From Nitrospira sp. (lineage in GTDB: Bacteria > Nitrospirota > Thermodesulfovibrionia > UBA6902), in contig JADHUV010000005.1 of NCBI GenBank assembly GCA_016784355.1, forward strand, positions 1-64,000: a DNA stretch of 64,000 bases. The letters run 5' to 3'. Every line of letters begins with the position of its first letter. Position 1 is the first letter of the stretch. Below the pieces are notes generated by a model that was given only the letters and a program-made list of their open reading frames with translations, was not told where the DNA came from and did not search any database. Of this stretch, positions 1-64,000 are shown piece after piece. The translations under genes were made by a program, and so were the position numbers.

Positions 1-2
1 CC

Positions 3-389
3 CCTATCATCAGCCGCTACACGTTCTGGGGAGGACGGCGCAAGACTGTAAGACGGGGCGAAGATAAAAGGAAACATGTCTTTGTTGATATCTACAGCTC
101 AAGGCTGCTGGCCGCAATCATTATAATAATGTGTCTGAGCTGTGCAGATGCCTTTTTCACACTCATGCTGATCGGAGACGGCAAAGTTGTTGAGGCTAAT
201 CCAATTATGGCATATGTACTGGAATACGGCATCATGACCTTTACATTAACAAAATTTTTCATTACAGCTTCTGCTCTTATCATCCTCTGCCTATTTAAAA
301 ATGTCAGAATTACGCGCATATGGTTCCCGATTGCTATAAAAATCTATATACTCGTAATAGCTTATGAATTTTACCTGATGATGATCTGA
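3..389 (+). CDS. DUF5658-like membrane protein, 5' end outside window
   Basis: The frame is open from the first bases of the window, so the true start lies upstream; about 128 residues are visible. A basic stretch (RRGEDKRK) leads into a hydrophobic helix, then the conserved-looking segment DAFFTLMLIGDGKVVEANP, and two more helices to a hydrophobic C terminus. A helix with an Asp followed by a G-x-V-x-E-x-N-P turn is the pattern I associate with the DUF5658 family of small integral membrane proteins, whose function is unknown. The next gene on the same strand begins 80 bases later. The family call rests on motif memory only. Confidence 0.6.
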   Translation, partial: PIISRYTFWGGRRKTVRRGEDKRKHVFVDIYSSRLLAAIIIIMCLSCADAFFTLMLIGDGKVVEANPIMAYVLEYGIMTFTLTKFFITASALIILCLFKNVRITRIWFPIAIKIYILVIAYEFYLMMI

Positions 390-469
390 ATATCCGTCTT
401 ATCCTGATTTCCCTGCCCTAATTATTGTTATAATACTGCTCTATTTTATTATCATTAAGGAGACCCAGC

Positions 470-1609
470 TTGAATCTTTTTCTGATCATTTTTTTTAGTA
501 TTTATACAGTAATGCACATATATGTGTTTTCCTGGTTCTGGTATGCATTCAGACTCAACTGGCGAAAATCTCTGCCATGTATCATCACCATGATTTTGTT
601 AATATTGTCCCCGATGTTGATACGGTATGCAGAAAAATCAGGCCATGAAACGGCTGCCAGAGTCATTTCTTATATCGGCTATACCTGGATGAGTTTTTTA
701 TTTCTTATGTTATCAGCGCTGTTTTTCTTTGATTTATGCCGCCTTCTGCTGTTTTTGGTTGACAAGGTATCTAAAAAAAGGATTTCAGAGTATCTACCGA
801 GTACAAGGACTGTCTTTATCTCAGCATGCACACTGAGCATTGGCATCCTTATATACGGCTCCTACGAGGCCTCCAATATTCAAGTTGAGCACATAACCGT
901 TTCTTCTTCTAAGCTGCCTGCAGGCTCTAAAGGAATACGCATCGTGCAGATATCTGATTTGCACCTTGGATTGATAATAAGAGGTTCCAGGCTTGATACA
1001 GTACTGAGCAGGGTTAAAGAAGCAAAAGCTGATTTGATAGTATCAACCGGAGATCTGGTGGATGGACAGATGAACGGCTTAAATGGACTTGCCGAAAAGT
1101 TTCATGCCCTAAATCCAAAATATGGAAAATTTGCAGTAACCGGCAACCATGAGTATTATGCCGGACTGAACCAGGCCCTTGAGTTTACCCGCCGCGCCGG
1201 ATTTACCATGCTGCGGGGCCGCACAACAGATATTGCAGAATTTCTAACGCTAGCCGGAGTAGATGACAGCACCGGCAGACAATTCAACCTTTTCAAGGGC
1301 AGCACAGAAGACCTGCTGTTAAGACATACAGACCAGAGCAAATTCATCCTTCTGCTAAAGCACCGACCTGCTATTGAACCACTGGCAATCAACTTATTTG
1401 ACCTGCAACTGTCCGGACATACCCACAAGGGGCAGATATTTCCGTTCAGCCTTATAACCTGGTTTCACTACGGTAATGACTCCGGCTATATGAAAATTAC
1501 TGAAAATTCCGCCCGCTATATAAGCCGCGGGGCCGGAACCTGGGGCCCCCCAATAAGATTTCTTTCCCCCCCTGAGATTACAATTATCGATCTTGTCCCA
1601 AAGCAATAG
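470..1609 (+). CDS. membrane-anchored metallophosphoesterase (YkuE/YaeI type)
   Basis: The 379-residue protein has about four N-terminal membrane segments (roughly residues 3-27, 34-51, 68-95 and 112-132) and a C-terminal calcineurin-like phosphoesterase domain from about residue 155. The dinuclear metal motifs are all present: DLH at 163-165, GD at 194-195, GNHE at 225-228, a histidine near 298 and GHTH at 316-319. The family hydrolyses phosphoesters; membrane-anchored members have been linked to lipid or UDP-sugar-lipid substrates, but the substrate here is unknown. The start is TTG, chosen because AAGGAGA lies seven bases upstream. A second gene of the same architecture sits on the minus strand at 28082-29257. 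Confidence 0.85.
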   Translation: MNLFLIIFFSIYTVMHIYVFSWFWYAFRLNWRKSLPCIITMILLILSPMLIRYAEKSGHETAARVISYIGYTWMSFLFLMLSALFFFDLCRLLLFLVDKVSKKRISEYLPSTRTVFISACTLSIGILIYGSYEASNIQVEHITVSSSKLPAGSKGIRIVQISDLHLGLIIRGSRLDTVLSRVKEAKADLIVSTGDLVDGQMNGLNGLAEKFHALNPKYGKFAVTGNHEYYAGLNQALEFTRRAGFTMLRGRTTDIAEFLTLAGVDDSTGRQFNLFKGSTEDLLLRHTDQSKFILLLKHRPAIEPLAINLFDLQLSGHTHKGQIFPFSLITWFHYGNDSGYMKITENSARYISRGAGTWGPPIRFLSPPEITIIDLVPKQ

Positions 1610-1683
1610 AATTTTCCCTAGCACCTATCCACCTGTCACCTACCACCCAGTTGACTTGACCAACATCCTACCTGTATCCTTTC

Positions 1684-2139
1684 ATGATGCAGGAGATCGT
1701 AGCTAAAAACAGAAAGGCCTTTCATGATTATTCCATTGAGGATACTTATGAGGCAGGTATTTGTCTGGTAGGAACCGAGGTTAAATCCTTGCGAGACGGC
1801 AGAGCGAACCTCAAGGATAGCTACGTTATCATTAAAGATGAAGAGGCCTTTCTTCTAAACTGCCACATAAGTCCTTACAGTCACGGCAATCTTCAGAATC
1901 ATGACCCTCTAAGAACAAGAAAACTTCTTTTACACCGAAAAGAAATTGAGAAATTATGGAGTGCTATCAGCCAGAAGGGACTCACCGTTATACCGCTAAA
2001 GCTCTACTTTAAACGCGGCAAGGCTAAGATCGAGATAGGGCTTGCAAAGGGAAAACGTCAGTATGAAAAGAGAGAATCCATAAAAGAAAGAGAATCTAAT
2101 CGCGAGATCGATCGCTACATGAAAAAAAGCGCTGAATAA
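1684..2139 (+). CDS. smpB: SsrA-binding protein SmpB
   Basis: The 151-residue product is full length for SmpB. It begins with the family pattern IVAKNRKAFHDYSIEDTYEAG, followed by VGTEVKSLRDGRANLKDSY, and ends in the basic tail (KRQYEKRES, then NREIDRYMKK). SmpB binds tmRNA and escorts it into stalled ribosomes for trans-translation. Two adjacent ATG codons (1684 and 1687) could serve as start and neither has a clear ribosome-binding site. The stop lies only three bases from the stop of the convergent pgk gene. I see no tmRNA gene nearby. Confidence 0.95.
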   Translation: MMQEIVAKNRKAFHDYSIEDTYEAGICLVGTEVKSLRDGRANLKDSYVIIKDEEAFLLNCHISPYSHGNLQNHDPLRTRKLLLHRKEIEKLWSAISQKGLTVIPLKLYFKRGKAKIEIGLAKGKRQYEKRESIKERESNREIDRYMKKSAE

Positions 2140-2142
2140 AAC

Positions 2143-3363
2143 CTACTTATCCGTCAGAGCAACCAGTCCAGGAAGATCCTTACCCTCAAGCAGCTCAAGT
2201 GCAGCACCGCCGCCCGTTGATATAAAAGAAATACTCTCCGATACACCGGCCCTGCTGACAGCCAGATCTGTATCACCGCCGCCTACAATCGTCAGGGCAT
2301 ATGCATCAGCAACAGAATGTGCCATTGCAAATGTCCCGCGTGAAAATGCATCTACTTCAAATACTCCCATTGGGCCATTCCAGAGAATCGTCTTGGCACT
2401 CTCAATAGCTTCTGAAAAAAGTTTCACTGAGGCAGGTCCTACATCCACGGCCTTCCAGCCGTTTGGTATCTCCTGTGAGGTAACCAGTTTGGTCTCAGCG
2501 CCGGCTTCAATGCTCTGAGCGATAACGCAATCAACCGGGAGATAGAATTTAATCCCCTTGGCAATAACGCTATCCCTTATCTCCCGCGCAAGGTCAAGCA
2601 TGCTGTCTTCAACAAGAGAGTCCCCGACATTACGACCCATTGCCTTTAAAAAGGTATACGCCATGCCGCCGCCTACGATTACCTTATCCACCTTATTTTC
2701 GAGATTCTTGATGACATCGATCTTGCCCGATACCTTTGCACCTCCCAGTATCGCAACAAACGGGCGAACAGGATTATTTATCACGCCCTGCAGATATTCA
2801 ATCTCTTTCTGCAGCAGAAAACCGGCCACAGCCGGCAGAAATTTGGTAATCCCGACTATAGAGGCATGACTGCGGTGAGCAGCACCAAAGGCATCACTTA
2901 CAAACACATCCGCAAGCTTTGAGAGCGCCTTGCTGAACTCCTCATCATTGGCTTCCTCACCCGGATGAAATCGCAGGTTCTCAAGAAGCACTATATCTCC
3001 AGGGACCATCCTTGCAACAACGGCCTCTGCATTGGAGCCTGTAGATTCCGGAATAAATGTCACATCTTTTTTAATTAATCTCTGCAGCCGTCTGGCGACC
3101 GAGGCCAAAGAATATCTGGCATCATGTTTGCCTTTGGGACGACCGAGATGGGAAGCAAGAATAATCATGCTTCCCTCATCTATAGCATAATTAATTGTTG
3201 GAAGAGAGGAACGAATCCTCCTGTCATCAGTAATATTAAGATTCTCATCAAGTGGGACATTAAAATCCACACGGATAAAAACCCGCTTTCCCCTGATATC
3301 AATATCTTTTATAGAAAGTTTATTTAAAACTCCCCTGATCGGTAACGAACTACTCTCTTCCAT
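2143..3363 (-). CDS. pgk: phosphoglycerate kinase
   Basis: This enzyme transfers phosphate between 1,3-bisphosphoglycerate and ADP in glycolysis and gluconeogenesis. The 406-residue protein carries the substrate-binding N-domain (VDFNVPLDE, SHLGRPKG, LLENLRFHPGEEAND) and the nucleotide-binding C-domain (LGGAKVSGKI, the glycine-rich GGGDTDLAV). An ATG further upstream at 3426 would run back into the end of gap; I prefer 3363 because AGAGGT precedes it at good spacing and the preceding gene ends just five bases away. It is the last gene of the minus-strand run that begins with rpsB. The N terminus (MEESSSLPIRGVLNKLSIKD) is some ten residues longer than usual. Confidence 0.96.
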   Translation of the reverse strand: MEESSSLPIRGVLNKLSIKDIDIRGKRVFIRVDFNVPLDENLNITDDRRIRSSLPTINYAIDEGSMIILASHLGRPKGKHDARYSLASVARRLQRLIKKDVTFIPESTGSNAEAVVARMVPGDIVLLENLRFHPGEEANDEEFSKALSKLADVFVSDAFGAAHRSHASIVGITKFLPAVAGFLLQKEIEYLQGVINNPVRPFVAILGGAKVSGKIDVIKNLENKVDKVIVGGGMAYTFLKAMGRNVGDSLVEDSMLDLAREIRDSVIAKGIKFYLPVDCVIAQSIEAGAETKLVTSQEIPNGWKAVDVGPASVKLFSEAIESAKTILWNGPMGVFEVDAFSRGTFAMAHSVADAYALTIVGGGDTDLAVSRAGVSESISFISTGGGAALELLEGKDLPGLVALTDK

Positions 3364-3368
3364 ACTTA

Positions 3369-4373
3369 TTACCTCTTGCTGTCTATAAACTTCATAAGGT
3401 CTACGAGACGGCTGCTGTAACCCCACTCGTTGTCATACCAGGAAAGCACCTTAAGCATATTGCCGTCAATTACTGTTGTCAGCGGAGAGTCAAAAACAGA
3501 TGAATGCGGATTGCCGTTCATATCTATAGATACCAGCGGTTCTTCCAGATACTGCAGAATACCCTTCATCGGCCCCTCTGCTGCTTCCTTGATTGCCGCA
3601 TTTACCTCAGCAGCACTAGTCGTTTTCTCAAGCTCTACAACAAGATCCACAACTGAGACATTCGGGGTGGGAACTCTTATAGCCATACCGTCGAGCTTAC
3701 CCTTCAGGTGAGGCAGCACAAGAGCTACAGCCTTGGCAGCGCCTGTAGTTGTAGGTATCATTGAGAGTGCGCCTGCACGGGCCCTTCTAAGATCACTATG
3801 CGGAAGATCCAGTATCCTCTGGTCATTCGTATAAGAGTGAATTGTGGTCATCAGTCCTTTTTTAATCGTGAACTTCTGATCAATAACCTTAGCCATAGGA
3901 GCAAGACAGTTTGTTGTGCAGGAAGCATTAGATATGATCTTATGCTTTGCAACGTCTAAAACTTCTTCATTTACACCCATGCAGATCGTTGCATCCGGCT
4001 CTTTTGCAGGAGCTGAAATAACTACCCATCCGGCACCGGCATTCAGGTGCTTCGTTGCCCCTGCCCTGTCAGCAAAGATTCCTGTTGACTCAAGTACGAT
4101 ATCGACATTGAGTTCCTTCCAGGGAAGCTGTTCCGGATCTTTTATTGCTGTTACCTTTATTTCTTTTCCATTTACAACAATCCCGTCTTCAGTTGAGGAT
4201 ACCTCAGCGTTTAAAACACCATGGATAGAATCGTAGTGAAGAAGGTGAGCAAGCGTCTTTGCATTTGTCAGATCATTAATTCCTACGACTTCTATATCAT
4301 CATGTGCAAGACATATGCGAAAAAAGTTTCTGCCTATTCTTCCAAAGCCATTAATACCAACACGTAGAGCCAT
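3369..4373 (-). CDS. gap: glyceraldehyde-3-phosphate dehydrogenase
   Basis: The 334-residue protein is the standard length for the NAD-dependent glycolytic enzyme. It opens with the Rossmann motif GINGFGRIGR, has an aspartate after the second strand (GINDL) typical of NAD preference, the catalytic cysteine in SNASCTTNCLAP and the catalytic histidine in HSYTNDQRILD. It oxidises glyceraldehyde-3-phosphate to 1,3-bisphosphoglycerate, the substrate of the adjacent pgk product. The start has a perfect AGGAGG about six bases upstream. An 82-base gap separates it from frr, so it may have its own promoter, although the run is co-directional. Confidence 0.97.
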   Translation of the reverse strand: MALRVGINGFGRIGRNFFRICLAHDDIEVVGINDLTNAKTLAHLLHYDSIHGVLNAEVSSTEDGIVVNGKEIKVTAIKDPEQLPWKELNVDIVLESTGIFADRAGATKHLNAGAGWVVISAPAKEPDATICMGVNEEVLDVAKHKIISNASCTTNCLAPMAKVIDQKFTIKKGLMTTIHSYTNDQRILDLPHSDLRRARAGALSMIPTTTGAAKAVALVLPHLKGKLDGMAIRVPTPNVSVVDLVVELEKTTSAAEVNAAIKEAAEGPMKGILQYLEEPLVSIDMNGNPHSSVFDSPLTTVIDGNMLKVLSWYDNEWGYSSRLVDLMKFIDSKR

Positions 4374-4455
4374 AACTTCCTCCTAAAAAATTAATAGTAA
4401 TAATTATATCATGCTTTTTGTATAACACCAGCTTTTTTTCAGGCGCGGCACTTCT

Positions 4456-5013
4456 TCAGACCTCCATAACCTCTGCCTGCTTGTGTACGACTATATCATC
4501 AATCTTTTTGATGTGATTATCCGTTATTTTCTGAATCTCTTCCAGGGCACGCTTTGTATCATCCTTACTCACATGCTCTTCCTTTTCAAGCTTCTTTAAC
4601 TCGTCATTACCATCTCGCCGTATATTTCTAATGCCAACCTTTGCTTCCTCAGCACGTTTATGAACCTGCTTGACAATATCCTTTCTGCGTTCCTCAGTAA
4701 GAGGCGGAATACCAAGACGTATTATTTTGCCGTCATTACTGGGATTCAATCCAATATCAGACTTTTGAATCGCCCGCTCTATTGCAGATATTACCTTGGG
4801 ATCCCATGGTTCAATCGTTATCTGCCTGCTGTCAGGCACGCTCAGAGTTGCCACATGAGTCAAGGGTGTTGGAGTCCCGAAGTAATCAAGTTGAATGCCG
4901 TCCAGAATAGAAATAGAGGCCCGGCCCGTCCTCATACCTAAAAGATCTTTTTTTAGCGAGTCCAATGCCTTATCCATACGTTCTGTAACAATTTCCCTGA
5001 CCTGCTCCAGCAT
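4456..5013 (-). CDS. frr: ribosome recycling factor
   Basis: The 185-residue protein matches ribosome recycling factor over its full length. Family segments are visible: ALDSLKKDLLGMRTGRAS, ILDGIQLDYFGTPTPLTHVA, ITIEPWDPKVI, LGIPPLTEERRKDIVK and the long helix AEEAKVGIRNIRRD. It acts with EF-G to split post-termination ribosomes. It follows pyrH by 11 bases in the conserved order rpsB-tsf-pyrH-frr. Confidence 0.97.
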   Translation of the reverse strand: MLEQVREIVTERMDKALDSLKKDLLGMRTGRASISILDGIQLDYFGTPTPLTHVATLSVPDSRQITIEPWDPKVISAIERAIQKSDIGLNPSNDGKIIRLGIPPLTEERRKDIVKQVHKRAEEAKVGIRNIRRDGNDELKKLEKEEHVSKDDTKRALEEIQKITDNHIKKIDDIVVHKQAEVMEV

Positions 5014-5024
5014 ACACGCCTCCT

Positions 5025-5750
5025 TTAACTTACGAGAGTCCCAATTTGTTTACCCATAATCGCTTTTTTAATATTGCCTTTTTTCATAAGACTGAATACT
5101 TTAATCGGCAGGTTATTATCCATACATAAAGATATAGCCGTTGTATCCATCACCTTCAGACCTTTTTTAATAACATCAAGGTAATTAATCTCATCAAATT
5201 TCTTAGCCTTAGGATTCTTCATAGGATCACTACTGTAAACCCCGTCTACCTTAGTGGCCTTCATGATGACGTCAGCACCTATCTCAACAGCCCTGAGAGC
5301 CGCAGCTGTGTCAGTTGTAAAATAGGGATTGCCCGTCCCTGCCGCAAATATCACAAAACGCTTTTTTTCAAGGTGCCTTACAGCCCTTCTACGGATATAC
5401 GGCTCCACAAGCGCCTGCATCTCGATAGCTGAGAGTACTCTGGTCGGCATACCATTGGTTTCCAGACCATTCTGCAGCGCCAGGGCATTTAGCACTGTAG
5501 CGAGCATTCCCATGTAATCTGCCGTTGTCCTTTCCATGCCCTCGCCGCTTGCCTCAAGACCACGGAATATATTTCCGCCGCCTATCACAATTGCAACCTG
5601 TACGTCGAGACTCTTCAGACTCTTCAGCTCTCCTGCAATGAACTTGATAACCTTTTGATCTATACCAAAGCCCTTGTCACCCATAAGGGCTTCACCGCTA
5701 AGCTTCAGCAGAACTCTTGCGTACTTTGTATCCACGGTTTTTTTTATCAA
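5025..5750 (-). CDS. pyrH: uridylate kinase
   Basis: The 241-residue protein is a bacterial hexameric UMP kinase of the amino-acid-kinase fold, which phosphorylates UMP to UDP. Diagnostic segments are [41 protein letters not shown] and [18 protein letters not shown]. The start is a TTG at 5750 with AGGATGG just upstream; a GTG at 5735 is an alternative that would remove MIKKT. It lies 12 bases from tsf and 11 from frr, so it is co-transcribed with the translation-factor genes. Confidence 0.96.
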
Positions 5751-5762
5751 CTGACCATCCTG

Positions 5763-6356
5763 TTATCCACCCAGCTGAAAGCGGGCAAATCTCTTTATGA
5801 CAATGTTTTCGCCAAGTTTAGCAATCTTTCCAACAACCAGATCCTGTATACTCAACTTGCCTTCAGGATCCTTCACATAAAGCTGATCAACAAGGCATGA
5901 CTCCTGATAAAACTTCTCAATTTTACCCTCAAGAATCTTTTCAATAACCTGTGCCGGCTTACCTTCGACCTGTGCCGCATAAATCTCTTTTTCCTTCTCT
6001 ATGATAGCGGCAGGGATCTCTTCTCTTTTTACATAAACAGGATTAGCAGCTGCAATATGCATTGCAACGTCTTTCACCAGTTCCTGAAAATCATCAGTCT
6101 TGGCAACAAAATCCGTTTCACAGTTAATCTCAAGCAGCACACCTATCTTGCCTCCCATGTGGATATATGATCCCACTATGCCTTCAGAGGCCTCACGCCC
6201 TGCCCGCTTCGATGCCAGGGCAAGACCTTTTTTCTTCAGAATATCAAGGGCCTTTTCCGCATCGCCTGCTGCCTCGGTAAGCGCCTTTTTACATTCCATC
6301 ATACCTACGCCTGTCTGATCTCTTAATTCCTTAATTGCTCCTGCGGTAATACTCAT
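5763..6356 (-). CDS. tsf: elongation factor Ts, short form
   Basis: EF-Ts exchanges GDP for GTP on EF-Tu. The N-terminal UBA-like region ([22 protein letters not shown]) and the core [23 protein letters not shown] are clear. At 197 residues it is the short form with a reduced C-terminal part, as in several thermophiles and deep-branching bacteria, rather than the roughly 280-residue enterobacterial type. Its ATG overlaps the end of rpsB by four bases, indicating translational coupling. Confidence 0.96.
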
Positions 6357-7150
6357 TCTTTTACATCCTCCTTCTTTTCCTCCAGCTGTGCAGCCTGTGC
6401 CTGCTGCTCATCAGCGGCAATCTTCTCTGCAATAGCTTTCTGCTCCAAAGCGTCCTCTTTTGTCTTATTTAAGATACTCTTTCCCTCTGCTACTGCCTCA
6501 GCGACCTTAGAAGTGAGGAGTCGAATAGATCTAATAGCATCATCATTACCCGGTATTACATAATCGATGTCATCAGGGTCACAATTCGTATCAACCAGGG
6601 CGATTATCGGAATACAAAGCTTCTTTGCCTCTGCAACTGCAAGTGCTTCCTTTTTGGGATCAATGATAAAAATAGCCCCTGGCAGTTTATTCAGCTCTTT
6701 TACACCGCTAAGGTGTTTTTCAAGTCTTGTACGCTCAGTTTCAAGCTTGGAAACTTCTTTTTTTGTCAGAAGTTCATATGTACCGTCTTCCCTCATCTTC
6801 TCAATCTTCTTAAGCTTGGCAATGCCCTGTTTTATAGTGGTAAAATTAGTGAGCATGCCGCCGAGCCAACGCTGATTTACATAAAATGAGTCTGATTTTT
6901 CGGATTCCTCTACGATTACATCCTGAGCCTGCTTCTTTGTCCCTACAAAGAGAATTGACTTGCCGTTGGCAGAAAGATCCCTTGCAAAGTTATATGCAAC
7001 CTCAAACATCTTGACCGTCTTTTGCAGATCAATGATATAAATACCATTACGTGCACCAAAAATGTATTTTTTCATCTTAGGGTTCCAGCGTTTTACCTGA
7101 TGTCCGAAATGAACACCCGATTCCAGAAGTTCCTTCATTGTAACTACCAT
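6353..7150 (-). CDS. rpsB: 30S ribosomal protein S2
   Basis: The 265-residue protein shows typical S2 motifs: [70 protein letters not shown], and [20 protein letters not shown]. The C-terminal tail beyond the fold is acidic and Ala/Gln/Glu-rich. The start at 7150 has AGGAGG upstream. It heads the six-gene minus-strand run; the region upstream has a GC-rich hairpin that may be an S2 autoregulatory leader. Confidence 0.97.
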
Positions 7151-7164
7151 ACTACCTCCTCAGT

Positions 7165-7225
7165 TTTGCCTCCGTCCTTTCGCCCTGAACCCCCGGAATA
7201 CGGGGCACCGCAGCGCAAATGTTAG
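7165..7225 (-). promoter_or_regulatory. candidate rpsB mRNA leader structure
   Basis: Read on the minus strand, the 60 bases just before the rpsB ribosome-binding site are GC-rich, unlike the AT-rich DNA further upstream, and can fold a CCCCG/CGGGG hairpin with a five-base loop followed by GGGCGAAAGGACGG. S2 leaders that bind the protein are known in several groups. I did not recognise a specific known family here, so the role is inference from position and structure. Confidence 0.3.
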
Positions 7226-7455
7226 ATGGACGTGTGTATTTTGTTATTATTTTTGCAGTTATCCTCCTGCAAAGTTAATAAAGAGTATCATATATATAAG
7301 TATCTTTGCAATAATTTTTGAAATTTTTATATAACCTTGCAACAATGGTTACTTTCTGATAACATTTCCACATTAAAACCAATAACACATAAGAAACAAA
7401 CATATTAATGATGTAATAATCTCTGAAATTTGTAAAAACCTCTTAATCAAAACTC

Positions 7456-7484
7456 TTTACAATAGCCTATATGACTGCTACAAT
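7456..7484 (+). promoter_or_regulatory. sigma-70-type promoter of rubrerythrin
   Basis: TTTACA (7456-7461) and TACAAT (7479-7484) are separated by exactly 17 bases, one mismatch each from the consensus. Transcription would start near 7491, giving a leader of about 65 bases before the rubrerythrin ATG at 7557. Confidence 0.6.
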
Positions 7485-7556
7485 TTTCGTCACATCATGT
7501 TATACGGCATATCAAATGCTTGTATCTTTTAATATTTAATTTCAAGGAGGAATGCA

Positions 7557-8051
7557 ATGTCAAAATCAGAACAAAATCTTCAAGATGCCTTTGCCGGTGA
7601 ATCACAGGCAAACAGAAAATACCTGGCCTTTGCAAAGCAGGCGGAAAAAGATGGACATACCCAGGTCGCAAAACTGTTCAGGGCAGCTGCAGCAGCTGAA
7701 ACCATTCACGCACATGCGCACCTGAAAGAACTTGGAGGGATCAAGACAACAAAAGAAAACCTCGAAGCAGCAATAAACGGGGAAACCCATGAGTTTGAAA
7801 GCATGTACCCTCAGATGATCAAGGATGCTGAAGAAGAAGGCGCAAAGGGTGCACTCCGAAGCTTTAACTATGCAAACGCTGTTGAAAAAATCCATGCAGC
7901 GCTTTACCAGAAAGCACTCGACAGCCTCGGCAGTAACGAGGAAACAGATTACTATGTATGCGATATATGCGGTTACACTGCGGAAGGAGAAGCTCCGGAT
8001 CAGTGCCCGGTATGCAAGGCCAATAAAAAGATGTTTCAGAAGATAGACTGA
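7557..8051 (+). CDS. rubrerythrin
   Basis: The 164-residue protein has a ferritin-like four-helix diiron domain (ESQANRKYLAFAKQAE, ETIHAHAH, EFESMYPQM, FNYANAVEKIHAALYQKAL) followed by a rubredoxin-like C terminus with two CxxC pairs (YVCDICGYTAEG and DQCPVCKANK). Rubrerythrins reduce hydrogen peroxide in the cytoplasm of anaerobes and microaerophiles. The start has a perfect AAGGAGG. The gene is monocistronic: a sigma-70-like promoter lies upstream and a strong terminator begins 18 bases after the stop. Confidence 0.96.
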   Translation: MSKSEQNLQDAFAGESQANRKYLAFAKQAEKDGHTQVAKLFRAAAAAETIHAHAHLKELGGIKTTKENLEAAINGETHEFESMYPQMIKDAEEEGAKGALRSFNYANAVEKIHAALYQKALDSLGSNEETDYYVCDICGYTAEGEAPDQCPVCKANKKMFQKID

Positions 8052-8069
8052 TACATGACTATATCAATG

Positions 8070-8097
8070 AAGGCAGGGCTCAGTCCCTGCCTTTTTT
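8070..8097 (+). terminator. rho-independent terminator of rubrerythrin
   Basis: A perfect nine-base-pair stem, AAGGCAGGG/CCCTGCCTT, with the loop CTCAGT is followed by a run of T to 8097. It begins 18 bases after the rubrerythrin stop. Confidence 0.9.
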
Positions 8098-8122
8098 CAT
8101 TTCATTTACAACGGCAATGTCA

Positions 8123-10066
8123 TCAATTGTCTTTAAACGCTGCATTGCCGCCCTTTCCAGAGAGCCATTTTTTTAAGACATTGGAAAATAAGTCCTCATC
8201 CACGGGCTTTGTTACAAAATCATCCATACCCGCAGCAAGACATTTATCCCTGCCATCTTTCATGGCACTTGCGGTTAATGCTATTACGGGGACATGCCCG
8301 AGGTGTTCGGCCTGTTCTTTCCTCCTCAACTCAGCCGTAGCTGAATAACCATCCATGCCAGGCATATGGCAATCCATTAATATCAAATCATATGCAGTAC
8401 CTGATATTGCCTCAAGGACCTCAAACCCATTAGTGACCAGATCCACAGACTCAAATCCTAAACCTGCCAGCAGCTCCTTTATATACATACTATTGAGTTC
8501 ATCATCCTCGGCAACCAGTATCCTCACGTCCCGCCCGTCAAAATCTAAAGGTCCGGCAACCACACTATTTATAAACTTAAAGGCCTTTCTTTCCACATCA
8601 GTGGCTTCCGGCATATCAATTGCAAAAGAGAACACACTCCCTTCTCCAGACCTGCTCAGTACCTGCAACTCGCCGCCCATAAGACTGACCAGCTTAGCAG
8701 AAATGGAAAGGCCAAGCCCTGTCCCGCCATATTCGCGGGCACTCGAACTGTCTGCCTGTGCATAAGCCTCAAACAGCTTTCCCCTCGCCTCCTCAGCAAT
8801 GCCTATGCCGGTATCTTTCACGGAAAAGCTTATAACACTTCCATCCTGTTCACGCACTGCATCCAGCGCAATAGTGCCTTTCTGCGTAAACTTGACCGCA
8901 TTACTCATCAGGTTATACAGTATTTGCTGAAGCTTGAATGGATCACCCTTTACAATATCAGGAAGATTGTCTGAATATTGCAGCCTTATCTCGAGGTCTT
9001 TTAAGGAAGCAACTAAGGCGAACTGTGACTTTATATCATTCAGGAGTTTTCTCACCTCAAACGGCCTGTACTCTATCTCTACCTTACCTTCCTCAATCTT
9101 TGAAAGATCAAGAATATCATTTATAAGCTGCATCAAAACGGTGCCGGCATTTTTCAGTGAATCTACATATTTTCGCTGCCGGTCATCAAGCGGGGTCTTT
9201 GTCAGAAGCTGAACCATACCAAGCACACTATTCATTGGCGTGCGTATCTCATGACTCATATTTGCAAGAAAGCTGCTCTTTGCCTCTGATGCCTCCTTAC
9301 TCTTCTTAACCTCCTTATTAAGCGAATCAAGGGTCTGCTCAAGCCTGCTGCTCAATAAATGGACAGTATGCTCCAGAAGCTCTAGTTCATTTTCGTGCTC
9401 ATGATCCTTTTTTTCACTCATCAGCACTTTCAGCGGAAGGGCCCGCACAAAAGTTACCATGCGCCTGAGAGGTCTTGCCAGAAGCCGATTGCCGACCACA
9501 ATAAAAATATAACTCAGAACGAGGCTCTTTAAAAGGGCCGTAACAATTATCGGCCACATCAGGCTATGGACACGCGCCATAATAATTTCAGGACTTGAAA
9601 ATAACAATACCGTGCCGATAACTTCAGATGCATTTCCCCTGATATCATAGAGGTCAAAAGAATATTCATACAAATTTTCCGCAAACATCATATTCCCATC
9701 GTTTACTACTTCCCCTTCCCATATATGCCTGTGCTTCATTTCTTCAGCAACAATTCCTTTGCGTGCAAAGGCGGTACCATCAGGCATATGTACGCATACA
9801 CCAGCTATAAAGGGCAGTTTTATGATTCCGGCAAGAGAGTTGTTCATCTGAACATTATCCAGATGCCATAACTGGGAGGTCAGGGTAGATCTAAAGGCAT
9901 TCCGGTACAGCTCGAAACTTTCCTGCATACGGTCCTTTCCAACTGTATATTCATAGCTAAGATGCAGCAGCGTTATTACAATAGCAATGACAAGATAAAC
10001 TCCAAGAATATTCCGAAGCAGCCTGAAGCTGATAGTTTTCCGGGAAAAGAGCTCTTTTATTCTCAT
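8123..10066 (-). CDS. hybrid histidine kinase with periplasmic sensor and receiver domain
   Basis: The 647-residue protein has a membrane segment near 18-38, a periplasmic region of about 130 residues resembling CHASE5 ([20 protein letters not shown]), a second membrane segment near 165-193 and a HAMP-like linker. A HisKA domain follows with the phospho-accepting His272 in NMSHEIRTP, then an ATPase domain ([30 protein letters not shown]). The C-terminal receiver has its phospho-acceptor in [13 protein letters not shown]. No DNA-binding output is attached, so signal probably passes onward through a phosphotransfer partner elsewhere. The upstream gene encodes a periplasmic binding protein 23 bases away, suggesting ligand-loaded input. 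Confidence 0.92.
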
Positions 10067-10089
10067 AATATCCTGACTGTCCCTGTCGC

Positions 10090-10869
10090 CTATTTTGCCT
10101 TATGAATCCATTCAGCCAGGTTCATACCGGCAAAAAAGTCATGTAAATCATTTCTTGTCCCGGGGATCATTACATTCCTGGTATAAGACTGATGTACGAC
10201 AGGCGCAATATACAGCTGGTTTGCAAAAGTGTGGATCACACTGTCATTTTCCATTAAATAATTTATCGTAGAGCTCGGCAGTAAAATTACATCAACCCTG
10301 TGTTTGTAAAGCTTCAAGACATTGTCCCTTTCCCTGCTCCCGTCAATTCGATCTATCGCACCCTCAGCAACCAGAGTATCAATACCTACGTATTTATGCC
10401 CGCTCATCCCTCCAAAACGAAGCCCCTTAAGGGATTCAGGACCTTTATACACAACACTTTCAGCCATCCGTGATATTATGGAGTTGGAATCCTGAAGCAG
10501 GGGAACCCATAAAAAATTGTCCTCAGGCTCCTTGCCAAAACCCCACTTCTGATTCACCCAGAGCAAGACCCAATTACTCTCACACGCGTCCTCGCCGATC
10601 TTACACTTGCCGGAAACCCAGTCTTTCAGCACGACATTCAGCCTGTTTCTCGGCAGAATATGGACCTCAAACAAATATTTACCTTTGGCTGATTTATTCA
10701 GATATGACTCCAGCGAAAACGTAATTCCCCCGGTCTTATCATTTATAAACGGTGGGTGATTGTGATAGGTATATACTTTGATAGTTTCAGCCCCTGCTGC
10801 AATAGATAAAGGCATAACCATCATTATTAACATAATAAAAAAGAAGGTTAAAATACGATATTTCATCAT
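10090..10869 (-). CDS. periplasmic solute-binding protein (SBP_bac_3-like), likely kinase partner
   Basis: The roughly 259-residue protein begins with a signal peptide ([19 protein letters not shown] then SIAAGAE). The mature part starts with [19 protein letters not shown], which resembles family-3 extracellular solute-binding proteins, and continues with [11 protein letters not shown] and [17 protein letters not shown] start it at 10869 because GGAGG lies five bases before that ATG; the more distal ATG at 10881 lacks a site. No transporter genes adjoin it; instead a hybrid sensor kinase follows on the same strand, so it more likely senses than transports. The ligand is unknown. Confidence 0.75.
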
Positions 10870-10986
10870 AGCTGCCTCCATAAAAAACCCATTAAACTCT
10901 CATTACCTGTTCAATTAGCCCTTCAAACTTATACACAACCGGACAATCCTATTCTTTAATCCTACCATACAAAAAACCATCTGAAA

Positions 10987-12363
10987 TCAGGATTCTTCTG
11001 CATCTTTAATGATCCTGTTCAGCCTGCCCTCGACAAGCTCTCTCATCTCCTTAAGACGAGCCTCACTCGGAGCCTCAAACCTGAGTACCAGGATCGGTTG
11101 AGTATTAGAGGCTCTAATCAAGGCCCAGCCGTCATCAAATTTAATACGTATTCCGTCTATGGTAATAGAGTCATACTCATCAAATGCCTTCTGAGCCTTC
11201 TCCACAATACTGAATTTGATATCATCAGAACAGTCAAAGCGTATCTCCGGGGTCGCCACAACAGGCGGCACGCCATGAAGCAGGGCCTTGGTACTATAGG
11301 GTTTGCCCGCTTTTTTTATTATCTCCATCAGCCTCAAACTGGCATAGACAGCATCATCAAATCCAAAAAATCTGTGCTTAAAAAAGATATGCCCGCTCAT
11401 CTCACCCGCAAGCAGCGCGCCTTCCTGCTTCATCTTTTCCTTTATCAAAGAGTGGCCGGTCTTCCACATGATCGGCACCCCTCCGTGCTCAGCAATGTCA
11501 TCATAAAGGGTCTGCGAGCACTTGACCTCACCAATGATCTTGGCCCCGGGGTTATCTTTAAGAATGTCACGGGCAAATATAATCATCAAACTGTCACCCC
11601 AGACCACATTACCCTCTTCATCTACCACTCCGATCCGGTCGGCATCCCCGTCATAGCCTATGCCGGCATGTGCCTTTTCCTCCCTTACTTTTGCGATCAG
11701 GCCCTTCAGGCTCTTCTCAACCGTAGGATCCGGGTGATGGTTGGGGAAATTCCCATCGGGCTCGCAGTAAAGTTCCACAACCTCCGCACCAAATGACCTC
11801 ATTATCTGAGGAGCAACAACTCCGCCTGTACCATTACCTGCATCCACTACTACCTTGATCCCTTCCAAACTATCAAACTTGTCCTTCATATACTCAACAT
11901 ACGCATCTATAATGGGATAAGTCTCAAGTGAACCGGCGCCCTCCCTGAAATCCCCTGCATCTATTATCTTCCGCAGGTCCTGTATGGCATCACCGAATAT
12001 CGTGCCTTTACCCACGCTTATCTTAAATCCGTTGAACTCAGGAGGATTATGACTTCCGGTAATCATAATCCCGCCGGATACCTCAAGTTTATAAAGCGAA
12101 TAATACTGAAGCGGGGTCGGACACATTCCAAGGTCCACGACATCCACACCGCCTGACCTGATGCCCTTGACCAGACTGTCTCTTATAATTGGAGAATGAA
12201 GCCTGGCGTCCCAGCCAACAGTGACTTTGGGATTTTCAATACCTGTTGCATTAACAATATATGAGGCATATCCCCTGCCGAGAAGCTCCACTACCTCAGG
12301 GGTCAGATCCTTTTCCCATACGCCCCTTATATCATACTGTCTGAATATTGCAGGATTTATCAT
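10987..12363 (-). CDS. phosphomannomutase/phosphoglucomutase
   Basis: The 458-residue protein is a bacterial alpha-D-phosphohexomutase that interconverts hexose 1- and 6-phosphates for sugar-nucleotide synthesis. It shows FRQYDIRGVWEKDLTPE at the N terminus, the phosphoserine loop TGSHNPPEFNGFK, the metal loop GYDGDADRIGVVDEEG, the sugar-binding loop GEMSGHIFFKH and the phosphate-binding RASNTQPILVLRFEAP near the C terminus. The start at 12363 has a purine-rich GGGAGG site. The sequence does not tell mannose from glucose preference. Confidence 0.93.
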   Translation of the reverse strand: MINPAIFRQYDIRGVWEKDLTPEVVELLGRGYASYIVNATGIENPKVTVGWDARLHSPIIRDSLVKGIRSGGVDVVDLGMCPTPLQYYSLYKLEVSGGIMITGSHNPPEFNGFKISVGKGTIFGDAIQDLRKIIDAGDFREGAGSLETYPIIDAYVEYMKDKFDSLEGIKVVVDAGNGTGGVVAPQIMRSFGAEVVELYCEPDGNFPNHHPDPTVEKSLKGLIAKVREEKAHAGIGYDGDADRIGVVDEEGNVVWGDSLMIIFARDILKDNPGAKIIGEVKCSQTLYDDIAEHGGVPIMWKTGHSLIKEKMKQEGALLAGEMSGHIFFKHRFFGFDDAVYASLRLMEIIKKAGKPYSTKALLHGVPPVVATPEIRFDCSDDIKFSIVEKAQKAFDEYDSITIDGIRIKFDDGWALIRASNTQPILVLRFEAPSEARLKEMRELVEGRLNRIIKDAEES

Positions 12364-12631
12364 TAATTCCTCCCTTATTTATAATGGTTTTATCGAAAAA
12401 CATGATTATAGCATTCCGATCCGATTTTCTGAGTTATTTCACTTTAAAGGATTATCTATACGGCATAAGAGTTAATTATTTTTCATACATCAATTTCATG
12501 TGTTTACAAAGTTTAAACTAAATTGTTATTATTTTAGTCCGACTTGAAATCAGTACTATTCAAGCGGCAATAAAGACCGGCTTTTTCAATAGAAATAATC
12601 GCTTTTTTCAAATGTTCTGAAAGACAAAACA

Positions 12632-13741
12632 ATGTGTAGACTAGCAGCCCTGACATCAGCTAAACATTTCTCCCCTATGGAGACCATAATTGCCCTTGAG
12701 ACGATGAAGGAAGGCCACGATGGATCCGGCATGGGCCTGATGCTGAAGGGACTCGGTGGAGAATTTGAAGAGCTTAGAGATTTCCCTATACTTTCAGGCA
12801 TTTGCTCCAAAGACGGGGCTCATACGCTTGATGATTATATGAATCGCCTTGGCTTTACACTCAAGTATACCTGGACCCCGAAACTAAAAAAGGTAAAAGG
12901 CATCGAGAGTCGCGACAATTATTTTGCGCGCGTCTACGACTACCCCGAGATGTACAAAGACAGATCGCTTGAAATGAAAGAGCACCTGCTTTTACAGACA
13001 AGGCTTGCCCTCAGAGAATTAGGCAAGGCGGATGAGTCAATCATAGCTTTTTCATTTTATCCTGACATTCTGGCTCTCAAAGAAGTGGGTGACCCCATGC
13101 AGCTTGCAGAATTTTTCGGACTTGATAAAGATCCCTTAAAGGCCAAGATCGTACTTGCCCAGGGCAGGCAGAACACAAACTATGCAATCAATCTTTATGC
13201 ATGCCACCCGTTTTTTCTGCAGGGATACGGCACCATGACTAACGGCGAAAATACTGCCTTTATTCCAATCAGGGAATTTCTGTCCGGCAGAAATATTCTT
13301 GGCTATAGTGGATATAACAGCGACAGCGAGGTCTTCTGCCATATTCTGCATTATACCTGCAGACAACTGGGCTATCCTCTTAATTATTACAAAGACGTAA
13401 TCACTCCGCTAAAACAGGCTGAAATAGATCAAAGATCTGACAACGAAGCTGTATCATACCTGAAAAAATCATTGAGGCCTCTCTGTATAGACGGCCCTAA
13501 CTGCGTTATCGGGTTTACCCCGGACGGAACGACCTTCATGCTGCAGGACGCAAAAAAACTGCGCCCGGGAGTAGTCGGAGGCGGCAGCGGCAAATACGGA
13601 CTCATGTCAGAAACATGCGGCCTTGACAGCGCAGTACCTAAGCGAGACAAGTCAAAAGATATCTTTCCCATGAAATATGACATGGTCATAATAAAGCCTG
13701 ATGCCAAGGAGGTTACAGTATGGAACCAGCTTCACGGCTAG
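12632..13741 (+). CDS. glutamate synthase glutamine amidotransferase subunit (GltB1-like)
   Basis: The 369-residue protein starts MCRLAAL, exposing Cys2 as the N-terminal nucleophile of class II amidotransferases after Met removal, and ETMKEGHDGSGMGL follows as in the GltB glutaminase domain. Further family segments are GYGTMTNGENTAFIP and GPNCVIGFTPDG. It would release ammonia from glutamine for the synthase encoded next. The downstream gene starts inside this one (22-base overlap), so the subunits are probably translated in fixed ratio. The split organisation resembles archaeal-type glutamate synthases, in which the large-subunit domains are separate proteins. Confidence 0.85.
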   Translation: MCRLAALTSAKHFSPMETIIALETMKEGHDGSGMGLMLKGLGGEFEELRDFPILSGICSKDGAHTLDDYMNRLGFTLKYTWTPKLKKVKGIESRDNYFARVYDYPEMYKDRSLEMKEHLLLQTRLALRELGKADESIIAFSFYPDILALKEVGDPMQLAEFFGLDKDPLKAKIVLAQGRQNTNYAINLYACHPFFLQGYGTMTNGENTAFIPIREFLSGRNILGYSGYNSDSEVFCHILHYTCRQLGYPLNYYKDVITPLKQAEIDQRSDNEAVSYLKKSLRPLCIDGPNCVIGFTPDGTTFMLQDAKKLRPGVVGGGSGKYGLMSETCGLDSAVPKRDKSKDIFPMKYDMVIIKPDAKEVTVWNQLHG

Positions 13742-15381
13742 ACAATAACCATGGCCTTACACTCGGAGATTTCCCTTACATAATAAGGTGGCGTGACGAC
13801 AGGTGCAAACGCTGCGGCAAATGTACCGCAGTTTGTCCAATGTTTTCCATCGAGCCTTCAGTCATAGTAAAGCGTACCCTCCATTCAGAAGGCTTGATAC
13901 CTGAACCAAAGGCCACAAGACGTACTGAAACGGTTATAAAGCAGACCACGGATCTCAGCAAATACTGCATTGGCTGTAATACCTGCTCGCTGGTATGCCC
14001 GAATGAGGCAATCGAGCCTGAGTTTAATCCAAGGCACAAGTTTAATTTTCATAAAAACCAGGGCGGTATTCCTTATGCAAGGGGCGGAAGAAGAAATGAC
14101 CCCGCACCCTCTACACTGGACAGACTCCGTTTTTCCCGCATATCCATGCTGACTGACCCGGCACTGGATGCAGGCCGGCACGAATTCAGGATAAGGACAT
14201 ACCTGGGCAGGATGCTGCCTGCGGAAGAACTCCCTGTAAAGGTAATTAACGGTAAACTTGCGGTAAACAAATCCAGCGGAACCTTCGTTCCCCCTGTCAG
14301 AGAAATTTATCCTATCATGATAGGAAGCATGTCCATCGGCGCACTTTCTCCGCATATGTGGGAAGGCCTTGCTATGGGCATTACCTATTTAAATGAAGTA
14401 GAAGGTATGCCGGTCGTAATGTGTTCGGGCGAAGGCGGCATGCCCCAGCGCCTCTTAAAATCAAGATTTATGAAGTATTTTATCCCGCAGATTGCTTCCG
14501 GTTATTTTGGCTGGGACGAGATTGTCAGGACGCTCCCTTACATGGTAGAAGACCCCTGTGCAATAGAGATAAAATATGGACAGGGTGCAAAGCCCGGCGA
14601 TGGCGGACTGCTTATGGCTCACAAGGTTCTTAAACTTATTTCAGAGATCAGGGGAGTGCCGATCGGCGTTGACCTGCCCTCACCTCCCACACACCAGACC
14701 CAGTACTCTATAGAAGAGTCAGTCGCAAAGATGATACAATCGATGTCCATGGCCTGGGGATTCAGGGTACCGGTATATCCGAAGATATCTGCAAGCAGAA
14801 CATCTAAATCAGTTCTTAATAATCTAATCAGAAACCCCTACGCTTCAGCCCTATCAATTGATGGTGATGACGGTGCAACAGGGGCAGCATTTAATGTATC
14901 AATGGACAGCATGGGACATCCTATAGCTTCAAATTTAAGAGAGTGCTACCTCGACCTGGTAGCGCAGGGAAGACAGAATGAAGTACCTCTGATAGCCTCC
15001 GGCGGTGTTGGCAAAAAAGGCAATCTGGCTGCAAATGCCGCTTCCCTGTTTATGCTCGGCGCCTCCTGCGTATCCATTGGCAAATATATAATGCAGGCGG
15101 CGGCCCAATGCCACGGTGATGAATACAACCGCTGCAATGTATGCAACCTCGGTAAATGTCCCCGCGGCATAACAACCCAGGATCCTAAACTTTACAGAAG
15201 ACTGGATCCAGACAAGGTAGCTGAAAGAGTGGTAGATGTATTTAAATCAGTCGACACGGAACTGAAAAAAATACTTGCACCGCTTGGCAGAAGCACTGAA
15301 CTGCCGATCGGAATGTCAGATGCACTTAGTTCTGATGATCTTGCAATTTCAGAAAGACTAAAAATAAATTTTGCATGTTAA
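13720..15381 (+). CDS. glutamate synthase central subunit with two [4Fe-4S] clusters (GltB2-like)
   Basis: The 553-residue protein starts at an ATG preceded by AAGGAGG inside the previous gene. Two ferredoxin cluster motifs come first (Cys29/32/35/39 and Cys83/86/89/93). The FMN-binding synthase domain follows: GEGGMPQRLLKSRFMKY, IEIKYGQGAKPGDGGLL, DLPSPPTHQTQYSIEES, SIDGDDGATGAAFN and ASGGVGKKGNLAANAA. A cysteine group (CHGDEYNRCNVCNLGKCPRG) likely ligates the 3Fe-4S cluster. It reductively aminates 2-oxoglutarate with the ammonia made by the preceding subunit. The domain order matches ferredoxin-fused archaeal-type enzymes, not the single large GltB. Confidence 0.93.
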   Translation: MEPASRLDNNHGLTLGDFPYIIRWRDDRCKRCGKCTAVCPMFSIEPSVIVKRTLHSEGLIPEPKATRRTETVIKQTTDLSKYCIGCNTCSLVCPNEAIEPEFNPRHKFNFHKNQGGIPYARGGRRNDPAPSTLDRLRFSRISMLTDPALDAGRHEFRIRTYLGRMLPAEELPVKVINGKLAVNKSSGTFVPPVREIYPIMIGSMSIGALSPHMWEGLAMGITYLNEVEGMPVVMCSGEGGMPQRLLKSRFMKYFIPQIASGYFGWDEIVRTLPYMVEDPCAIEIKYGQGAKPGDGGLLMAHKVLKLISEIRGVPIGVDLPSPPTHQTQYSIEESVAKMIQSMSMAWGFRVPVYPKISASRTSKSVLNNLIRNPYASALSIDGDDGATGAAFNVSMDSMGHPIASNLRECYLDLVAQGRQNEVPLIASGGVGKKGNLAANAASLFMLGASCVSIGKYIMQAAAQCHGDEYNRCNVCNLGKCPRGITTQDPKLYRRLDPDKVAERVVDVFKSVDTELKKILAPLGRSTELPIGMSDALSSDDLAISERLKINFAC

Positions 15382-15414
15382 CGGCAACTGTTAAAATAGC
15401 TTAAATAATTACTT

Positions 15415-17751
15415 ATGAAAAAGAAAATAATACTGGAAGGCATAATTAAAGGCAAAAGGACTCCCTCCAGGATCTTTGAAAAAGAGATCCAGGATGCCGT
15501 TGAAAAGGGCGCCCGTAACCTTCATATAAAAGCAGGCGGCCAGCACGGCATCGGCGGAAGACTTTGGCCCAGGGGCGATAAGGTAAAAATAACCGTTGAA
15601 GGCCCGGTCGGCCAGAGACTCGGAAGTATGGGCATGTTCGGCACAGAAATCACAGTAAACGGCAGTGCTTCTGATGATATTGGCTGGATTAATTGCGGTG
15701 CTAATATCACCGTCCTCGGAGATGTAACAAACGGGGCACATAATGCCGCAGCGCAGGGCAAGCTTTATGTCCAGGGAAGCGGAGGTGCACGCTGCGATAC
15801 CATGACAAAGAGCAATCCAAAGTTCGATCCGCCGGAATCCTGGTATTTCAGAGATGTAGGTGATACCTTTGCAGAATTCAAGGCAGGAGGAATAGCCGTA
15901 GTATGCGGAGTGAATCCGAGAAACCCCGAAAACATCCTAGGCTACAGACCCTGTGTGGGCATGGTTGGAGGCGCTGTTTATTTCAGAGGGCCTATCACGG
16001 GTTACAGTGAAAAAGATGTAAAACTTCTGGAACTTTCCGATCAGGACTGGCAGTGGCTCACCCAAAATATGAAGCCTTACTTAAAAGCAATAAAAAGGGC
16101 TGATCACTATGAAGAGCTGACGGACTCCAGAGATGCCTGGAAAAAACTCATTCCATACCCTGCTCAGGAACGGGCAAAGAAAAAAGGCATGAGCATGTCC
16201 ATTGCTGAGTTCAGAAAAGATATATGGGAAAAGGATGTTGGCAAAAACGGCATATTCGGTGAATATCTGACGCACCCGCCGACTATTCTCCCCTACGTTA
16301 CAACAGGAAACGACAGGCGCTTCAAGCCTTTATGGAACAACTACAAATATGCTCCTCCATGTGAGTATGCCTGTCCTACAGGAATACCTACTCAGAGGCG
16401 AGCCCAGCTTATAAGGGCAGACAGAATGGATGAGGCAATGGACCTGATCCTTAAGTACACACCACTTCCAGCCTCAGTATGCGGTGAGATATGCCCCAAC
16501 CTCTGCATGCAGTCATGTACAAGGATGCATGTTGACAAGGCCTTCAATATTAAAGAGATGGGACGTGCCAGTCTAGAGGTTAAAATGCCTAAGTTTGCGC
16601 CATCTACTTCAATGAAGGTAGCAGTTATTGGCGGCGGCCCTGGTGGGTTATCAGCGGCCTGGCATCTCGCGCTTAAGGGACATGAGATAGATCTGTATGA
16701 GGCAGAAAACAAACTCGGCGGCAAGCTGGAGCTATGCATACCCAGAGAAAGGCTGCCGGAAAATATACTTCAGAAAGAACTGGAGCGCTTCAGACAAAGT
16801 GGAGTGCATGTTCACTTAAAATCAAATATCAATCAAAAGAAATTTGCAGATATATATAAGACACATGATGCAGTCGTGGTTGCCTGCGGAGCCCACAAGC
16901 CTCGCATGATGGACCTGCCAGGATCAAAAGACATGACCTCTGCTTATGACTTTCTCCGTGAAATAAACAGTAACCGCAGACCGAACCTCAAGGGGAAAAA
17001 TGTGGTCGTAATAGGCGCCGGCAATGTCGGTATGGACGTCGCTGCTGAGGCTTACCACAGCGGGGCCAGACAGGTGACCGCAGTAGACATACAGGAACCG
17101 GCAGCTTTTGGGCCTGAACTGGATATTGCTACATCGCTCGGCACTGATATCCTCTGGCCGAAATTTACTGAAAAATATGATATAAAGAAAAAAATAATTC
17201 ACTTCACGGACGGCTCATCCCTTAAAGCGGACCTCGTTGTCATCTCAATCGGTGACACCCCGATGACCGAATTTTTACCACCTGCTGTTACTACGGATAA
17301 AAACGGCTGGATCAAGGCAGATGAGGCCGGACACACATCCGATGCAAAGGTTTACGCCATAGGGGATGCGATCGGTCTCGGACTGGTAACACATGCTATA
17401 GGGCACGGCAGGACAACTGCTGCGGCAGTTCATGCCCTGCTATCCGGCGAATCCTACTATAGACCGCCCAAAAAACCCATGGTTCCTTATGAAAGCATCG
17501 AGACGGCCTATTATGATACATGCCGGGGGGATAAGTTCACACCTGAAGCAGAGGCCAATAAATGCCTGTCCTGCGCTGTCTGCAGAGACTGCCATATGTG
17601 TGAAGCAACCTGCTACCAGGGAGCTATTAGCAGGGTTGAAGATCCCGATGGGGCCTATGAATACGTAGTGGACAAGGAACTCTGTATAGGATGCGGTTTC
17701 TGTGCTGGAATATGCCCCTGCGGCATATGGGAAATGGAAGCAAACAATTAA
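15415..17751 (+). CDS. glutamate synthase GXGXG domain fused to GltD-like NAD(P)H oxidoreductase
   Basis: The 778-residue protein fuses two units. Residues 1 to about 225 form the GXGXG beta-helix of the large subunit (RNLHIKAGGQHGIGGRL, GWINCGANITVLGD). From about 310 comes the GltD-like part: a cysteine-rich cluster domain (CEYACPTGIPTQ, CGEICPNLCMQSC), the FAD motif VAVIGGGPGGLSAAW at 402-416, the nucleotide motif VVVIGAGNVGMDVAAEA and an FAD-closing YAIGDAIGLGLVTHAIGHG. The C terminus adds two cluster motifs (CLSCAVCRDCHMCEATC and CIGCGFCAGICPCG). It would pass electrons from NAD(P)H to the FMN subunit. It follows 33 bases after the second gene as the last of the operon. Confidence 0.93.
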   Translation: MKKKIILEGIIKGKRTPSRIFEKEIQDAVEKGARNLHIKAGGQHGIGGRLWPRGDKVKITVEGPVGQRLGSMGMFGTEITVNGSASDDIGWINCGANITVLGDVTNGAHNAAAQGKLYVQGSGGARCDTMTKSNPKFDPPESWYFRDVGDTFAEFKAGGIAVVCGVNPRNPENILGYRPCVGMVGGAVYFRGPITGYSEKDVKLLELSDQDWQWLTQNMKPYLKAIKRADHYEELTDSRDAWKKLIPYPAQERAKKKGMSMSIAEFRKDIWEKDVGKNGIFGEYLTHPPTILPYVTTGNDRRFKPLWNNYKYAPPCEYACPTGIPTQRRAQLIRADRMDEAMDLILKYTPLPASVCGEICPNLCMQSCTRMHVDKAFNIKEMGRASLEVKMPKFAPSTSMKVAVIGGGPGGLSAAWHLALKGHEIDLYEAENKLGGKLELCIPRERLPENILQKELERFRQSGVHVHLKSNINQKKFADIYKTHDAVVVACGAHKPRMMDLPGSKDMTSAYDFLREINSNRRPNLKGKNVVVIGAGNVGMDVAAEAYHSGARQVTAVDIQEPAAFGPELDIATSLGTDILWPKFTEKYDIKKKIIHFTDGSSLKADLVVISIGDTPMTEFLPPAVTTDKNGWIKADEAGHTSDAKVYAIGDAIGLGLVTHAIGHGRTTAAAVHALLSGESYYRPPKKPMVPYESIETAYYDTCRGDKFTPEAEANKCLSCAVCRDCHMCEATCYQGAISRVEDPDGAYEYVVDKELCIGCGFCAGICPCGIWEMEANN

Positions 17752-17937
17752 AACATTTCTATATCCAGAACGCTCGCACATACTCTCTTTTCACTCATTT
17801 AAATAACAATGGATACATGTCTTTATACACCTTGACCGGGATATCCATATCTTTGAATTCCTCAGTCAAGCCGAGCAATGACAATATATTAATTTAAGTC
17901 CTCCCCTGTTTAAATCAAGTTCAGACACGTAGTCTAT

Positions 17938-17974
17938 AAAAAAATCGCGCCCATGATAACCATGTGCGCGATTT
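17938..17974 (-). terminator. terminator of the minus-strand chemoreceptor gene
   Basis: A perfect nine-base-pair stem, AAATCGCGC/GCGCGATTT, encloses a 15-base loop. On the minus strand the stem runs into seven uridines (the A run at 17938-17944), so it terminates leftward transcription from the chemoreceptor gene ending at 17999. On the plus strand there is no T run directly after the stem. Confidence 0.8.
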
Positions 17975-17998
17975 CAGATTCTGTATTAATCAGACTTT

Positions 17999-19708
17999 TT
18001 ATCTGGTGTTAGCTGTATGCCCGGAAGCCAGCCGTCTGCTTTGTGCCTGCTGAGATCCGGTCTTTACGGGCTCAATCCTGAACCACCCGACAAGTTCCTT
18101 CAGGTCATAGGCGGTCTTCGCAAGATTTTCCGTGGAAATCGTGATTTCAGAGACTGAATTCTCAGAGTTTCTCGATACTTCCGCAATGCTTTCCATCGCA
18201 GTTGAAACCTCTTCAATAGCAGTAGACTGTTCTTCGGTAGCGGTGGCAATCATCTGCACCATATCCAAACAACGCTGAGAGGCTTCCACTATCTTATCAA
18301 GAGATTCCTTGGACTTTTCCGCTAACTCCACACCTTCATCTGCCTTACCCTTGCCCTCGGCCATACTCTGTACGGAATGCTCGGTGTCCTTTTGAATTTT
18401 ATTAATCATGTCTGATATTTCCTGAGTGGCCTTGCCTGTCCGCTCAGCCAACTTCCTGACCTCGTCCGCAACAACTGCAAAACCCCTGCCCTGTTCACCT
18501 GCCCTCGCAGCCTCAATAGCGGCATTCAGTGCCAGCAGATTTGTCTGATCAGCAATATCCTTAATCACATTAATGATCTCTCCGATTTGCTTACTACTCT
18601 CACCAAGTGCCTCTATAGTCCGGGCTGAAGTCTCAACGCTGTGAGCAATACTCTGCATACCTGTAACGGTCTGATCTACAACCAGCTTGCCTTCATTCGC
18701 AACCTGCACCGATTCCTTTGCTGCACCCGAGGCCTCTGCTGCATTGCCGGCAACGTTAATGATAGTCTGCGACATCTCTGTTGCGGCGGCGGCAGACTGT
18801 TCTATCTTCTGAACCTGCTGCTGAATGCCTCCCGAGAGGGCACCGCTTGAAGCCGACACATTATTAGAACCTGTTGCCACTGTATTTGTTTTTTCATTAA
18901 TCTGACTCACTATGCCGCGCAGTTTTTTTGACATGCTTACAAGGACGCCGGCCAGGACTCCAACCTCATCCTGCCCGCCTATTTCAATAGTAAAATTCAG
19001 ATTACCACTCTCGATTTCCGCAGCCATATCCACGCACTTCTGAATAGGAGCCGTTATGGAACGAGAGATCCTGATTATAAAAAAGAGTAATATTCCAATT
19101 ATGCTTAACATTGCAACAAGAACCTTCACCCTCATACCGCCGATTTCTTTATTAATGTCATCTATATATATACCGCTTCCAACGATCCAGCCCCAGGGCT
19201 TAAAGAGTTTGACATATGATACTTTTTCAACAGGTTTATCCATGCCCGGCTTTGGCCACAAATAATCTACAAAGCCCCCTCCCGCACTCTTGCTGATAGC
19301 TACGAACTCAACAAAAAGATATTTACCATTTTCATCTTTTTTCCCGGAAAGATCCTGTCCGTTGAGCTTTGGCGCGATCGGATGCATGATCATAGTAGGC
19401 CCGAGGTCATTAATCCAGAAATAATCACTTTCATTGTAACGGAACTTTTCAATATGAGCGGCGGCCATCTTCTTTGCCATATCCATTGAGATCTTTCCGC
19501 TTGAGGCCTGATTGTTAAAATCCTCCAGGATCGAGTATGCGACTTCAACCAGATTGCGGGTCTTTTCCCGTTTCTGTTTTTCCATATCCGCCTTCATCAG
19601 AGGAACCATGTAAAACATTACAACCATAGTAGTTATAAAAAGAGTACCGATAGATGTACCGATAATTTTATTAAAAATACTCACATCTGCCAGCTTCTTC
19701 ATTGCCAT
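17999..19708 (-). CDS. methyl-accepting chemotaxis protein with sCache-type sensor
   Basis: The 569-residue receptor has a membrane segment near 15-35, a periplasmic single-Cache-like domain ([18 protein letters not shown], then [17 protein letters not shown]), a second membrane segment near 190-208, HAMP and the cytoplasmic signalling hairpin. The tip is intact: [20 protein letters not shown] and [19 protein letters not shown]. Such sCache domains often bind small carboxylates. The chosen ATG at 19708 sits about six bases from AGGAGA; a GTG one codon earlier is possible. A sigma-28-type promoter lies upstream (19833-19859) and a terminator follows. No C-terminal CheR-tethering pentapeptide is seen. 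Confidence 0.93.
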
Positions 19709-19832
19709 CACTTTCTCCTTTTGAACTATCTGTTATTGAATAACACCTAAATTTTAAATGTATCTCCAACGATCATAAACCGGCATTTCTTAACTGGCGG
19801 TATGATTCTTACTCAGTATCCATGCCCATCTA

Positions 19833-19859
19833 TAATCGGTATAAAGCACGAAAACTTTA
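19833..19859 (-). promoter_or_regulatory. sigma-28 (FliA) promoter for the leftward chemoreceptor
   Basis: On the minus strand TAAAGTTT, 11 bases, then ACCGATTA matches the flagellar sigma-28 consensus TAAAGTTT-N11-GCCGATAA with perfect -35 and spacing and two mismatches in the -10. It directs transcription toward the gene starting at 19708. Confidence 0.75.
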
Positions 19860-20124
19860 GAATCTATATCCCCCCTTTATAAAACCTGATAGAATAAGCA
19901 CGTGTCATATACTTTTCACTTATCACCCATACTGAATACAGCAGTGGTAAATAATTTTTTCAGTACAATCCTAAAAAAATCTGAACTGCCAACTTACCCC
20001 TGCGACAATACACAACTCGGATAATCATCCAAATACAACAGTCAAGAGGAATGCATTACCGTCCCTACGCTACTATGCAATCAGGTATTCCCCTACTCCT
20101 ACGGATATTTTTTCATACTCATTC

Positions 20125-20151
20125 TAAAGTTATTTATTTGTCTGCCGATAA
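20125..20151 (+). promoter_or_regulatory. sigma-28 (FliA) promoter for the rightward chemoreceptors
   Basis: TAAAGTTA, 11 bases, then GCCGATAA matches the sigma-28 consensus with one mismatch and a perfect -10. The start site would be near 20158, about 100 bases before the ATG at 20257. The following receptor gene at 21990 is close enough to share it. Confidence 0.88.
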
Positions 20152-20256
20152 AGAACATACAGGAAATAGACTCAAAGAAATTAAGTCTAAAATAATTATC
20201 ATTCTGAACCCTGAAACGGACAATGTATCAGGCCAATTTCATAAAGAGGTGAAATC

Positions 20257-21942
20257 ATGTTTTTAAATAAATTAAAAATATCTCACAAAATCATTGTTGT
20301 CATAACAGCCGGGATTCTGATATCCTCTGCATTTGCTGTCCTGACGGTATATATGGGCAAGGGGCAGATCAACAGACTTGAAAGCATCTATAAAAAAAAT
20401 GTCATACCTCTTGATAACCTTCGAAGGATCCAGATGATTTTCAGGGAACTCGAGTTTTACATGACCGGCGTAACCTCCGACGTTGTAGCCCCAATAGGAG
20501 CGGGTATGCATCTTGAAAAGAGTATTGCAGATATTGACCAACTCTGGATCGATCTTCAGCCTCACCTTACAGATGAAGAAGCAAAGGGCCAGTTTTCAGA
20601 AGGATTCAGAGGATTTAAAAAACTGGCATCAGAATTAAAAACAATTTACTTGAACGAGAAGATTGAGGATGTTGCCGATGTATATGATGAATGGCTTGAT
20701 TTTAAGCCCCTTTTATATAAGAGCATAGACAAACTGGCGGATAACCAGAAACTCTCGGTCAAGGATTATTATGAGTCTGCCACAACTCTTATATTAAGAA
20801 TAAACAAGATCATCGGCGGTGTTTCGATCTTCATACTTTTTGGCTTTGTAGCGCTTGCCGCTTATACAATCAAAACCATCACAAAGCCAATCGCGATTGT
20901 AGTAGGCGAGGCCGAGCATATTGCAGACGGCGATTTGACACGCACTATAGAAGTTTATTCAGAGGATGAGATGGGCAGTATGGCCGGCTCGCTTAATATA
21001 ATGATAGATAACCTGCGGGACTCCTTCCAGAAAATCGCGAGCTCAATACATAATATTTCAACTGAAACACTGGGACTCTCCGACCTCTCAAAAAACCTGT
21101 TAAGCGGCGCCGAAGAGCAAAGGAGCAAAACCGAACAGGTAGCCGTAGCCTCAACTGAGATGTCACAGACCATCGTAGACATGGCGAAAAATACATCAGA
21201 TGCAACGGATGCTACAAGGGAATCTTTTGAAACAGCTGAAGAGGGCAAAACTATCGTAAATGAAACAGTCGAGAGCATAACAAAACTTGCCGATAGCGTT
21301 AGTAATGCCTCAGCATCAATTGAGGGACTCGGGAAAAACCTTGAAGAAATAGATCAGATCGTCTCTGTAATACAGGATATAGCAAACCAGACTAATCTGC
21401 TTGCATTGAATGCAGCCATAGAGGCAGCACGTTCAGGAGAGCATGGACGAGGCTTTGCAGTTGTTGCGGAAGAAGTCAAAAAACTTGCGGAGCGTACAGC
21501 AAAAGCAACTGATGAAATCGGTGCAAAAATAACTGCAATACAGTCCGAGAGCAAGGCCTCCATAGCTATCATGGGCAAGGGCACATCTTTAGCAAAGGCA
21601 TCTGTAGAGAATGCAGCAAAGGCGGGTGAGGCCCTTCAAAAAATAGTTCAGAGTTCTGACAATGTCATGGACATGGTTCAGCGAGTATCCGTAGCAACAG
21701 AAGAACAATCGGCTGCTGCTGAAGAAGTATCTCAAAATATGGAACAGATAGCGGGACTCATAACCGAACACTGCGGTATAGCGGAAAGCGTGGAAAAAGC
21801 CTCGGAACACCTGAGCAACATGGCCCGCGAGGTTACTGAACTGACCTCACACTTTAAGACCGGAGACAGTGCATCTGCTGGAGCATCTATAACCAGGGAT
21901 AGTAAAAACAATCCCAATCCGCATATTGAACATTTATCATAA
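20257..21942 (+). CDS. methyl-accepting chemotaxis protein, four-helix-bundle-type sensor
   Basis: The 561-residue receptor has two membrane segments (about 10-30 and 190-210) flanking a mostly helical periplasmic region of about 160 residues, like 4HB_MCP sensors ([20 protein letters not shown]). HAMP ([20 protein letters not shown]) and the signalling domain follow, with an intact tip ([40 protein letters not shown]). GAGGTG lies eight bases before the ATG and a sigma-28 promoter lies further upstream. The next gene is a close paralogue. Confidence 0.93.
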
Positions 21943-21989
21943 ATGATAAATATCAGTCAGATTAAGAGAGGGGAGGAATATTAATAAAT

Positions 21990-23725
<1,736 letters not shown>

Positions 23726-23880
23726 TTATGAATACCATTTTCAATAATATACTACATCACATACCACCAACTCGCATATTTATTACATCTTCGACTAAAG
23801 TTTTATTCGAGAATACTGATAGAGTAAATATGCACGGCAAGACCTTAGGTCTAAATAAACCACTTTTAACGGAGGGAAAG

Positions 23881-24328
23881 ATGAAAAAAGTTTTAACAGT
23901 ATTTGTAGCAATTGCAATGTTGTTAGTAGCAGGACAGGTAATGGCGGAAAAGGTGCCGACACCGGAATCTCATGACGGGATCACTATTGTAACTGCCGAC
24001 TGGGTAAAGGATAACCTTGCCGGCATAACTGTAGTAGATGCAAGAAAAAAAGGTGAATTTGTTGAGAAACATATATCCCGGTGCAATCAATGCATACTAC
24101 AGTGAAAAAAGCGCCAAGACCGTGGACTTTGATGAAAGCAAGGACAAATTTAAATTAGATAAGTACCCGTCAGACAAGAATGCCAAGATCGTTGTATACT
24201 GTAACGGCCCAGCTTGCTGGAAATCTTTTAAATCCGCAATGCTTCTGGTCAAAAACGGCTACACTAATGTCTTCTGGCTCAGAGATGGTTTTCCAGGCTG
24301 GCTTGACAAGGGATACCCTGTAGAGTAA
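23881..24328 (+). pseudogene. secreted rhodanese-like sulfurtransferase with a frameshift
   Basis: The gene starts at 23881 after a GGAGGG site and encodes a signal peptide (KKVLTVFVAIAMLLVAG then QVMAE). The rhodanese start AGITVVDARKKGEFVEKHI is followed, one frame over, by PGAINAYYSEK, the active loop YCNGPACWKS with its catalytic cysteine, and VFWLRDGFPGWLDKGYPVE. The break is one extra base in the ATATAT run at 24071-24076. Both halves are otherwise well conserved, so this could be an assembly error or a fresh mutation. Periplasmic single-domain rhodaneses handle sulfane sulfur; the substrate is unknown. Confidence 0.88.
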
Positions 24329-24353
24329 AAATTCGCATATAAATGTACCTTTG

Positions 24354-24380
24354 AAGGGGCTATTTAGCCCCTTTTTTTTT
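24354..24380 (+). terminator. rho-independent terminator after the rhodanese gene
   Basis: A perfect eight-base-pair stem, AAGGGGCT/AGCCCCTT, with the loop ATTT runs into a long T tract ending at 24380. It lies 26 bases after the rhodanese stop. Confidence 0.93.
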
Positions 24381-24427
24381 ATCTGAATGACTTCTCCTGC
24401 CCGCAGTGGTAATATAATTCACTTCTT

Positions 24428-25252
24428 ATGAAAACATTATCCTTTCCCAAAGCAAAAGTTATAATTATGAAAACCACATACATTCTGATAACCGCATTAC
24501 TATATTTGGGAATGCCGTTTATTTCACACGCAATAGAAGGCTCAGACTATCTACAATTCAAGATCATCAACACATACCCTCATGACCCTGAGGCATTTAC
24601 GCAGGGTCTGGTGTATGAAGATGGCCTCCTTTATGAGTCCACGGGAAGATACGGATATTCGTCCCTGCGCAAAACAGATATACAGAGCGGCAGAATATTA
24701 AACATACACCATCTTCCGCCTCAGCTTTTCGGAGAGGGCACTGTGATATATAATGACAGGATAATTCAGCTTACGTGGAAACAGGGGGTTGGGTTTATAT
24801 ATGATAAAAAAGGGTTAAACCTCAATAGTTCCTTCAACTATGCTACTGAAGGCTGGGGCATCACACATGACGACAGCAGATTAATAATGAGTGACGGCAC
24901 AGATACCCTGTACTTTTTAAGTCCTGAATCCTACAAAAAAATCGGCTCTATCAAGGTCAGTTACAAGCAACAACCTGTGAACAACCTGAATGAACTGGAG
25001 TATATAAAAGGCAGAATATATGCCAATGTCTGGCGCACAAATAATATAGCGGTCATTAATCCTGAAACAGGTCATATAGAGGCATGGCTCAACCTTGAAA
25101 AACTTACAAGACTTGCCGGCGGAGATACTGCTTCAAAGACACTAAATGGTATAGCCTATGACCAAAAAAATGATAGGATATTCGTAACGGGCAAGCTCTG
25201 GCCTTATATATATGAAATAAAAGTTTTCACTCATGAAAAACTGCCGGAATAA
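24428..25252 (+). CDS. glutaminyl-peptide cyclotransferase (glutamine cyclotransferase family)
   Basis: The 274-residue protein belongs to the beta-propeller glutamine cyclotransferases, which form pyroglutamate at N-terminal glutamine in exported proteins. Family segments are YPHDPEAFTQGLVYEDGLLYES, QLFGEGTVIYNDRIIQLTWK, GWGITHDDSRLIMSDGTDTL and NELEYIKGRIYANVW. A signal peptide is clear from the methionine at 24467 (MKTTYILITALLYLGM). The upstream ATG at 24428 would give a longer n-region and neither start has a good ribosome-binding site. The stop abuts that of the convergent uvrB with no spacer. Confidence 0.9.
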   Translation: MKTLSFPKAKVIIMKTTYILITALLYLGMPFISHAIEGSDYLQFKIINTYPHDPEAFTQGLVYEDGLLYESTGRYGYSSLRKTDIQSGRILNIHHLPPQLFGEGTVIYNDRIIQLTWKQGVGFIYDKKGLNLNSSFNYATEGWGITHDDSRLIMSDGTDTLYFLSPESYKKIGSIKVSYKQQPVNNLNELEYIKGRIYANVWRTNNIAVINPETGHIEAWLNLEKLTRLAGGDTASKTLNGIAYDQKNDRIFVTGKLWPYIYEIKVFTHEKLPE

Positions 25253-27277
25253 CTACCTGCCTTTTCTCAACCCATACTCAAGCTGCTGCTTTTTAACAGC
25301 ACGCACACGATCTCTCAGAGCCGCTGCCTTCTCAAACTCCAGTTTATCAGCCGCATCTCTCATCTGTGCTTCTAACTCCCTCAAGTCCGCATCATCAATA
25401 TATAGTTCCTGAACTTCAGCGACCGCTGAGACAGTAAGATAATCTGCCTCATATACGGAACTTAAGATATTCTTTATCTCTTTTTTGATAGTGGTCGGGG
25501 TTATCCCATGCTGTTTATTGTACGCTCCCTGTATTATACGCCGCCTGTCTGTTTCATCCATTGCTGTCTTCATCGAGCCGGTTACCCTGTCGCCATAAAA
25601 TATGACCAGACCATTCACATTTCTCGCTGCCCGTCCTGCCGTTTGAATCAGTGATCTGCTTGATCTCAGAAATCCTTCCTTATCAGCATCTAAAACGGCC
25701 ACGAGCGAGACCTCCGGCAGATCAAGTCCCTCACGCAGGAGGTTAACTCCTACCAGAACATCAAAACCGCCCCTCCTGAGCTCTCCGAGTATCTCTACAC
25801 GCTCAAGAGTATCAATATCAGAATGCAGGTATTTTGCCCGGATACCCAATTCCAGATAATACTCGGTTATGTCCTCTGACATCTTCTTGGTAAGCGTGGT
25901 AACCAGCACCCTCTCACCCTTTACCGTCCTCTTTCTGATCTCACCTAGGAGGTCCTCAATCTGTCCGGTTACAGGACGCAGCTCAATGACAGGATCCATA
26001 AGTCCAGTCGGCCTGACTATCTGCTGCACAATACTGCCGCCTGACTTCTTAAGCTCATAATCAGCCGGAGTGGCCGAGACATATATCCCTTTCTTAAGCT
26101 TTGCCTCAAACTCGGCAAATTTCAGCGGCCGGTTATCCAGTGCCGAAGGAAGCCTGAAGCCATAGTTTATCAGCGTCTGTTTCCTGGCCTTATCACCGGC
26201 ATACATTCCGCCTATCTGTGGGATAGTGGCATGCGATTCATCGAGGACTATCAGCAGATCATCAGGGAAGTAATCAATTAGACAGAAAGATGCCTCCCCG
26301 GGAGCCCTGCCGCTTAGGTGCCGTGAGTAGTTTTCGATTCCGTGACAATACCCGAATTCGCGCATCATCTCCATATCAAAATGCACCTTCTGCTCCAGCC
26401 TCTTTGCCTCTAACTCCTGGCCCTGCCCGAGCAGTTCCGCCATTCTTTCCCGAAGCTCCAGATCAATAGCCTTTGCAGCCTTCTCGATCCTCGGCAGGTC
26501 TGTAACAAAATGACTATTGGGATAAATAGAAACCTTCTCAAGTTTTCTAAGCTTCGCCCCGGTCAAGGCATCAAACTCATATATACCATCAATCTCATCC
26601 CCGAAAAAATCAATATGCACGGCCTCACCCCCTGAAAAGGGAGGATATATATCTACAACATCACCTCTTACGCGGAATGACCCTCTTTTAAAGTCATCAT
26701 TCCGCTCATACAGGATAGCTATAAGCTGACGCAGCAGTTCCTCCCTGTCCAGACTCATACCTTCCTGCAGCAGCAGATGTTTGCCCAGATAGTCCTCTGG
26801 AGAGCCGATACCATATATACAGGAGACAGAGGCCACGATGATAACATCGCTCCGCTCAAGCACCGCCCGTGTTGCCGAGTGCCTGAGCCGGTCAATCTCA
26901 TCATTGATCATTGCATCTTTTTCAATATAGGTATCTGAGGCCGGCATATATGCCTCGGGCTGGTAATAGTCATAATAGCTGACAAAGTATTCAACCGCAT
27001 TATCCGGGAAAAAAGATTTAAACTCACCGTATAACTGAGCCGCAAGAGTCTTATTGTGAGCTATAATCAGGGCAGGCCTGTTTAGATTGGCAATGACATT
27101 GGCTATGGTAAAAGTCTTACCCGAACCTGTAACACCCAGAAGGACCTGATGAGGCTCATCTCCAAGTATCCCATCCGTCAACCTGCGTATGGCCTCAGGC
27201 TGATCTCCTTGAGGCTCAAAATCAGAGACTAGGCGGAACACCCCTGGCGGGCAGCTGTTTAAATGATCCTGTTGCAT
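25253..27277 (-). CDS. uvrB: excinuclease ABC subunit B
   Basis: UvrB is the damage-verifying helicase of nucleotide excision repair. The 674-residue protein has the Walker A loop [12 protein letters not shown], the DNA-clamping beta-hairpin region ([21 protein letters not shown]), the DESH box, the helicase motif [20 protein letters not shown], the YAD-like region and a C-terminal UVR domain ([20 protein letters not shown]) that contacts UvrC. Length and order are normal. It stands alone; a uvrA homologue lies at 55-58 kb. Confidence 0.97.
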
Positions 27278-27396
27278 AAGCCAAAATATCTCACTGATAT
27301 TTAATCCTTTTGTCGGAATATCCTTAAACTAGTATAATAACAGGGTTGCCTTATAAGCTGTCTAGCTGAATAATTTATTTGAGTTCAAAAAATACT

Positions 27397-28113
27397 ATGA
27401 GTAAAAAGAACTTCTCAATCAAAGAGGTCATACAATTCGGCTGGAGAACGATGAAAGAGAATATCGTTTTTTTCGTCATGCTCCTTATTGTTGCATTTCT
27501 TATACCTATGCTTCCGAAAATCATGGCTAGTCTTTTTTTACAGGATTTTCCCGCACTGAATATCATGATGCAGATCTTAGGGAAACTCCTGGGAATTGTG
27601 GTGTATTTAGGTCTCTTAAAGGTCGGCCTGGTACTTTGTGACGGCAACAAACCAAAACTGACTGAATTGTTTTCATGCTTTCACCACCTAATCCGGTATA
27701 TACCGGCTATTATCTTTTGTGTCTTAACCTTTTACGGAATCCTTTTTCTTTTCATGGGTCCATGGATGATTGTCAGCCGATATACAGGAGAAAATGCCAT
27801 GGTTGCAGCTGCCACGGTCCTGAGCGCCCTGGCGTTTATGGCTTTTGTCATTTTCTGGATCGTAAAACTGAGCCTGTTTCCATACTATATTATTGATAAA
27901 AGATATGGTCCACTGAGGGCTCTGCAGGCCAGTGTAAAGGCTACAGCAGGCTCGATATGGCAACTGCTGCTTTTGAAGATAGTACTGATACTTATAAATT
28001 TTCTCGGGGGTATTACTGTTATCGGCCTGTTTGTTTCCTTACCCATATACATGATAGCAGATGCGTATGTCTACCGGAAGCTTATGACTTCCTGCACAGC
28101 GGAGGTATGCTGA
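27397..28113 (+). CDS. multi-pass integral membrane protein of unknown function
   Basis: The protein of about 238 residues has roughly five or six hydrophobic segments (IVFFVMLLIVAFLIPML, IVVYLGLLKVGLVL, IPAIIFCVLTFYGILFLF, VLSALAFMAFVIFWIV, LLLLKIVLILINFL, VIGLFVSLPIYMIADAY). The patterns IKEVIQFGWRTMKENI and YGPLRALQASVKAT are like DUF975/DUF4013-type membrane proteins, where repeated helical blocks begin with a W/G-containing amphipathic helix, but I cannot place it firmly. I use the ATG at 27397 rather than a TTG 18 bases earlier; neither has a ribosome-binding site. Its 3' end overlaps the convergent phosphoesterase gene by 32 bases. Confidence 0.65.
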   Translation: MSKKNFSIKEVIQFGWRTMKENIVFFVMLLIVAFLIPMLPKIMASLFLQDFPALNIMMQILGKLLGIVVYLGLLKVGLVLCDGNKPKLTELFSCFHHLIRYIPAIIFCVLTFYGILFLFMGPWMIVSRYTGENAMVAAATVLSALAFMAFVIFWIVKLSLFPYYIIDKRYGPLRALQASVKATAGSIWQLLLLKIVLILINFLGGITVIGLFVSLPIYMIADAYVYRKLMTSCTAEVC

Positions 28114-29257
28114 GCAGCTCTCTCTCAATATCAATTATAGTGATTTCCGGCGGCGCAAGAAATCTGATCGGCGGACCCGCGGTTCCTGTACCACGGCTCA
28201 CATAAATAGCCGACCCTTTAGCAAGCCTCTTAAATCCCGTATGATGCCGAAATATGCACATGACCGCAAGCTGCATAGGGAATATCTGCCCGTTATGTGT
28301 ATGTCCGGAAAGCTGCAGGTCAAAAAGACCCAGACTCTCGCCTTCCACCTCTGTCTTATGTTTCAGTAAAACTGTGTACAGACTATCCGGCAGGGCTGAA
28401 AGTATATCCCGCTCTGTGGCCTGATCAGTACGCCTGTGATAACTCGCGGTCTCCCCGCCAATAAAATCCACGCCTGCAATATTCAGTTTATTTCCTATGG
28501 TCTGCCCCTCCGCCCTTAAAAGGGTGAAGCCGACCTCTTCTATATATCCGGACGTGCTGCTGAGTCCTCCATAAAATTCATGATTGCCTATAACCGCAAA
28601 TTTTCCGAGCGGGGCCTTAATGTTCTTCAGCATCGACTTCATATGGCCTATATGCTTAACCCCTCCATCCAGCAGATCACCTGTTGATACAATGAGATCA
28701 GGGCCGGCCTCTTCAGTCATTGCAATTACCTTTTTCAGGACTTTTTCTCCGACAATAACACCAAGGTGCAGATCCGCGATTTGAACAATTCTTATCCGTT
28801 CTGTACCGGCCGGAAGTTTATCTGTCTTCAGAGTAAGATGCTCAACCCTAATCTGCTTTGCCTCATAATAACCATATAGATTCACAAAAAATGCCAGGGC
28901 CAGGGGGTAAAAGAATATGTTTTCCGGCGATATGATCTGCGCACCGGAAAAAAGATGGCCAGCATATTCAGGATTAAGAATAAAATAATTATATACATCC
29001 AGCATAAACGCAAGTGGAAAAAAGATCACAAGCAAAGAGAGCCAGTAAAAAACCAGGTATGACCAGAATGTAACACTCCTTTTACTGCCCCTCAGGCTGT
29101 AAATATGTATAAGCGTAGGAGACACGGCCATGATCAGCAGCAGCAGTCCAAGTAAAAAATTTACCGGAAACTCCGGAGACAGAACAGCGATGATTTTATA
29201 ATAAAGATGGAGATTTGCAGCAGCGTAAGATAAAACTATAAATAGAAATATAATCAT
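28082..29257 (-). CDS. membrane-anchored metallophosphoesterase, paralogue of the gene at 470
   Basis: The 391-residue protein repeats the plan of the gene at 470-1609: about four N-terminal membrane segments, then a calcineurin-like domain with IRIVQIADLHLG, VSTGDLLDGG, VIGNHEFYGG, LLKHKTE and LSGHTHNGQIFP. Both end in a similar GTGTAGPPIRFLAPPEITII tail. The start overlaps the stop of the upstream RND permease gene by four bases, so it is translationally coupled to the efflux operon, and it may act on a lipid or envelope phosphoester. The substrate cannot be told. Confidence 0.87.
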   Translation of the reverse strand: MIIFLFIVLSYAAANLHLYYKIIAVLSPEFPVNFLLGLLLLIMAVSPTLIHIYSLRGSKRSVTFWSYLVFYWLSLLVIFFPLAFMLDVYNYFILNPEYAGHLFSGAQIISPENIFFYPLALAFFVNLYGYYEAKQIRVEHLTLKTDKLPAGTERIRIVQIADLHLGVIVGEKVLKKVIAMTEEAGPDLIVSTGDLLDGGVKHIGHMKSMLKNIKAPLGKFAVIGNHEFYGGLSSTSGYIEEVGFTLLRAEGQTIGNKLNIAGVDFIGGETASYHRRTDQATERDILSALPDSLYTVLLKHKTEVEGESLGLFDLQLSGHTHNGQIFPMQLAVMCIFRHHTGFKRLAKGSAIYVSRGTGTAGPPIRFLAPPEITIIDIERELLSIPPLCRKS

Positions 29258-32200
29258 TTTGCATACGGCTTTTCATGCTGTATGAAAAACATCAGAAGAG
29301 ACGGAATTACAAAAACCGTAAATATTGTTGAAAGAGCAAGCCCCCCTAAAATAACACTGCCGAGACCACGATAAAGCTCCGAACCAGGCCCGGGCCAAAG
29401 CACAAGAGGAAGCATCCCGAATATACTGGTGGTCGCACTCATATAAATCGGCCTAAGTCTTGACCTCGTAGAATCCAGTACAGCCTCTTTATACCCCATA
29501 CCATTAAAGCGTATATTATTGAGAGCCTGATGAACGATCAGGATAGCATTATTGACGACTACCCCGATAAGTATAACAAAGCCCAGCATGGTCAATATAT
29601 CAAACGGAGTAGGGACACCTGAAAATTTTGTAGAATACTGATTTATCAGGGCCAATCCCATAAACCCGCCAGCACCGGCAAGGGGAACGGTGAACATTAT
29701 TATCAGGGGATAGAGAAAATTACCGAAAAGGGCCGCCATCAGCAGATAAGATATTAGTCCGGCAAGGATAAAATTCCACTGAAGGACATTTCTGGTCTCT
29801 TTCAGCTTATCAGCGACACCACTCATTGATACGGACATCCCCGGACCTACAAGACCCATGGCCTTTACAGCCGGAATGACCTTTTCATTTATTATATCCA
29901 TGGCTCCTTCCAAAGGAAGATCCGCCGGCGGTGTTACCTGCAGCGTTATGGTTCTCTGACGCTCAAGGTGACGTATCTCATTAATACCGGTGGTACGCTG
30001 CAGAGATGCAAGAGAGGAAACCTGCACCGTCCTGCCTTCGGGGGTAGATAAGATCGCCTTGTACAACTCCTCAGGTGTATCTATTGTCATTTCAGAGGCC
30101 TTAAGAATCAGGTCGATCTTCTTTTTACCTTCCTCCTTAAACTCTCCTATCTTCCTGCCGTCCATGAGTACGTCCAGCGCTACGCCCAGATCACCGGAAC
30201 TCATTTTCAAGGCACTAAGCCTTTCACGGTCAGGACTTAAGCGTACTTCAGGATACAGCAGCTCCAGCGAGGGCAAAGGTCGAATCTGGGCCATAGGCAT
30301 CTCTTTTTTGATAATGCCGAACATGGTACCGGCCGCGGCCACGATCCTGTTCATATCATCGCCCACAATATCCACCTCTACGGTACGCCCTCGTCCCAGA
30401 CTCGTCTGAAATATACCGGCCTGCATACTGACACCGAACATCCCTGGTATCGAGTTAATGTGCCTCATAAACATGGGCACCAGCTCTCCTGCACGCTGTA
30501 TATGCATACTTGTAGCACCCGCAATATTAAACCTGTCAGACCCAACAAAAAACATATTTTGTATTGCAGGGAATCCCTCATGATCCTTTCCTATATGCTC
30601 CTTTGTGGCATCAAAAAACTGATCACCGATATCCTTCATTTCATCATACGAAAGTCCAGGCGGAGGTATTAAAAGACTTATTACAAGATTTCGATTACCC
30701 TGTGGAAGATACTCACTTTTCGGAAGCAATATTAATACTGACGCAATAGACAGTGAGGTCAGCAGCACGATAGTAAACAGCCTTGCAAATACTGAACCGG
30801 TTGCAGCGCCGACCATTGCCATTATAATGTTCAGCAGCTTTCCGCCTATTGCATTTAATGCGCCTTTATCAGAATTCACCTTTTTCCGTCCTATAGTACT
30901 GAAGAGCTTTTCAGACAGCATGGGAATGACCAGGATCGAGACAAACAGGCTGAGCGTTACGGCACAGCTTACGGCAATGGCAATATCTCTGAAGAGCTGA
31001 CCTGATTCCTCCTTTACAAACACAACAGGAAGAAAGACCGCAACCGTTGTCAGGGTGGAGGCGAGTACCGCACCCCATACCTCACGAGTGCCGTCGTAGG
31101 CGGCTTCATAAGGACTTTTGCCCATACTCCTGTGGCGATCTATATTTTCAAGTACCACAATAGCATTATCAACAAGCATACCTACCGCAAAGGCTATACC
31201 GGCAAGACTTACGACATTGAGATTTCTGTCAAAGGCATTCATCACAATAAAAGTACCGATAACACTGATAGGAATCGCAGTTGCCACCACAATAGTAGAA
31301 GAAAGACTCCTTAAAAAAACCAGCAGTATAATAATTGCAAGGAAACCGCCGATCATAATATTCTGCTTTACAAGGTCTATAGCACCCTGGATATATGGAC
31401 GCTGGTCATAAACCCAGTCGAGATAAATCTTGCGAGGCTGCATTTTCTCCTTATTAAGCCAATCCACCGCCTCCTCAACCCGCCTGGTCATATCCAGAAT
31501 ATTTGTACCCGGCTCCGGCTTCACACCGATTGCAATGCCATCACGGGAGTTATGGATCATGGCCACGGACTTTTTCTGATACCCAAACTCAACCTCTGCG
31601 AGATCAGAAAGAAATACACGCCGTGTTCCATCAGACCGGACAACAATATTTTCTATGTCCTCAACACTTCTGAACTGGGCCACAGTCCTGATCCTGTAAT
31701 TTCTCCTGCCAACCCCCATAGTTCCCGCAGATACATCAATATTCTCTGTCTGAAGCACATGAATGATATCCGAGATTGTAAGCCCGAAGGAGGCCAACTT
31801 CACGGCATCTACAATAATGTGCATCTGCCGCTCCCGACCGCCGCCCATAAACAGATCAGCAACACCCTCCACCCTCTCAAGGTGCTGCTTTACTTCATTG
31901 TCAAAGAAAGTTTTATAAGTGCTTATGTGAGCGGGATTGTCCTCATCGGACTTCATAATGATCCATATAACCGGGGAAGTTGCGGCACCGGTTGCATTAA
32001 TAACGGGCTTTAAAACATTTTCAGGATAGGAGGGCACCTCATTAAGCTTGTTCGAGACCCTCAATAGTGCATCATCAACCTTGGTCCCTATACGGAAACG
32101 CAATGTGACAGAGCCTGCATTATTTAAGGAAGAACTCTCTAATTCCTGAAGCCCCGGAATACCCTTGAGGGCCTTTTCCTGCTCCTCTATAATATCCCTT

Positions 32201-32379
32201 TCGATCTCATAGGGAGTTGCACCTGGCCAGGCTGTTTTGACCTCTATCTCGGGGACAGTAACATCCGGAGTAAGCTGATAGGGCATCTGCTGAAGACCTA
32301 TCAGGCCGAAAATGACCACGAATATTATCCCTACGATCACGGTGACCGGTTTTTTTATTGCAAACTGAATTACATCCAT
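29254..32379 (-). CDS. RND efflux transporter, inner-membrane permease (HAE1-like)
   Basis: The 1041-residue protein is full length for an AcrB-type proton/drug antiporter with the internal two-fold repeat. It shows KKPVTVIVGIIFVVIFGLIG at the N terminus, the periplasmic porter region (TAWPGATPYEIERDI), the conserved GMLVDNAIVVLENIDRH with its proton-relay acid, and the C-terminal repeat (GVVVNNAILIVHQAL, SRLRPIYMSATTSIFGMLPL). With the adaptor and TolC-like genes upstream it forms a tripartite exporter. The substrate is not inferable; the relay lacks heavy-metal-type signatures that I would recognise. Confidence 0.95.
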   Translation of the reverse strand: MDVIQFAIKKPVTVIVGIIFVVIFGLIGLQQMPYQLTPDVTVPEIEVKTAWPGATPYEIERDIIEEQEKALKGIPGLQELESSSLNNAGSVTLRFRIGTKVDDALLRVSNKLNEVPSYPENVLKPVINATGAATSPVIWIIMKSDEDNPAHISTYKTFFDNEVKQHLERVEGVADLFMGGGRERQMHIIVDAVKLASFGLTISDIIHVLQTENIDVSAGTMGVGRRNYRIRTVAQFRSVEDIENIVVRSDGTRRVFLSDLAEVEFGYQKKSVAMIHNSRDGIAIGVKPEPGTNILDMTRRVEEAVDWLNKEKMQPRKIYLDWVYDQRPYIQGAIDLVKQNIMIGGFLAIIILLVFLRSLSSTIVVATAIPISVIGTFIVMNAFDRNLNVVSLAGIAFAVGMLVDNAIVVLENIDRHRSMGKSPYEAAYDGTREVWGAVLASTLTTVAVFLPVVFVKEESGQLFRDIAIAVSCAVTLSLFVSILVIPMLSEKLFSTIGRKKVNSDKGALNAIGGKLLNIIMAMVGAATGSVFARLFTIVLLTSLSIASVLILLPKSEYLPQGNRNLVISLLIPPPGLSYDEMKDIGDQFFDATKEHIGKDHEGFPAIQNMFFVGSDRFNIAGATSMHIQRAGELVPMFMRHINSIPGMFGVSMQAGIFQTSLGRGRTVEVDIVGDDMNRIVAAAGTMFGIIKKEMPMAQIRPLPSLELLYPEVRLSPDRERLSALKMSSGDLGVALDVLMDGRKIGEFKEEGKKKIDLILKASEMTIDTPEELYKAILSTPEGRTVQVSSLASLQRTTGINEIRHLERQRTITLQVTPPADLPLEGAMDIINEKVIPAVKAMGLVGPGMSVSMSGVADKLKETRNVLQWNFILAGLISYLLMAALFGNFLYPLIIMFTVPLAGAGGFMGLALINQYSTKFSGVPTPFDILTMLGFVILIGVVVNNAILIVHQALNNIRFNGMGYKEAVLDSTRSRLRPIYMSATTSIFGMLPLVLWPGPGSELYRGLGSVILGGLALSTIFTVFVIPSLLMFFIQHEKPYAK

Positions 32380-32413
32380 ATTAGTATTTTCCGCTTAATG
32401 ACAGTGACATACT

Positions 32414-33490
32414 TCACTTGCTGATCATGAGGTCCTGCCCGTTTCTCAGGCGCTCATTGCCCTTTATTACGACCTGCATCCCCTGACTTAGACCCGGGGC
32501 CTCCAGGCCAACTGTCAGTCCGTCATAACCAAGCGGAGTCACTGTTATCTGAAAGGCCTTTGAGTCCTGTACCGCATATATAACGGTCATACCCATAACT
32601 GTTGTAAGCGCATCTCTGGGTACTGACAGGGCCATTACCCTTTTGCCAGTCGGCAGTGTAACCCTGGCCTCCATGCCCTCAGCTAGCCCTGCCCTGTTTT
32701 CAGCCACTATCCTGACAGGGAAGGTCCTGGTTGAGACATTTCCTCTCGGTATAACTGCATACACACTGCCCTTAAGTTTTTGTCCGCCTGCAGCAATCTC
32801 CACCGCCAAGCCCGGCGTAATATATTTGAGAATATCTGAGGGCACCTCCACCATAACCTCTATCCGGTTATCCCTGGCAACAACAGCAATCTCAGAGCCT
32901 ATGGATATCCACTCGCCGCGATCAATATTTTCACTGAGCACGATGCCGTCAAACGGCGCAAGAATCTTCTTTTTTTCCATTTCCGTCTGTAAACCCTGTA
33001 AATCCGCCTCCAAAGACAAGGCCCGGCTCTGCAGACTCTTAAGCCTGAAGCGGACATTGTCGTAAAGCTGCACTGAAACTAGCTCTTCTGCAAACAGCTT
33101 TTCAGTCCGCTGAAATTCATTCTTTGCATTCTGCACATCCGCACCTGTCTGCTGAAGCAGGGCCTTTGCGGCCTGAATACGCTTTTCAAGAATATCCGAA
33201 CCGAGCAAGGCCATCACCTGTCCCTTAGTGACTCTCTGTCCCGCCTCAATACTCACACTTTCAACCAACCCGCCCACCTCAGAGGCAACCTTTGATACCT
33301 CCTGAAAATATACCGTTCCTATAAACTCTTTTTCCGGGGCAACAGCCTTTTGTCTGACTTCCGCCACCACTACCTTTGCTGGCGGCATACCTCCGCCCTT
33401 CGGCTGCGCAAAAGATACAGAAGTGCAAAAAAACAGCAGTACAGCTGTCAAAATAGATACAACTGTTTTATTCATATTCATCTCCATCAT
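32414..33490 (-). CDS. RND efflux periplasmic adaptor (membrane fusion protein)
   Basis: The 358-residue protein has an N-terminal signal peptide (NKTVVSILTAVLLFF then CTSVSFAQP), a split lipoyl domain (GGLVESVSIEAGQRVTKGQVMALLGS and KKKILAPFDGIVLSENIDRGEWI), an alpha-hairpin of heptad-like helix between them and beta-barrel segments. It joins the RND permease to the outer-membrane channel. Two starts are plausible: the ATG at 33490 after GGAGA, or the ATG five codons later after GGAG. The gene overlaps the TolC-like gene by 23 bases. Confidence 0.92.
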   Translation of the reverse strand: MMEMNMNKTVVSILTAVLLFFCTSVSFAQPKGGGMPPAKVVVAEVRQKAVAPEKEFIGTVYFQEVSKVASEVGGLVESVSIEAGQRVTKGQVMALLGSDILEKRIQAAKALLQQTGADVQNAKNEFQRTEKLFAEELVSVQLYDNVRFRLKSLQSRALSLEADLQGLQTEMEKKKILAPFDGIVLSENIDRGEWISIGSEIAVVARDNRIEVMVEVPSDILKYITPGLAVEIAAGGQKLKGSVYAVIPRGNVSTRTFPVRIVAENRAGLAEGMEARVTLPTGKRVMALSVPRDALTTVMGMTVIYAVQDSKAFQITVTPLGYDGLTVGLEAPGLSQGMQVVIKGNERLRNGQDLMISK

Positions 33491-34865
33491 TTATTTCTCC
33501 GGGCATCCGCTGTATAGAACCAAGCAGCGAACCTACTGATTTCTTAATGGCAATATGAGCAAGCTCATAATCATATCTGGCACTGGCCAGTTCCCTCTCC
33601 GACCTGAGCAGCAGGGTATTGGCATCAATCACATCGACACTATCGGCAAGCCCGTTAGAAAACTGCCTGGAAACATCATTATAATTGCCCTCTGAATATT
33701 GAACCGCTACAGCTAACTGCTCTACCACTCCAGAGATCGTTATAAGCTCCAGGTATGCATTCTCAACCTCAATTTTAATGGAATTTTTCAGATCCTCATG
33801 CAGAAGCCTGGCTCGTCTGTGCCTGGCCCTAGCCTCTCCAACTGCGGCTTTTTTCAGTCCGCCTTCCCAGAAAGGATAATCCACCCTGAAGGCGGCATAG
33901 GTTCGTTCCTCAAGACCGAAGGATGAGACAGGATCATTTTTCTGCCTCTGATAAACAGCCTCTACACTGAGTTCCGGCCAGTAGGCCCCTTTTGCATATT
34001 TCACCCTGTCACCCGCAATCCTGTTCCCTATCAATGATGACTTTATCTCATTTCTTTGCTGCATAGCCAATTCCTTTAAGCACTCCATCACATCTGCAGG
34101 ACACCCTTCAACAAGCCTGCCTAAGTCAGACACATTGTCTATCATACCGCTATTTTCAGCTTCCCGCAGGCTGAAGTCCATCTCAATACCAGTTACTCTA
34201 GCTAAAATAGTCCTGGATATTCTCAAAGCATTTTCAGCTTTTATCAGTTCCGCCCTTGAACCGGCAAGCTCTGCCTCTGCCCTCAGTAATACGGTTCTTG
34301 TTGTCTCCCCTACTTTCAGCATGAGTGCCGCACGGTCTCTGTGCTTCACCAGGCGTTTCAGATTAACTTGAGCTAACTCCACGGCCTTCCCGGACTTCAG
34401 AACCTCATAATATGCTTCGGCAACCTTCATAAAATGCGTTTCTTTTACAGCCCTGACATTTTGAATCTCTTCCTTTATCCCATCGCGCGCCATCTTAAAT
34501 GCAGTTAGTTCCCTGCCGCTAAGATGCACGGTCTTCTCCGCCTTTAAACCCCATTCATTAGTGAACTCCGGCTGAAGAATAAGATTACCGCGCCCTTTGC
34601 TTTCAGTGTAGCGGGTATGATAGCCAAATGCGGAAAGAGTAGGATAAAGAACAGAGATTGTCTGGTCATGTTCGCTCTCTGCTATATGCAAATCCTCACC
34701 GGCGATCTTTATATTTTCACTGTTCTGCAGTGCAGTAAGATAAAGATCGTTCAGAGTATACTCCTCTGCCCGGCATAGACTCACCGAAAGCAAGACTCCA
34801 CAAAATATCGAAAATATTATTAATTTATTTGCAAGTGAAATCATATTACTAACCATTGCAGTCAT
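33468..34865 (-). CDS. TolC-family outer-membrane efflux protein
   Basis: The protein of about 465 residues has a signal peptide (LIIFSIFCGVLLSVSLCRA) and the two-fold TolC repeat: EEYTLNDLYLTALQNSENI, long helices with AEAYYEVLKSGKAVELAQ, the second half NAYLELITISGVVEQLAVA, and a C-terminal ANTLLLRSERELASARYDYELA. It would form the outer-membrane channel of the exporter. I chose the ATG at 34865 after AAGAGGG. A GTG at 34895 overlapping the ftsY stop is also possible. Gene order ftsY, channel, adaptor, permease, phosphoesterase is continuous on the minus strand. Confidence 0.9.
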   Translation of the reverse strand: MTAMVSNMISLANKLIIFSIFCGVLLSVSLCRAEEYTLNDLYLTALQNSENIKIAGEDLHIAESEHDQTISVLYPTLSAFGYHTRYTESKGRGNLILQPEFTNEWGLKAEKTVHLSGRELTAFKMARDGIKEEIQNVRAVKETHFMKVAEAYYEVLKSGKAVELAQVNLKRLVKHRDRAALMLKVGETTRTVLLRAEAELAGSRAELIKAENALRISRTILARVTGIEMDFSLREAENSGMIDNVSDLGRLVEGCPADVMECLKELAMQQRNEIKSSLIGNRIAGDRVKYAKGAYWPELSVEAVYQRQKNDPVSSFGLEERTYAAFRVDYPFWEGGLKKAAVGEARARHRRARLLHEDLKNSIKIEVENAYLELITISGVVEQLAVAVQYSEGNYNDVSRQFSNGLADSVDVIDANTLLLRSERELASARYDYELAHIAIKKSVGSLLGSIQRMPGEINDGDEYE

Positions 34866-34891
34866 TAGCCCTCTTAAATTATCAGGCAAGA

Positions 34892-35803
34892 TCACTCTGC
34901 ATCAAAAAGGGCATCCACAAACTCCTGGGGATCAAAATCCTGAAGGTCTTCTACCGCCTCGCCAACGCCGATCAATTTAACAGGTATTTCAAGTTCCTTA
35001 TTAATGGCAAGTACAATTCCGCCTTTTGCAGTTCCATCAAGTTTTGTCAGGGCAAGACCCGTAATACCTACTGCCTCATTAAATATCTTTGCCTGATTAA
35101 TAGCATTCTGACCTGACGTCGCATCAACTACAAGTAATATTTCATGTGGGGCTGAAGGCATTTCCTTACTGATAACACGCTTTATTTTCTTCAGCTCTTC
35201 CATCAGGTTAGACTGAGTATGAAGACGTCCCGCTGTATCAATAATAACGATATCCGTTCCCCTGGCTCTGGCAGAAGTAACAGCATCAAAAGCCACCGCT
35301 GCAGGATCCGCTCCACTTCGGTGTTTAACAATGCTGGCTCCCGCCCGGTCCGCCCATATTTCCAGCTGCTCAATTGCCGCCGCCCGGAAGGTATCCCCTG
35401 CAGCCAGAGTAACCGAAAAACCATTATCCGTAAAGCGCCTTGCAAGCTTTCCGATGGTCGTTGTCTTGCCTACCCCATTTACGCCCACAGTCAATATGAC
35501 ATAAGGGTTTTCCCCCGCGCTCATGACTTTATGGCCATCTTTAAGGAGAGCGCGCACGGCCTCTTTAAAGGCTACATTCAACTGATCCGCTCTGCGAATT
35601 TTACCATCCCTGACCTTTTCCCTTAATTCATCTGTCAGGGCCAGAGCAGCCAGTGGGCCGGCATCCGCCATTATAAGCAGTTCCTCCAGCTCATCCAGCA
35701 TGTTGTCATCAACCGGCTTACCGCGGAACAGTGCATCAGTTCCATCTACCAGAGTCTTTTTCGTTCTGGACAGGCCCTGTTTCAGTTTATTAAATAACCC
35801 CAA
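34892..35803 (-). CDS. ftsY: signal recognition particle receptor FtsY
   Basis: The 303-residue protein consists of the NG domain with almost no acidic A domain, so it is a compact FtsY. The helical N region (LKQGLSRTKKTLVDGTDALF, LDELEELLIMADAG) precedes the GTPase motifs GVNGVGKTTTIGKLARRF, DTFRAAAIEQLEIW, DTAGRLHTQSNLMEEL and TKLDGTAKGG. It docks ribosome-SRP complexes at the membrane. The start ATG has a purine-rich AAAAGGAG site. It is followed without a gap by the efflux genes, which may therefore be read through from it. Confidence 0.96.
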   Translation of the reverse strand: MGLFNKLKQGLSRTKKTLVDGTDALFRGKPVDDNMLDELEELLIMADAGPLAALALTDELREKVRDGKIRRADQLNVAFKEAVRALLKDGHKVMSAGENPYVILTVGVNGVGKTTTIGKLARRFTDNGFSVTLAAGDTFRAAAIEQLEIWADRAGASIVKHRSGADPAAVAFDAVTSARARGTDIVIIDTAGRLHTQSNLMEELKKIKRVISKEMPSAPHEILLVVDATSGQNAINQAKIFNEAVGITGLALTKLDGTAKGGIVLAINKELEIPVKLIGVGEAVEDLQDFDPQEFVDALFDAE

Positions 35804-35913
35804 AGCACACTCCTTTTAAATTAAGCCCTTCCATTGTAAAATATAATCAGACGTAAGGATTTTAACAATTTTCATAACAAAATACATGGCTGCCTGCACA
35901 CCCCTGTACCTCA

Positions 35914-35950
35914 AAATAAAAAAGGCAGGATATACCTGCCTTTTTATTTG
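35914..35950. terminator. bidirectional-looking terminator after atpE
   Basis: AAAAAGGCAGG and CCTGCCTTTTT pair around a five-base loop at about 35920-35946, with A-rich sequence on the left and T-rich on the right. It lies 26 bases beyond the atpE stop, so its main role is ending leftward transcription of atpB-atpE before ftsY; the stem would also work on the other strand. Confidence 0.88.
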
Positions 35951-35975
35951 GATTTATTAAATTTTCTGCCATAGG

Positions 35976-36326
35976 CTAAAAGAAAAGATTCTGGTTAATC
36001 AATACCGCCAGTGCTATTAGAAGCGCATAAATAGCCAGAGACTCGATCATGGCAAGACCAATAATCAACAGTGTTTGTATCTTGGGAACAGCATTGGGAT
36101 TTCTTGCGGCACCTTCGCACGCCTTACTTACACCCACACCCATACCAATCCCCGTACCCAGAGCTGCAAGACCTATGGCCAGCGATGCACCAAGGGCAGC
36201 AAAGGCCTTCACATTTGAGGCAGAATCTCCACCTGAAGAATCCATTTCAGCTGCAAAGGCTATGGGGGACATAAGTACTACAAGTGCAAGTGCTAACAGA
36301 AAAACAGATGTACTTTTTTTGATCAC
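35976..36326 (-). CDS. atpE: ATP synthase subunit c with signal-like N-terminal extension
   Basis: The 116-residue product is longer than a usual c subunit (70-90) because a signal-peptide-like segment (KKSTSVFLLALALVVLMS then PIAFAAEM) precedes the two-helix hairpin. Helix 1 is LAIGLAALGTGIGMGVGV, the polar loop is ARNPNA and helix 2 carries the ion-binding glutamate in AMIESLAIYALLIA. The ES-x-x-IY pattern resembles sodium-type rings, but the helix-1 position that holds the sodium-liganding glutamine in Ilyobacter (13 residues before the loop arginine) is methionine, which favours protons. It follows atpB by 29 bases. Confidence 0.93.
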   Translation of the reverse strand: MIKKSTSVFLLALALVVLMSPIAFAAEMDSSGGDSASNVKAFAALGASLAIGLAALGTGIGMGVGVSKACEGAARNPNAVPKIQTLLIIGLAMIESLAIYALLIALAVLINQNLFF

Positions 36327-36355
36327 GTTTATCTCCTTTCAATAAAATGCATGTT

Positions 36356-37045
36356 TTAGTGTGCCTCCTCAAGGGCGCCGGCAAGGTAAAGCGTAGCCAG
36401 CAGCATAAATACAAAGGCCTGCAGCAGGCTGACCAGCGTACCAAGCGCCAGCACCGCCACGGGAATTACCCACGGGGTGAGCATAAGAAGGACACCGATA
36501 AGAATATGCTTGGCCATCATGTTACCAAACAGTCTTACCGACAGAGTAATTGGTCTAGCTATATGCCCGATAATCTCAATAAGAAAAATGAGTATCATCA
36601 GCGGCAGTGCCGGCAAAGATCTCATAGGCCCAAGAAAGTGTTTTATATATGATAGCTTATGAGTTTTTATGCCGTAATAATGAGTGGCAAAGAAAACCGG
36701 CAGGGCGAGCGCTACGGTAGTGTTAACATTACTTGTAGGCGCCTCTAATCCGGGGATCAGTCCGAGAAAATTACCTACAAGAATATAGATGCCCAGGGTC
36801 GCAACAAATGGAAAGAAAAACATACCATGCTTATCCCCCATCGCGCTAGTTGTCAGATTAGTGCCAAACTCTACAAGAACCTCTACAAAGTTCTGAACTC
36901 CGACAGGAATAATATTCAGCGACCTTCTGACCACCAGAGCAGTGCAAAGTATTATAGCCGTGGCAAGCCAGGAGAATACGACATACGGGGGAATCCCCAT
37001 TGCCACTAGTGTACTAAACGGAAATAACAACAACGATTCATGCAT
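36356..37045 (-). CDS. atpB: ATP synthase subunit a
   Basis: The 229-residue membrane protein is the stator of the F0 channel. It has five or six hydrophobic segments and the key arginine in ITLSVRLFGNMMAKH, after GNFLGLIPGLEAPTSNVNTTVALAL. With atpE it forms a two-gene F0 operon; the peripheral-stalk and F1 genes are not in the window, so the ATP synthase genes are split in this genome. The run is bounded upstream by a terminator at 37154-37190. Confidence 0.96.
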   Translation of the reverse strand: MHESLLLFPFSTLVAMGIPPYVVFSWLATAIILCTALVVRRSLNIIPVGVQNFVEVLVEFGTNLTTSAMGDKHGMFFFPFVATLGIYILVGNFLGLIPGLEAPTSNVNTTVALALPVFFATHYYGIKTHKLSYIKHFLGPMRSLPALPLMILIFLIEIIGHIARPITLSVRLFGNMMAKHILIGVLLMLTPWVIPVAVLALGTLVSLLQAFVFMLLATLYLAGALEEAH

Positions 37046-37153
37046 AAATTTCCTCTAATTAATAGTGACATTGATGATAATGCAGTAACTGCCTTCAAGT
37101 CAAGCCTATTACAATATAATTTTCATCACTAAATCGGCAATACTGTAGACAAC

Positions 37154-37190
37154 AAAAAAAGAGACATCTTATTCAGATGTCTCTTTTTTT
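37154..37190. terminator. bidirectional terminator downstream of 5S rRNA
   Basis: GAGACATCT and AGATGTCTC form a nine-base-pair stem around TATTC, extended by seven A on the left and seven T on the right, so it can work in both directions. Its 3' flank on the minus strand ends the tRNA-5S transcript, whose 5S part ends at 37198. Confidence 0.93.
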
Positions 37191-37197
37191 ATTTTAA

Positions 37198-37313
<116 letters not shown>

Positions 37314-37387
37314 ATTTTTTCAAATTCAGAAACTAATATTAGCACAAAGAAAAACTTAATGCAAGTAAAAAATTTTAAGGCAATAAA

Positions 37388-37463
37388 TGGTGGAGGTGAA
37401 CGGGATCGAACCGATGACCTCCTGGTTGCAAACCAGGCGCTCTCCCAGCTGAGCTACACCCCC
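37388..37463 (-). tRNA. tRNA-Ala (anticodon TGC)
   Basis: The minus strand reads GGGGGTGTAGCTCAGCTGGG at the 5' end, an anticodon arm CTGGTTTGCAAACCAG with TGC at 37428-37430, a T arm with GGTTCGATCCC, and an encoded CCA end. All arms pair. It stands 93 bases after tRNA-Ile in the same orientation, the usual pair of a 16S-23S spacer. Confidence 0.97.
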
Positions 37464-37556
37464 ATACCACTTACCAACGTCTCAACAAGCGAAGTTATTA
37501 TATATAAAGTCGCAAAAAAAAAGCAAAGGCATTATGCCAATAAAAACCACCGAAAA

Positions 37557-37633
<77 letters not shown>

Positions 37634-37676
37634 TTCTATACTTTACAAAGATCAATACTGCACTACTTAAATATTA

Positions 37677-37730
37677 CCTTGAACCACTGCCCTGTCGAGT
37701 CGACCACTATAACCAGCTGCGCTATAGGCC
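37677..37730 (-). pseudogene. degenerate tRNA-Ile remnant
   Basis: The minus strand starts GGCCTATAGCGCAGCTGGTTA, nearly identical to the acceptor and D arm of the adjacent tRNA-Ile, and ends GGGCAGTGGTTCAAGG, matching its T arm. The anticodon arm and the 3' acceptor strand are lost or scrambled, so it cannot fold as a functional tRNA. It lies between the putative promoter and the intact tRNA-Ile. Confidence 0.75.
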
Positions 37731-37820
37731 GTGTCAAACAATCAAAAACTGGTGCAAATCAAATAATCAAAGATCAAATACTACTTACAATACAATGCAT
37801 CACTGTATCGCAGGATATTA

Positions 37821-37850
37821 AAGATACATGATAAAATCATAGAATGTCAA
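37821..37850 (-). promoter_or_regulatory. sigma-70 promoter of the tRNA-Ile/tRNA-Ala/5S cluster
   Basis: On the minus strand a perfect TTGACA (37845-37850) is followed after 18 bases by TATCTT (37821-37826). Transcription would begin near 37814 and pass through the tRNA remnant, tRNA-Ile, tRNA-Ala and 5S to the terminator. Confidence 0.55.
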
Positions 37851-37877
37851 TTTATGAAGTGCCAAAACCAGCCCCGC

Positions 37878-39002
37878 TTATACCTTTAACGGCAAAGATC
37901 TGATCACTTCCTTAAAGGCAGAGAAAATTAGGGGGTCAAAGCGACTGCCCCTGGCAGCACTAATTATTTTCAGGACAGAGTCGATTGACCTTCCCTTGCC
38001 GGGACCGTACACGGCCCTCTCGTAATAATCAGCATACGCTATAATCCTGGAACCCTGAGGGATGCTCTCGCCCTGAAGCTTATCCGGAAATCCTGAACCA
38101 TCATATAGCTCGTGATGATTTCTGATATACAGTCCTGAGTGAGCAAGATGATCAACCGCCTTTACAACATTTTGCCCCAGGACAGAATGTTTTTCATACG
38201 CTGCTCTTTCATACTCATTCATATCACTCAGATTTTTTTTCAGCAGGTTATCAGGCATCCCTATCTTGCCGATATCATGCAGAAGGGCAGCAATAGAGAT
38301 TGCCTCTGTTTCACCGGCCGGCAACTCCATCTGCCTTGCAATAGCAACAGCTATCTCCGCAACATTATGCGAATGATTACCGGTGCTTATATCCCTAAGG
38401 TCGATCAGCCCTGCAAAGGCCATAATAGTATGTTTAAAGCTCTTCTGTAAGTTCCTGTTAAGCTCCTGAAGCTTATCATTTTTATTTTGAATTTCCATTG
38501 ACTGCTGCTGCACATCTATCTCCAGTTCAGCATTCCACTTTTTAAGCTCCTGATTCTGGCGGGCGACAATAATCTGAAGATTCTTATTTTCTTTTACCAG
38601 CGAGTGGCGCTTGACAGCCTCAGCAATGACCTGAACCATCTCCTCATCCTTCCAGGGTTTTGCAATATACCTGTACGCTCCACCCCGGTTAATGGCATCA
38701 GCCACCGCCTCGATATCGGCATATCCCGTTAACAGTATCCTTAGAGTATCCGGAGCCAGTTCCCTGACCTTTTCCAAAAAATCCACACCGGACATGTAAG
38801 GCATCCGCTGATCCGAGACAACAATACCTATATGGGGGTTATTTTTAAGTATCTCAAGCCCCTCTTCTCCTGAGTTAGCTAGATTAATTATGTATTCTTT
38901 ATACATAAACAGCCTCTTCAGAGACGAAAGAATATTTTTCTCATCATCCACAAAGAGGATCTCCATCGGGACATCAGAAGATGAAAACTGAGAAGTAGCC
39001 AT
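37878..39002 (-). CDS. response regulator with HD-GYP c-di-GMP phosphodiesterase domain
   Basis: The 374-residue protein has an N-terminal receiver (LFVDDEKNILSSLKRL, phospho-acceptor in IVVSDQRMPYMSGVDF, LTGYADIEAV, AKPWKDEEM), a coiled coil near 140-185 and an HD-GYP domain from about 190. The HD pair is in ALLHDIGKIGMPDNLL and the second histidines in IRNHHELYDGSGFPDKLQG; the signature GYP triad reads GFP here. HD-GYP enzymes hydrolyse cyclic di-GMP. It is the last gene of a four-gene signalling operon, starting three bases after its neighbour. Confidence 0.93.
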   Translation of the reverse strand: MATSQFSSSDVPMEILFVDDEKNILSSLKRLFMYKEYIINLANSGEEGLEILKNNPHIGIVVSDQRMPYMSGVDFLEKVRELAPDTLRILLTGYADIEAVADAINRGGAYRYIAKPWKDEEMVQVIAEAVKRHSLVKENKNLQIIVARQNQELKKWNAELEIDVQQQSMEIQNKNDKLQELNRNLQKSFKHTIMAFAGLIDLRDISTGNHSHNVAEIAVAIARQMELPAGETEAISIAALLHDIGKIGMPDNLLKKNLSDMNEYERAAYEKHSVLGQNVVKAVDHLAHSGLYIRNHHELYDGSGFPDKLQGESIPQGSRIIAYADYYERAVYGPGKGRSIDSVLKIISAARGSRFDPLIFSAFKEVIRSLPLKV

Positions 39003-39004
39003 TG

Positions 39005-39841
39005 TTAAGCACCAGCCGCCTGAAGAACCAGTATTATACCTTCCTGACCGTTGTCACAACTAATACGTCTTCCCATCACAGAAAGTGCGTTGCCATTAAC
39101 AGATATCAAATCATCAACACTGCCGAGTTCAGTTACACTGTCGATAAGGGTATTGAGGCCTTCAGAAAAATATTCTTGCCGGTCCAACCCCAGGATATTA
39201 CCATCAGGCATACTGAACATCTCAAGCCCCTTTCGATTGCACTGCACTATAAGACCCTCAGGGTCCACACCCACAACCCCTACAGGAAGCGAATCAAGTA
39301 TATTCTGAGAAGCTGTCAATATCCTATTTTGCATAACCAGGTCTGCAGTGCGCTCCCTGACAAGCCTCTCAAGGCTATTGTTAATCTCAACGAGCTCAGT
39401 ATTTTTTTCTTCCAATGCCTCGGTAAGCCGTATATTTTTCTGCGTTGTAAAAAAATATTCCAGAGCCTTGGATATCTCAATCTTCAATTCATCATCATTC
39501 CAGGGCTTAGGGATAAACTTATATATTTTCCCCTCATTAATAGCTTCCACCATGGCCGAGGTATCAGCAAAACCTGAGAGGACTATTCTGATCACCTCAG
39601 GCCTTTTCTCCCGCACTGCCTTGAGAAAATCGACCCCGTTCATCTGCGGCATCCTGTAATCAGATATAACGATCTGTACAGGTTCATCGCCCTCAATTAT
39701 CTCAAGTCCTGCTGCACCTGACTCTGCAGTAATGATCTCATAATCGCATTCGATAAAGAGCCTCCTGAGAGATTTCAGGACATTAGGCTCATCATCTACA
39801 CACAGTATTCTAACTGCTTCACTAGCGCCATCACCCATCAA
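39005..39841 (-). CDS. response regulator with PAS-like C-terminal domain
   Basis: The 278-residue protein has a receiver very similar to that of the next gene (ILCVDDEPNVLKSLRRLF, IVISDYRMPQMNGVDFLKAV, LSGFADTSAMVEAINEGK, PKPWNDDELKIEI), a coiled coil around 135-170 and a PAS-like domain (ILDSLPVGVVGVDPEGLIVQ). No catalytic output follows, so it may act by protein contact. It lies between the sensor kinase at 39993 and the HD-GYP regulator and is probably part of the same relay. Confidence 0.88.
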   Translation of the reverse strand: MMGDGASEAVRILCVDDEPNVLKSLRRLFIECDYEIITAESGAAGLEIIEGDEPVQIVISDYRMPQMNGVDFLKAVREKRPEVIRIVLSGFADTSAMVEAINEGKIYKFIPKPWNDDELKIEISKALEYFFTTQKNIRLTEALEEKNTELVEINNSLERLVRERTADLVMQNRILTASQNILDSLPVGVVGVDPEGLIVQCNRKGLEMFSMPDGNILGLDRQEYFSEGLNTLIDSVTELGSVDDLISVNGNALSVMGRRISCDNGQEGIILVLQAAGA

Positions 39842-39992
39842 ATATCACCTATATACATTAAATTTTTCCAAACATTCACAGGATATCCCTCGCTGCTGAC
39901 TATAATTTTGATCTTTCAATCTTAAGCTTGCATATGCTGCTTTAGCCGAATAATTTATAAAGTACCCGCACATTCCCATACCATTACCCTGA

Positions 39993-42900
39993 TTAAAGCT
40001 GCTTACCCACAGGAAGCTCAATCGTAAATGTACTGCCCTGCCCCTGCACACTTTCAATATCAATCTTCCCGTCATGCTTTTGAATGATATCATATACAAT
40101 GCTAAGGCCTAGACCGGTTCCCTTACCTACAGGCTTGGTTGTAAAGAACGGATCAAATATCTTCTGCACCTTGTCTTCAGGTATTCCCTGTCCCGTATCA
40201 GAAATAGCTATATACACATGACCATCGTTGCTCCAGGTCTTAATCCCGATACTTCCCTGCTTTTCTATTGCCTGAGCAGCATTAACCAATATGTTCATAA
40301 ATACCTGATTAAGCTGCTGCGGATAGCACGACACTTCCGGTATCTCACCAAAATCACGAGCGACTTCGGCCTTGTACTTCAGCTCATTCCAGACAATATT
40401 AAGAGTGCTTTCAATGCACTCATTAATATCAGCTAACTTATGCTCTGCCTGATCTATTCGCGAAAAACTCTTGAGATTCTGCACGATGACTTTTACCCTG
40501 TCAGCACCCTCAAGAGATTCTTTGATAAGATCCGCAACATCATCCAATATATATTCAATGTTGAGTTTTTTCTTCAATGCCTTCATTTCAGATGAATCAC
40601 TGTCTTTTACGGCTTCGACAAAATCATTGGAGGCATTCATATACTCCAGGAGCTTTATCATGTACTTATCAAGCGTCCTGAGATTGCTGGAAATAAAGCC
40701 CATCGGATTATTAATCTCATGTGCTACCCCTGCGGCAAGTTGGCCTATAGATGCCATTTTCTCACCCTGCAGCATCTGCGACTGGGTATTCTTAATGTTT
40801 TCATAGGCATCCTTCAATAACTCATTTTTTGTCTTTAGCACATGCATCATATTGTTAAATTGTTCTCCTATCTCCAGGATAGGATTTGAAGTTGCTTTTT
40901 TATAAACAATACACTCGGAGCAGTTGCCATATTTCTGCGCAAATTCGCCCTGAACCTGACCGCCGCAATAGGTGCCGGCAACCTGCCAGCAACGTTCCGG
41001 TTCAATCCCGTAACATGGACAATTTATCTTACCGCAATTTTTCATCTCATAGCACTTAGCCATGTAATCGTTATGAATCACTATCTCATAATCAGTATTC
41101 ATAGTGACATTCTGAATCAGGTTAGATATCTGCTCCAATGCCGTTTTAATCGCCTCCCGACTGGCCTCAATTTCTGCACTGGTATGCTCCAGTTCTTCTG
41201 TAATAGCTTTAATCTCCGTGGTTTCATGCAGTGTAATTACATTACCGGCAAGTGCCAACTCCGTGTCTTCAATCACGTATGAGGTCATAGAAAACCAGCG
41301 TCCAGAACCCTGATGATAAAGTTCTATTGACCCGGCATAAAAGGTCTGGGCAATAAGCCCCAGTTCTGAGAGTAATATCTCCCAGTCCATCCCCAATATG
41401 TCCTCATTTAATTTACCGGCAAAGCTGCATACAGGCTCATTGACCCTCTGAATCTTCCCTGCATTATCTGCCAGGATTATAAGATCTCCTACACAGTCCA
41501 TGATCTTCTGACGCTCCTTATTGGTGGCATCAAGTTCCTTAAATAAAGTCTTCAATTCATCATTTTTTACAGCAAGCTCTATATTGCTCTTATGCAGCTT
41601 ATGCTCCACCGCTTTTCTATCCGTTATGTCCTCGCAAGAGCTAAGTACACCGGTAACATTTTTACCCTCCCGAAGAACAGACATATTCCATAACATCACT
41701 CTTTCCTGACCGTCACACCTGTTAACTAAAAACTCACCTGTCTGAATTCCGTCATAACTGCCAGAAATTAAACCGGTAAAAATCTCTCTTACACGCCGCC
41801 TATCAGATGCAGTCACATACTCATCGAGCCAGTTTTTACCGATAATCATAGACTTATCACAACCCATTATCTCACAGCCCATCCTGTTTATACGCGTCAC
41901 TTCATAATCAGTATTTACAGCAATAATCATGACACCGGCAACATCGAAATAGTTCTGAGTCCTGTCGCGTTCATATGATAGCGTAGCAGCTGTCTTGAAC
42001 ATGGCCTTATTGTAAGACAATATCTGGCGTTTCAGAAAATCAAATTGCCGCTCCATTATATAAAGTTCATCCCCGGAGTCCAGTGCTGACTGGTTGGTAT
42101 TAAGCGTCTCAGAAACAAATGCGCCCATCATTGTACTTACCTTACGTACTTTTCTTGTAATAAAAAAAATGATTCCTGAAAATACCAGAAGCAGGGCTGC
42201 CGCCGTTATCGCCCTGTTTAGACGTTCCACGTTCAGCACAGATCCAATCATCAATTCATATTTCGCCTTCGATACTATATTCACAAAAAACATGTCAAAC
42301 CTGGCGACCCTTTGACTCAGCACTTCATCTTTGAACACAAGATATTTTTCTTCAATGCGTCCAATATCTGTATTCATCGGCAGCACCCTGGCATTGCTGC
42401 TGGATATAATTTTTTCGCTATTTATTAGAGCAACAATAACATCAGAGCGATAACCTCTGAGTGCATCAAGCAGAAAATCGTTATCAAGCGGGGCGACAAT
42501 CATCAGAATTGCTTCCGGAGCATTCAGCAGTCCCGGCACTTTTCGGGAAGCAATAATATACGGGATACCGCCGGCCTCAACAATATGACTTTTCAACTGA
42601 CTGGCCTCTACCAAAGCCGCCATAGGCGATAATATCTCAGGCGGCAGGACTGCAGTATCTTCATGGAAAATCTCCCTGACACGATAATGCCTGTCCAATA
42701 AAAGGGCAGATCGAATATTTAAAAAATCCTTTACAACAGATGCTCCGGCCAGCCATTCAGGTTTTTCCAGATATTCTTTATAGGTGATATCCTCCCCCTC
42801 AGACCAGGATACTGTTTCCACATAATTACGCATTCCGACATTGGAAGATATAATTTCTGCGGACTGGAAGTGAACTGCAATATAACGCTCAATTTCGACA

Positions 42901-43085
42901 TCGCGGTCAGCCGCTTCGACCCCAAGCTCCCTTACAAGTTCCTGATGAAAAATTTCCCTCAATTTCGCGGTCTGAAAATAATCCAGAATAGTCCAAATGG
43001 CAATCCCGACGATTAACGTTATTAAAAGAGATTTAACCGTTAGTGAGGTTTTGCTTGAAATATTTTTTATATAATTTCCCATCAT
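39993..43085 (-). CDS. PAS sensor histidine kinase with an embedded eight-cysteine module
   Basis: The 1030-residue protein has a membrane segment near 18-35, a periplasmic sensor of about 250 residues, a second membrane segment near 293-312, PAS domains at about 378-490 and 528-630, and a cysteine module at 678-725 (Cys678, 684, 689, 691, 699, 707, 722, 725). A coiled linker leads to HisKA with His789 in GVAHEINNP, and an ATPase domain ([37 protein letters not shown]). The module has [19 protein letters not shown] and [13 protein letters not shown], like small two-CW proteins, and may bind metal or a cluster. It probably phosphorylates the two downstream response regulators. Confidence 0.93.
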
Positions 43086-43257
43086 TCAGATGACTTTCTA
43101 TTTGCTATATATTATGAAATTCATGACTTCTGCTGCGCCTGTAAAAAATAACCTGTCCACGAGATGGGCAGCCTGAAATGGCAAGATCCTGCCTCATATT
43201 ATATGCATCGGATTTAGCATCAAAAACCTTGAAAAGATAAACAAACCCCGAAGCTTA

Positions 43258-44091
43258 TCAAGCTTTATCATCCCCATCTGCTTTGCATTGTTTCGCATTA
43301 ATAGCCTTCAACTCCTTGTTTCGGAGTTCCAGGATATGCATCATGTTATTAAACTGCTCCCCGATCTCAAATATAGGACCTGCTATGGCATCCTGAAAAA
43401 CATTACATTTGGAACAATTGCCATACTTCTGCGCAAAAGCACCCTGGACCTCTCCCCCGCAAAAAGTACCCGCCATCTGCCAGCATCTCATGGCTCCCTT
43501 GCCATGGCAGACACAATCCGTCTTCTTGCAGTCTTTAACCTCATAACATGCCTTCAGATGAGGATTATCAAACCTGGCCCCGGATTTCCTGTTTTCAATT
43601 ACACTCCTGATCAGCTCAGATACTTTATCAAGGGCCTGCTCAAACTCCCTGCGATGCTCTCCAATCTCAACATTCCTTACCTCCAGGGCCTTGCCGATGC
43701 TCCTGACCTGAGTGGTATCATGCAGCATCACCACTATACCTTCCTCATCAGTACCCTCTGATTTATAGGGGTGCGTAACAATCTCATAACACTTACTAGT
43801 AGGCTTATGAAGCATTTCCACGCTGCCGGCAAAAAAAGTATCCGCCTCCATATCGCTGTCATATAAAAGCTGTTCCCAATCCGCGCCGATAAGTTGATCC
43901 TCCGACTTTCCGACAAGCCGGGCAAAAGCACCATTATATTCTTTGATTTTCCCCTTGCTGTCAGCAAGGACAATGCACTCCTTAACACTATTCATCGCCA
44001 CAGTCCACTCTCCTGAGGCACTCACCGGCTTTGCATTTCTTTTAATTAATCTCTCAATTTCCGTAAGCAGTTCTTTGTTATCCTTATTCAT
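43258..44091 (-). CDS. PAS protein with the same eight-cysteine module, no kinase domain
   Basis: The 277-residue cytoplasmic protein has one PAS domain (about 28-130), a coiled segment, and a cysteine module at 182-229 (Cys182, 188, 193, 195, 203, 211, 226, 229) followed by [20 protein letters not shown]. Spacing of all eight cysteines equals that in the neighbouring kinase, and the PAS also resembles the kinase's second PAS (IGADWEQLL, TFFAGSVEMLHK), so it looks like a partial duplication of kinase residues about 525-760. It has no output domain. A sigma-28-like promoter lies upstream at 44166-44192. Confidence 0.85.
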   Translation of the reverse strand: MNKDNKELLTEIERLIKRNAKPVSASGEWTVAMNSVKECIVLADSKGKIKEYNGAFARLVGKSEDQLIGADWEQLLYDSDMEADTFFAGSVEMLHKPTSKCYEIVTHPYKSEGTDEEGIVVMLHDTTQVRSIGKALEVRNVEIGEHRREFEQALDKVSELIRSVIENRKSGARFDNPHLKACYEVKDCKKTDCVCHGKGAMRCWQMAGTFCGGEVQGAFAQKYGNCSKCNVFQDAIAGPIFEIGEQFNNMMHILELRNKELKAINAKQCKADGDDKA

Positions 44092-44165
44092 AATGCCATT
44101 GTTCCTTTTCCTTTATTAAGCTAAAAGATTTTTATCACTGTTACGATATTAATATCTCAATAAAT

Positions 44166-44192
44166 ATATCGGATTGCTAATAAAAAAGCTTA
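44166..44192 (-). promoter_or_regulatory. candidate sigma-28-type promoter of the cysteine-module operon
   Basis: On the minus strand TAAGCTTT, 11 bases, then TCCGATAT has the spacing of the flagellar sigma-28 promoters seen in front of the chemoreceptors, with two mismatches in each box. It would start transcription about 67 bases before the gene at 44091. Confidence 0.4.
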
Positions 44193-44366
44193 AGGATATA
44201 CCTACTATCTGTGTATGATACAAATTAAATTACTTGGCAAGTTTTTCATCCATCAAAATATCTGAGCTATTTTTCAAAATCATACAATCCATAAACTGTA
44301 TTAAGTTTTAATCCATATTGCCATATAAATATCACATTTTATAGTTTTCAGCAGGCAACTAAAACG

Positions 44367-44809
44367 TTATGCCCGGAAAAATCTATTCAGTTTGTTATAT
44401 ACCGCAGAACCAAGACAAATATTCAGAGTTCCGGCTAAAACGGCAAATGTGCCTACAGCAAAAACAATATTCCAGGCTATAAAATACTGACCCAATGAAA
44501 TAAAAATAAGGCTGAGCATTAACATTAAAGCCCCAAGTCCGCAGGCAAAAATATCAGCATTTCCATTTAAATCACTAATGGATCCTTCATTCTCAGCACA
44601 AGGAATCCGCTTTGTAAGCTTAATATATAAAAGAAAGGGGTATATTTCGGACTTGCCACCGCACTGATAAACATAATTAAACAACAGATGGCAACCAGTG
44701 GGACATTGTGAGCAGCAAAGGCAATAAATATTGCTATTCCTAGAAGCAATCTCTGAAATCTTTTTGCCTGCTTATGCACGCATGACTCTTGACCGTCTTT
44801 TTCACCCAT
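44367..44809 (-). pseudogene. DUF4395-like membrane protein split by a frameshift
   Basis: Two overlapping frames make one sensible protein. The first half starts at 44809 (MGEKDGQESCVHKQAKRFQR) and gives the helices LLLGIAIFIAFAAHNVPLVA and CCLIMFISAVASPKYTPFF; its frame is lost near 44620-44635 in a TTTTATATATT tract. The other frame continues YIKLTKRIPCAENEG and two further helices, ending LNICLGSAVYNKLNRFF. A P-rich turn after helix two and a G-x-C/S-x-x-Y ending fit DUF4395 integral membrane proteins. One missing base restores the fusion, so this is a recent mutation or a sequencing error. Confidence 0.6.
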
Positions 44810-45048
44810 AATAATAACCTTTGTGTGCCCCCTGAATGTACCGGAAAAAATCATTTACTCCTTACGATAATGCTTATTATATCGGATTTTCAGCACTCAG
44901 CCTTTAATTTCCCTAAGGGATTACCTTAAGCACACTAGAAGTATAAGGTACAGTCATCTGCCTGCATTCAGCACATAGCACTAGTTTTGTCAGGAAATAA
45001 GAGGCCATCACCTTCTGCTTCAAGCACGGTTTATGCTATTATGGAACG

Positions 45049-45741
45049 ATGATAAACAAGAAAATTCTTATAGTTGAAGATGAAGTCAAGATCTCTGATA
45101 TCGTGAAGGCATATCTGGAAAAAGAAGGCTTTACAACAACTGTAGCGCCTACCGGGCAAAAAGCCATCTCTTTACTGAAAGAACGATATGACCTGATTAT
45201 ACTGGATCTCATGCTTCCTGATATGTCCGGGGAGGACATCTGCCAGGTCGTAAGAGAGGACTCCGATACACCTATTATCATGCTTACGGCAAAAAGTGAT
45301 GAAGACGACCGGATTCACGGACTTGGAATCGGGGCAGACGATTATGTGGTCAAGCCCTTCAGTCCCAGGGAGCTTGTGGCACGGGTCAAGGCCCACCTCC
45401 GACGCGTTAAAGGGAAAAAAGATACTTCCAGTTTCAACAGCAGGGATCTGGTCATAGACCCGCTGAGATTCGAGGTAAGAAAAAATGATATCACTGTTAT
45501 ACTTACCCCGACAGAATTCAAACTGCTGCAATGTCTATCTGAACATCCCGGACAAGTCTTTACCAGACTGCAGCTTGTCAATGTAATCCTGGGCTATGAC
45601 TTTGAGGGCTATGACAGGACCATTGATGCCCACATAAAAAATATACGCCATAAAATCGAGGACAACCAGAAGTCCCCCTCCTATATTAAAACAGTCTATG
45701 GAATAGGATATAAATTTTCCGGACAGGCTGATGCGGACTAA
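45049..45741 (+). CDS. OmpR/PhoB-family response regulator
   Basis: The 230-residue protein has a receiver domain (ILIVEDEVKISDIVKAYLEK, phospho-acceptor in LIILDLMLPDMSGEDI, LTAKSDEDDRIHGLGIGADD, VKPFSPRELVARV) and a winged-helix DNA-binding domain (LTPTEFKLLQCLSEHPGQVF, YDRTIDAHIKNIRHKIED, VYGIGYKF). It is a transcription factor activated by the kinase encoded next, with which it overlaps by 11 bases. The targets are unknown. No strong ribosome-binding site is visible. Confidence 0.95.
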   Translation: MINKKILIVEDEVKISDIVKAYLEKEGFTTTVAPTGQKAISLLKERYDLIILDLMLPDMSGEDICQVVREDSDTPIIMLTAKSDEDDRIHGLGIGADDYVVKPFSPRELVARVKAHLRRVKGKKDTSSFNSRDLVIDPLRFEVRKNDITVILTPTEFKLLQCLSEHPGQVFTRLQLVNVILGYDFEGYDRTIDAHIKNIRHKIEDNQKSPSYIKTVYGIGYKFSGQADAD

Positions 45742-47092
45742 ACTTTTCTGCTCATTCATTGCGGTTATTCTGCTTGCACTTCTCTCAAATGTCGTCTTTG
45801 AAAAACTGATAATCCGGGACTTTAACAATTACATTCTTGGAACCGCGGAAGACAGGACTTACTGGATAATGGCCTCTGTCGAGGGAAGCCACAGCGACAG
45901 CGGATGGAATATGACTCTGCTGGCAGAATCTGTCCACTGGAGCATGATGCTGGGGTTTGAAACATATATAGAGGATATGTACGGCGAAAAGGTCCTCTCC
46001 TCAACCGATGTACTGGCAACGATGAATCCAAACATGATCACCAGAATGAGTTCCCTTTTAAACCTTACCTCCATCACAGGCGAATTTACGTGGTACCCGT
46101 TATTTGCACAGGGGGAAGAACTGGGCAAACTGTATGTAAGGCCAGTTGAAAAACTCGGCACTGTTGCGCTGAAGGAAGAGATATTCAGACAGCGGGGTAA
46201 AGAGTTTCTCGCCATCTCTTTCCTTATTGCCGGAGGCGGTGCTGTTGCGCTTTCTTTCCTTTTTTCCAGCTACCTCTCAAAACCCATCCGCAGACTCACT
46301 GCCTCCGCTGAAAAGATTGCCGGTGGAGATTTCTCTGTACGCCAGCCAGTCAGGCCCAGAAAAAAGAGTGATGAAATAGACCGCCTGACCAGCACTTTTA
46401 ATTATATGGCCGAGGCCCTCAGAAAAGAGGATGAGCTTCGCAAGCACCTTACTTCCAATATCGCTCACGAACTTCGCACCCCCTTAACTATAATAAAAGG
46501 CAATCTTGAGGCCGTTGATGACGGGATAATAACCGACACAAAGACAGTCATGGCTACAATCAGACAAGAGATTCATAGGATAATAGAACTTGTCGAGGGT
46601 ATAGAGGATGTTACACGGGCAGAGGCAAGTTTTTTTCGAAGAGGAGAACCTGAGACCATAAACCTGAAACATTTTATTGAGGACGCTGTCAGCCCATTCA
46701 CAAAGCTCGCTGAAAGAAAAAATATATATATAAAAACGAGTGGTCCATCATTAAATGTCGAGACCTACCCTGATAAGCTGCACATAATATTGAAAAACCT
46801 GCTTTCCAATGCTTACAAGTTCACCGACAGTGGAGGCATAACAATTCACTGGAATTCAATAGAACGCACTGAAACTAAAGGCTTTTATATAGATATCGAG
46901 GACACTGGCAGGGGCATTGAAACTGCTAGTCTGCCGGAGATCTTTAAACGCTTTCACAAGGGCGAAGATTCCGACGGCAAAGGACTTGGCCTCTCAATTG
47001 TACAGGAACTTGTCAGGGTCATAGGTGGAGAGGTCGAAGTCTCCAGCCATGAGGGAACGGGATCAAAATTTAAACTTAGATTTTACGCCTAA
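45731..47092 (+). CDS. two-component sensor histidine kinase (BaeS-like layout)
   Basis: The 453-residue protein has a membrane segment near 5-25, a periplasmic loop of about 130 residues, a second membrane segment near 158-178, HAMP (SKPIRRLTASAEKIAGGDFS), HisKA with the histidine in NIAHELRTPLTIIKGNLEA, and an ATPase domain (LLSNAYKFTDSGG, DTGRGIETASLPEIFKRF, GKGLGLSIVQEL). It pairs with the preceding regulator. The signal is unknown; the genes for the CYCXC and TlpA-like selenoproteins lie just downstream. Confidence 0.94.
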   Translation: MRTKLFCSFIAVILLALLSNVVFEKLIIRDFNNYILGTAEDRTYWIMASVEGSHSDSGWNMTLLAESVHWSMMLGFETYIEDMYGEKVLSSTDVLATMNPNMITRMSSLLNLTSITGEFTWYPLFAQGEELGKLYVRPVEKLGTVALKEEIFRQRGKEFLAISFLIAGGGAVALSFLFSSYLSKPIRRLTASAEKIAGGDFSVRQPVRPRKKSDEIDRLTSTFNYMAEALRKEDELRKHLTSNIAHELRTPLTIIKGNLEAVDDGIITDTKTVMATIRQEIHRIIELVEGIEDVTRAEASFFRRGEPETINLKHFIEDAVSPFTKLAERKNIYIKTSGPSLNVETYPDKLHIILKNLLSNAYKFTDSGGITIHWNSIERTETKGFYIDIEDTGRGIETASLPEIFKRFHKGEDSDGKGLGLSIVQELVRVIGGEVEVSSHEGTGSKFKLRFYA

Positions 47093-47204
47093 TGATAAAT
47101 TCGCTTATGCATTCTATGAGTACCGCCCCAAATAACAGGACCGAGCATTTCATATTTTCTTCACTATTTACTGTTAAGTTAGTCTATAAGGTGACAAAAT
47201 CAAT

Positions 47205-47528
47205 ATGAGACATTCAGCTTTACAGACAACCCTGATATTATTAATACTAGCCTGGTCTATTACTGGCTTTGCCCAGCACCACAAAAAGCCGGTAACCCCA
47301 TACGGGGACTTTGGGAGTGACTGTTCCCACTACGGAAATTGCAAAAAGCACATGACACATGAAGAGGCAAAAAAAGCCATGATAGAATATTATCATCACA
47401 AGGGTATGCATGTTGAGCTTGAGAACAACAAGGGCAGGTTTATAAGGGCAAAGGTAAAGAAAAATGACAAGGTAGTGGACAGGATTATCTTTGACCGCCG
47501 CACAGGACGGGTAAAATCGATTTACTAA
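47205..47528 (+). CDS. small secreted protein of unknown function
   Basis: The 107-residue protein has a clear signal peptide (ALQTTLILLILAWSITGFAQ) and a mature part with two cysteines (GSDCSHYGNCKKHM), a helical EEAKKAMIEYYHHKGMHVE segment and an ending KVVDRIIFDRRTGRVKSIY that looks like a two-strand ligand or PepSY-like repeat. AAGGTG lies 11 bases before the ATG. I do not recognise a family. It is followed after 18 bases by a membrane selenoprotein gene, so the two probably share a transcript. Confidence 0.7.
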   Translation: MRHSALQTTLILLILAWSITGFAQHHKKPVTPYGDFGSDCSHYGNCKKHMTHEEAKKAMIEYYHHKGMHVELENNKGRFIRAKVKKNDKVVDRIIFDRRTGRVKSIY

Positions 47529-47546
47529 TTGAACAAGGAGGGAATC

Positions 47547-48002
47547 ATGGGAAGTAAAAATAAAACGGCTGAACCGCCAGAAAAAACAGGCAAGCAAGGC
47601 ATAGCACTATGGGTTGTTGCCGGCATAGTTGTTGTGGTGGTAGTTCTTGCCATATCCGGCAACCTGCCATTTATCGGCAGCAAGGCGGAGGGAGGAAAGT
47701 CATTTAATCTTACAGGTAAAGAAACCAGACCTGTCATAGATGCTGCCCAATTCACCGGACAGACCAGGCAGTCATATGCTGCGGCCAAAAAATATCCCGA
47801 TGCGTTTAATGAAGTATTCTGTTATTGCTACTGTGACCAGCCGCCGTTTCATCATAAGACACTGCTGAGCTGTTTCGTGAATAACCACGGAGCCGGTTGA
47901 CAACTCTGCCAGAAGGAGGCCTTGAGGGTCGCCCAATTAGTAGAAGAAGGAAAGTCGATTACAGATATCAAAAAAGCAATTGACAGAGAGTTCGGTAATT
48001 AA
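47547..48002 (+). CDS. CYCXC-family membrane selenoprotein (UGA at codon 118)
   Basis: The 151-residue product starts at the ATG at 47547, eight bases downstream of AAGGAGGG. One membrane segment follows (GIALWVVAGIVVVVVVLAIS), then an extracytoplasmic domain with FCYCYCDQPPFHHKTLLSCF. An in-frame TGA at 47898-47900 falls in NHGAG-U-QLC, and the frame continues for 33 more sensible codons (QKEALRVAQLVEEGKSITDI, then KKAIDREFGN) to TAA at 48000. Family members known as CYCXC (seleno)proteins have a U/C-x-x-C at this place. A hairpin follows the TGA. If UGA were a stop, the conserved C-terminal helix would be lost. Function is unknown; the cysteines suggest a redox or metal role. Confidence 0.88.
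47909..47927 (+). promoter_or_regulatory. bacterial SECIS-like hairpin of the CYCXC gene
   Basis: AAGG (47913-47916) pairs with CCTT (47920-47923) around the loop AGG, with an outer CC/GG pair beyond a two-by-two internal loop. The loop guanine at 47918 is 18 bases after the UGA. This fits the bacterial SECIS rule of a small apical loop with a guanine among its first two bases at 16-37 bases downstream. Confidence 0.6.
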
Positions 48003-48108
48003 TTTTGTAAAGAAAGGGGCAAGGGCATAAAGGGACAAGCCTGCCGGCAGGTAGGGGCACAGAGTGGAAATGGATACAGCTTGTGCTCTATGATTTATAT
48101 AAATAAGT

Positions 48109-48138
48109 ACGGGGATCTCAAATTGAGATCCCCGTTTT
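48109..48138 (+). terminator. terminator after the CYCXC selenoprotein gene
   Basis: A perfect 12-base-pair stem, ACGGGGATCTCA/TGAGATCCCCGT, with the loop AAT is followed by TTTTAT. It lies about 107 bases past the TAA at 48002. Confidence 0.85.
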
Positions 48139-48522
48139 ATATATTTTCAGAATGATATTTATAGCAGCTTTTTCAGTTAACTATAAATAACCCTTTTAAC
48201 TGGTGTTAACATGTCCCCCCCTGTAGACTTCAGGATGTGTTTAAAAATTCGCCGTGCGGGGGTGACGGCCCCACACGACGTGTCGATTCGACCAACAAAG
48301 GCCGCCCTACGAATCCTTCCGAGCCGTTACGATTAATTGAGAAATCAATCTGTCATTCCGGACTCGATCCGCAATCCCCTGTTATAACTGGGGAGCCTGA
48401 ACTAAATTCAGGATGACATATGGTGTAATCAGGGTTTCCTTACACTGAAGGTTTCTGATAGGATTAAAAGACAAAAAAACATTTAAAAAGGGTTGTTAAT
48501 TATAAATTAACGATCAAACCAT
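48139..48522. other. intergenic spacer with a GC-rich block and a dispersed repeat
   Basis: Between the terminator and the TlpA-like gene there is no frame that I can support. At 48245-48335 the sequence is markedly more GC-rich than its surroundings, without a recognisable product. At 48351-48418 it carries a palindromic dispersed repeat, listed separately. Confidence 0.5.
48351..48418 (-). repeat. dispersed palindromic repeat, copy 1
   Basis: The unit begins TGTCAT and ends ATGACA on the plus strand, and each half is itself a small hairpin (CGGA-CTCGA-TCCG and CCTGAA-CTAAA-TTCAGG). Its reverse complement aligns well with the unit at 60608-60672: both read TGTCATCCTGAA, a short loop, TTCAGG, then TCCCCAG. 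It lies between genes, as expected for REP-like elements. Confidence 0.75.
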
Positions 48523-49131
48523 TTACTGATCAATAAGCTTCTGGATCAACTCCTTAAATTCATCATTGTCCCAATCTTTATAACCAAGCGCCGAGGCAAT
48601 AACATTGCCCTGCTTATCAATAAGCATCTTGGCAGGAGTAGATCTTATCCCGAACATACTGCTTACCTGCCCGGTTTCATCTAAAAGATTTGCATAAGAA
48701 AGGCCATGCTTTTTCACAGATTTTCCAACGGTAGCCTGATCCTCTCCCATATCAATCCCGACAAGCTCAAATTTGGCATCTTTAAAGTGACGACTTAATT
48801 TCTCCAGGGAAGGCAACTCCTTCCTGCACCATGGTCACCAGGTAGTCCAGAAACTCAAAAGTACAACCTTACCCCTGTAATCGCTCAGCGAAACCGTTCT
48901 GCCGTCCACGGCCTTTAACTGAAAATCCGGAGCGACAGTTCCGGCCTTAAGCTGATACATACCGGTTGAGGTTATCAACTCTGCAATGCTCCCGGATATA
49001 ACAGTGGACTCTCCCTGCGGTTCATCACCTTTACATCCCGGAACAAAAATCAGAACAAATCCGAGCATTGTCAGAGCAAATAAATTCAGTAAATGTTTTT
49101 TCATATGCTGCTTCCTTACCGCTTTTTTCAT
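48523..49131 (-). CDS. TlpA/ResA-like thioredoxin lipoprotein with UPWC redox motif (selenoprotein)
   Basis: The frame runs in one register from 49131 to 48523 except for a TGA at 48835-48837. Across it the protein reads LLSFWTTW-U-PWCRKELPSLEKL, so UGA occupies the first position of the thioredoxin CxxC motif. Upstream are a lipoprotein-like signal (FVLIFVPGC), the TlpA opening APDFQLKAVDGRTVSLSDYR and GKVVL; downstream are FELVGIDMGEDQATVGK, the cis-proline region IRSTPAKMLIDKQG and a closing helix, giving about 202 residues. A strong hairpin follows the UGA. An internal ATG at 49104 after AAGGAAG is an alternative start. It would act as an extracytoplasmic thiol-disulfide or selenol reductase. 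Confidence 0.92.
48805..48826 (-). promoter_or_regulatory. bacterial SECIS-like hairpin of the TlpA-like gene
   Basis: On the minus strand, eight bases after the UGA, CAGGAAGG pairs with CCTTCCCTG (eight pairs, one bulged C) around the five-base loop AGTTG. The loop guanine is the 18th base after the UGA. The stem is far stronger than needed for chance and fits the bacterial SECIS geometry. Confidence 0.8.
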
Positions 49132-49256
49132 TTATTACACCACCTTAATAGCATCCAGTTCCTCCTTAGTTATTTAATGCCACACTACTAATCTGCACTG
49201 TAGATTAACAGTTCAGAACAATATGAAGCCAATTATATGAAGCCAATTAAATGACA

Positions 49257-49658
49257 TCAGTAGACATTCCCGTAATAATCTTCAATTATCTGTCCGTGAT
49301 CAAAGGCAATATCCTCGGGCAGACTGTCTCTTGAAAATACCCCTATTTCCTTCGCATCATCAGCCGCCTCAGGCTTGCCCTCTGCCGTCGCTATAAAAAT
49401 TGTAGACACAGTGTGATGTCTGGGATCCCTTGCCGGGTCAGAGTATGTGTGAAACTGCCTGAGTATATTTATATCAAGACAGGTTTCCTCTTTCATCTCA
49501 CGAATAACAGCCTCTTCAAGAGTTTCCCCTATATCTACAAAACCTCCGGGCAGAGCCCATCCGTAGGGCGGATTCTTTCTTTTAATAAGTACAATCCCGC
49601 CATTTATTTCTATGATCGCATCAACCGTTATATGAGGTGTCTCAGGGGTATAAACCAT
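49257..49658 (-). CDS. NUDIX hydrolase, probably ADP-ribose pyrophosphatase-like
   Basis: The 133-residue protein has a complete NUDIX box, [21 protein letters not shown] followed by TCLD, preceded by [18 protein letters not shown]. Such short proteins often cleave ADP-ribose or other nucleoside diphosphate derivatives; the substrate is not certain. Its ATG overlaps the hfq stop (TAATG), so it is translationally coupled to hfq and belongs to the mutL-miaA-hfq run. Confidence 0.93.
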
Positions 49659-49906
49659 TATTCGGAAACAGGTTCTTCGGTTTCTTCAGTCTTCATGGCA
49701 ATATTTCTGTCAGGCACTATCGTAGAGACCGCATGTTTATAGACAAGCTGCTGAGTGCTCTGCTGAAGCATTATCACAAAATTATCAAAGCCTTTAATTG
49801 TACCCTTAATACGCGCGCCATTTACCAGGAAAACAGTTACCGGCACCTTTTCCTTCCGCAGCGTATTGAGAAATACATCCTGCAGTTTTCGGTCCTTGTT
49901 TATCAT
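49658..49906 (-). CDS. hfq: RNA chaperone Hfq
   Basis: The 82-residue protein has the Sm1 motif ([21 protein letters not shown]) and the Sm2 motif ending [11 protein letters not shown], typical of the Hfq hexamer that mediates sRNA-mRNA pairing. The N terminus ([18 protein letters not shown]) supplies the proximal-face residues. Order mutL-miaA-hfq is conserved in many bacteria. Confidence 0.97.
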
Positions 49907-49950
49907 CTGGTATCTCCTTTATTTTTACAAGCCGCAAGCTGAATCAGTTA

Positions 49951-50928
49951 TTAAGCTAAACCGTAATTATCTAGCATTCTAACATCATTTAATACTTTTT
50001 CAAATATCATTTGAGCATCATCAATACCGGTTATATCAACCCAGTATATATCCGGTTCTTTTTTAAACCATGTAAACTGCCTCTTTGCATACATCTTGGA
50101 GCGCTTCTTTATTATTCGCAATGTCTCATCAAAACTCTCCAGACCATTTATGAATGAGATCATTTCCTTATACCCTATAGCCTGAAGCGCTGTCCTTCCG
50201 GGGTTGCGGGCAAGAAGACTTCTCACCTCCTCCTCAAGACCTTCCTCCACCATCTTCTGAACCCTTTGCTCTATTCGGGGGTATAATTCAGACCTCTCAC
50301 GCGTGAGGCCTATTTTGATAAACTCACATTCAAGAGGAAAAGTTGAGGCCTGTGTACTTTCGGAAAGCCGCTCTCCCTGCTGCATAAGCACCTCAAGGGC
50401 CCTGACAACTTTCTTTGTGTCACCTGGATCCATACTCACTGCAGATACCGGATCAAGTTTAATCAAGCGTTCATGAAGATATCCCCTACCCTGTACTTGC
50501 TCCTCTTTCAGCAGAGCCTCCCGCATCTCCCAATCAGCGGAAGGACCATCAAAAAGGCCCTGTGTCAGCGAGCGGATATACAGACCGGTGCCTCCCACCA
50601 CAAGAGGCACCCTGCCCCTGCCGTGAAGATCTGAAATTATTGCCGAGGCCTTTTCTCTGAATATACCGGCACTGAATAACTGATCAGGCTCAAGGATATC
50701 TATGAGATGATGAGGCACTGCATTGAGTTCTTCAGTTGAGGGCTTTGCCGTGCCTATATTCATACCCCGATAAACAAGCATTGAATCAGCACTAATAATC
50801 TCCGTATCAAGCGCCTGCGCCAGCATAAGAGAACAGGCCGTCTTCCCTACACCGGTAGGCCCCAGCAGTATTATGACTGTTTTCTTCCCTGCCCCCTGAC
50901 CCCTGACCCCTAATCCCTGTCCTTTCAT
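49951..50928 (-). CDS. miaA: tRNA dimethylallyltransferase
   Basis: MiaA transfers dimethylallyl to A37 of tRNAs reading codons that start with U. The 325-residue protein has the P-loop LLGPTGVGKTACSLMLAQ, EIISADSMLVYRGMNIGTAKP, VPHHLIDILEP, LVVGGTGLYIRSL, RALEVLMQQGE and the C-terminal QFTWFKKEPDIYW. The first 15 residues (MKGQGLGVRGQGAGK) are unusual: they are encoded by a GGGGTCA-type tandem repeat. The start overlaps the mutL stop by four bases. Confidence 0.95.
   Translation of the reverse strand: MKGQGLGVRGQGAGKKTVIILLGPTGVGKTACSLMLAQALDTEIISADSMLVYRGMNIGTAKPSTEELNAVPHHLIDILEPDQLFSAGIFREKASAIISDLHGRGRVPLVVGGTGLYIRSLTQGLFDGPSADWEMREALLKEEQVQGRGYLHERLIKLDPVSAVSMDPGDTKKVVRALEVLMQQGERLSESTQASTFPLECEFIKIGLTRERSELYPRIEQRVQKMVEEGLEEEVRSLLARNPGRTALQAIGYKEMISFINGLESFDETLRIIKKRSKMYAKRQFTWFKKEPDIYWVDITGIDDAQMIFEKVLNDVRMLDNYGLA
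50889..50922. repeat. short tandem repeat in the miaA 5' end
   Basis: Units of CCCCTGAC or close variants repeat about four times. On the coding strand they give GGGGTCAGGGGTCAGGGGGC, which supplies the Gly/Gln-rich N terminus of MiaA. Confidence 0.7.
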
Positions 50929-52661
50929 TTTCTTTTAAACATTTTTTTCAGATCATCCATAGACAGCCTGATTCTGGTCGGCCTGCCATGAGGACATTTC
51001 TCAGGTTCATCAGCATTATCAAGATCCTTCATCATTTTTACTATCTCCGATTGAGTAAGCTGCTGACCTCCCCTGACCGATTGGTGACAGGCCAGTCTTG
51101 CAGCAATACTTTTCATAAGGGTATCTTCCGATAACCCGCTTTCAATACCAAGAGACTCTTCCTCAATAATTCCCGCTGCCACGTCCATTAAAAGATCTTT
51201 CATATCCGCTCTGGCAAGTTCCCGCGGCAGGGCTCTTACTAGGATGCTGTTGCCGCCGAAATCTTCTATATCAAGACCAAGTCCGGCAAGCAGATCTTTG
51301 CGCGTGATAAGCAGATTATATTCCTTTACAGGAAGTTCCACCCGTATTGGCAGAAACAGCGGTTCAGGATTAATCTCGGCCTTGATAAGATATTTTTCGT
51401 ACATGATCCTTTCATGAGCGGCATGCTGATCAATAATAATAAGACCCGCCTTATCCGCACTGGCAAGAAAGGCCTCGCCAATATAAAAATATTGTGTAAA
51501 TTCCTCAGAGGGTGCGGAGCTGAAAAAATCTGACTGCACCGTAACTGATGCTTCAAATGCTGATTCTCTCACCTCAGGGGCACTGCCGGGAGGCTGACTA
51601 TATCCGCTGAAACCACCATAAGTTCCGCTAGGCCTGGCAGGACTCTCATCGGTACTACTCGTATCAACCTCTACCCCGGGGTTAAGGGCCTCATATGCGG
51701 CGGCCCGCACAAACCTGTGGATCTCATCCGGACGTTCAAATCTCACCTCAAGCTTCGCTGGATGTACATTCACATCAACATTGTCCGGGGCAACCTCAAT
51801 AAATAAAAAATAGACCGGATGTTTCTCACGCGAAAGCATGCCTGCAAATGCGCTGTACACTGCATGATTTACAGTAGGATTTCTCACAGGGCGACTATTA
51901 ACAAAAATTTTCTGCTGACTGCGTGCCCCCCGTGCCATTTCCGGCCTGGAAATGAAGCCTGAGACCTGAAGTGATTTTGAAGAACGCTCTATCTTGATCA
52001 GTCCCTCTGAGATCTCCCTGCCGTAAAGCTGAGAAATGCGTTCACCTGGATTATCCGTTGCAGGAGCGTTTAAGGTCTCTTTGCCGTTATTGATAAGCGT
52101 AAAGCCGATTAAGGGAAACGCAAGGGCCTTCTGCACTACTGTCTCTATAATGTGAGAAAGCTCTGTGGGATTTGTCTTGAGAAATTTCTTCCTCGCGGGG
52201 GTATTGTAAAATAAATCCCTGATCTCAACAGAGGTGCCCTTTATCGGAGGAGCATCCGAGATAATTTTTCTCTGATCTGCGCCAATCTCTATCATTGTGC
52301 CGCAGCTTGAGTCCTTCTGTGCTGTCAGCATTGTTACCTTGGAAACTGATGCAATGGCTGGAAGCGCCTCTCCGCGGAAGCCCATTGTGTTTATTTCAAA
52401 GAGGTCCTCCTCTGAATCGATCTTACTCGTTGCATGACGTTCAAATGAGAGCAGTGCGTCATCACGGGACATGCCGGAGCCATTATCAGAGACCTTTATT
52501 AATTTTTTTCCGCCATGGAGTATCTCCAGATCTATCCTGGTGGCGCCGGAATCAATGGCATTATCAATAAGTTCACGGACAACTGCAGCCGGGCGTTCTA
52601 TGACCTCGCCGGCAGCAATTTTATTTATAAGAAGATCGGGAAGAACGGATATTATGGACAT
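50925..52661 (-). CDS. mutL: DNA mismatch repair protein MutL
   Basis: The 578-residue protein has the GHKL ATPase signature (IAAGEVIERPAAVVRELIDN, SDNGSGM, FRGEALPAIASVSKV, FYNTPARKKFL) and the C-terminal dimerisation domain (FIGEAFLASADKAGLIIIDQ with HAAHERIMYEK). I do not see the DQHAxxExxxxE endonuclease metal motif in its full form: the window has IDQHAAHERIMYEK, close to it, so nicking activity is uncertain. It acts with MutS. It starts the mutL-miaA-hfq-NUDIX run. Confidence 0.96.
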   Translation of the reverse strand: MSIISVLPDLLINKIAAGEVIERPAAVVRELIDNAIDSGATRIDLEILHGGKKLIKVSDNGSGMSRDDALLSFERHATSKIDSEEDLFEINTMGFRGEALPAIASVSKVTMLTAQKDSSCGTMIEIGADQRKIISDAPPIKGTSVEIRDLFYNTPARKKFLKTNPTELSHIIETVVQKALAFPLIGFTLINNGKETLNAPATDNPGERISQLYGREISEGLIKIERSSKSLQVSGFISRPEMARGARSQQKIFVNSRPVRNPTVNHAVYSAFAGMLSREKHPVYFLFIEVAPDNVDVNVHPAKLEVRFERPDEIHRFVRAAAYEALNPGVEVDTSSTDESPARPSGTYGGFSGYSQPPGSAPEVRESAFEASVTVQSDFFSSAPSEEFTQYFYIGEAFLASADKAGLIIIDQHAAHERIMYEKYLIKAEINPEPLFLPIRVELPVKEYNLLITRKDLLAGLGLDIEDFGGNSILVRALPRELARADMKDLLMDVAAGIIEEESLGIESGLSEDTLMKSIAARLACHQSVRGGQQLTQSEIVKMMKDLDNADEPEKCPHGRPTRIRLSMDDLKKMFKRK

Positions 52662-52746
52662 ACAGAATAATACTAGTAACGGACAGGAAAATCCAGAAAA
52701 CCGCTCACTCGCCGGCTAGTCAGCGAGTGAACAAGTCAATGCATGT

Positions 52747-54213
52747 TTAACCCTTTATTAATTTCTCAAGCATTATAAAAAAACCACCGGTTCGCTTATA
52801 TATCAGATACAGATAGATCTCAACAAAAAACTTATAGTTTCTGTTCTTCCATCTCCACATGGATAAGGCATGCAGTGGTCCAAAGATAATCTTGCTCCAG
52901 AAATTTTTCAAAAACCGGTCATATCTAAACGCCATGAAAGAGTTGATATATATGGCATGAAGAAGCCTCGGATTTTTTATCCAGGGATTTTCCACCTCAT
53001 CATTGGTAAAGTTTTTCCATCCCTCAAGGTGAGTCGGGGGTTTAAACCCGAGCTTAAGGGCCTCAGCGTAAAGCAATGTGCCAGGCAGTGGTACATAAGG
53101 CTGTATGGGCACCTCGGCTCCAGGATGCCGCCTGCGAATCTCATCAGCAAAATCGAGCGTCCTGTTCATCATTTCATCGGTCTCGCCGGGAAGTCCTATC
53201 ATTAAAGAATATAGAGTCGGAATATTACCCTGAGAAATAACCTTTATTCCTTCATCAATCAGGCGCCTGTTCTGCCCCTTTTTAATATACTTAAGTACTT
53301 CATCATCAGGCGACTCAACACCAAAGAATATATATACACAGCCGCTTTCTTCAAACTTTTTCAGAAGTTCAGGAGTAAAGGTATTTATACGCACATTGGC
53401 GATCCATTTAAAATCAATTTCCTTAAGAAGAGGCAGAATCTCTTCCATGGCATCTTTACGACCGGCAAGAAATGTATCGTCATAGAAGGTCATCTTATTA
53501 ACGCCCAAGGCCTTAAGTTTCAACAGTTCGGTTCTCACCTTTTCGATGCTCTTTACCCTGCATACATTTTTATGAAAAAATACGTTATAACAAAAACCGC
53601 ATTTATGGGGACAGCCTCTTGATGACTCATACCCGATATTTTCCAGCGTATCACCCGAGCGCCTTACATACTCCAGCAGAATATCCTTACCCTTACCGTC
53701 ATAGGGAAAGGGAAGATCTTCTATATCGAGAAAATCCCTGTCAGGATTAAGTATATTTCTTCCCTTAGACTTCCATCCCAGTCCCGCAATATCAGAATAC
53801 TCGTCTCTGCCCTGCTGCATGGCCTGCACAAGTTCCAGAAGGGTCTGTTCTCCTTCGCCCTTCACAACAAAATCCACCAGATCCGACTCAAGCGTCTGTC
53901 CGGCCATCATGGAAGGATGAGTCCCACCCCAGACAAGGGGCATCGATGAATCCATTTTTCTGACAAGCTTGGCCAGGGTAAGGGTATTTTTAATCTGAAA
54001 ACAAGTCATGGTGGAAAGCCCGATCATTAAGGGCTTTCTGCGGACCAGTTCCTTAAACCGTTCTATCTTGTGAATCCTTGCATCAAAATACTCGACCTCC
54101 ATGCCGTGCTTCTCAAGGTATGAGCCTACAGACAGTATGGCCAGCGGGGTCCAGGCATGATAGGGAAAAGGGCTTGCATTGGCATAAGCCAGAACGATCA
54201 GATTTTTATTCAT
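52747..54213 (-). CDS. B12-binding-domain radical SAM protein
   Basis: The 488-residue protein has an N-terminal cobalamin-binding-like fold (LAILSVGSYLEKHGMEVEYF, VWGGTHPSMMAGQTL, VVKGEGEQTLLELV) and a radical SAM domain with the cluster motif CPHKCGFC in YESSRGCPHKCGFCYN, followed by YDDTFLAGRKDAM and FGVESPDDEVLKYIKKG. Related enzymes include methylases and the hopanoid, carotenoid and lipid tailoring group. The substrate is not inferable; an adjacent glycosyltransferase hints at envelope or secondary-metabolite chemistry. Confidence 0.9.
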   Translation of the reverse strand: MNKNLIVLAYANASPFPYHAWTPLAILSVGSYLEKHGMEVEYFDARIHKIERFKELVRRKPLMIGLSTMTCFQIKNTLTLAKLVRKMDSSMPLVWGGTHPSMMAGQTLESDLVDFVVKGEGEQTLLELVQAMQQGRDEYSDIAGLGWKSKGRNILNPDRDFLDIEDLPFPYDGKGKDILLEYVRRSGDTLENIGYESSRGCPHKCGFCYNVFFHKNVCRVKSIEKVRTELLKLKALGVNKMTFYDDTFLAGRKDAMEEILPLLKEIDFKWIANVRINTFTPELLKKFEESGCVYIFFGVESPDDEVLKYIKKGQNRRLIDEGIKVISQGNIPTLYSLMIGLPGETDEMMNRTLDFADEIRRRHPGAEVPIQPYVPLPGTLLYAEALKLGFKPPTHLEGWKNFTNDEVENPWIKNPRLLHAIYINSFMAFRYDRFLKNFWSKIIFGPLHALSMWRWKNRNYKFFVEIYLYLIYKRTGGFFIMLEKLIKG

Positions 54214-54217
54214 ATTA

Positions 54218-55195
54218 TTAACCCTGAGTTTTCTTTTTTGAAAACGGATAAGTTATAAGTCCATATGCCGCAGACAGCATTATCTCAACACCAAGAAAAT
54301 AGTTAAGGCCAAGCGACTTCAGGGCAAACAATAACCCTGCTTCTTTACGCATAAAGTTCCACCAGTGAAGATTGGAAAAAACATAAACAGCCAGCAGCAC
54401 CCAGAAAAGCGGCTTTGCAAAAGCAAACGCCGGCGAAATCAATAGCGAAAAGAAACTGAAAAAAGCGCACATGGCAGCGATGCCATTACTTGGAGAAGTA
54501 GGGCCTGCATTGTCCAGCTGTTTTTCCCTGAAAAAAAGATACAGCCACATGACCGTCCTGCTAAAATATATTTTTATCGCCCTCTCAAAATCCGCAAACT
54601 CATGCTTTACCATCATTTTTGGATTCAATATGATACTGCTGACCTTATTGATACGCCGCGCCAGTTCAAAATCTTCCACATCAGCGCCCTTATACAGTTC
54701 ATCATAGCCGCCGACCCTCTGAAAGAGTTCTTTTTTAATAGCACCGCACCTTGGGGCAAATACGCTTACCTTTTTATACTGCTGGCCAATGAGATGTATA
54801 TATTCGAACATGGCCATATATCTCGGCACAAAGCCTGGATTTAATGCCTCAGTAGAGCATATACCTATTACACACTCCTCATCCGGCTTTTCCTTAAAGT
54901 AGTTTTCAACTTCCTGAATACTCCCATCCAGCAGTTCTGTATCAGAGTCAAGAAAGAAAATGATATCGCCCTTTGCCTCGGAAACACCCCTGTTACGGGA
55001 TATCGAGGGGCCTCCGTTTTGTTCCATAACAATTACACGTGTGGGATATTTACTGACAAGTTCCACTGTATTATCCGTAGAGCAGTCATCAACTATTATG
55101 ACTTCCATGTCCTTGACGGCCTGTTTGAAAATTGATTCCATAAGGACAGGCATGAACCTTGCGGAGTTGTATGTTGGGATGACAATGGAAATCAT
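54218..55195 (-). CDS. family-2 glycosyltransferase with C-terminal membrane anchor
   Basis: The 325-residue protein begins with a GT-A fold: ISIVIPTYNSARFMPVLMES, VIIVDDCSTDNTVELV, NGGPSISRNRGVSEAKGDII and the DSD metal site in FFLDSDTELLD. Later come GAIKKELFQRVGGYDEL and GADVEDFELARRI. Two hydrophobic stretches near the C terminus anchor it. The acceptor is unknown. It ends four bases before the start of the radical SAM gene, so they are an operon. Confidence 0.93.
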   Translation of the reverse strand: MISIVIPTYNSARFMPVLMESIFKQAVKDMEVIIVDDCSTDNTVELVSKYPTRVIVMEQNGGPSISRNRGVSEAKGDIIFFLDSDTELLDGSIQEVENYFKEKPDEECVIGICSTEALNPGFVPRYMAMFEYIHLIGQQYKKVSVFAPRCGAIKKELFQRVGGYDELYKGADVEDFELARRINKVSSIILNPKMMVKHEFADFERAIKIYFSRTVMWLYLFFREKQLDNAGPTSPSNGIAAMCAFFSFFSLLISPAFAFAKPLFWVLLAVYVFSNLHWWNFMRKEAGLLFALKSLGLNYFLGVEIMLSAAYGLITYPFSKKKTQG

Positions 55196-55254
55196 ATCTT
55201 TGAATTATAGATATTAAATGGCTACAAAATCAAATAAGCTGCTACTATATCGCT

Positions 55255-57945
55255 CTACAGACAATCTTTCAGATACCATCCCGTCAATGATTCCTTTGTC
55301 TTTGAGACCGCTTCGGGAGTTCCCTCAGCCATTAAGCACCCGCCCTTCTCCCCTCCTCCCGGGCCGATATCAATCACATAATCACAGCATTTAATAACAT
55401 CCAGATTATGCTCAACCAGCAACACAGTATTGCCGCTGTCAACAAGATCGTTAAGTACAGCAAGCAACTGTTTCACATCGTGCACATGAAGTCCTACTGT
55501 GGGCTCATCCAGAATGTAGAGGTAATCCTTTCTATTCAGCACACCCAGCTCAGCGCAGATTTTCAACCTTTGAGACTCCCCCCCTGACAAGGTAGTGGCA
55601 GACTGCCCCAACCGCAAATATCCAAGCCCTACAGAAGACATAAGCTGAAACTTATTTACCAGTTGTGCGGTCCGGCTGAAAAAGAGAATCGCCTCATCAA
55701 TAGTCATCTCCAGCACCTCATGAATATTCCTGCCGTTATACTCCACCCCGAGTACTGCTGCCTTGTATCTCTTACCGCCGCACTCTTCACACTTTACGTA
55801 CAGATCCTCAAAAAAATACATCTCCAGCATCTGCGAGCCGGAACCGCTGCAGGCCTCGCATCTGCCGCCCTCGGTATTAAAGGAAAAATGTCCGGCACTA
55901 TAGCCTGAAAGTTTAGCCTGCGGCTGGGCGGCAAAGAGTTTCCTTATATGGTCGAATACCTTCACATAGGTAACAGGATTTGAGCGGGGACTCTTGCCGA
56001 TAGGCTGCTGATCGATTATTTTTACGCCCTTCAGATGAGAAAAGCCTTCTATCTTTCGGTACGGCCCCGGGACCTCAAACTCTGTCTTAAAGAACATGGC
56101 CAGAGATCTGTATATCGTATCTTTGACCAACGTGCTTTTTCCCGAGCCGGATAAACCTGTCACGCAGGCCAGAGTTCCAAGAGGAACCTCCATATCAATG
56201 TCTTTCAGGTTATTGCCGCAGGCCCCCCTGACCTTCAGCGCATTACCACTGCCCTTTCTGCGTATGGGGGGGACGGGTATAAACTCCGCACCGCGCAGAT
56301 AACGGGATGTCAGGGTATCCTTCAAAAGGAAATCCTCACGGGGTCCGGAAAACACAAGCCCGCCTCCTCCACTGCCGCCGCCGGGACCAAGCTCGACAAT
56401 CCAGTCCGCAGTATCCATGATCTTTTTATCATGTTCAACAATGATTATGGTATTACCAAGCGCTGTCAGTTCCGCCAATATTTCAGATATCCTGTGCACA
56501 TCAGATGGATGAAGACCAACCGTGGGTTCATCAAGCACATACATCGTTCCGGTCAGCCTTGAGGAAAGCTGACTGGCAAGATTAATCCTCTGGGCCTCAC
56601 CCCCCGACAAGGTCCTGGCCTCACGATTAAGCGATAAATAATCCAGCCCGACACGGGTAAGGAAATTCAGTTTCAGCTCAATCTGCCGAAGGATCTCTGT
56701 AGATATCTCGCGCTCATGATCCGTCAAATTCAAGGCACTGAAAAATTCAGCTAAACGCAGGACCGCCATATCACACATAGCGGAGATGTTCAGCCCGCCA
56801 ATGGTAAAGGCAAGCGCCTCAGGATTCAGCCTGCTTCCTTTGCAATGAGTGCAGAGCACTGCCTTTCTGTACCTGCTTAAAAATACCCTCACATGAAGCT
56901 TGTATTTCTTCCCCTCAAGTTCACTGAAAAAATCATCAATACCGTAAAAATGATCCGTCCCCTTGAAAAGGAGTTTTTTTGTCTCTTCGGACAAATCCCT
57001 GTACGGGGTATTTATATCTATACCGTATTTACCGGCGGCCTTTGCAAACTGTTTGTACCACCACTTACTCGAGGGTTTATCCCACGGATCAATAGCCCCC
57101 TGTTTCAAGGTAAGATCTTTGTCAGGAACTATTAAGTCCTCTGTATATTCCAGCATATTGCCAAACCCCTTGCACCCCGGACAGGCGCCAAGCGGATGGT
57201 TAAAAGAAAACAGGAGCGGCTGCGGCTTTGCAATACTGGTTCCGCATTCATCACACAAAAGAGAAGACTGAAAAGAAAGCACCTGATTATCTTCCCCGCC
57301 CCTTACTATCTCTACTCGGAGACTGCCATGCCCATAGTCCCAGGCGGTCTCAACAGAATCAGATATACGCGAGTCATCCTTTATCACAAGCCTGTCCAGT
57401 ATGACCTCCCTGCTGCCGTCTGCCTTCTCCCGAAGCCTTTGGAAACCCCTTTTTTGCAGCTCCTCCGGGGACTGTTCAGTATCAAATATGATCATCGCCT
57501 TTTCACCCGCATACTTCTCGACAAGTTCCCTGACCGTAGAAGATGGGGTCCAGGACCTCAGTTCACGGGAACATTCTGTACAATGAGGGCGGCCGATACT
57601 TGCAAATAATAATCTCAGATAATCATACAGCTCTGTCGAGGTACCTACCGTAGAACGTGAGGTCTTCACCGGATTTTTCTGCTCAATGGCTATTGCGGGC
57701 CTGATATTGCGAATGGAATCCACCTCAGGCCGGTCAAGCTTTTCCAGAAACATGCGGGCATAGGTAGAGAGGGACTCGATAAATCTCCACTGACCTTCGG
57801 CAAAAATTGTATCAAAGGCCAGGGATGACTTCCCGGAGCCAGAGACTCCGGTTACTACGATAAACTTGTTATGGGGAAGCTTAAGGCTCAGGTTTTTCAG
57901 GTTGTTCTGCCTGGCACCTTCTATTATTAGTTTTCTGGCGGACAT
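55255..57945 (-). CDS. uvrA: excinuclease ABC subunit A (UvrA family, divergent paralogue type)
   Basis: The 896-residue protein has two ABC modules: [20 protein letters not shown] with [15 protein letters not shown], and [16 protein letters not shown] with [15 protein letters not shown], plus zinc-binding pairs ([38 protein letters not shown]). It lacks exact matches to the most canonical UvrA stretches: it reads [20 protein letters not shown] rather than the usual QKTTSRNPRSTVGTVTEIY, and it is some 40 residues shorter. It recognises bulky DNA damage with UvrB or could be a second UvrA-like copy. Confidence 0.9.
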
Positions 57946-58026
57946 CCGGATATTTTAGCATTTCATTCAATGAAAACTATCCCGTACCAGCCGGGGTGAT
58001 TATAAACTTAATTACTTTAATGAAAA

Positions 58027-58043
58027 TGTCGGATTTACTGACA
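58027..58043. promoter_or_regulatory. candidate activator site 1 (17-bp dyad)
   Basis: TGTCGG-ATTTA-CTGACA is an imperfect inverted repeat with six-base arms, one mismatch and a five-base centre. It lies about 165 bases before the candidate sigma-54 -24 box, within the range of enhancer sites. Confidence 0.35.
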
Positions 58044-58123
58044 CACTACTTCAGGATACCGCCTACTGTAACCTATTAATTATAAAAGATAAATAATTAA
58101 CAGCACAGTTTCAACTCCACACA

Positions 58124-58140
58124 TGTAAAGTACACCTACA
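58124..58140. promoter_or_regulatory. candidate activator site 2 (17-bp dyad)
   Basis: TGTAAA-GTACA-CCTACA has the same length and arm layout as the site at 58027, with outer arms TGTA/TACA paired. It lies about 69 bases before the -24 box. Confidence 0.3.
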
Positions 58141-58192
58141 CTTTGTTTAATTGCAGACATCATAATTTCATTAAAAAACAGCTACTTACAAC

Positions 58193-58209
58193 TTAGCATG
58201 ATTCTTGCA
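58193..58209 (+). promoter_or_regulatory. sigma-54-like -24/-12 promoter of the PEP-CTERM gene
   Basis: TTAGCATGATTCTTGCA matches the consensus TTGGCACG-N4-TTGCA at the same length, with a perfect -12 TTGCA and a -24 that keeps one of the two guanines. The start would lie near 58221, 44 bases before the ATG. PEP-CTERM systems are often linked to the sigma-54 regulator PrsR, which supports the reading. Confidence 0.5.
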
Positions 58210-58264
58210 ATAAACTATAATGATATTTTCATGAAGAACTTATCATTAAAAAGGCAGGATATAA

Positions 58265-58924
58265 ATGAATAAATTACTTGCGGCTCTATCTATTTCAGTA
58301 CTATTACTTGTCGGAACTGTCTCGCATTCCAAAGCATTTATCCTGAACGGAGACTTTTCATCCGGTCTGACAGGATGGACAATCATTAACAATGTTACAG
58401 AAACCTCTGGAGAAGCAATACTCAATGACAGCAATGGTATCACCGCCCTCTATCAGGGAGCGGCACTTGCAGCAGGGAATTATACAATTGAGTTCGATTT
58501 TCTAAACCAGATGTCATCCAGCTCCTTAGTCCACCCGTTCACCTTTTTCGATACCTTTTTTGCATCACTTTACTATATAAATGATATAAACACTTTCAAT
58601 CTGACGACCCTTACTTTTGACGGAGAGGCCGCATTGTTTGATATGGATCACACTGGAAACTTCAATGTAAACGGAACTATAACCGCAAGTAGCAAGGGCG
58701 GAAGCTGGGAACATTTTTCAACGTCCTTTGTGAATAATTTCAATTATGCAATACCGACTTTTGAACTCTTTGAGATCAACTTTGCTAATGGAGACAGCTC
58801 GCTGAATATTGATAATGTCGAGATCGCTGCAAATGTCGCTCCGATCCCTGAACCTTCGACACTGCTGCTGACCGCAGGTGGAATTATCGGGTTTACTTAT
58901 TTGCGCAGACGTTTAAAAGCCTAA
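58265..58924 (+). CDS. PEP-CTERM sorted exported protein
   Basis: The 219-residue protein has a signal peptide (LLAALSISVLLLVGTVSHSK), a beta-rich extracytoplasmic body starting FILNGDFSSGLTGWTIINN, and a C-terminal sorting tail: PIPEPSTLLLTAGGIIGFTY followed by LRRRLKA. The PEP motif, membrane helix and basic end are the exosortase substrate signal, so this genome should encode EpsH/XrtA. The body resembles carbohydrate-binding-like domains found in many PEP-CTERM proteins; function is unknown. AGGCAGGA precedes the ATG. Confidence 0.95.
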   Translation: MNKLLAALSISVLLLVGTVSHSKAFILNGDFSSGLTGWTIINNVTETSGEAILNDSNGITALYQGAALAAGNYTIEFDFLNQMSSSSLVHPFTFFDTFFASLYYINDINTFNLTTLTFDGEAALFDMDHTGNFNVNGTITASSKGGSWEHFSTSFVNNFNYAIPTFELFEINFANGDSSLNIDNVEIAANVAPIPEPSTLLLTAGGIIGFTYLRRRLKA

Positions 58925-58954
58925 TCGTTTCTGCTTTTTACTGCATAAATTTTT

Positions 58955-59077
58955 AGAAGAATTGCACAGGCCTTTTATGGTGGCGTTACTGAGGATATTG
59001 AAAAATAGATCCACACTATTCTTGATGCACGGCTCGCAGATATTGTTCAAAAATTCATGAGTTTATACTGCACGTAA
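58955..59077 (+). pseudogene. ADP-ribosylglycohydrolase C-terminal fragment
   Basis: After a stop at 58946 the plus strand reads RRIAQAFYGGVTEDIEK, an in-frame TAG (59006), then IHTILDARLADIVQKF, ending at TAA 59075-59077. IAQAFYGG-x-x-E-x-I and LDxRLxxIVxxF are the closing helices of ADP-ribosylglycohydrolases (DraG family). There is no start codon and no catalytic part, so it is a remnant. The N-terminal part of the same family lies downstream at 60339. Confidence 0.75.
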
Positions 59078-59108
59078 GGACTTAGCATCCTCATGCTTCT
59101 GACAAATC

Positions 59109-59257
59109 CCCCTATCATCTACAAGCGCTTCATTAGCAGTCTGTGTCTTTGATTTATCCTCCTAAACACACTCCTGTTCTTTTATCAGACAGATTCAAAG
59201 ACATGCGCATATACTCACCTATATATGTTTTCACTAGATTGCATTATTCTATGCCTG
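59109..59257 (-). pseudogene. decayed second copy of the vapB antitoxin and its upstream region
   Basis: On the minus strand a degenerate ATGCGC start at 59210 is followed by sequence aligned to the vapB at 61173-61418 (similar NLSD, KR-x-x, AAATCAAAGAC-CAG and GAAGCGCTT stretches), with a six-base deletion, frameshifts and stops. Similarity continues upstream of the start for about 45 bases, including the ATATGCCTG-type sequence. It has no toxin partner. Confidence 0.7.
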
Positions 59258-59427
59258 CCTACATTAAAATTGCACACAATATACCATAGACACTGATAAT
59301 ATATACATATGAAAACAGCATCCATGAAATCATACTAATATGTCTTGCACTGGATATTCAGGCCGTACAGCTATATAAACGCTATACTTCTTCCTCAACG
59401 GATAATCTACAGAAATTCTGGTTTGAT

Positions 59428-60342
59428 ATGATGAAGGAAGAGGAAGAACATGTAGAATTCTGGAAAAAAATGCTTGTCTTTTCACAGCAGGGAATAATTC
59501 CCCAGATATTCGACGACTGTGAAATAGTGAAATCTGAGTTGGAAGATATACGCTCTAAGGTGCATACACTGATGGAAGAAACAAATCAAGGGGCCAATCA
59601 TGATATATCCAGGATGTTTCTGATCGCGTACAAGGCAGAATACTTTCTTCTTCACCCTGCATTTGAAAAGCTGTTTGCTTTTGCAGGATTCACAAAACTG
59701 GTAACACCAAGCCCGGAATTCATGTATGAAAATCACATCAAAGACTTTATCACCGGTCTCAACACCTTCGGAAAAGATTCGCTGGAGACTGAACTGCTTG
59801 GAAAAACACTGGAGCGCTTGTGGCTTGACAGCAGATATATTGCACAGCAGAGCATGCTTGATCCTCTAACAGGCATATTCAACAGAAGGGGTTTCTTTGA
59901 TATTATTAAGCCCCTGTACTATCTCGCCGAGAGAAATAATTTTTCCGTTGCTATCATTATGGTAGATATAGACAACTTCAAAATACTTAACGATAAGCAT
60001 GGTCATCAGGCCGGTGACAAAGCCCAGAAGGAAATTGCCGAAATACTGTCATCCGCCAAGAGAGAGTCTGATATTCTCGGAAGATACGGAGGAGAGGAAT
60101 TCATCCTTTACCTTTCATCAATAGAGCATGACTCACTGCTGGAGATAGCCGAGCGTATAAGACATCAGATAGAAAAAACCACTACAAGCATACCAATGAC
60201 CGTAAGCATCGGCGGGGCATCCGGCGTTATGACAGATAACCTTGAATCAGAACTGCAGGACTTAATTCACCAGGCTGATACCTGCCTTTATCAATCCAAA
60301 GAAAACGGTAAAAACCGGGTTACCTGCAAATCTCCTCAATGA
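59428..60342 (+). CDS. diguanylate cyclase with ferritin-like N-terminal region, 5' end unclear
   Basis: The protein from 59428 has 304 residues: a helical N-terminal region (EEEEHVEFWKKMLVFSQQG) and a GGDEF domain with DPLTGIFNRRGFFDII, VDIDNFKILNDKHGHQAGD, the active GGEEF in RYGGEEFILYL, and an inhibitory RxxD (RESD) five residues before it. It should make cyclic di-GMP. The same frame is open for 46 codons before this ATG back to a stop at 59287 and encodes homologous-looking helix (LALDIQAVQLYKRY), yet contains no ATG, GTG or TTG. The true start is therefore lost, frameshifted or non-canonical. Confidence 0.85.
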   Translation: MMKEEEEHVEFWKKMLVFSQQGIIPQIFDDCEIVKSELEDIRSKVHTLMEETNQGANHDISRMFLIAYKAEYFLLHPAFEKLFAFAGFTKLVTPSPEFMYENHIKDFITGLNTFGKDSLETELLGKTLERLWLDSRYIAQQSMLDPLTGIFNRRGFFDIIKPLYYLAERNNFSVAIIMVDIDNFKILNDKHGHQAGDKAQKEIAEILSSAKRESDILGRYGGEEFILYLSSIEHDSLLEIAERIRHQIEKTTTSIPMTVSIGGASGVMTDNLESELQDLIHQADTCLYQSKENGKNRVTCKSPQ

Positions 60343-60467
60343 CAGGCGCGATTGCCGGAGACATTATCGGTTCAGTATATGAGCGGCACAACATAAAAAC
60401 AAAGACCTTTCCCCTGTTTTCTAAGCATTGCAGGTTTACCGATGATTCGGTAGTGACTAGAATATAA
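60339..60467 (+). pseudogene. ADP-ribosylglycohydrolase N-terminal fragment
   Basis: The ATG overlaps the cyclase stop (ATGA), giving 42 residues: MTGAIAGDIIGSVYERHNIK, then TFPLFSKHCRFTDDSVVT, ending at TAA 60465-60467. GAIxGDIxGSxYE and FTDD(S/T)V are the metal-binding start of ADP-ribosylglycohydrolases. The remaining 200 or so residues are absent; an inverted-repeat element begins 13 bases later, so its insertion and a deletion probably removed them. Confidence 0.85.
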
Positions 60468-60479
60468 AATTCTTATCCT

Positions 60480-60710
60480 CCGACTTGGAGACTGTGTCGC
60501 AACACAGAAAATGACAAGTTGGTACATGCCTGTCGTAGTAAACGAGTATATTCTGAACTGAATTCAGAATGGCATGTTTTGATAAGGTGTTAATTTGAAG
60601 CACTTCCTGTCATCCTGAACTTGATTCAGGATCCCCAGAACAACGAGATTCTGAAATAAATTCAGAATGACAGTACGTTCTTTTGTATTACGACACAGTC
60701 TCCAAGTCGG
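60480..60710. mobile_element. MITE-like element with perfect 20-bp terminal inverted repeats
   Basis: The left end (60480-60499, CCGACTTGGAGACTGTGTCG) and the right end (60691-60710) are exact reverse complements; similarity goes on a few bases inward with mismatches. The 231-base body has no coding frame but holds three hairpins of the form TTCTGAA-loop-TTCAGAA or TCCTGAA-loop-TTCAGGA. It lies directly after the truncated ADP-ribosylglycohydrolase. No transposase is nearby, so it would be non-autonomous. Target-site duplications are not obvious. Confidence 0.65.
60608..60672 (+). repeat. dispersed palindromic repeat, copy 2
   Basis: TGTCAT and ATGACA bound the unit; the halves are hairpins TCCTGAA-CTTGA-TTCAGGA and ATTCTGAA-ATAAA-TTCAGAAT. 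It aligns to the copy at 48351-48418 in inverted orientation and sits inside the MITE-like element. Confidence 0.75.
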
Positions 60711-60814
60711 GGAATGACTCTGTTAAGAACAGCTCACGAATAGTATTTACAATTTCTGTAAAGACAAATCATGATTTGTACAGTTTAGTCTACCAACCAT
60801 CTTTGAAGCTTACC

Positions 60815-61195
60815 CTATAACAGCTTTAATCCCGGGATCTTTTTGAAATGCTCATCTATTGTAAATATCTCCAGATCATTTTCAATGGCAATTTGTGCAA
60901 GAAGAATATCAGACGGCGGCAATGTAATGCCCTTACTTCTGATACTCTGAGAGAGCATCGCAGCATTCATCCAGGTCTCCTGCCTCATCTCTGCATAAGG
61001 GATACCTTTCATCACATCCTGCAAAATACCGCGTTCTTTAGTACTCTTCACCCCCTGGAACAATTCGAACAAAACCATACCCGCAGTTCTGGCAGTGGCT
61101 TTTTCAATAAGAGGCTGCATTTTTTTTACTACCTGCCGACTACCCCTGAAAAACTCTATCCATATACAGGTATCAACGAGAACGTTTTTTTCCAT
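60815..61195 (-). CDS. vapC: VapC-family PIN-domain toxin
   Basis: The 126-residue PIN protein has the acidic residues of a VapC ribonuclease: Asp8 in NVLVDTCIWIEFFRG, a glutamate in MVLFELFQGVKS, an aspartate in LPPSDILLAQIAIEND and a fourth in IFTIDEHFKKI. Toxins of this family cleave tRNA or rRNA. The gene overlaps the antitoxin by 23 bases, in normal order. Confidence 0.92.
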   Translation of the reverse strand: MEKNVLVDTCIWIEFFRGSRQVVKKMQPLIEKATARTAGMVLFELFQGVKSTKERGILQDVMKGIPYAEMRQETWMNAAMLSQSIRSKGITLPPSDILLAQIAIENDLEIFTIDEHFKKIPGLKLL

Positions 61196-61418
61196 ATTCC
61201 CCCTGCTCTTCTTTTACAGCCATGAGCTCCTTTTCTTCTTCTGCCTGCCAGTCATAATCAATAGCAATTCTGCCCGACATGGAAAGCAGCCGTTCACGCC
61301 GCTTTTTCCCTATGTAATCCTCAAGCGCCTCGGTAAAAACCTGCGTCTTTGATTTGCCCTCAGAAACACTCTCCAGTTCTTTTATCAGTTCATCAGATAC
61401 ATTCAGAGTAGTACGCAT
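61173..61418 (-). CDS. vapB: VapB-family antitoxin
   Basis: The 81-residue protein starts with a ribbon-helix-helix-like segment (MRTTLNVSDELIKELESVSE, KTQVFTEALEDYI) and has a charged, probably disordered C terminus (KKRRERLLSMSGRIAIDYDW, EEEKELMAVKEEQ) that would wrap the toxin. It precedes vapC with a 23-base overlap and likely represses the pair. A decayed copy lies at 59109-59257. Confidence 0.9.
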   Translation of the reverse strand: MRTTLNVSDELIKELESVSEGKSKTQVFTEALEDYIGKKRRERLLSMSGRIAIDYDWQAEEEKELMAVKEEQGEYGKKRSR

Positions 61419-61488
61419 ATATGCACCTCCATATGCTTTTACTGTATGCTATTATTATATGCCTGTCAAGCACACATATTTCAGATAG

Positions 61489-61680
61489 CCTGTCTGTAAA
61501 ATCTTCTGGATGAATGCAGAGCAGCAAAAGACACTCTGTCAAAACACCGCACGCGCAATGGGCGATGCCCCACGTGAGATCAAAGTCAGACATGCCGGAA
61601 ACTGCATGAAGGCAGACCCGGCCTATGGGACAGGAGTTGCAAGAGAAATGGAAATATCTTTGGATGATTTAAAAAAGTAG
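61489..61680 (+). pseudogene. catalase C-terminal remnant
   Basis: After a stop at 61486 the plus strand reads [54 protein letters not shown] and ends at TAG 61678-61680. This matches the end of haem catalases (M-x-x-EQ, NTARAMG-x-x-PxEI, KADPAYGxGVA). The catalytic 400 residues are absent and no start with a ribosome-binding site is visible, so it is a remnant. Confidence 0.8.
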
Positions 61681-61879
61681 CACACCATTACATCATCTGA
61701 CTCTTTACTTGCGCGCGGGAGAAACAGGTTATCTGTCTGTATTCCCCTGCTGCAAGTTAGCTTAAACTGATCCCATACCTTCATTGATATTTATAAAACA
61801 GGTCATATCCCTTCAAAAATTGTACCGTCTGCAATTAACGTGTAAAATAATAACCTGCTCAGGAAAGCATATAAATACT

Positions 61880-63499
61880 ATGAAATTTCAAGACAACATA
61901 AATCTGGAGAGCGCCCTCAACTTTGACAACAAATATACACGGGAACTTCCGGCAGACCCTGAAACCGCAAATAAGACGCGCCACGTTGCAAGCTCCTGTT
62001 ACTCCAGAGTCCTGCCGGTAAAAGCAAGTGCACCTGATTTAGTCGCTTATTCCAGAGAAATGGCCGGGGAAATAGGTCTTTCCCCAAAGATTTGTGAATC
62101 AGAGGATTTCGTACAGATTTTCTCCGGGTCCAGGATTTTATCCGGCATGGATCCCTATGCCACCTGCTACGGCGGGCACCAGTTTGGAAGCTGGGCCGGT
62201 CAGCTTGGAGATGGACGGGCAATTAATCTGGGAGAGGTTGTAAATAAAGAAGGAAACAGATGGGTGCTTCAACTAAAGGGTGCCGGACCTACTCCCTATT
62301 CAAGAAGAGGGGACGGCTTTGCGGTCTTACGCTCCTCGATCCGCGAGTTTTTGTGCAGCGAAGCCATGTATCATCTCGGCATCCCGACTACCAGGGCCTT
62401 AAGCCTTGTAACCACCGGAGATCAGGTAATCAGGGATATGTTTTATGATGGCCACCCTGAGCCGGAGCCCGGAGCGATTGTCTGCCGGGTAGCCCCGTCC
62501 TTTACACGCTTTGGAAATTTCCAGCTTTTCACCTACAGAGGAGAACTGGATCTCCTGCGCCGCTTTACCGATTACACCATACGCACAGACTTTCCTCATC
62601 TGGGAGAGCCTTCGAAAGAAGTGTATTGTGCATGGTTTGAAGAAATCTGCAAATTAACCGCAGAGATGATCGTACACTGGCAGCGTACAGGTTTTGTGCA
62701 TGGAGTAATGAATACGGACAACATGTCTATTCTGGGCCTTACTATCGATTATGGTCCCTATGGATGGCTGGAAGATTATGATCCGAACTGGACACCCAAC
62801 ACGACCGATGCAGAGGGTCGCAGATATTGTTTTGGCAATCAGCCGGAGATCGCACAATGGAACCTTCTTCAACTGGCAAATGCAATCTATCCTTTAATAG
62901 AAGATGCGAAGCCCTTAGAAGACTCTATCCAGAACTATTCAAATCATTTTCAGGATAAATGGCAGAACATGATGGCTGATAAATTAGGGCTTGCTAACTT
63001 CCATAAAACCAGTGATGATGCTCTTATAAATGAAATGCTTAAACTGCTGCAGCATCTCGAAACAGACATGACCATATTCTTCCGCAGACTGGCATCGCTT
63101 GAGGTTAGCAGCAATACCAAGCATAAATCATCGAGTCATAATCTAATCGATCATTTCTCCGATGCCTACTATATAGAGGAGCAGATAAATGAGGAATATA
63201 AAATTAGACTGAATAAATGGATAGAACAATACAGGGCGCGCCTGATTCAGGACAAAACACCTGATAATATCCGCAGGGAGAAAATGAACAGCATCAATCC
63301 AAAATATATATTCAGAAACTATATTGCTCAACTCGCTATAGATAAAGCAGAGCAGGGAGATAACTCCATGGTCAATGAACTGCTTGAGGTATTGAGAAAA
63401 CCATACGATGAGCAGCCGTCAAAAGAGGCACTTGCCCAAAGACGCCCTGAATGGGCCCGCCATCGGGCCGGAAGCGCAATGCTTTCCTGAAGCTCTTGA
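61880..63499 (+). CDS. selO: SelO pseudokinase (protein AMPylator) with C-terminal selenocysteine
   Basis: The protein matches SelO/YdiU over its length: YGGHQFGSWAGQLGDGRAI, QLKGAGPTPYSRRGDGFAVL, RSSIREFLCSEAMYHLGIPT, FVHGVMNTDNMSILGLTIDY with DYGPYGWLEDYDP, and the ending RRPEWARHRAGSAMLS. A TGA (63488-63490) then AGC TCT TGA reads U-S-S-stop, so the tail is SUSS, matching the C-S-S tail of Cys homologues and the Sec position of vertebrate SelO. Sec would be residue 537 of 539. A hairpin follows. SelO transfers AMP to proteins under redox control. The start is taken at 61880; an in-frame frame opens at 61784. Confidence 0.93.
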
Positions 63500-63522
63500 C
63501 CCCCTTATGGAATAAGGGATCA
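63497..63522 (+). promoter_or_regulatory. bacterial SECIS-like hairpin of selO
   Basis: CCCTTAT (63502-63508) and ATAAGGG (63512-63518) form a perfect seven-base-pair stem with the loop GGA; TGA/TCA outer pairs extend it across a small internal loop. The first loop guanine is 19 bases after the UGA. The outer 5' arm contains the final stop codon. Confidence 0.75.
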
Positions 63523-63567
63523 GACCTTAACAAATGACATTAACTCAGCAAGGAAAAAAGGAATAAA

Positions 63568-64000
63568 ATGAAGATATGGGTGGATGCAGATGCTTGCCCG
63601 GTGGTGATCAAAAGCATCCTGTTTAAGGCGGCGGAAAAAACCGGCGTACAGCTTACGCTTGTCGCTAATCAACTGATGCAAATACCAGTGTCGCGTTTCA
63701 TCGAAATGCTTCACGTGGCATCTGGAATGGATGTCGCTGATAAAGAAATCATCAAGAGGCTTAGCACTGGCGATCTTGTCATAACCGGTGATATTCCCCT
63801 GGCAGCGGAAGTAATTGAAAATGGAGGTTATGCACTGAGTCCTCGTGGAGAACTTTATTCTGAGGAAACTATCAGAGAGCGTGTGCAGATGAGAGATTTC
63901 ATGGATACTCTAAGAGGTAGCGGAATAGACACCGGCGGCCCGCCTGCATTGAATCAAAAAAACAGAAATGATTTTGCAAATCAGCTGGATAAATTATTAA
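63568..64000 (+). CDS. YaiI/YqxD family protein (DUF188), 3' end outside window
   Basis: The frame opens with an ATG after AAAAAGGA and stays open to the window end, giving 144 residues. [64 protein letters not shown] and [12 protein letters not shown] are the family signatures. The fold is PIN-like and the function is unknown. It follows selO by 69 bases on the same strand. Usual length is about 150 residues, so only a few are missing. Confidence 0.93.

Follow-up and report, generated by a model that had tools for sequence, protein, structure and literature searches.

A predicted selenocysteine-tailed SelO in a second bacterial lineage, marked by a conserved UGA codon and a downstream SECIS-like hairpin

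In the account of Dudkiewicz and colleagues, SelO proteins containing selenocysteine (Sec) were known only from eukaryotes, and a generalized (C/U)xx> ending of the family was noted (PMC3281104). The metazoan proteins treated there carry Sec third from the C terminus, in agreement with the initial annotation of the locus described here, which had placed its candidate Sec at the position used by vertebrate SelO. The first bacterial Sec-SelO, that of Desulfosediminicola ganghwensis, was reported in the deep-Sep study (mSystems 2025; PMC12013277) and is included in a 2026 review (PMC13188914). The view of the initial annotation that Sec-SelO is mainly eukaryotic is therefore outdated, and what stands of its claim to novelty is the addition of another bacterial lineage. 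Since a bacterial Sec-SelO was already reported in 2025, the gene described here adds a further case, probably an independent one, and is not the first. The passages on Sec-SelO in these three publications do not name its lineage. Cys-type SelO/YdiU proteins are represented by those of Escherichia coli and Pseudomonas syringae (6eac, 6iii, 6k20); the E. coli enzyme has a regulatory disulfide that links Cys272 to Cys476, its third-last residue (PMC7278666, PMC8097203). Judged from sequence, the new elements here are a second bacterial Sec-SelO lineage, possibly arisen by an independent Cys-to-Sec change, and the absence of the E. coli partner Cys272.

The gene lies in a 64,000-nucleotide stretch of a Nitrospira sp. 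assembly (contig JADHUV010000005.1, positions 1 to 64,000), hereafter the window. Its features are as follows.

61880-63499, plus strand: selO coding sequence, 539 residues with the candidate Sec as residue 537; ATG at 61880, stop codon TGA at 63497-63499
63488-63490, plus strand: TGA codon, candidate Sec, at the position of the invariant C-terminal Cys
63491-63496, plus strand: Ser codons AGC TCT after the UGA; Ser-Ser is kept in all 10 UGA genes
63497-63499, plus strand: true selO stop; TGA in the window, TAA in the five relatives from its family
63502-63518, plus strand: putative bacterial SECIS-like hairpin CCCTTA-TGGAA-TAAGGG, lying wholly 3' of the stop codon

The sequence of the encoded protein identifies it unmistakably as SelO/YdiU. 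It matches Pfam PF02696 with 443 bits over profile positions 13-465 of 466, the NCBIfam YdiU subfamily profile with 600 bits (cut-off, 431), and the solved SelO/YdiU structures with E values of about 1e-110. The pseudokinase active-site residues of SelO (COG0397), K133, N281, and D290, are invariant together with their motifs in 60 aligned proteins, and the gene start agrees with the starts of its relatives. In frame with that ATG, positions 63482-63499 read CTT TCC TGA AGC TCT TGA, which bears out the LS-UGA-S-S-UGA ending given in the initial annotation; the predicted C terminus is ...RPEWARHRAGSAMLS-U-S-S, and U537-S-S-stop conforms to the (C/U)xx> motif. The protein shares its family and the LKGAG, HGVMNTDN, and DYGP motifs with the Cys-type enzymes, but these end in C-S-S, so that Sec would stand in place of Cys. 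With metazoan selenoprotein O it shares a Sec third from the end (Uxx>; PMC3281104), whereas the metazoan tail is CxxU and the window protein has Met three residues before Sec (A-M-L-S-U-S-S). Eukaryotic SECIS elements are also unlike the bacterial SECIS-like hairpin of the window in structure. The closest described counterpart is the Desulfosediminicola ganghwensis gene, likewise a bacterial COG0397 member with UGA at the Cys position and a SECIS-like hairpin downstream (PMC12013277), but the window gene belongs to a different family and phylum, is followed by a hairpin of different sequence, and stands apart in our preferred tree.

The UGA ending is conserved beyond what recent descent would leave. 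The search for SelO covered the window's genome, 36 further members of its family, and 24 less closely related genomes, 61 in all; six of them, all from the window's family, had SelO above the family cut-off. All six genes, that of the window and those of five relatives, end in LS-TGA-AGC-TC(A/T)-stop followed by a common hairpin. The initial annotation had named as its refutation close homologues that stop cleanly at this codon and whose sequence beyond it differs; we looked for such genes and found none. The proteins of the five relatives are 78 to 81% identical to that of the window, and fourfold-degenerate third positions are only 48 to 52% identical; the retention of the UGA, Ser-Ser, the stop, and the hairpin is thus not due to recent descent. 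A wider search used the pattern RP(E/D)WA, eight residues, LS-TGA-SS-stop, with a reversed pattern as control. Among 396 genomes of the window's phylum it matched three, each from the window's family; among 258 from Desulfobulbales, the order to which a Desulfocapsa belongs, it matched four; and among 390 from the order that includes a Desulfobacteraceae bin it matched none. The reversed pattern had no match in any of these three sets. The four Desulfobulbales genomes may include Desulfosediminicola ganghwensis. As the initial annotation had supposed, Cys-type bacterial genes end in C-S-S at the place of the UGA: all 80 Cys-type SelO loci compared, which come from many phyla, have Cys in an LSCSS ending at this position. 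Every SelO gene without the terminal Cys, six from the window's family and four from Desulfobulbales, has TGA there. Across these 10 genes the Ser-Ser codons show synonymous changes only (AGC/AGT and TCT/TCA/TCC), and, of the two stop-like codons, the first is invariably TGA and the second either TAA or TGA. This comparison excludes a chance origin of the LS-UGA-S-S ending.

Bacterial SECIS elements have been summarized as hairpins with a loop of 3 to 9 nucleotides (nt), a stem of 4 to 16 bp, a G in the first two loop positions, a distance of 16 to 37 nt from the UGA, and a minimum free energy of at most -7.5 kcal/mol (in the rules given by PMC13188914). The window hairpin agrees with these rules, with the loop TGGAA (or GGA), a stem of 6 to 7 bp, a G in the first two loop positions, and the apical loop 17 to 18 nt past the UGA. 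Its minimum free energy is -10.7 kcal/mol over 48 nt; the folding z-score of this single sequence is only -1.7. The alignment of the family from the UGA to the hairpin end is invariant in 24 of 31 columns. Compared with the family form CTCTTA-TGGAW-TAAGAG, the window hairpin carries one compensatory pair, U-A to C-G, and its covariation was matched by 85 of 500 shuffles, which is weak evidence alone. The hairpin of the four Desulfobulbales genes differs, with the core GGYRC-AGNNN-GYRCC, an AG-N3 loop as against TGGAA or TGGAT in the window's family, and a stem that has no sequence in common with the family's. It shows compensatory changes in four of seven pairs, and 2 of 500 shuffles attained its covariation score. 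All 10 UGA genes have a stem of 6 bp or more whose loop has a G in its first two positions, 17 to 22 nt past the UGA, whereas hairpins of at least 6 bp that fit the SECIS loop and spacing constraints occur, by chance, in 11 of 80 Cys-type genes. The mean folding z-score is -2.7 in the UGA genes versus +0.06 in the Cys genes. On these sequence data, the weight of the hairpin case lies on conservation and on the second lineage, not on the single covariation within the family.

The search for Sec machinery gave a mixed result. The initial annotation had proposed asking whether SelO genes ending in TGA-Ser-Ser-stop co-occur with hairpins and selB; the hairpins do so in all 10 genes, and SelB scores above its cut-off in each of the five SelO-UGA relatives (and in 54 of the 61 genomes searched) but not in the window's own assembly. 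In that assembly (91.8% complete, 88 contigs), searches for SelB and tRNA-Sec found neither. selA adjoins selB in one SelO-UGA relative. A tRNA-Sec with the anticodon TCA was found in one relative (G007), and searches with the Rfam model and a pattern did not find it in the four other SelB-positive ones (G010, G012, G020, and G028). ARAGORN near selB recognized none in these four either. A hand-made tRNA search of the relatives' selB regions returned only the known G007 gene, and a tRNA-Sec hidden in or beside selB was rejected on this ground; an unusual tRNA or incomplete genomes may account for the gap in the four relatives. The window's own genome encodes a single SelD above the cut-off (C2:6531-7442, minus strand), a full-length family match with an in-frame TGA at the catalytic residue (AAG-U-AAK). 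Minimum-energy folding gave no convincing SECIS for this gene, so only the position of its UGA is used as evidence.

The window also contains a TlpA/ResA-like thioredoxin gene (48526-49131, minus strand) with an in-frame TGA at 48835-48837, read as WTTW-U-PWC, and with a hairpin, GGAAGG-AGTTG-CCTTCC, after that TGA. It is a second likely selenoprotein gene in the window, and standard annotation splits it in two. Together, the SelD-UGA and the TlpA-like UPWC gene show indirectly that this genome uses Sec. Elsewhere in the window, tRNA-Ile, tRNA-Ala, and 5S rRNA genes lie within 440 bases (37197-37633, minus strand) with no 16S or 23S rRNA genes around them, which points to an assembly or masking gap or to a broken rRNA operon.

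Given that the UGA and a small hairpin are kept in all six SelO genes of the family, we regard it as very probable that the TGA at 63488-63490 is read as Sec by means of the hairpin, yielding a Sec-tailed SelO-family adenylyltransferase. Strong support for this reading comes from the retention of the UGA and of Ser-Ser, from the SECIS-like hairpin, from the SelB of the relatives, and from the other Sec genes of the window's own genome. The hairpin at 63502-63518 would recruit SelB carrying Sec-tRNA-Sec as the ribosome reaches the UGA; the ribosome would then add Sec, Ser, and Ser and halt at 63497-63499. The predicted product is a SelO-family protein adenylyltransferase in which Sec replaces the C-terminal redox Cys. 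Here we infer, rather than observe, the actual insertion of Sec, the AMPylation activity, and the action of Sec as a redox switch or sensor.

Were the TGA an ordinary stop, an ancestral Cys codon (TGC or TGT) would have mutated to TGA and left an enzyme without its last three residues, a course of events with which the searches of the window's own assembly for SelB and tRNA-Sec would agree. Yet nothing would keep a plain stop from turning into TAA or TAG, or the codons after it from drifting, while TGA and the following Ser-Ser and stop persist throughout the 10 genes at near-saturated synonymous divergence, and the hairpin is conserved with a compensatory change. We consider this explanation very improbable, and an ordinary stop with downstream drift was rejected on the conservation of the ending. 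Still less probable is that the hairpin is a terminator or another 3' untranslated element unrelated to Sec, with a UGA that is leaky or decoded by a near-cognate tRNA. The hairpin does lie 3' of the stop codon, the usual place of a terminator, but no T run follows its stem, a terminator scan did not call it an intrinsic terminator, and hairpins that obey the bacterial SECIS rules for loop, stem, and spacing occur in every UGA gene and in few Cys genes; the terminator was accordingly rejected for want of a T run. Reassignment of UGA throughout the genome was likewise rejected as unlikely, because the true stop of the window selO is itself TGA, as is that of many other genes in the window, with unrelated sequence behind them.

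Phylogenetic analysis favors two independent Cys-to-Sec changes in bacteria, one in the window's family and one in Desulfobulbales. A careful tree was built from 39 SelO proteins after exclusion of the Sec column. The Sec groups came together in none of 200 bootstrap trees, and a Cys-type Desulfocapsa SelO was sister to the Desulfobulbales Sec forms (support, 96/92). Both results, like the lack of common sequence between the stems of the two hairpins, stand against a single bacterial origin of Sec in SelO with gene transfer to both lineages, a rival on origin only. In its favor, a single Sec clade was not rejected by the approximately unbiased test, either with 39 rows (P = 0.26) or with the quick tree of 90 rows (P = 0.67), and for the 90 rows the one-clade tree had a higher likelihood than that of the quick free search. 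Weighing the separation of the groups in 200 of 200 bootstraps with this test, we favor two changes and hold a single origin to be possible but rather unlikely.

The function of the tail cannot follow the E. coli arrangement exactly. The partner Cys of the E. coli type of switch (Cys272-Cys476) is absent from the activation loop of the window protein: E. coli Cys272 aligns to Pro306, which lies within W304-T305-P306-N307, invariant in all 60 aligned proteins. Sec537 is nonetheless probably redox responsive and would control AMPylation, by analogy with the described enzyme. In an alignment of 90 proteins, a Cys five residues before the terminal Cys or Sec is present in 97% of Cys-type SelO proteins and in all four Desulfobulbales forms; the position is Ser in three of the six family members, including the window protein (residue 532). 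This loss in half of the family looks as if, once Sec had been gained, the constraint on the position had eased. Two other residues of the SelO alignment, the invariant Cys159 and the almost invariant Cys202, could each be the partner of Sec. The predicted structure of the window SelO has a mean pLDDT of 85 and of about 54 in the tail, a low confidence from which we draw no conclusion on which Cys lies near Sec. A broader proposal, which we put forward tentatively, is that at least two Cys-to-Sec changes took place independently in bacteria, separate from those of eukaryotes, and that in the window's family the selenol, lacking Cys272 and, in half of the members, the upstream Cys, might act with another partner (e.g., Cys159) or intermolecularly, as a selenium-dependent switch of AMPylation.

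Automatic annotation clips UGA-type SelO proteins by three residues, and a functional residue is lost with them. The 6 and 4 Sec forms and the 80 Cys forms assembled here provide gene sets for testing the role of the tail. Repeated replacement of Cys by Sec at a single position of an AMPylating enzyme, as favored here, would speak for redox activity of that residue in the native protein. On the present reading, the Sec of SelO would be neither a eukaryotic peculiarity nor confined to one lineage of sulfate reducers.
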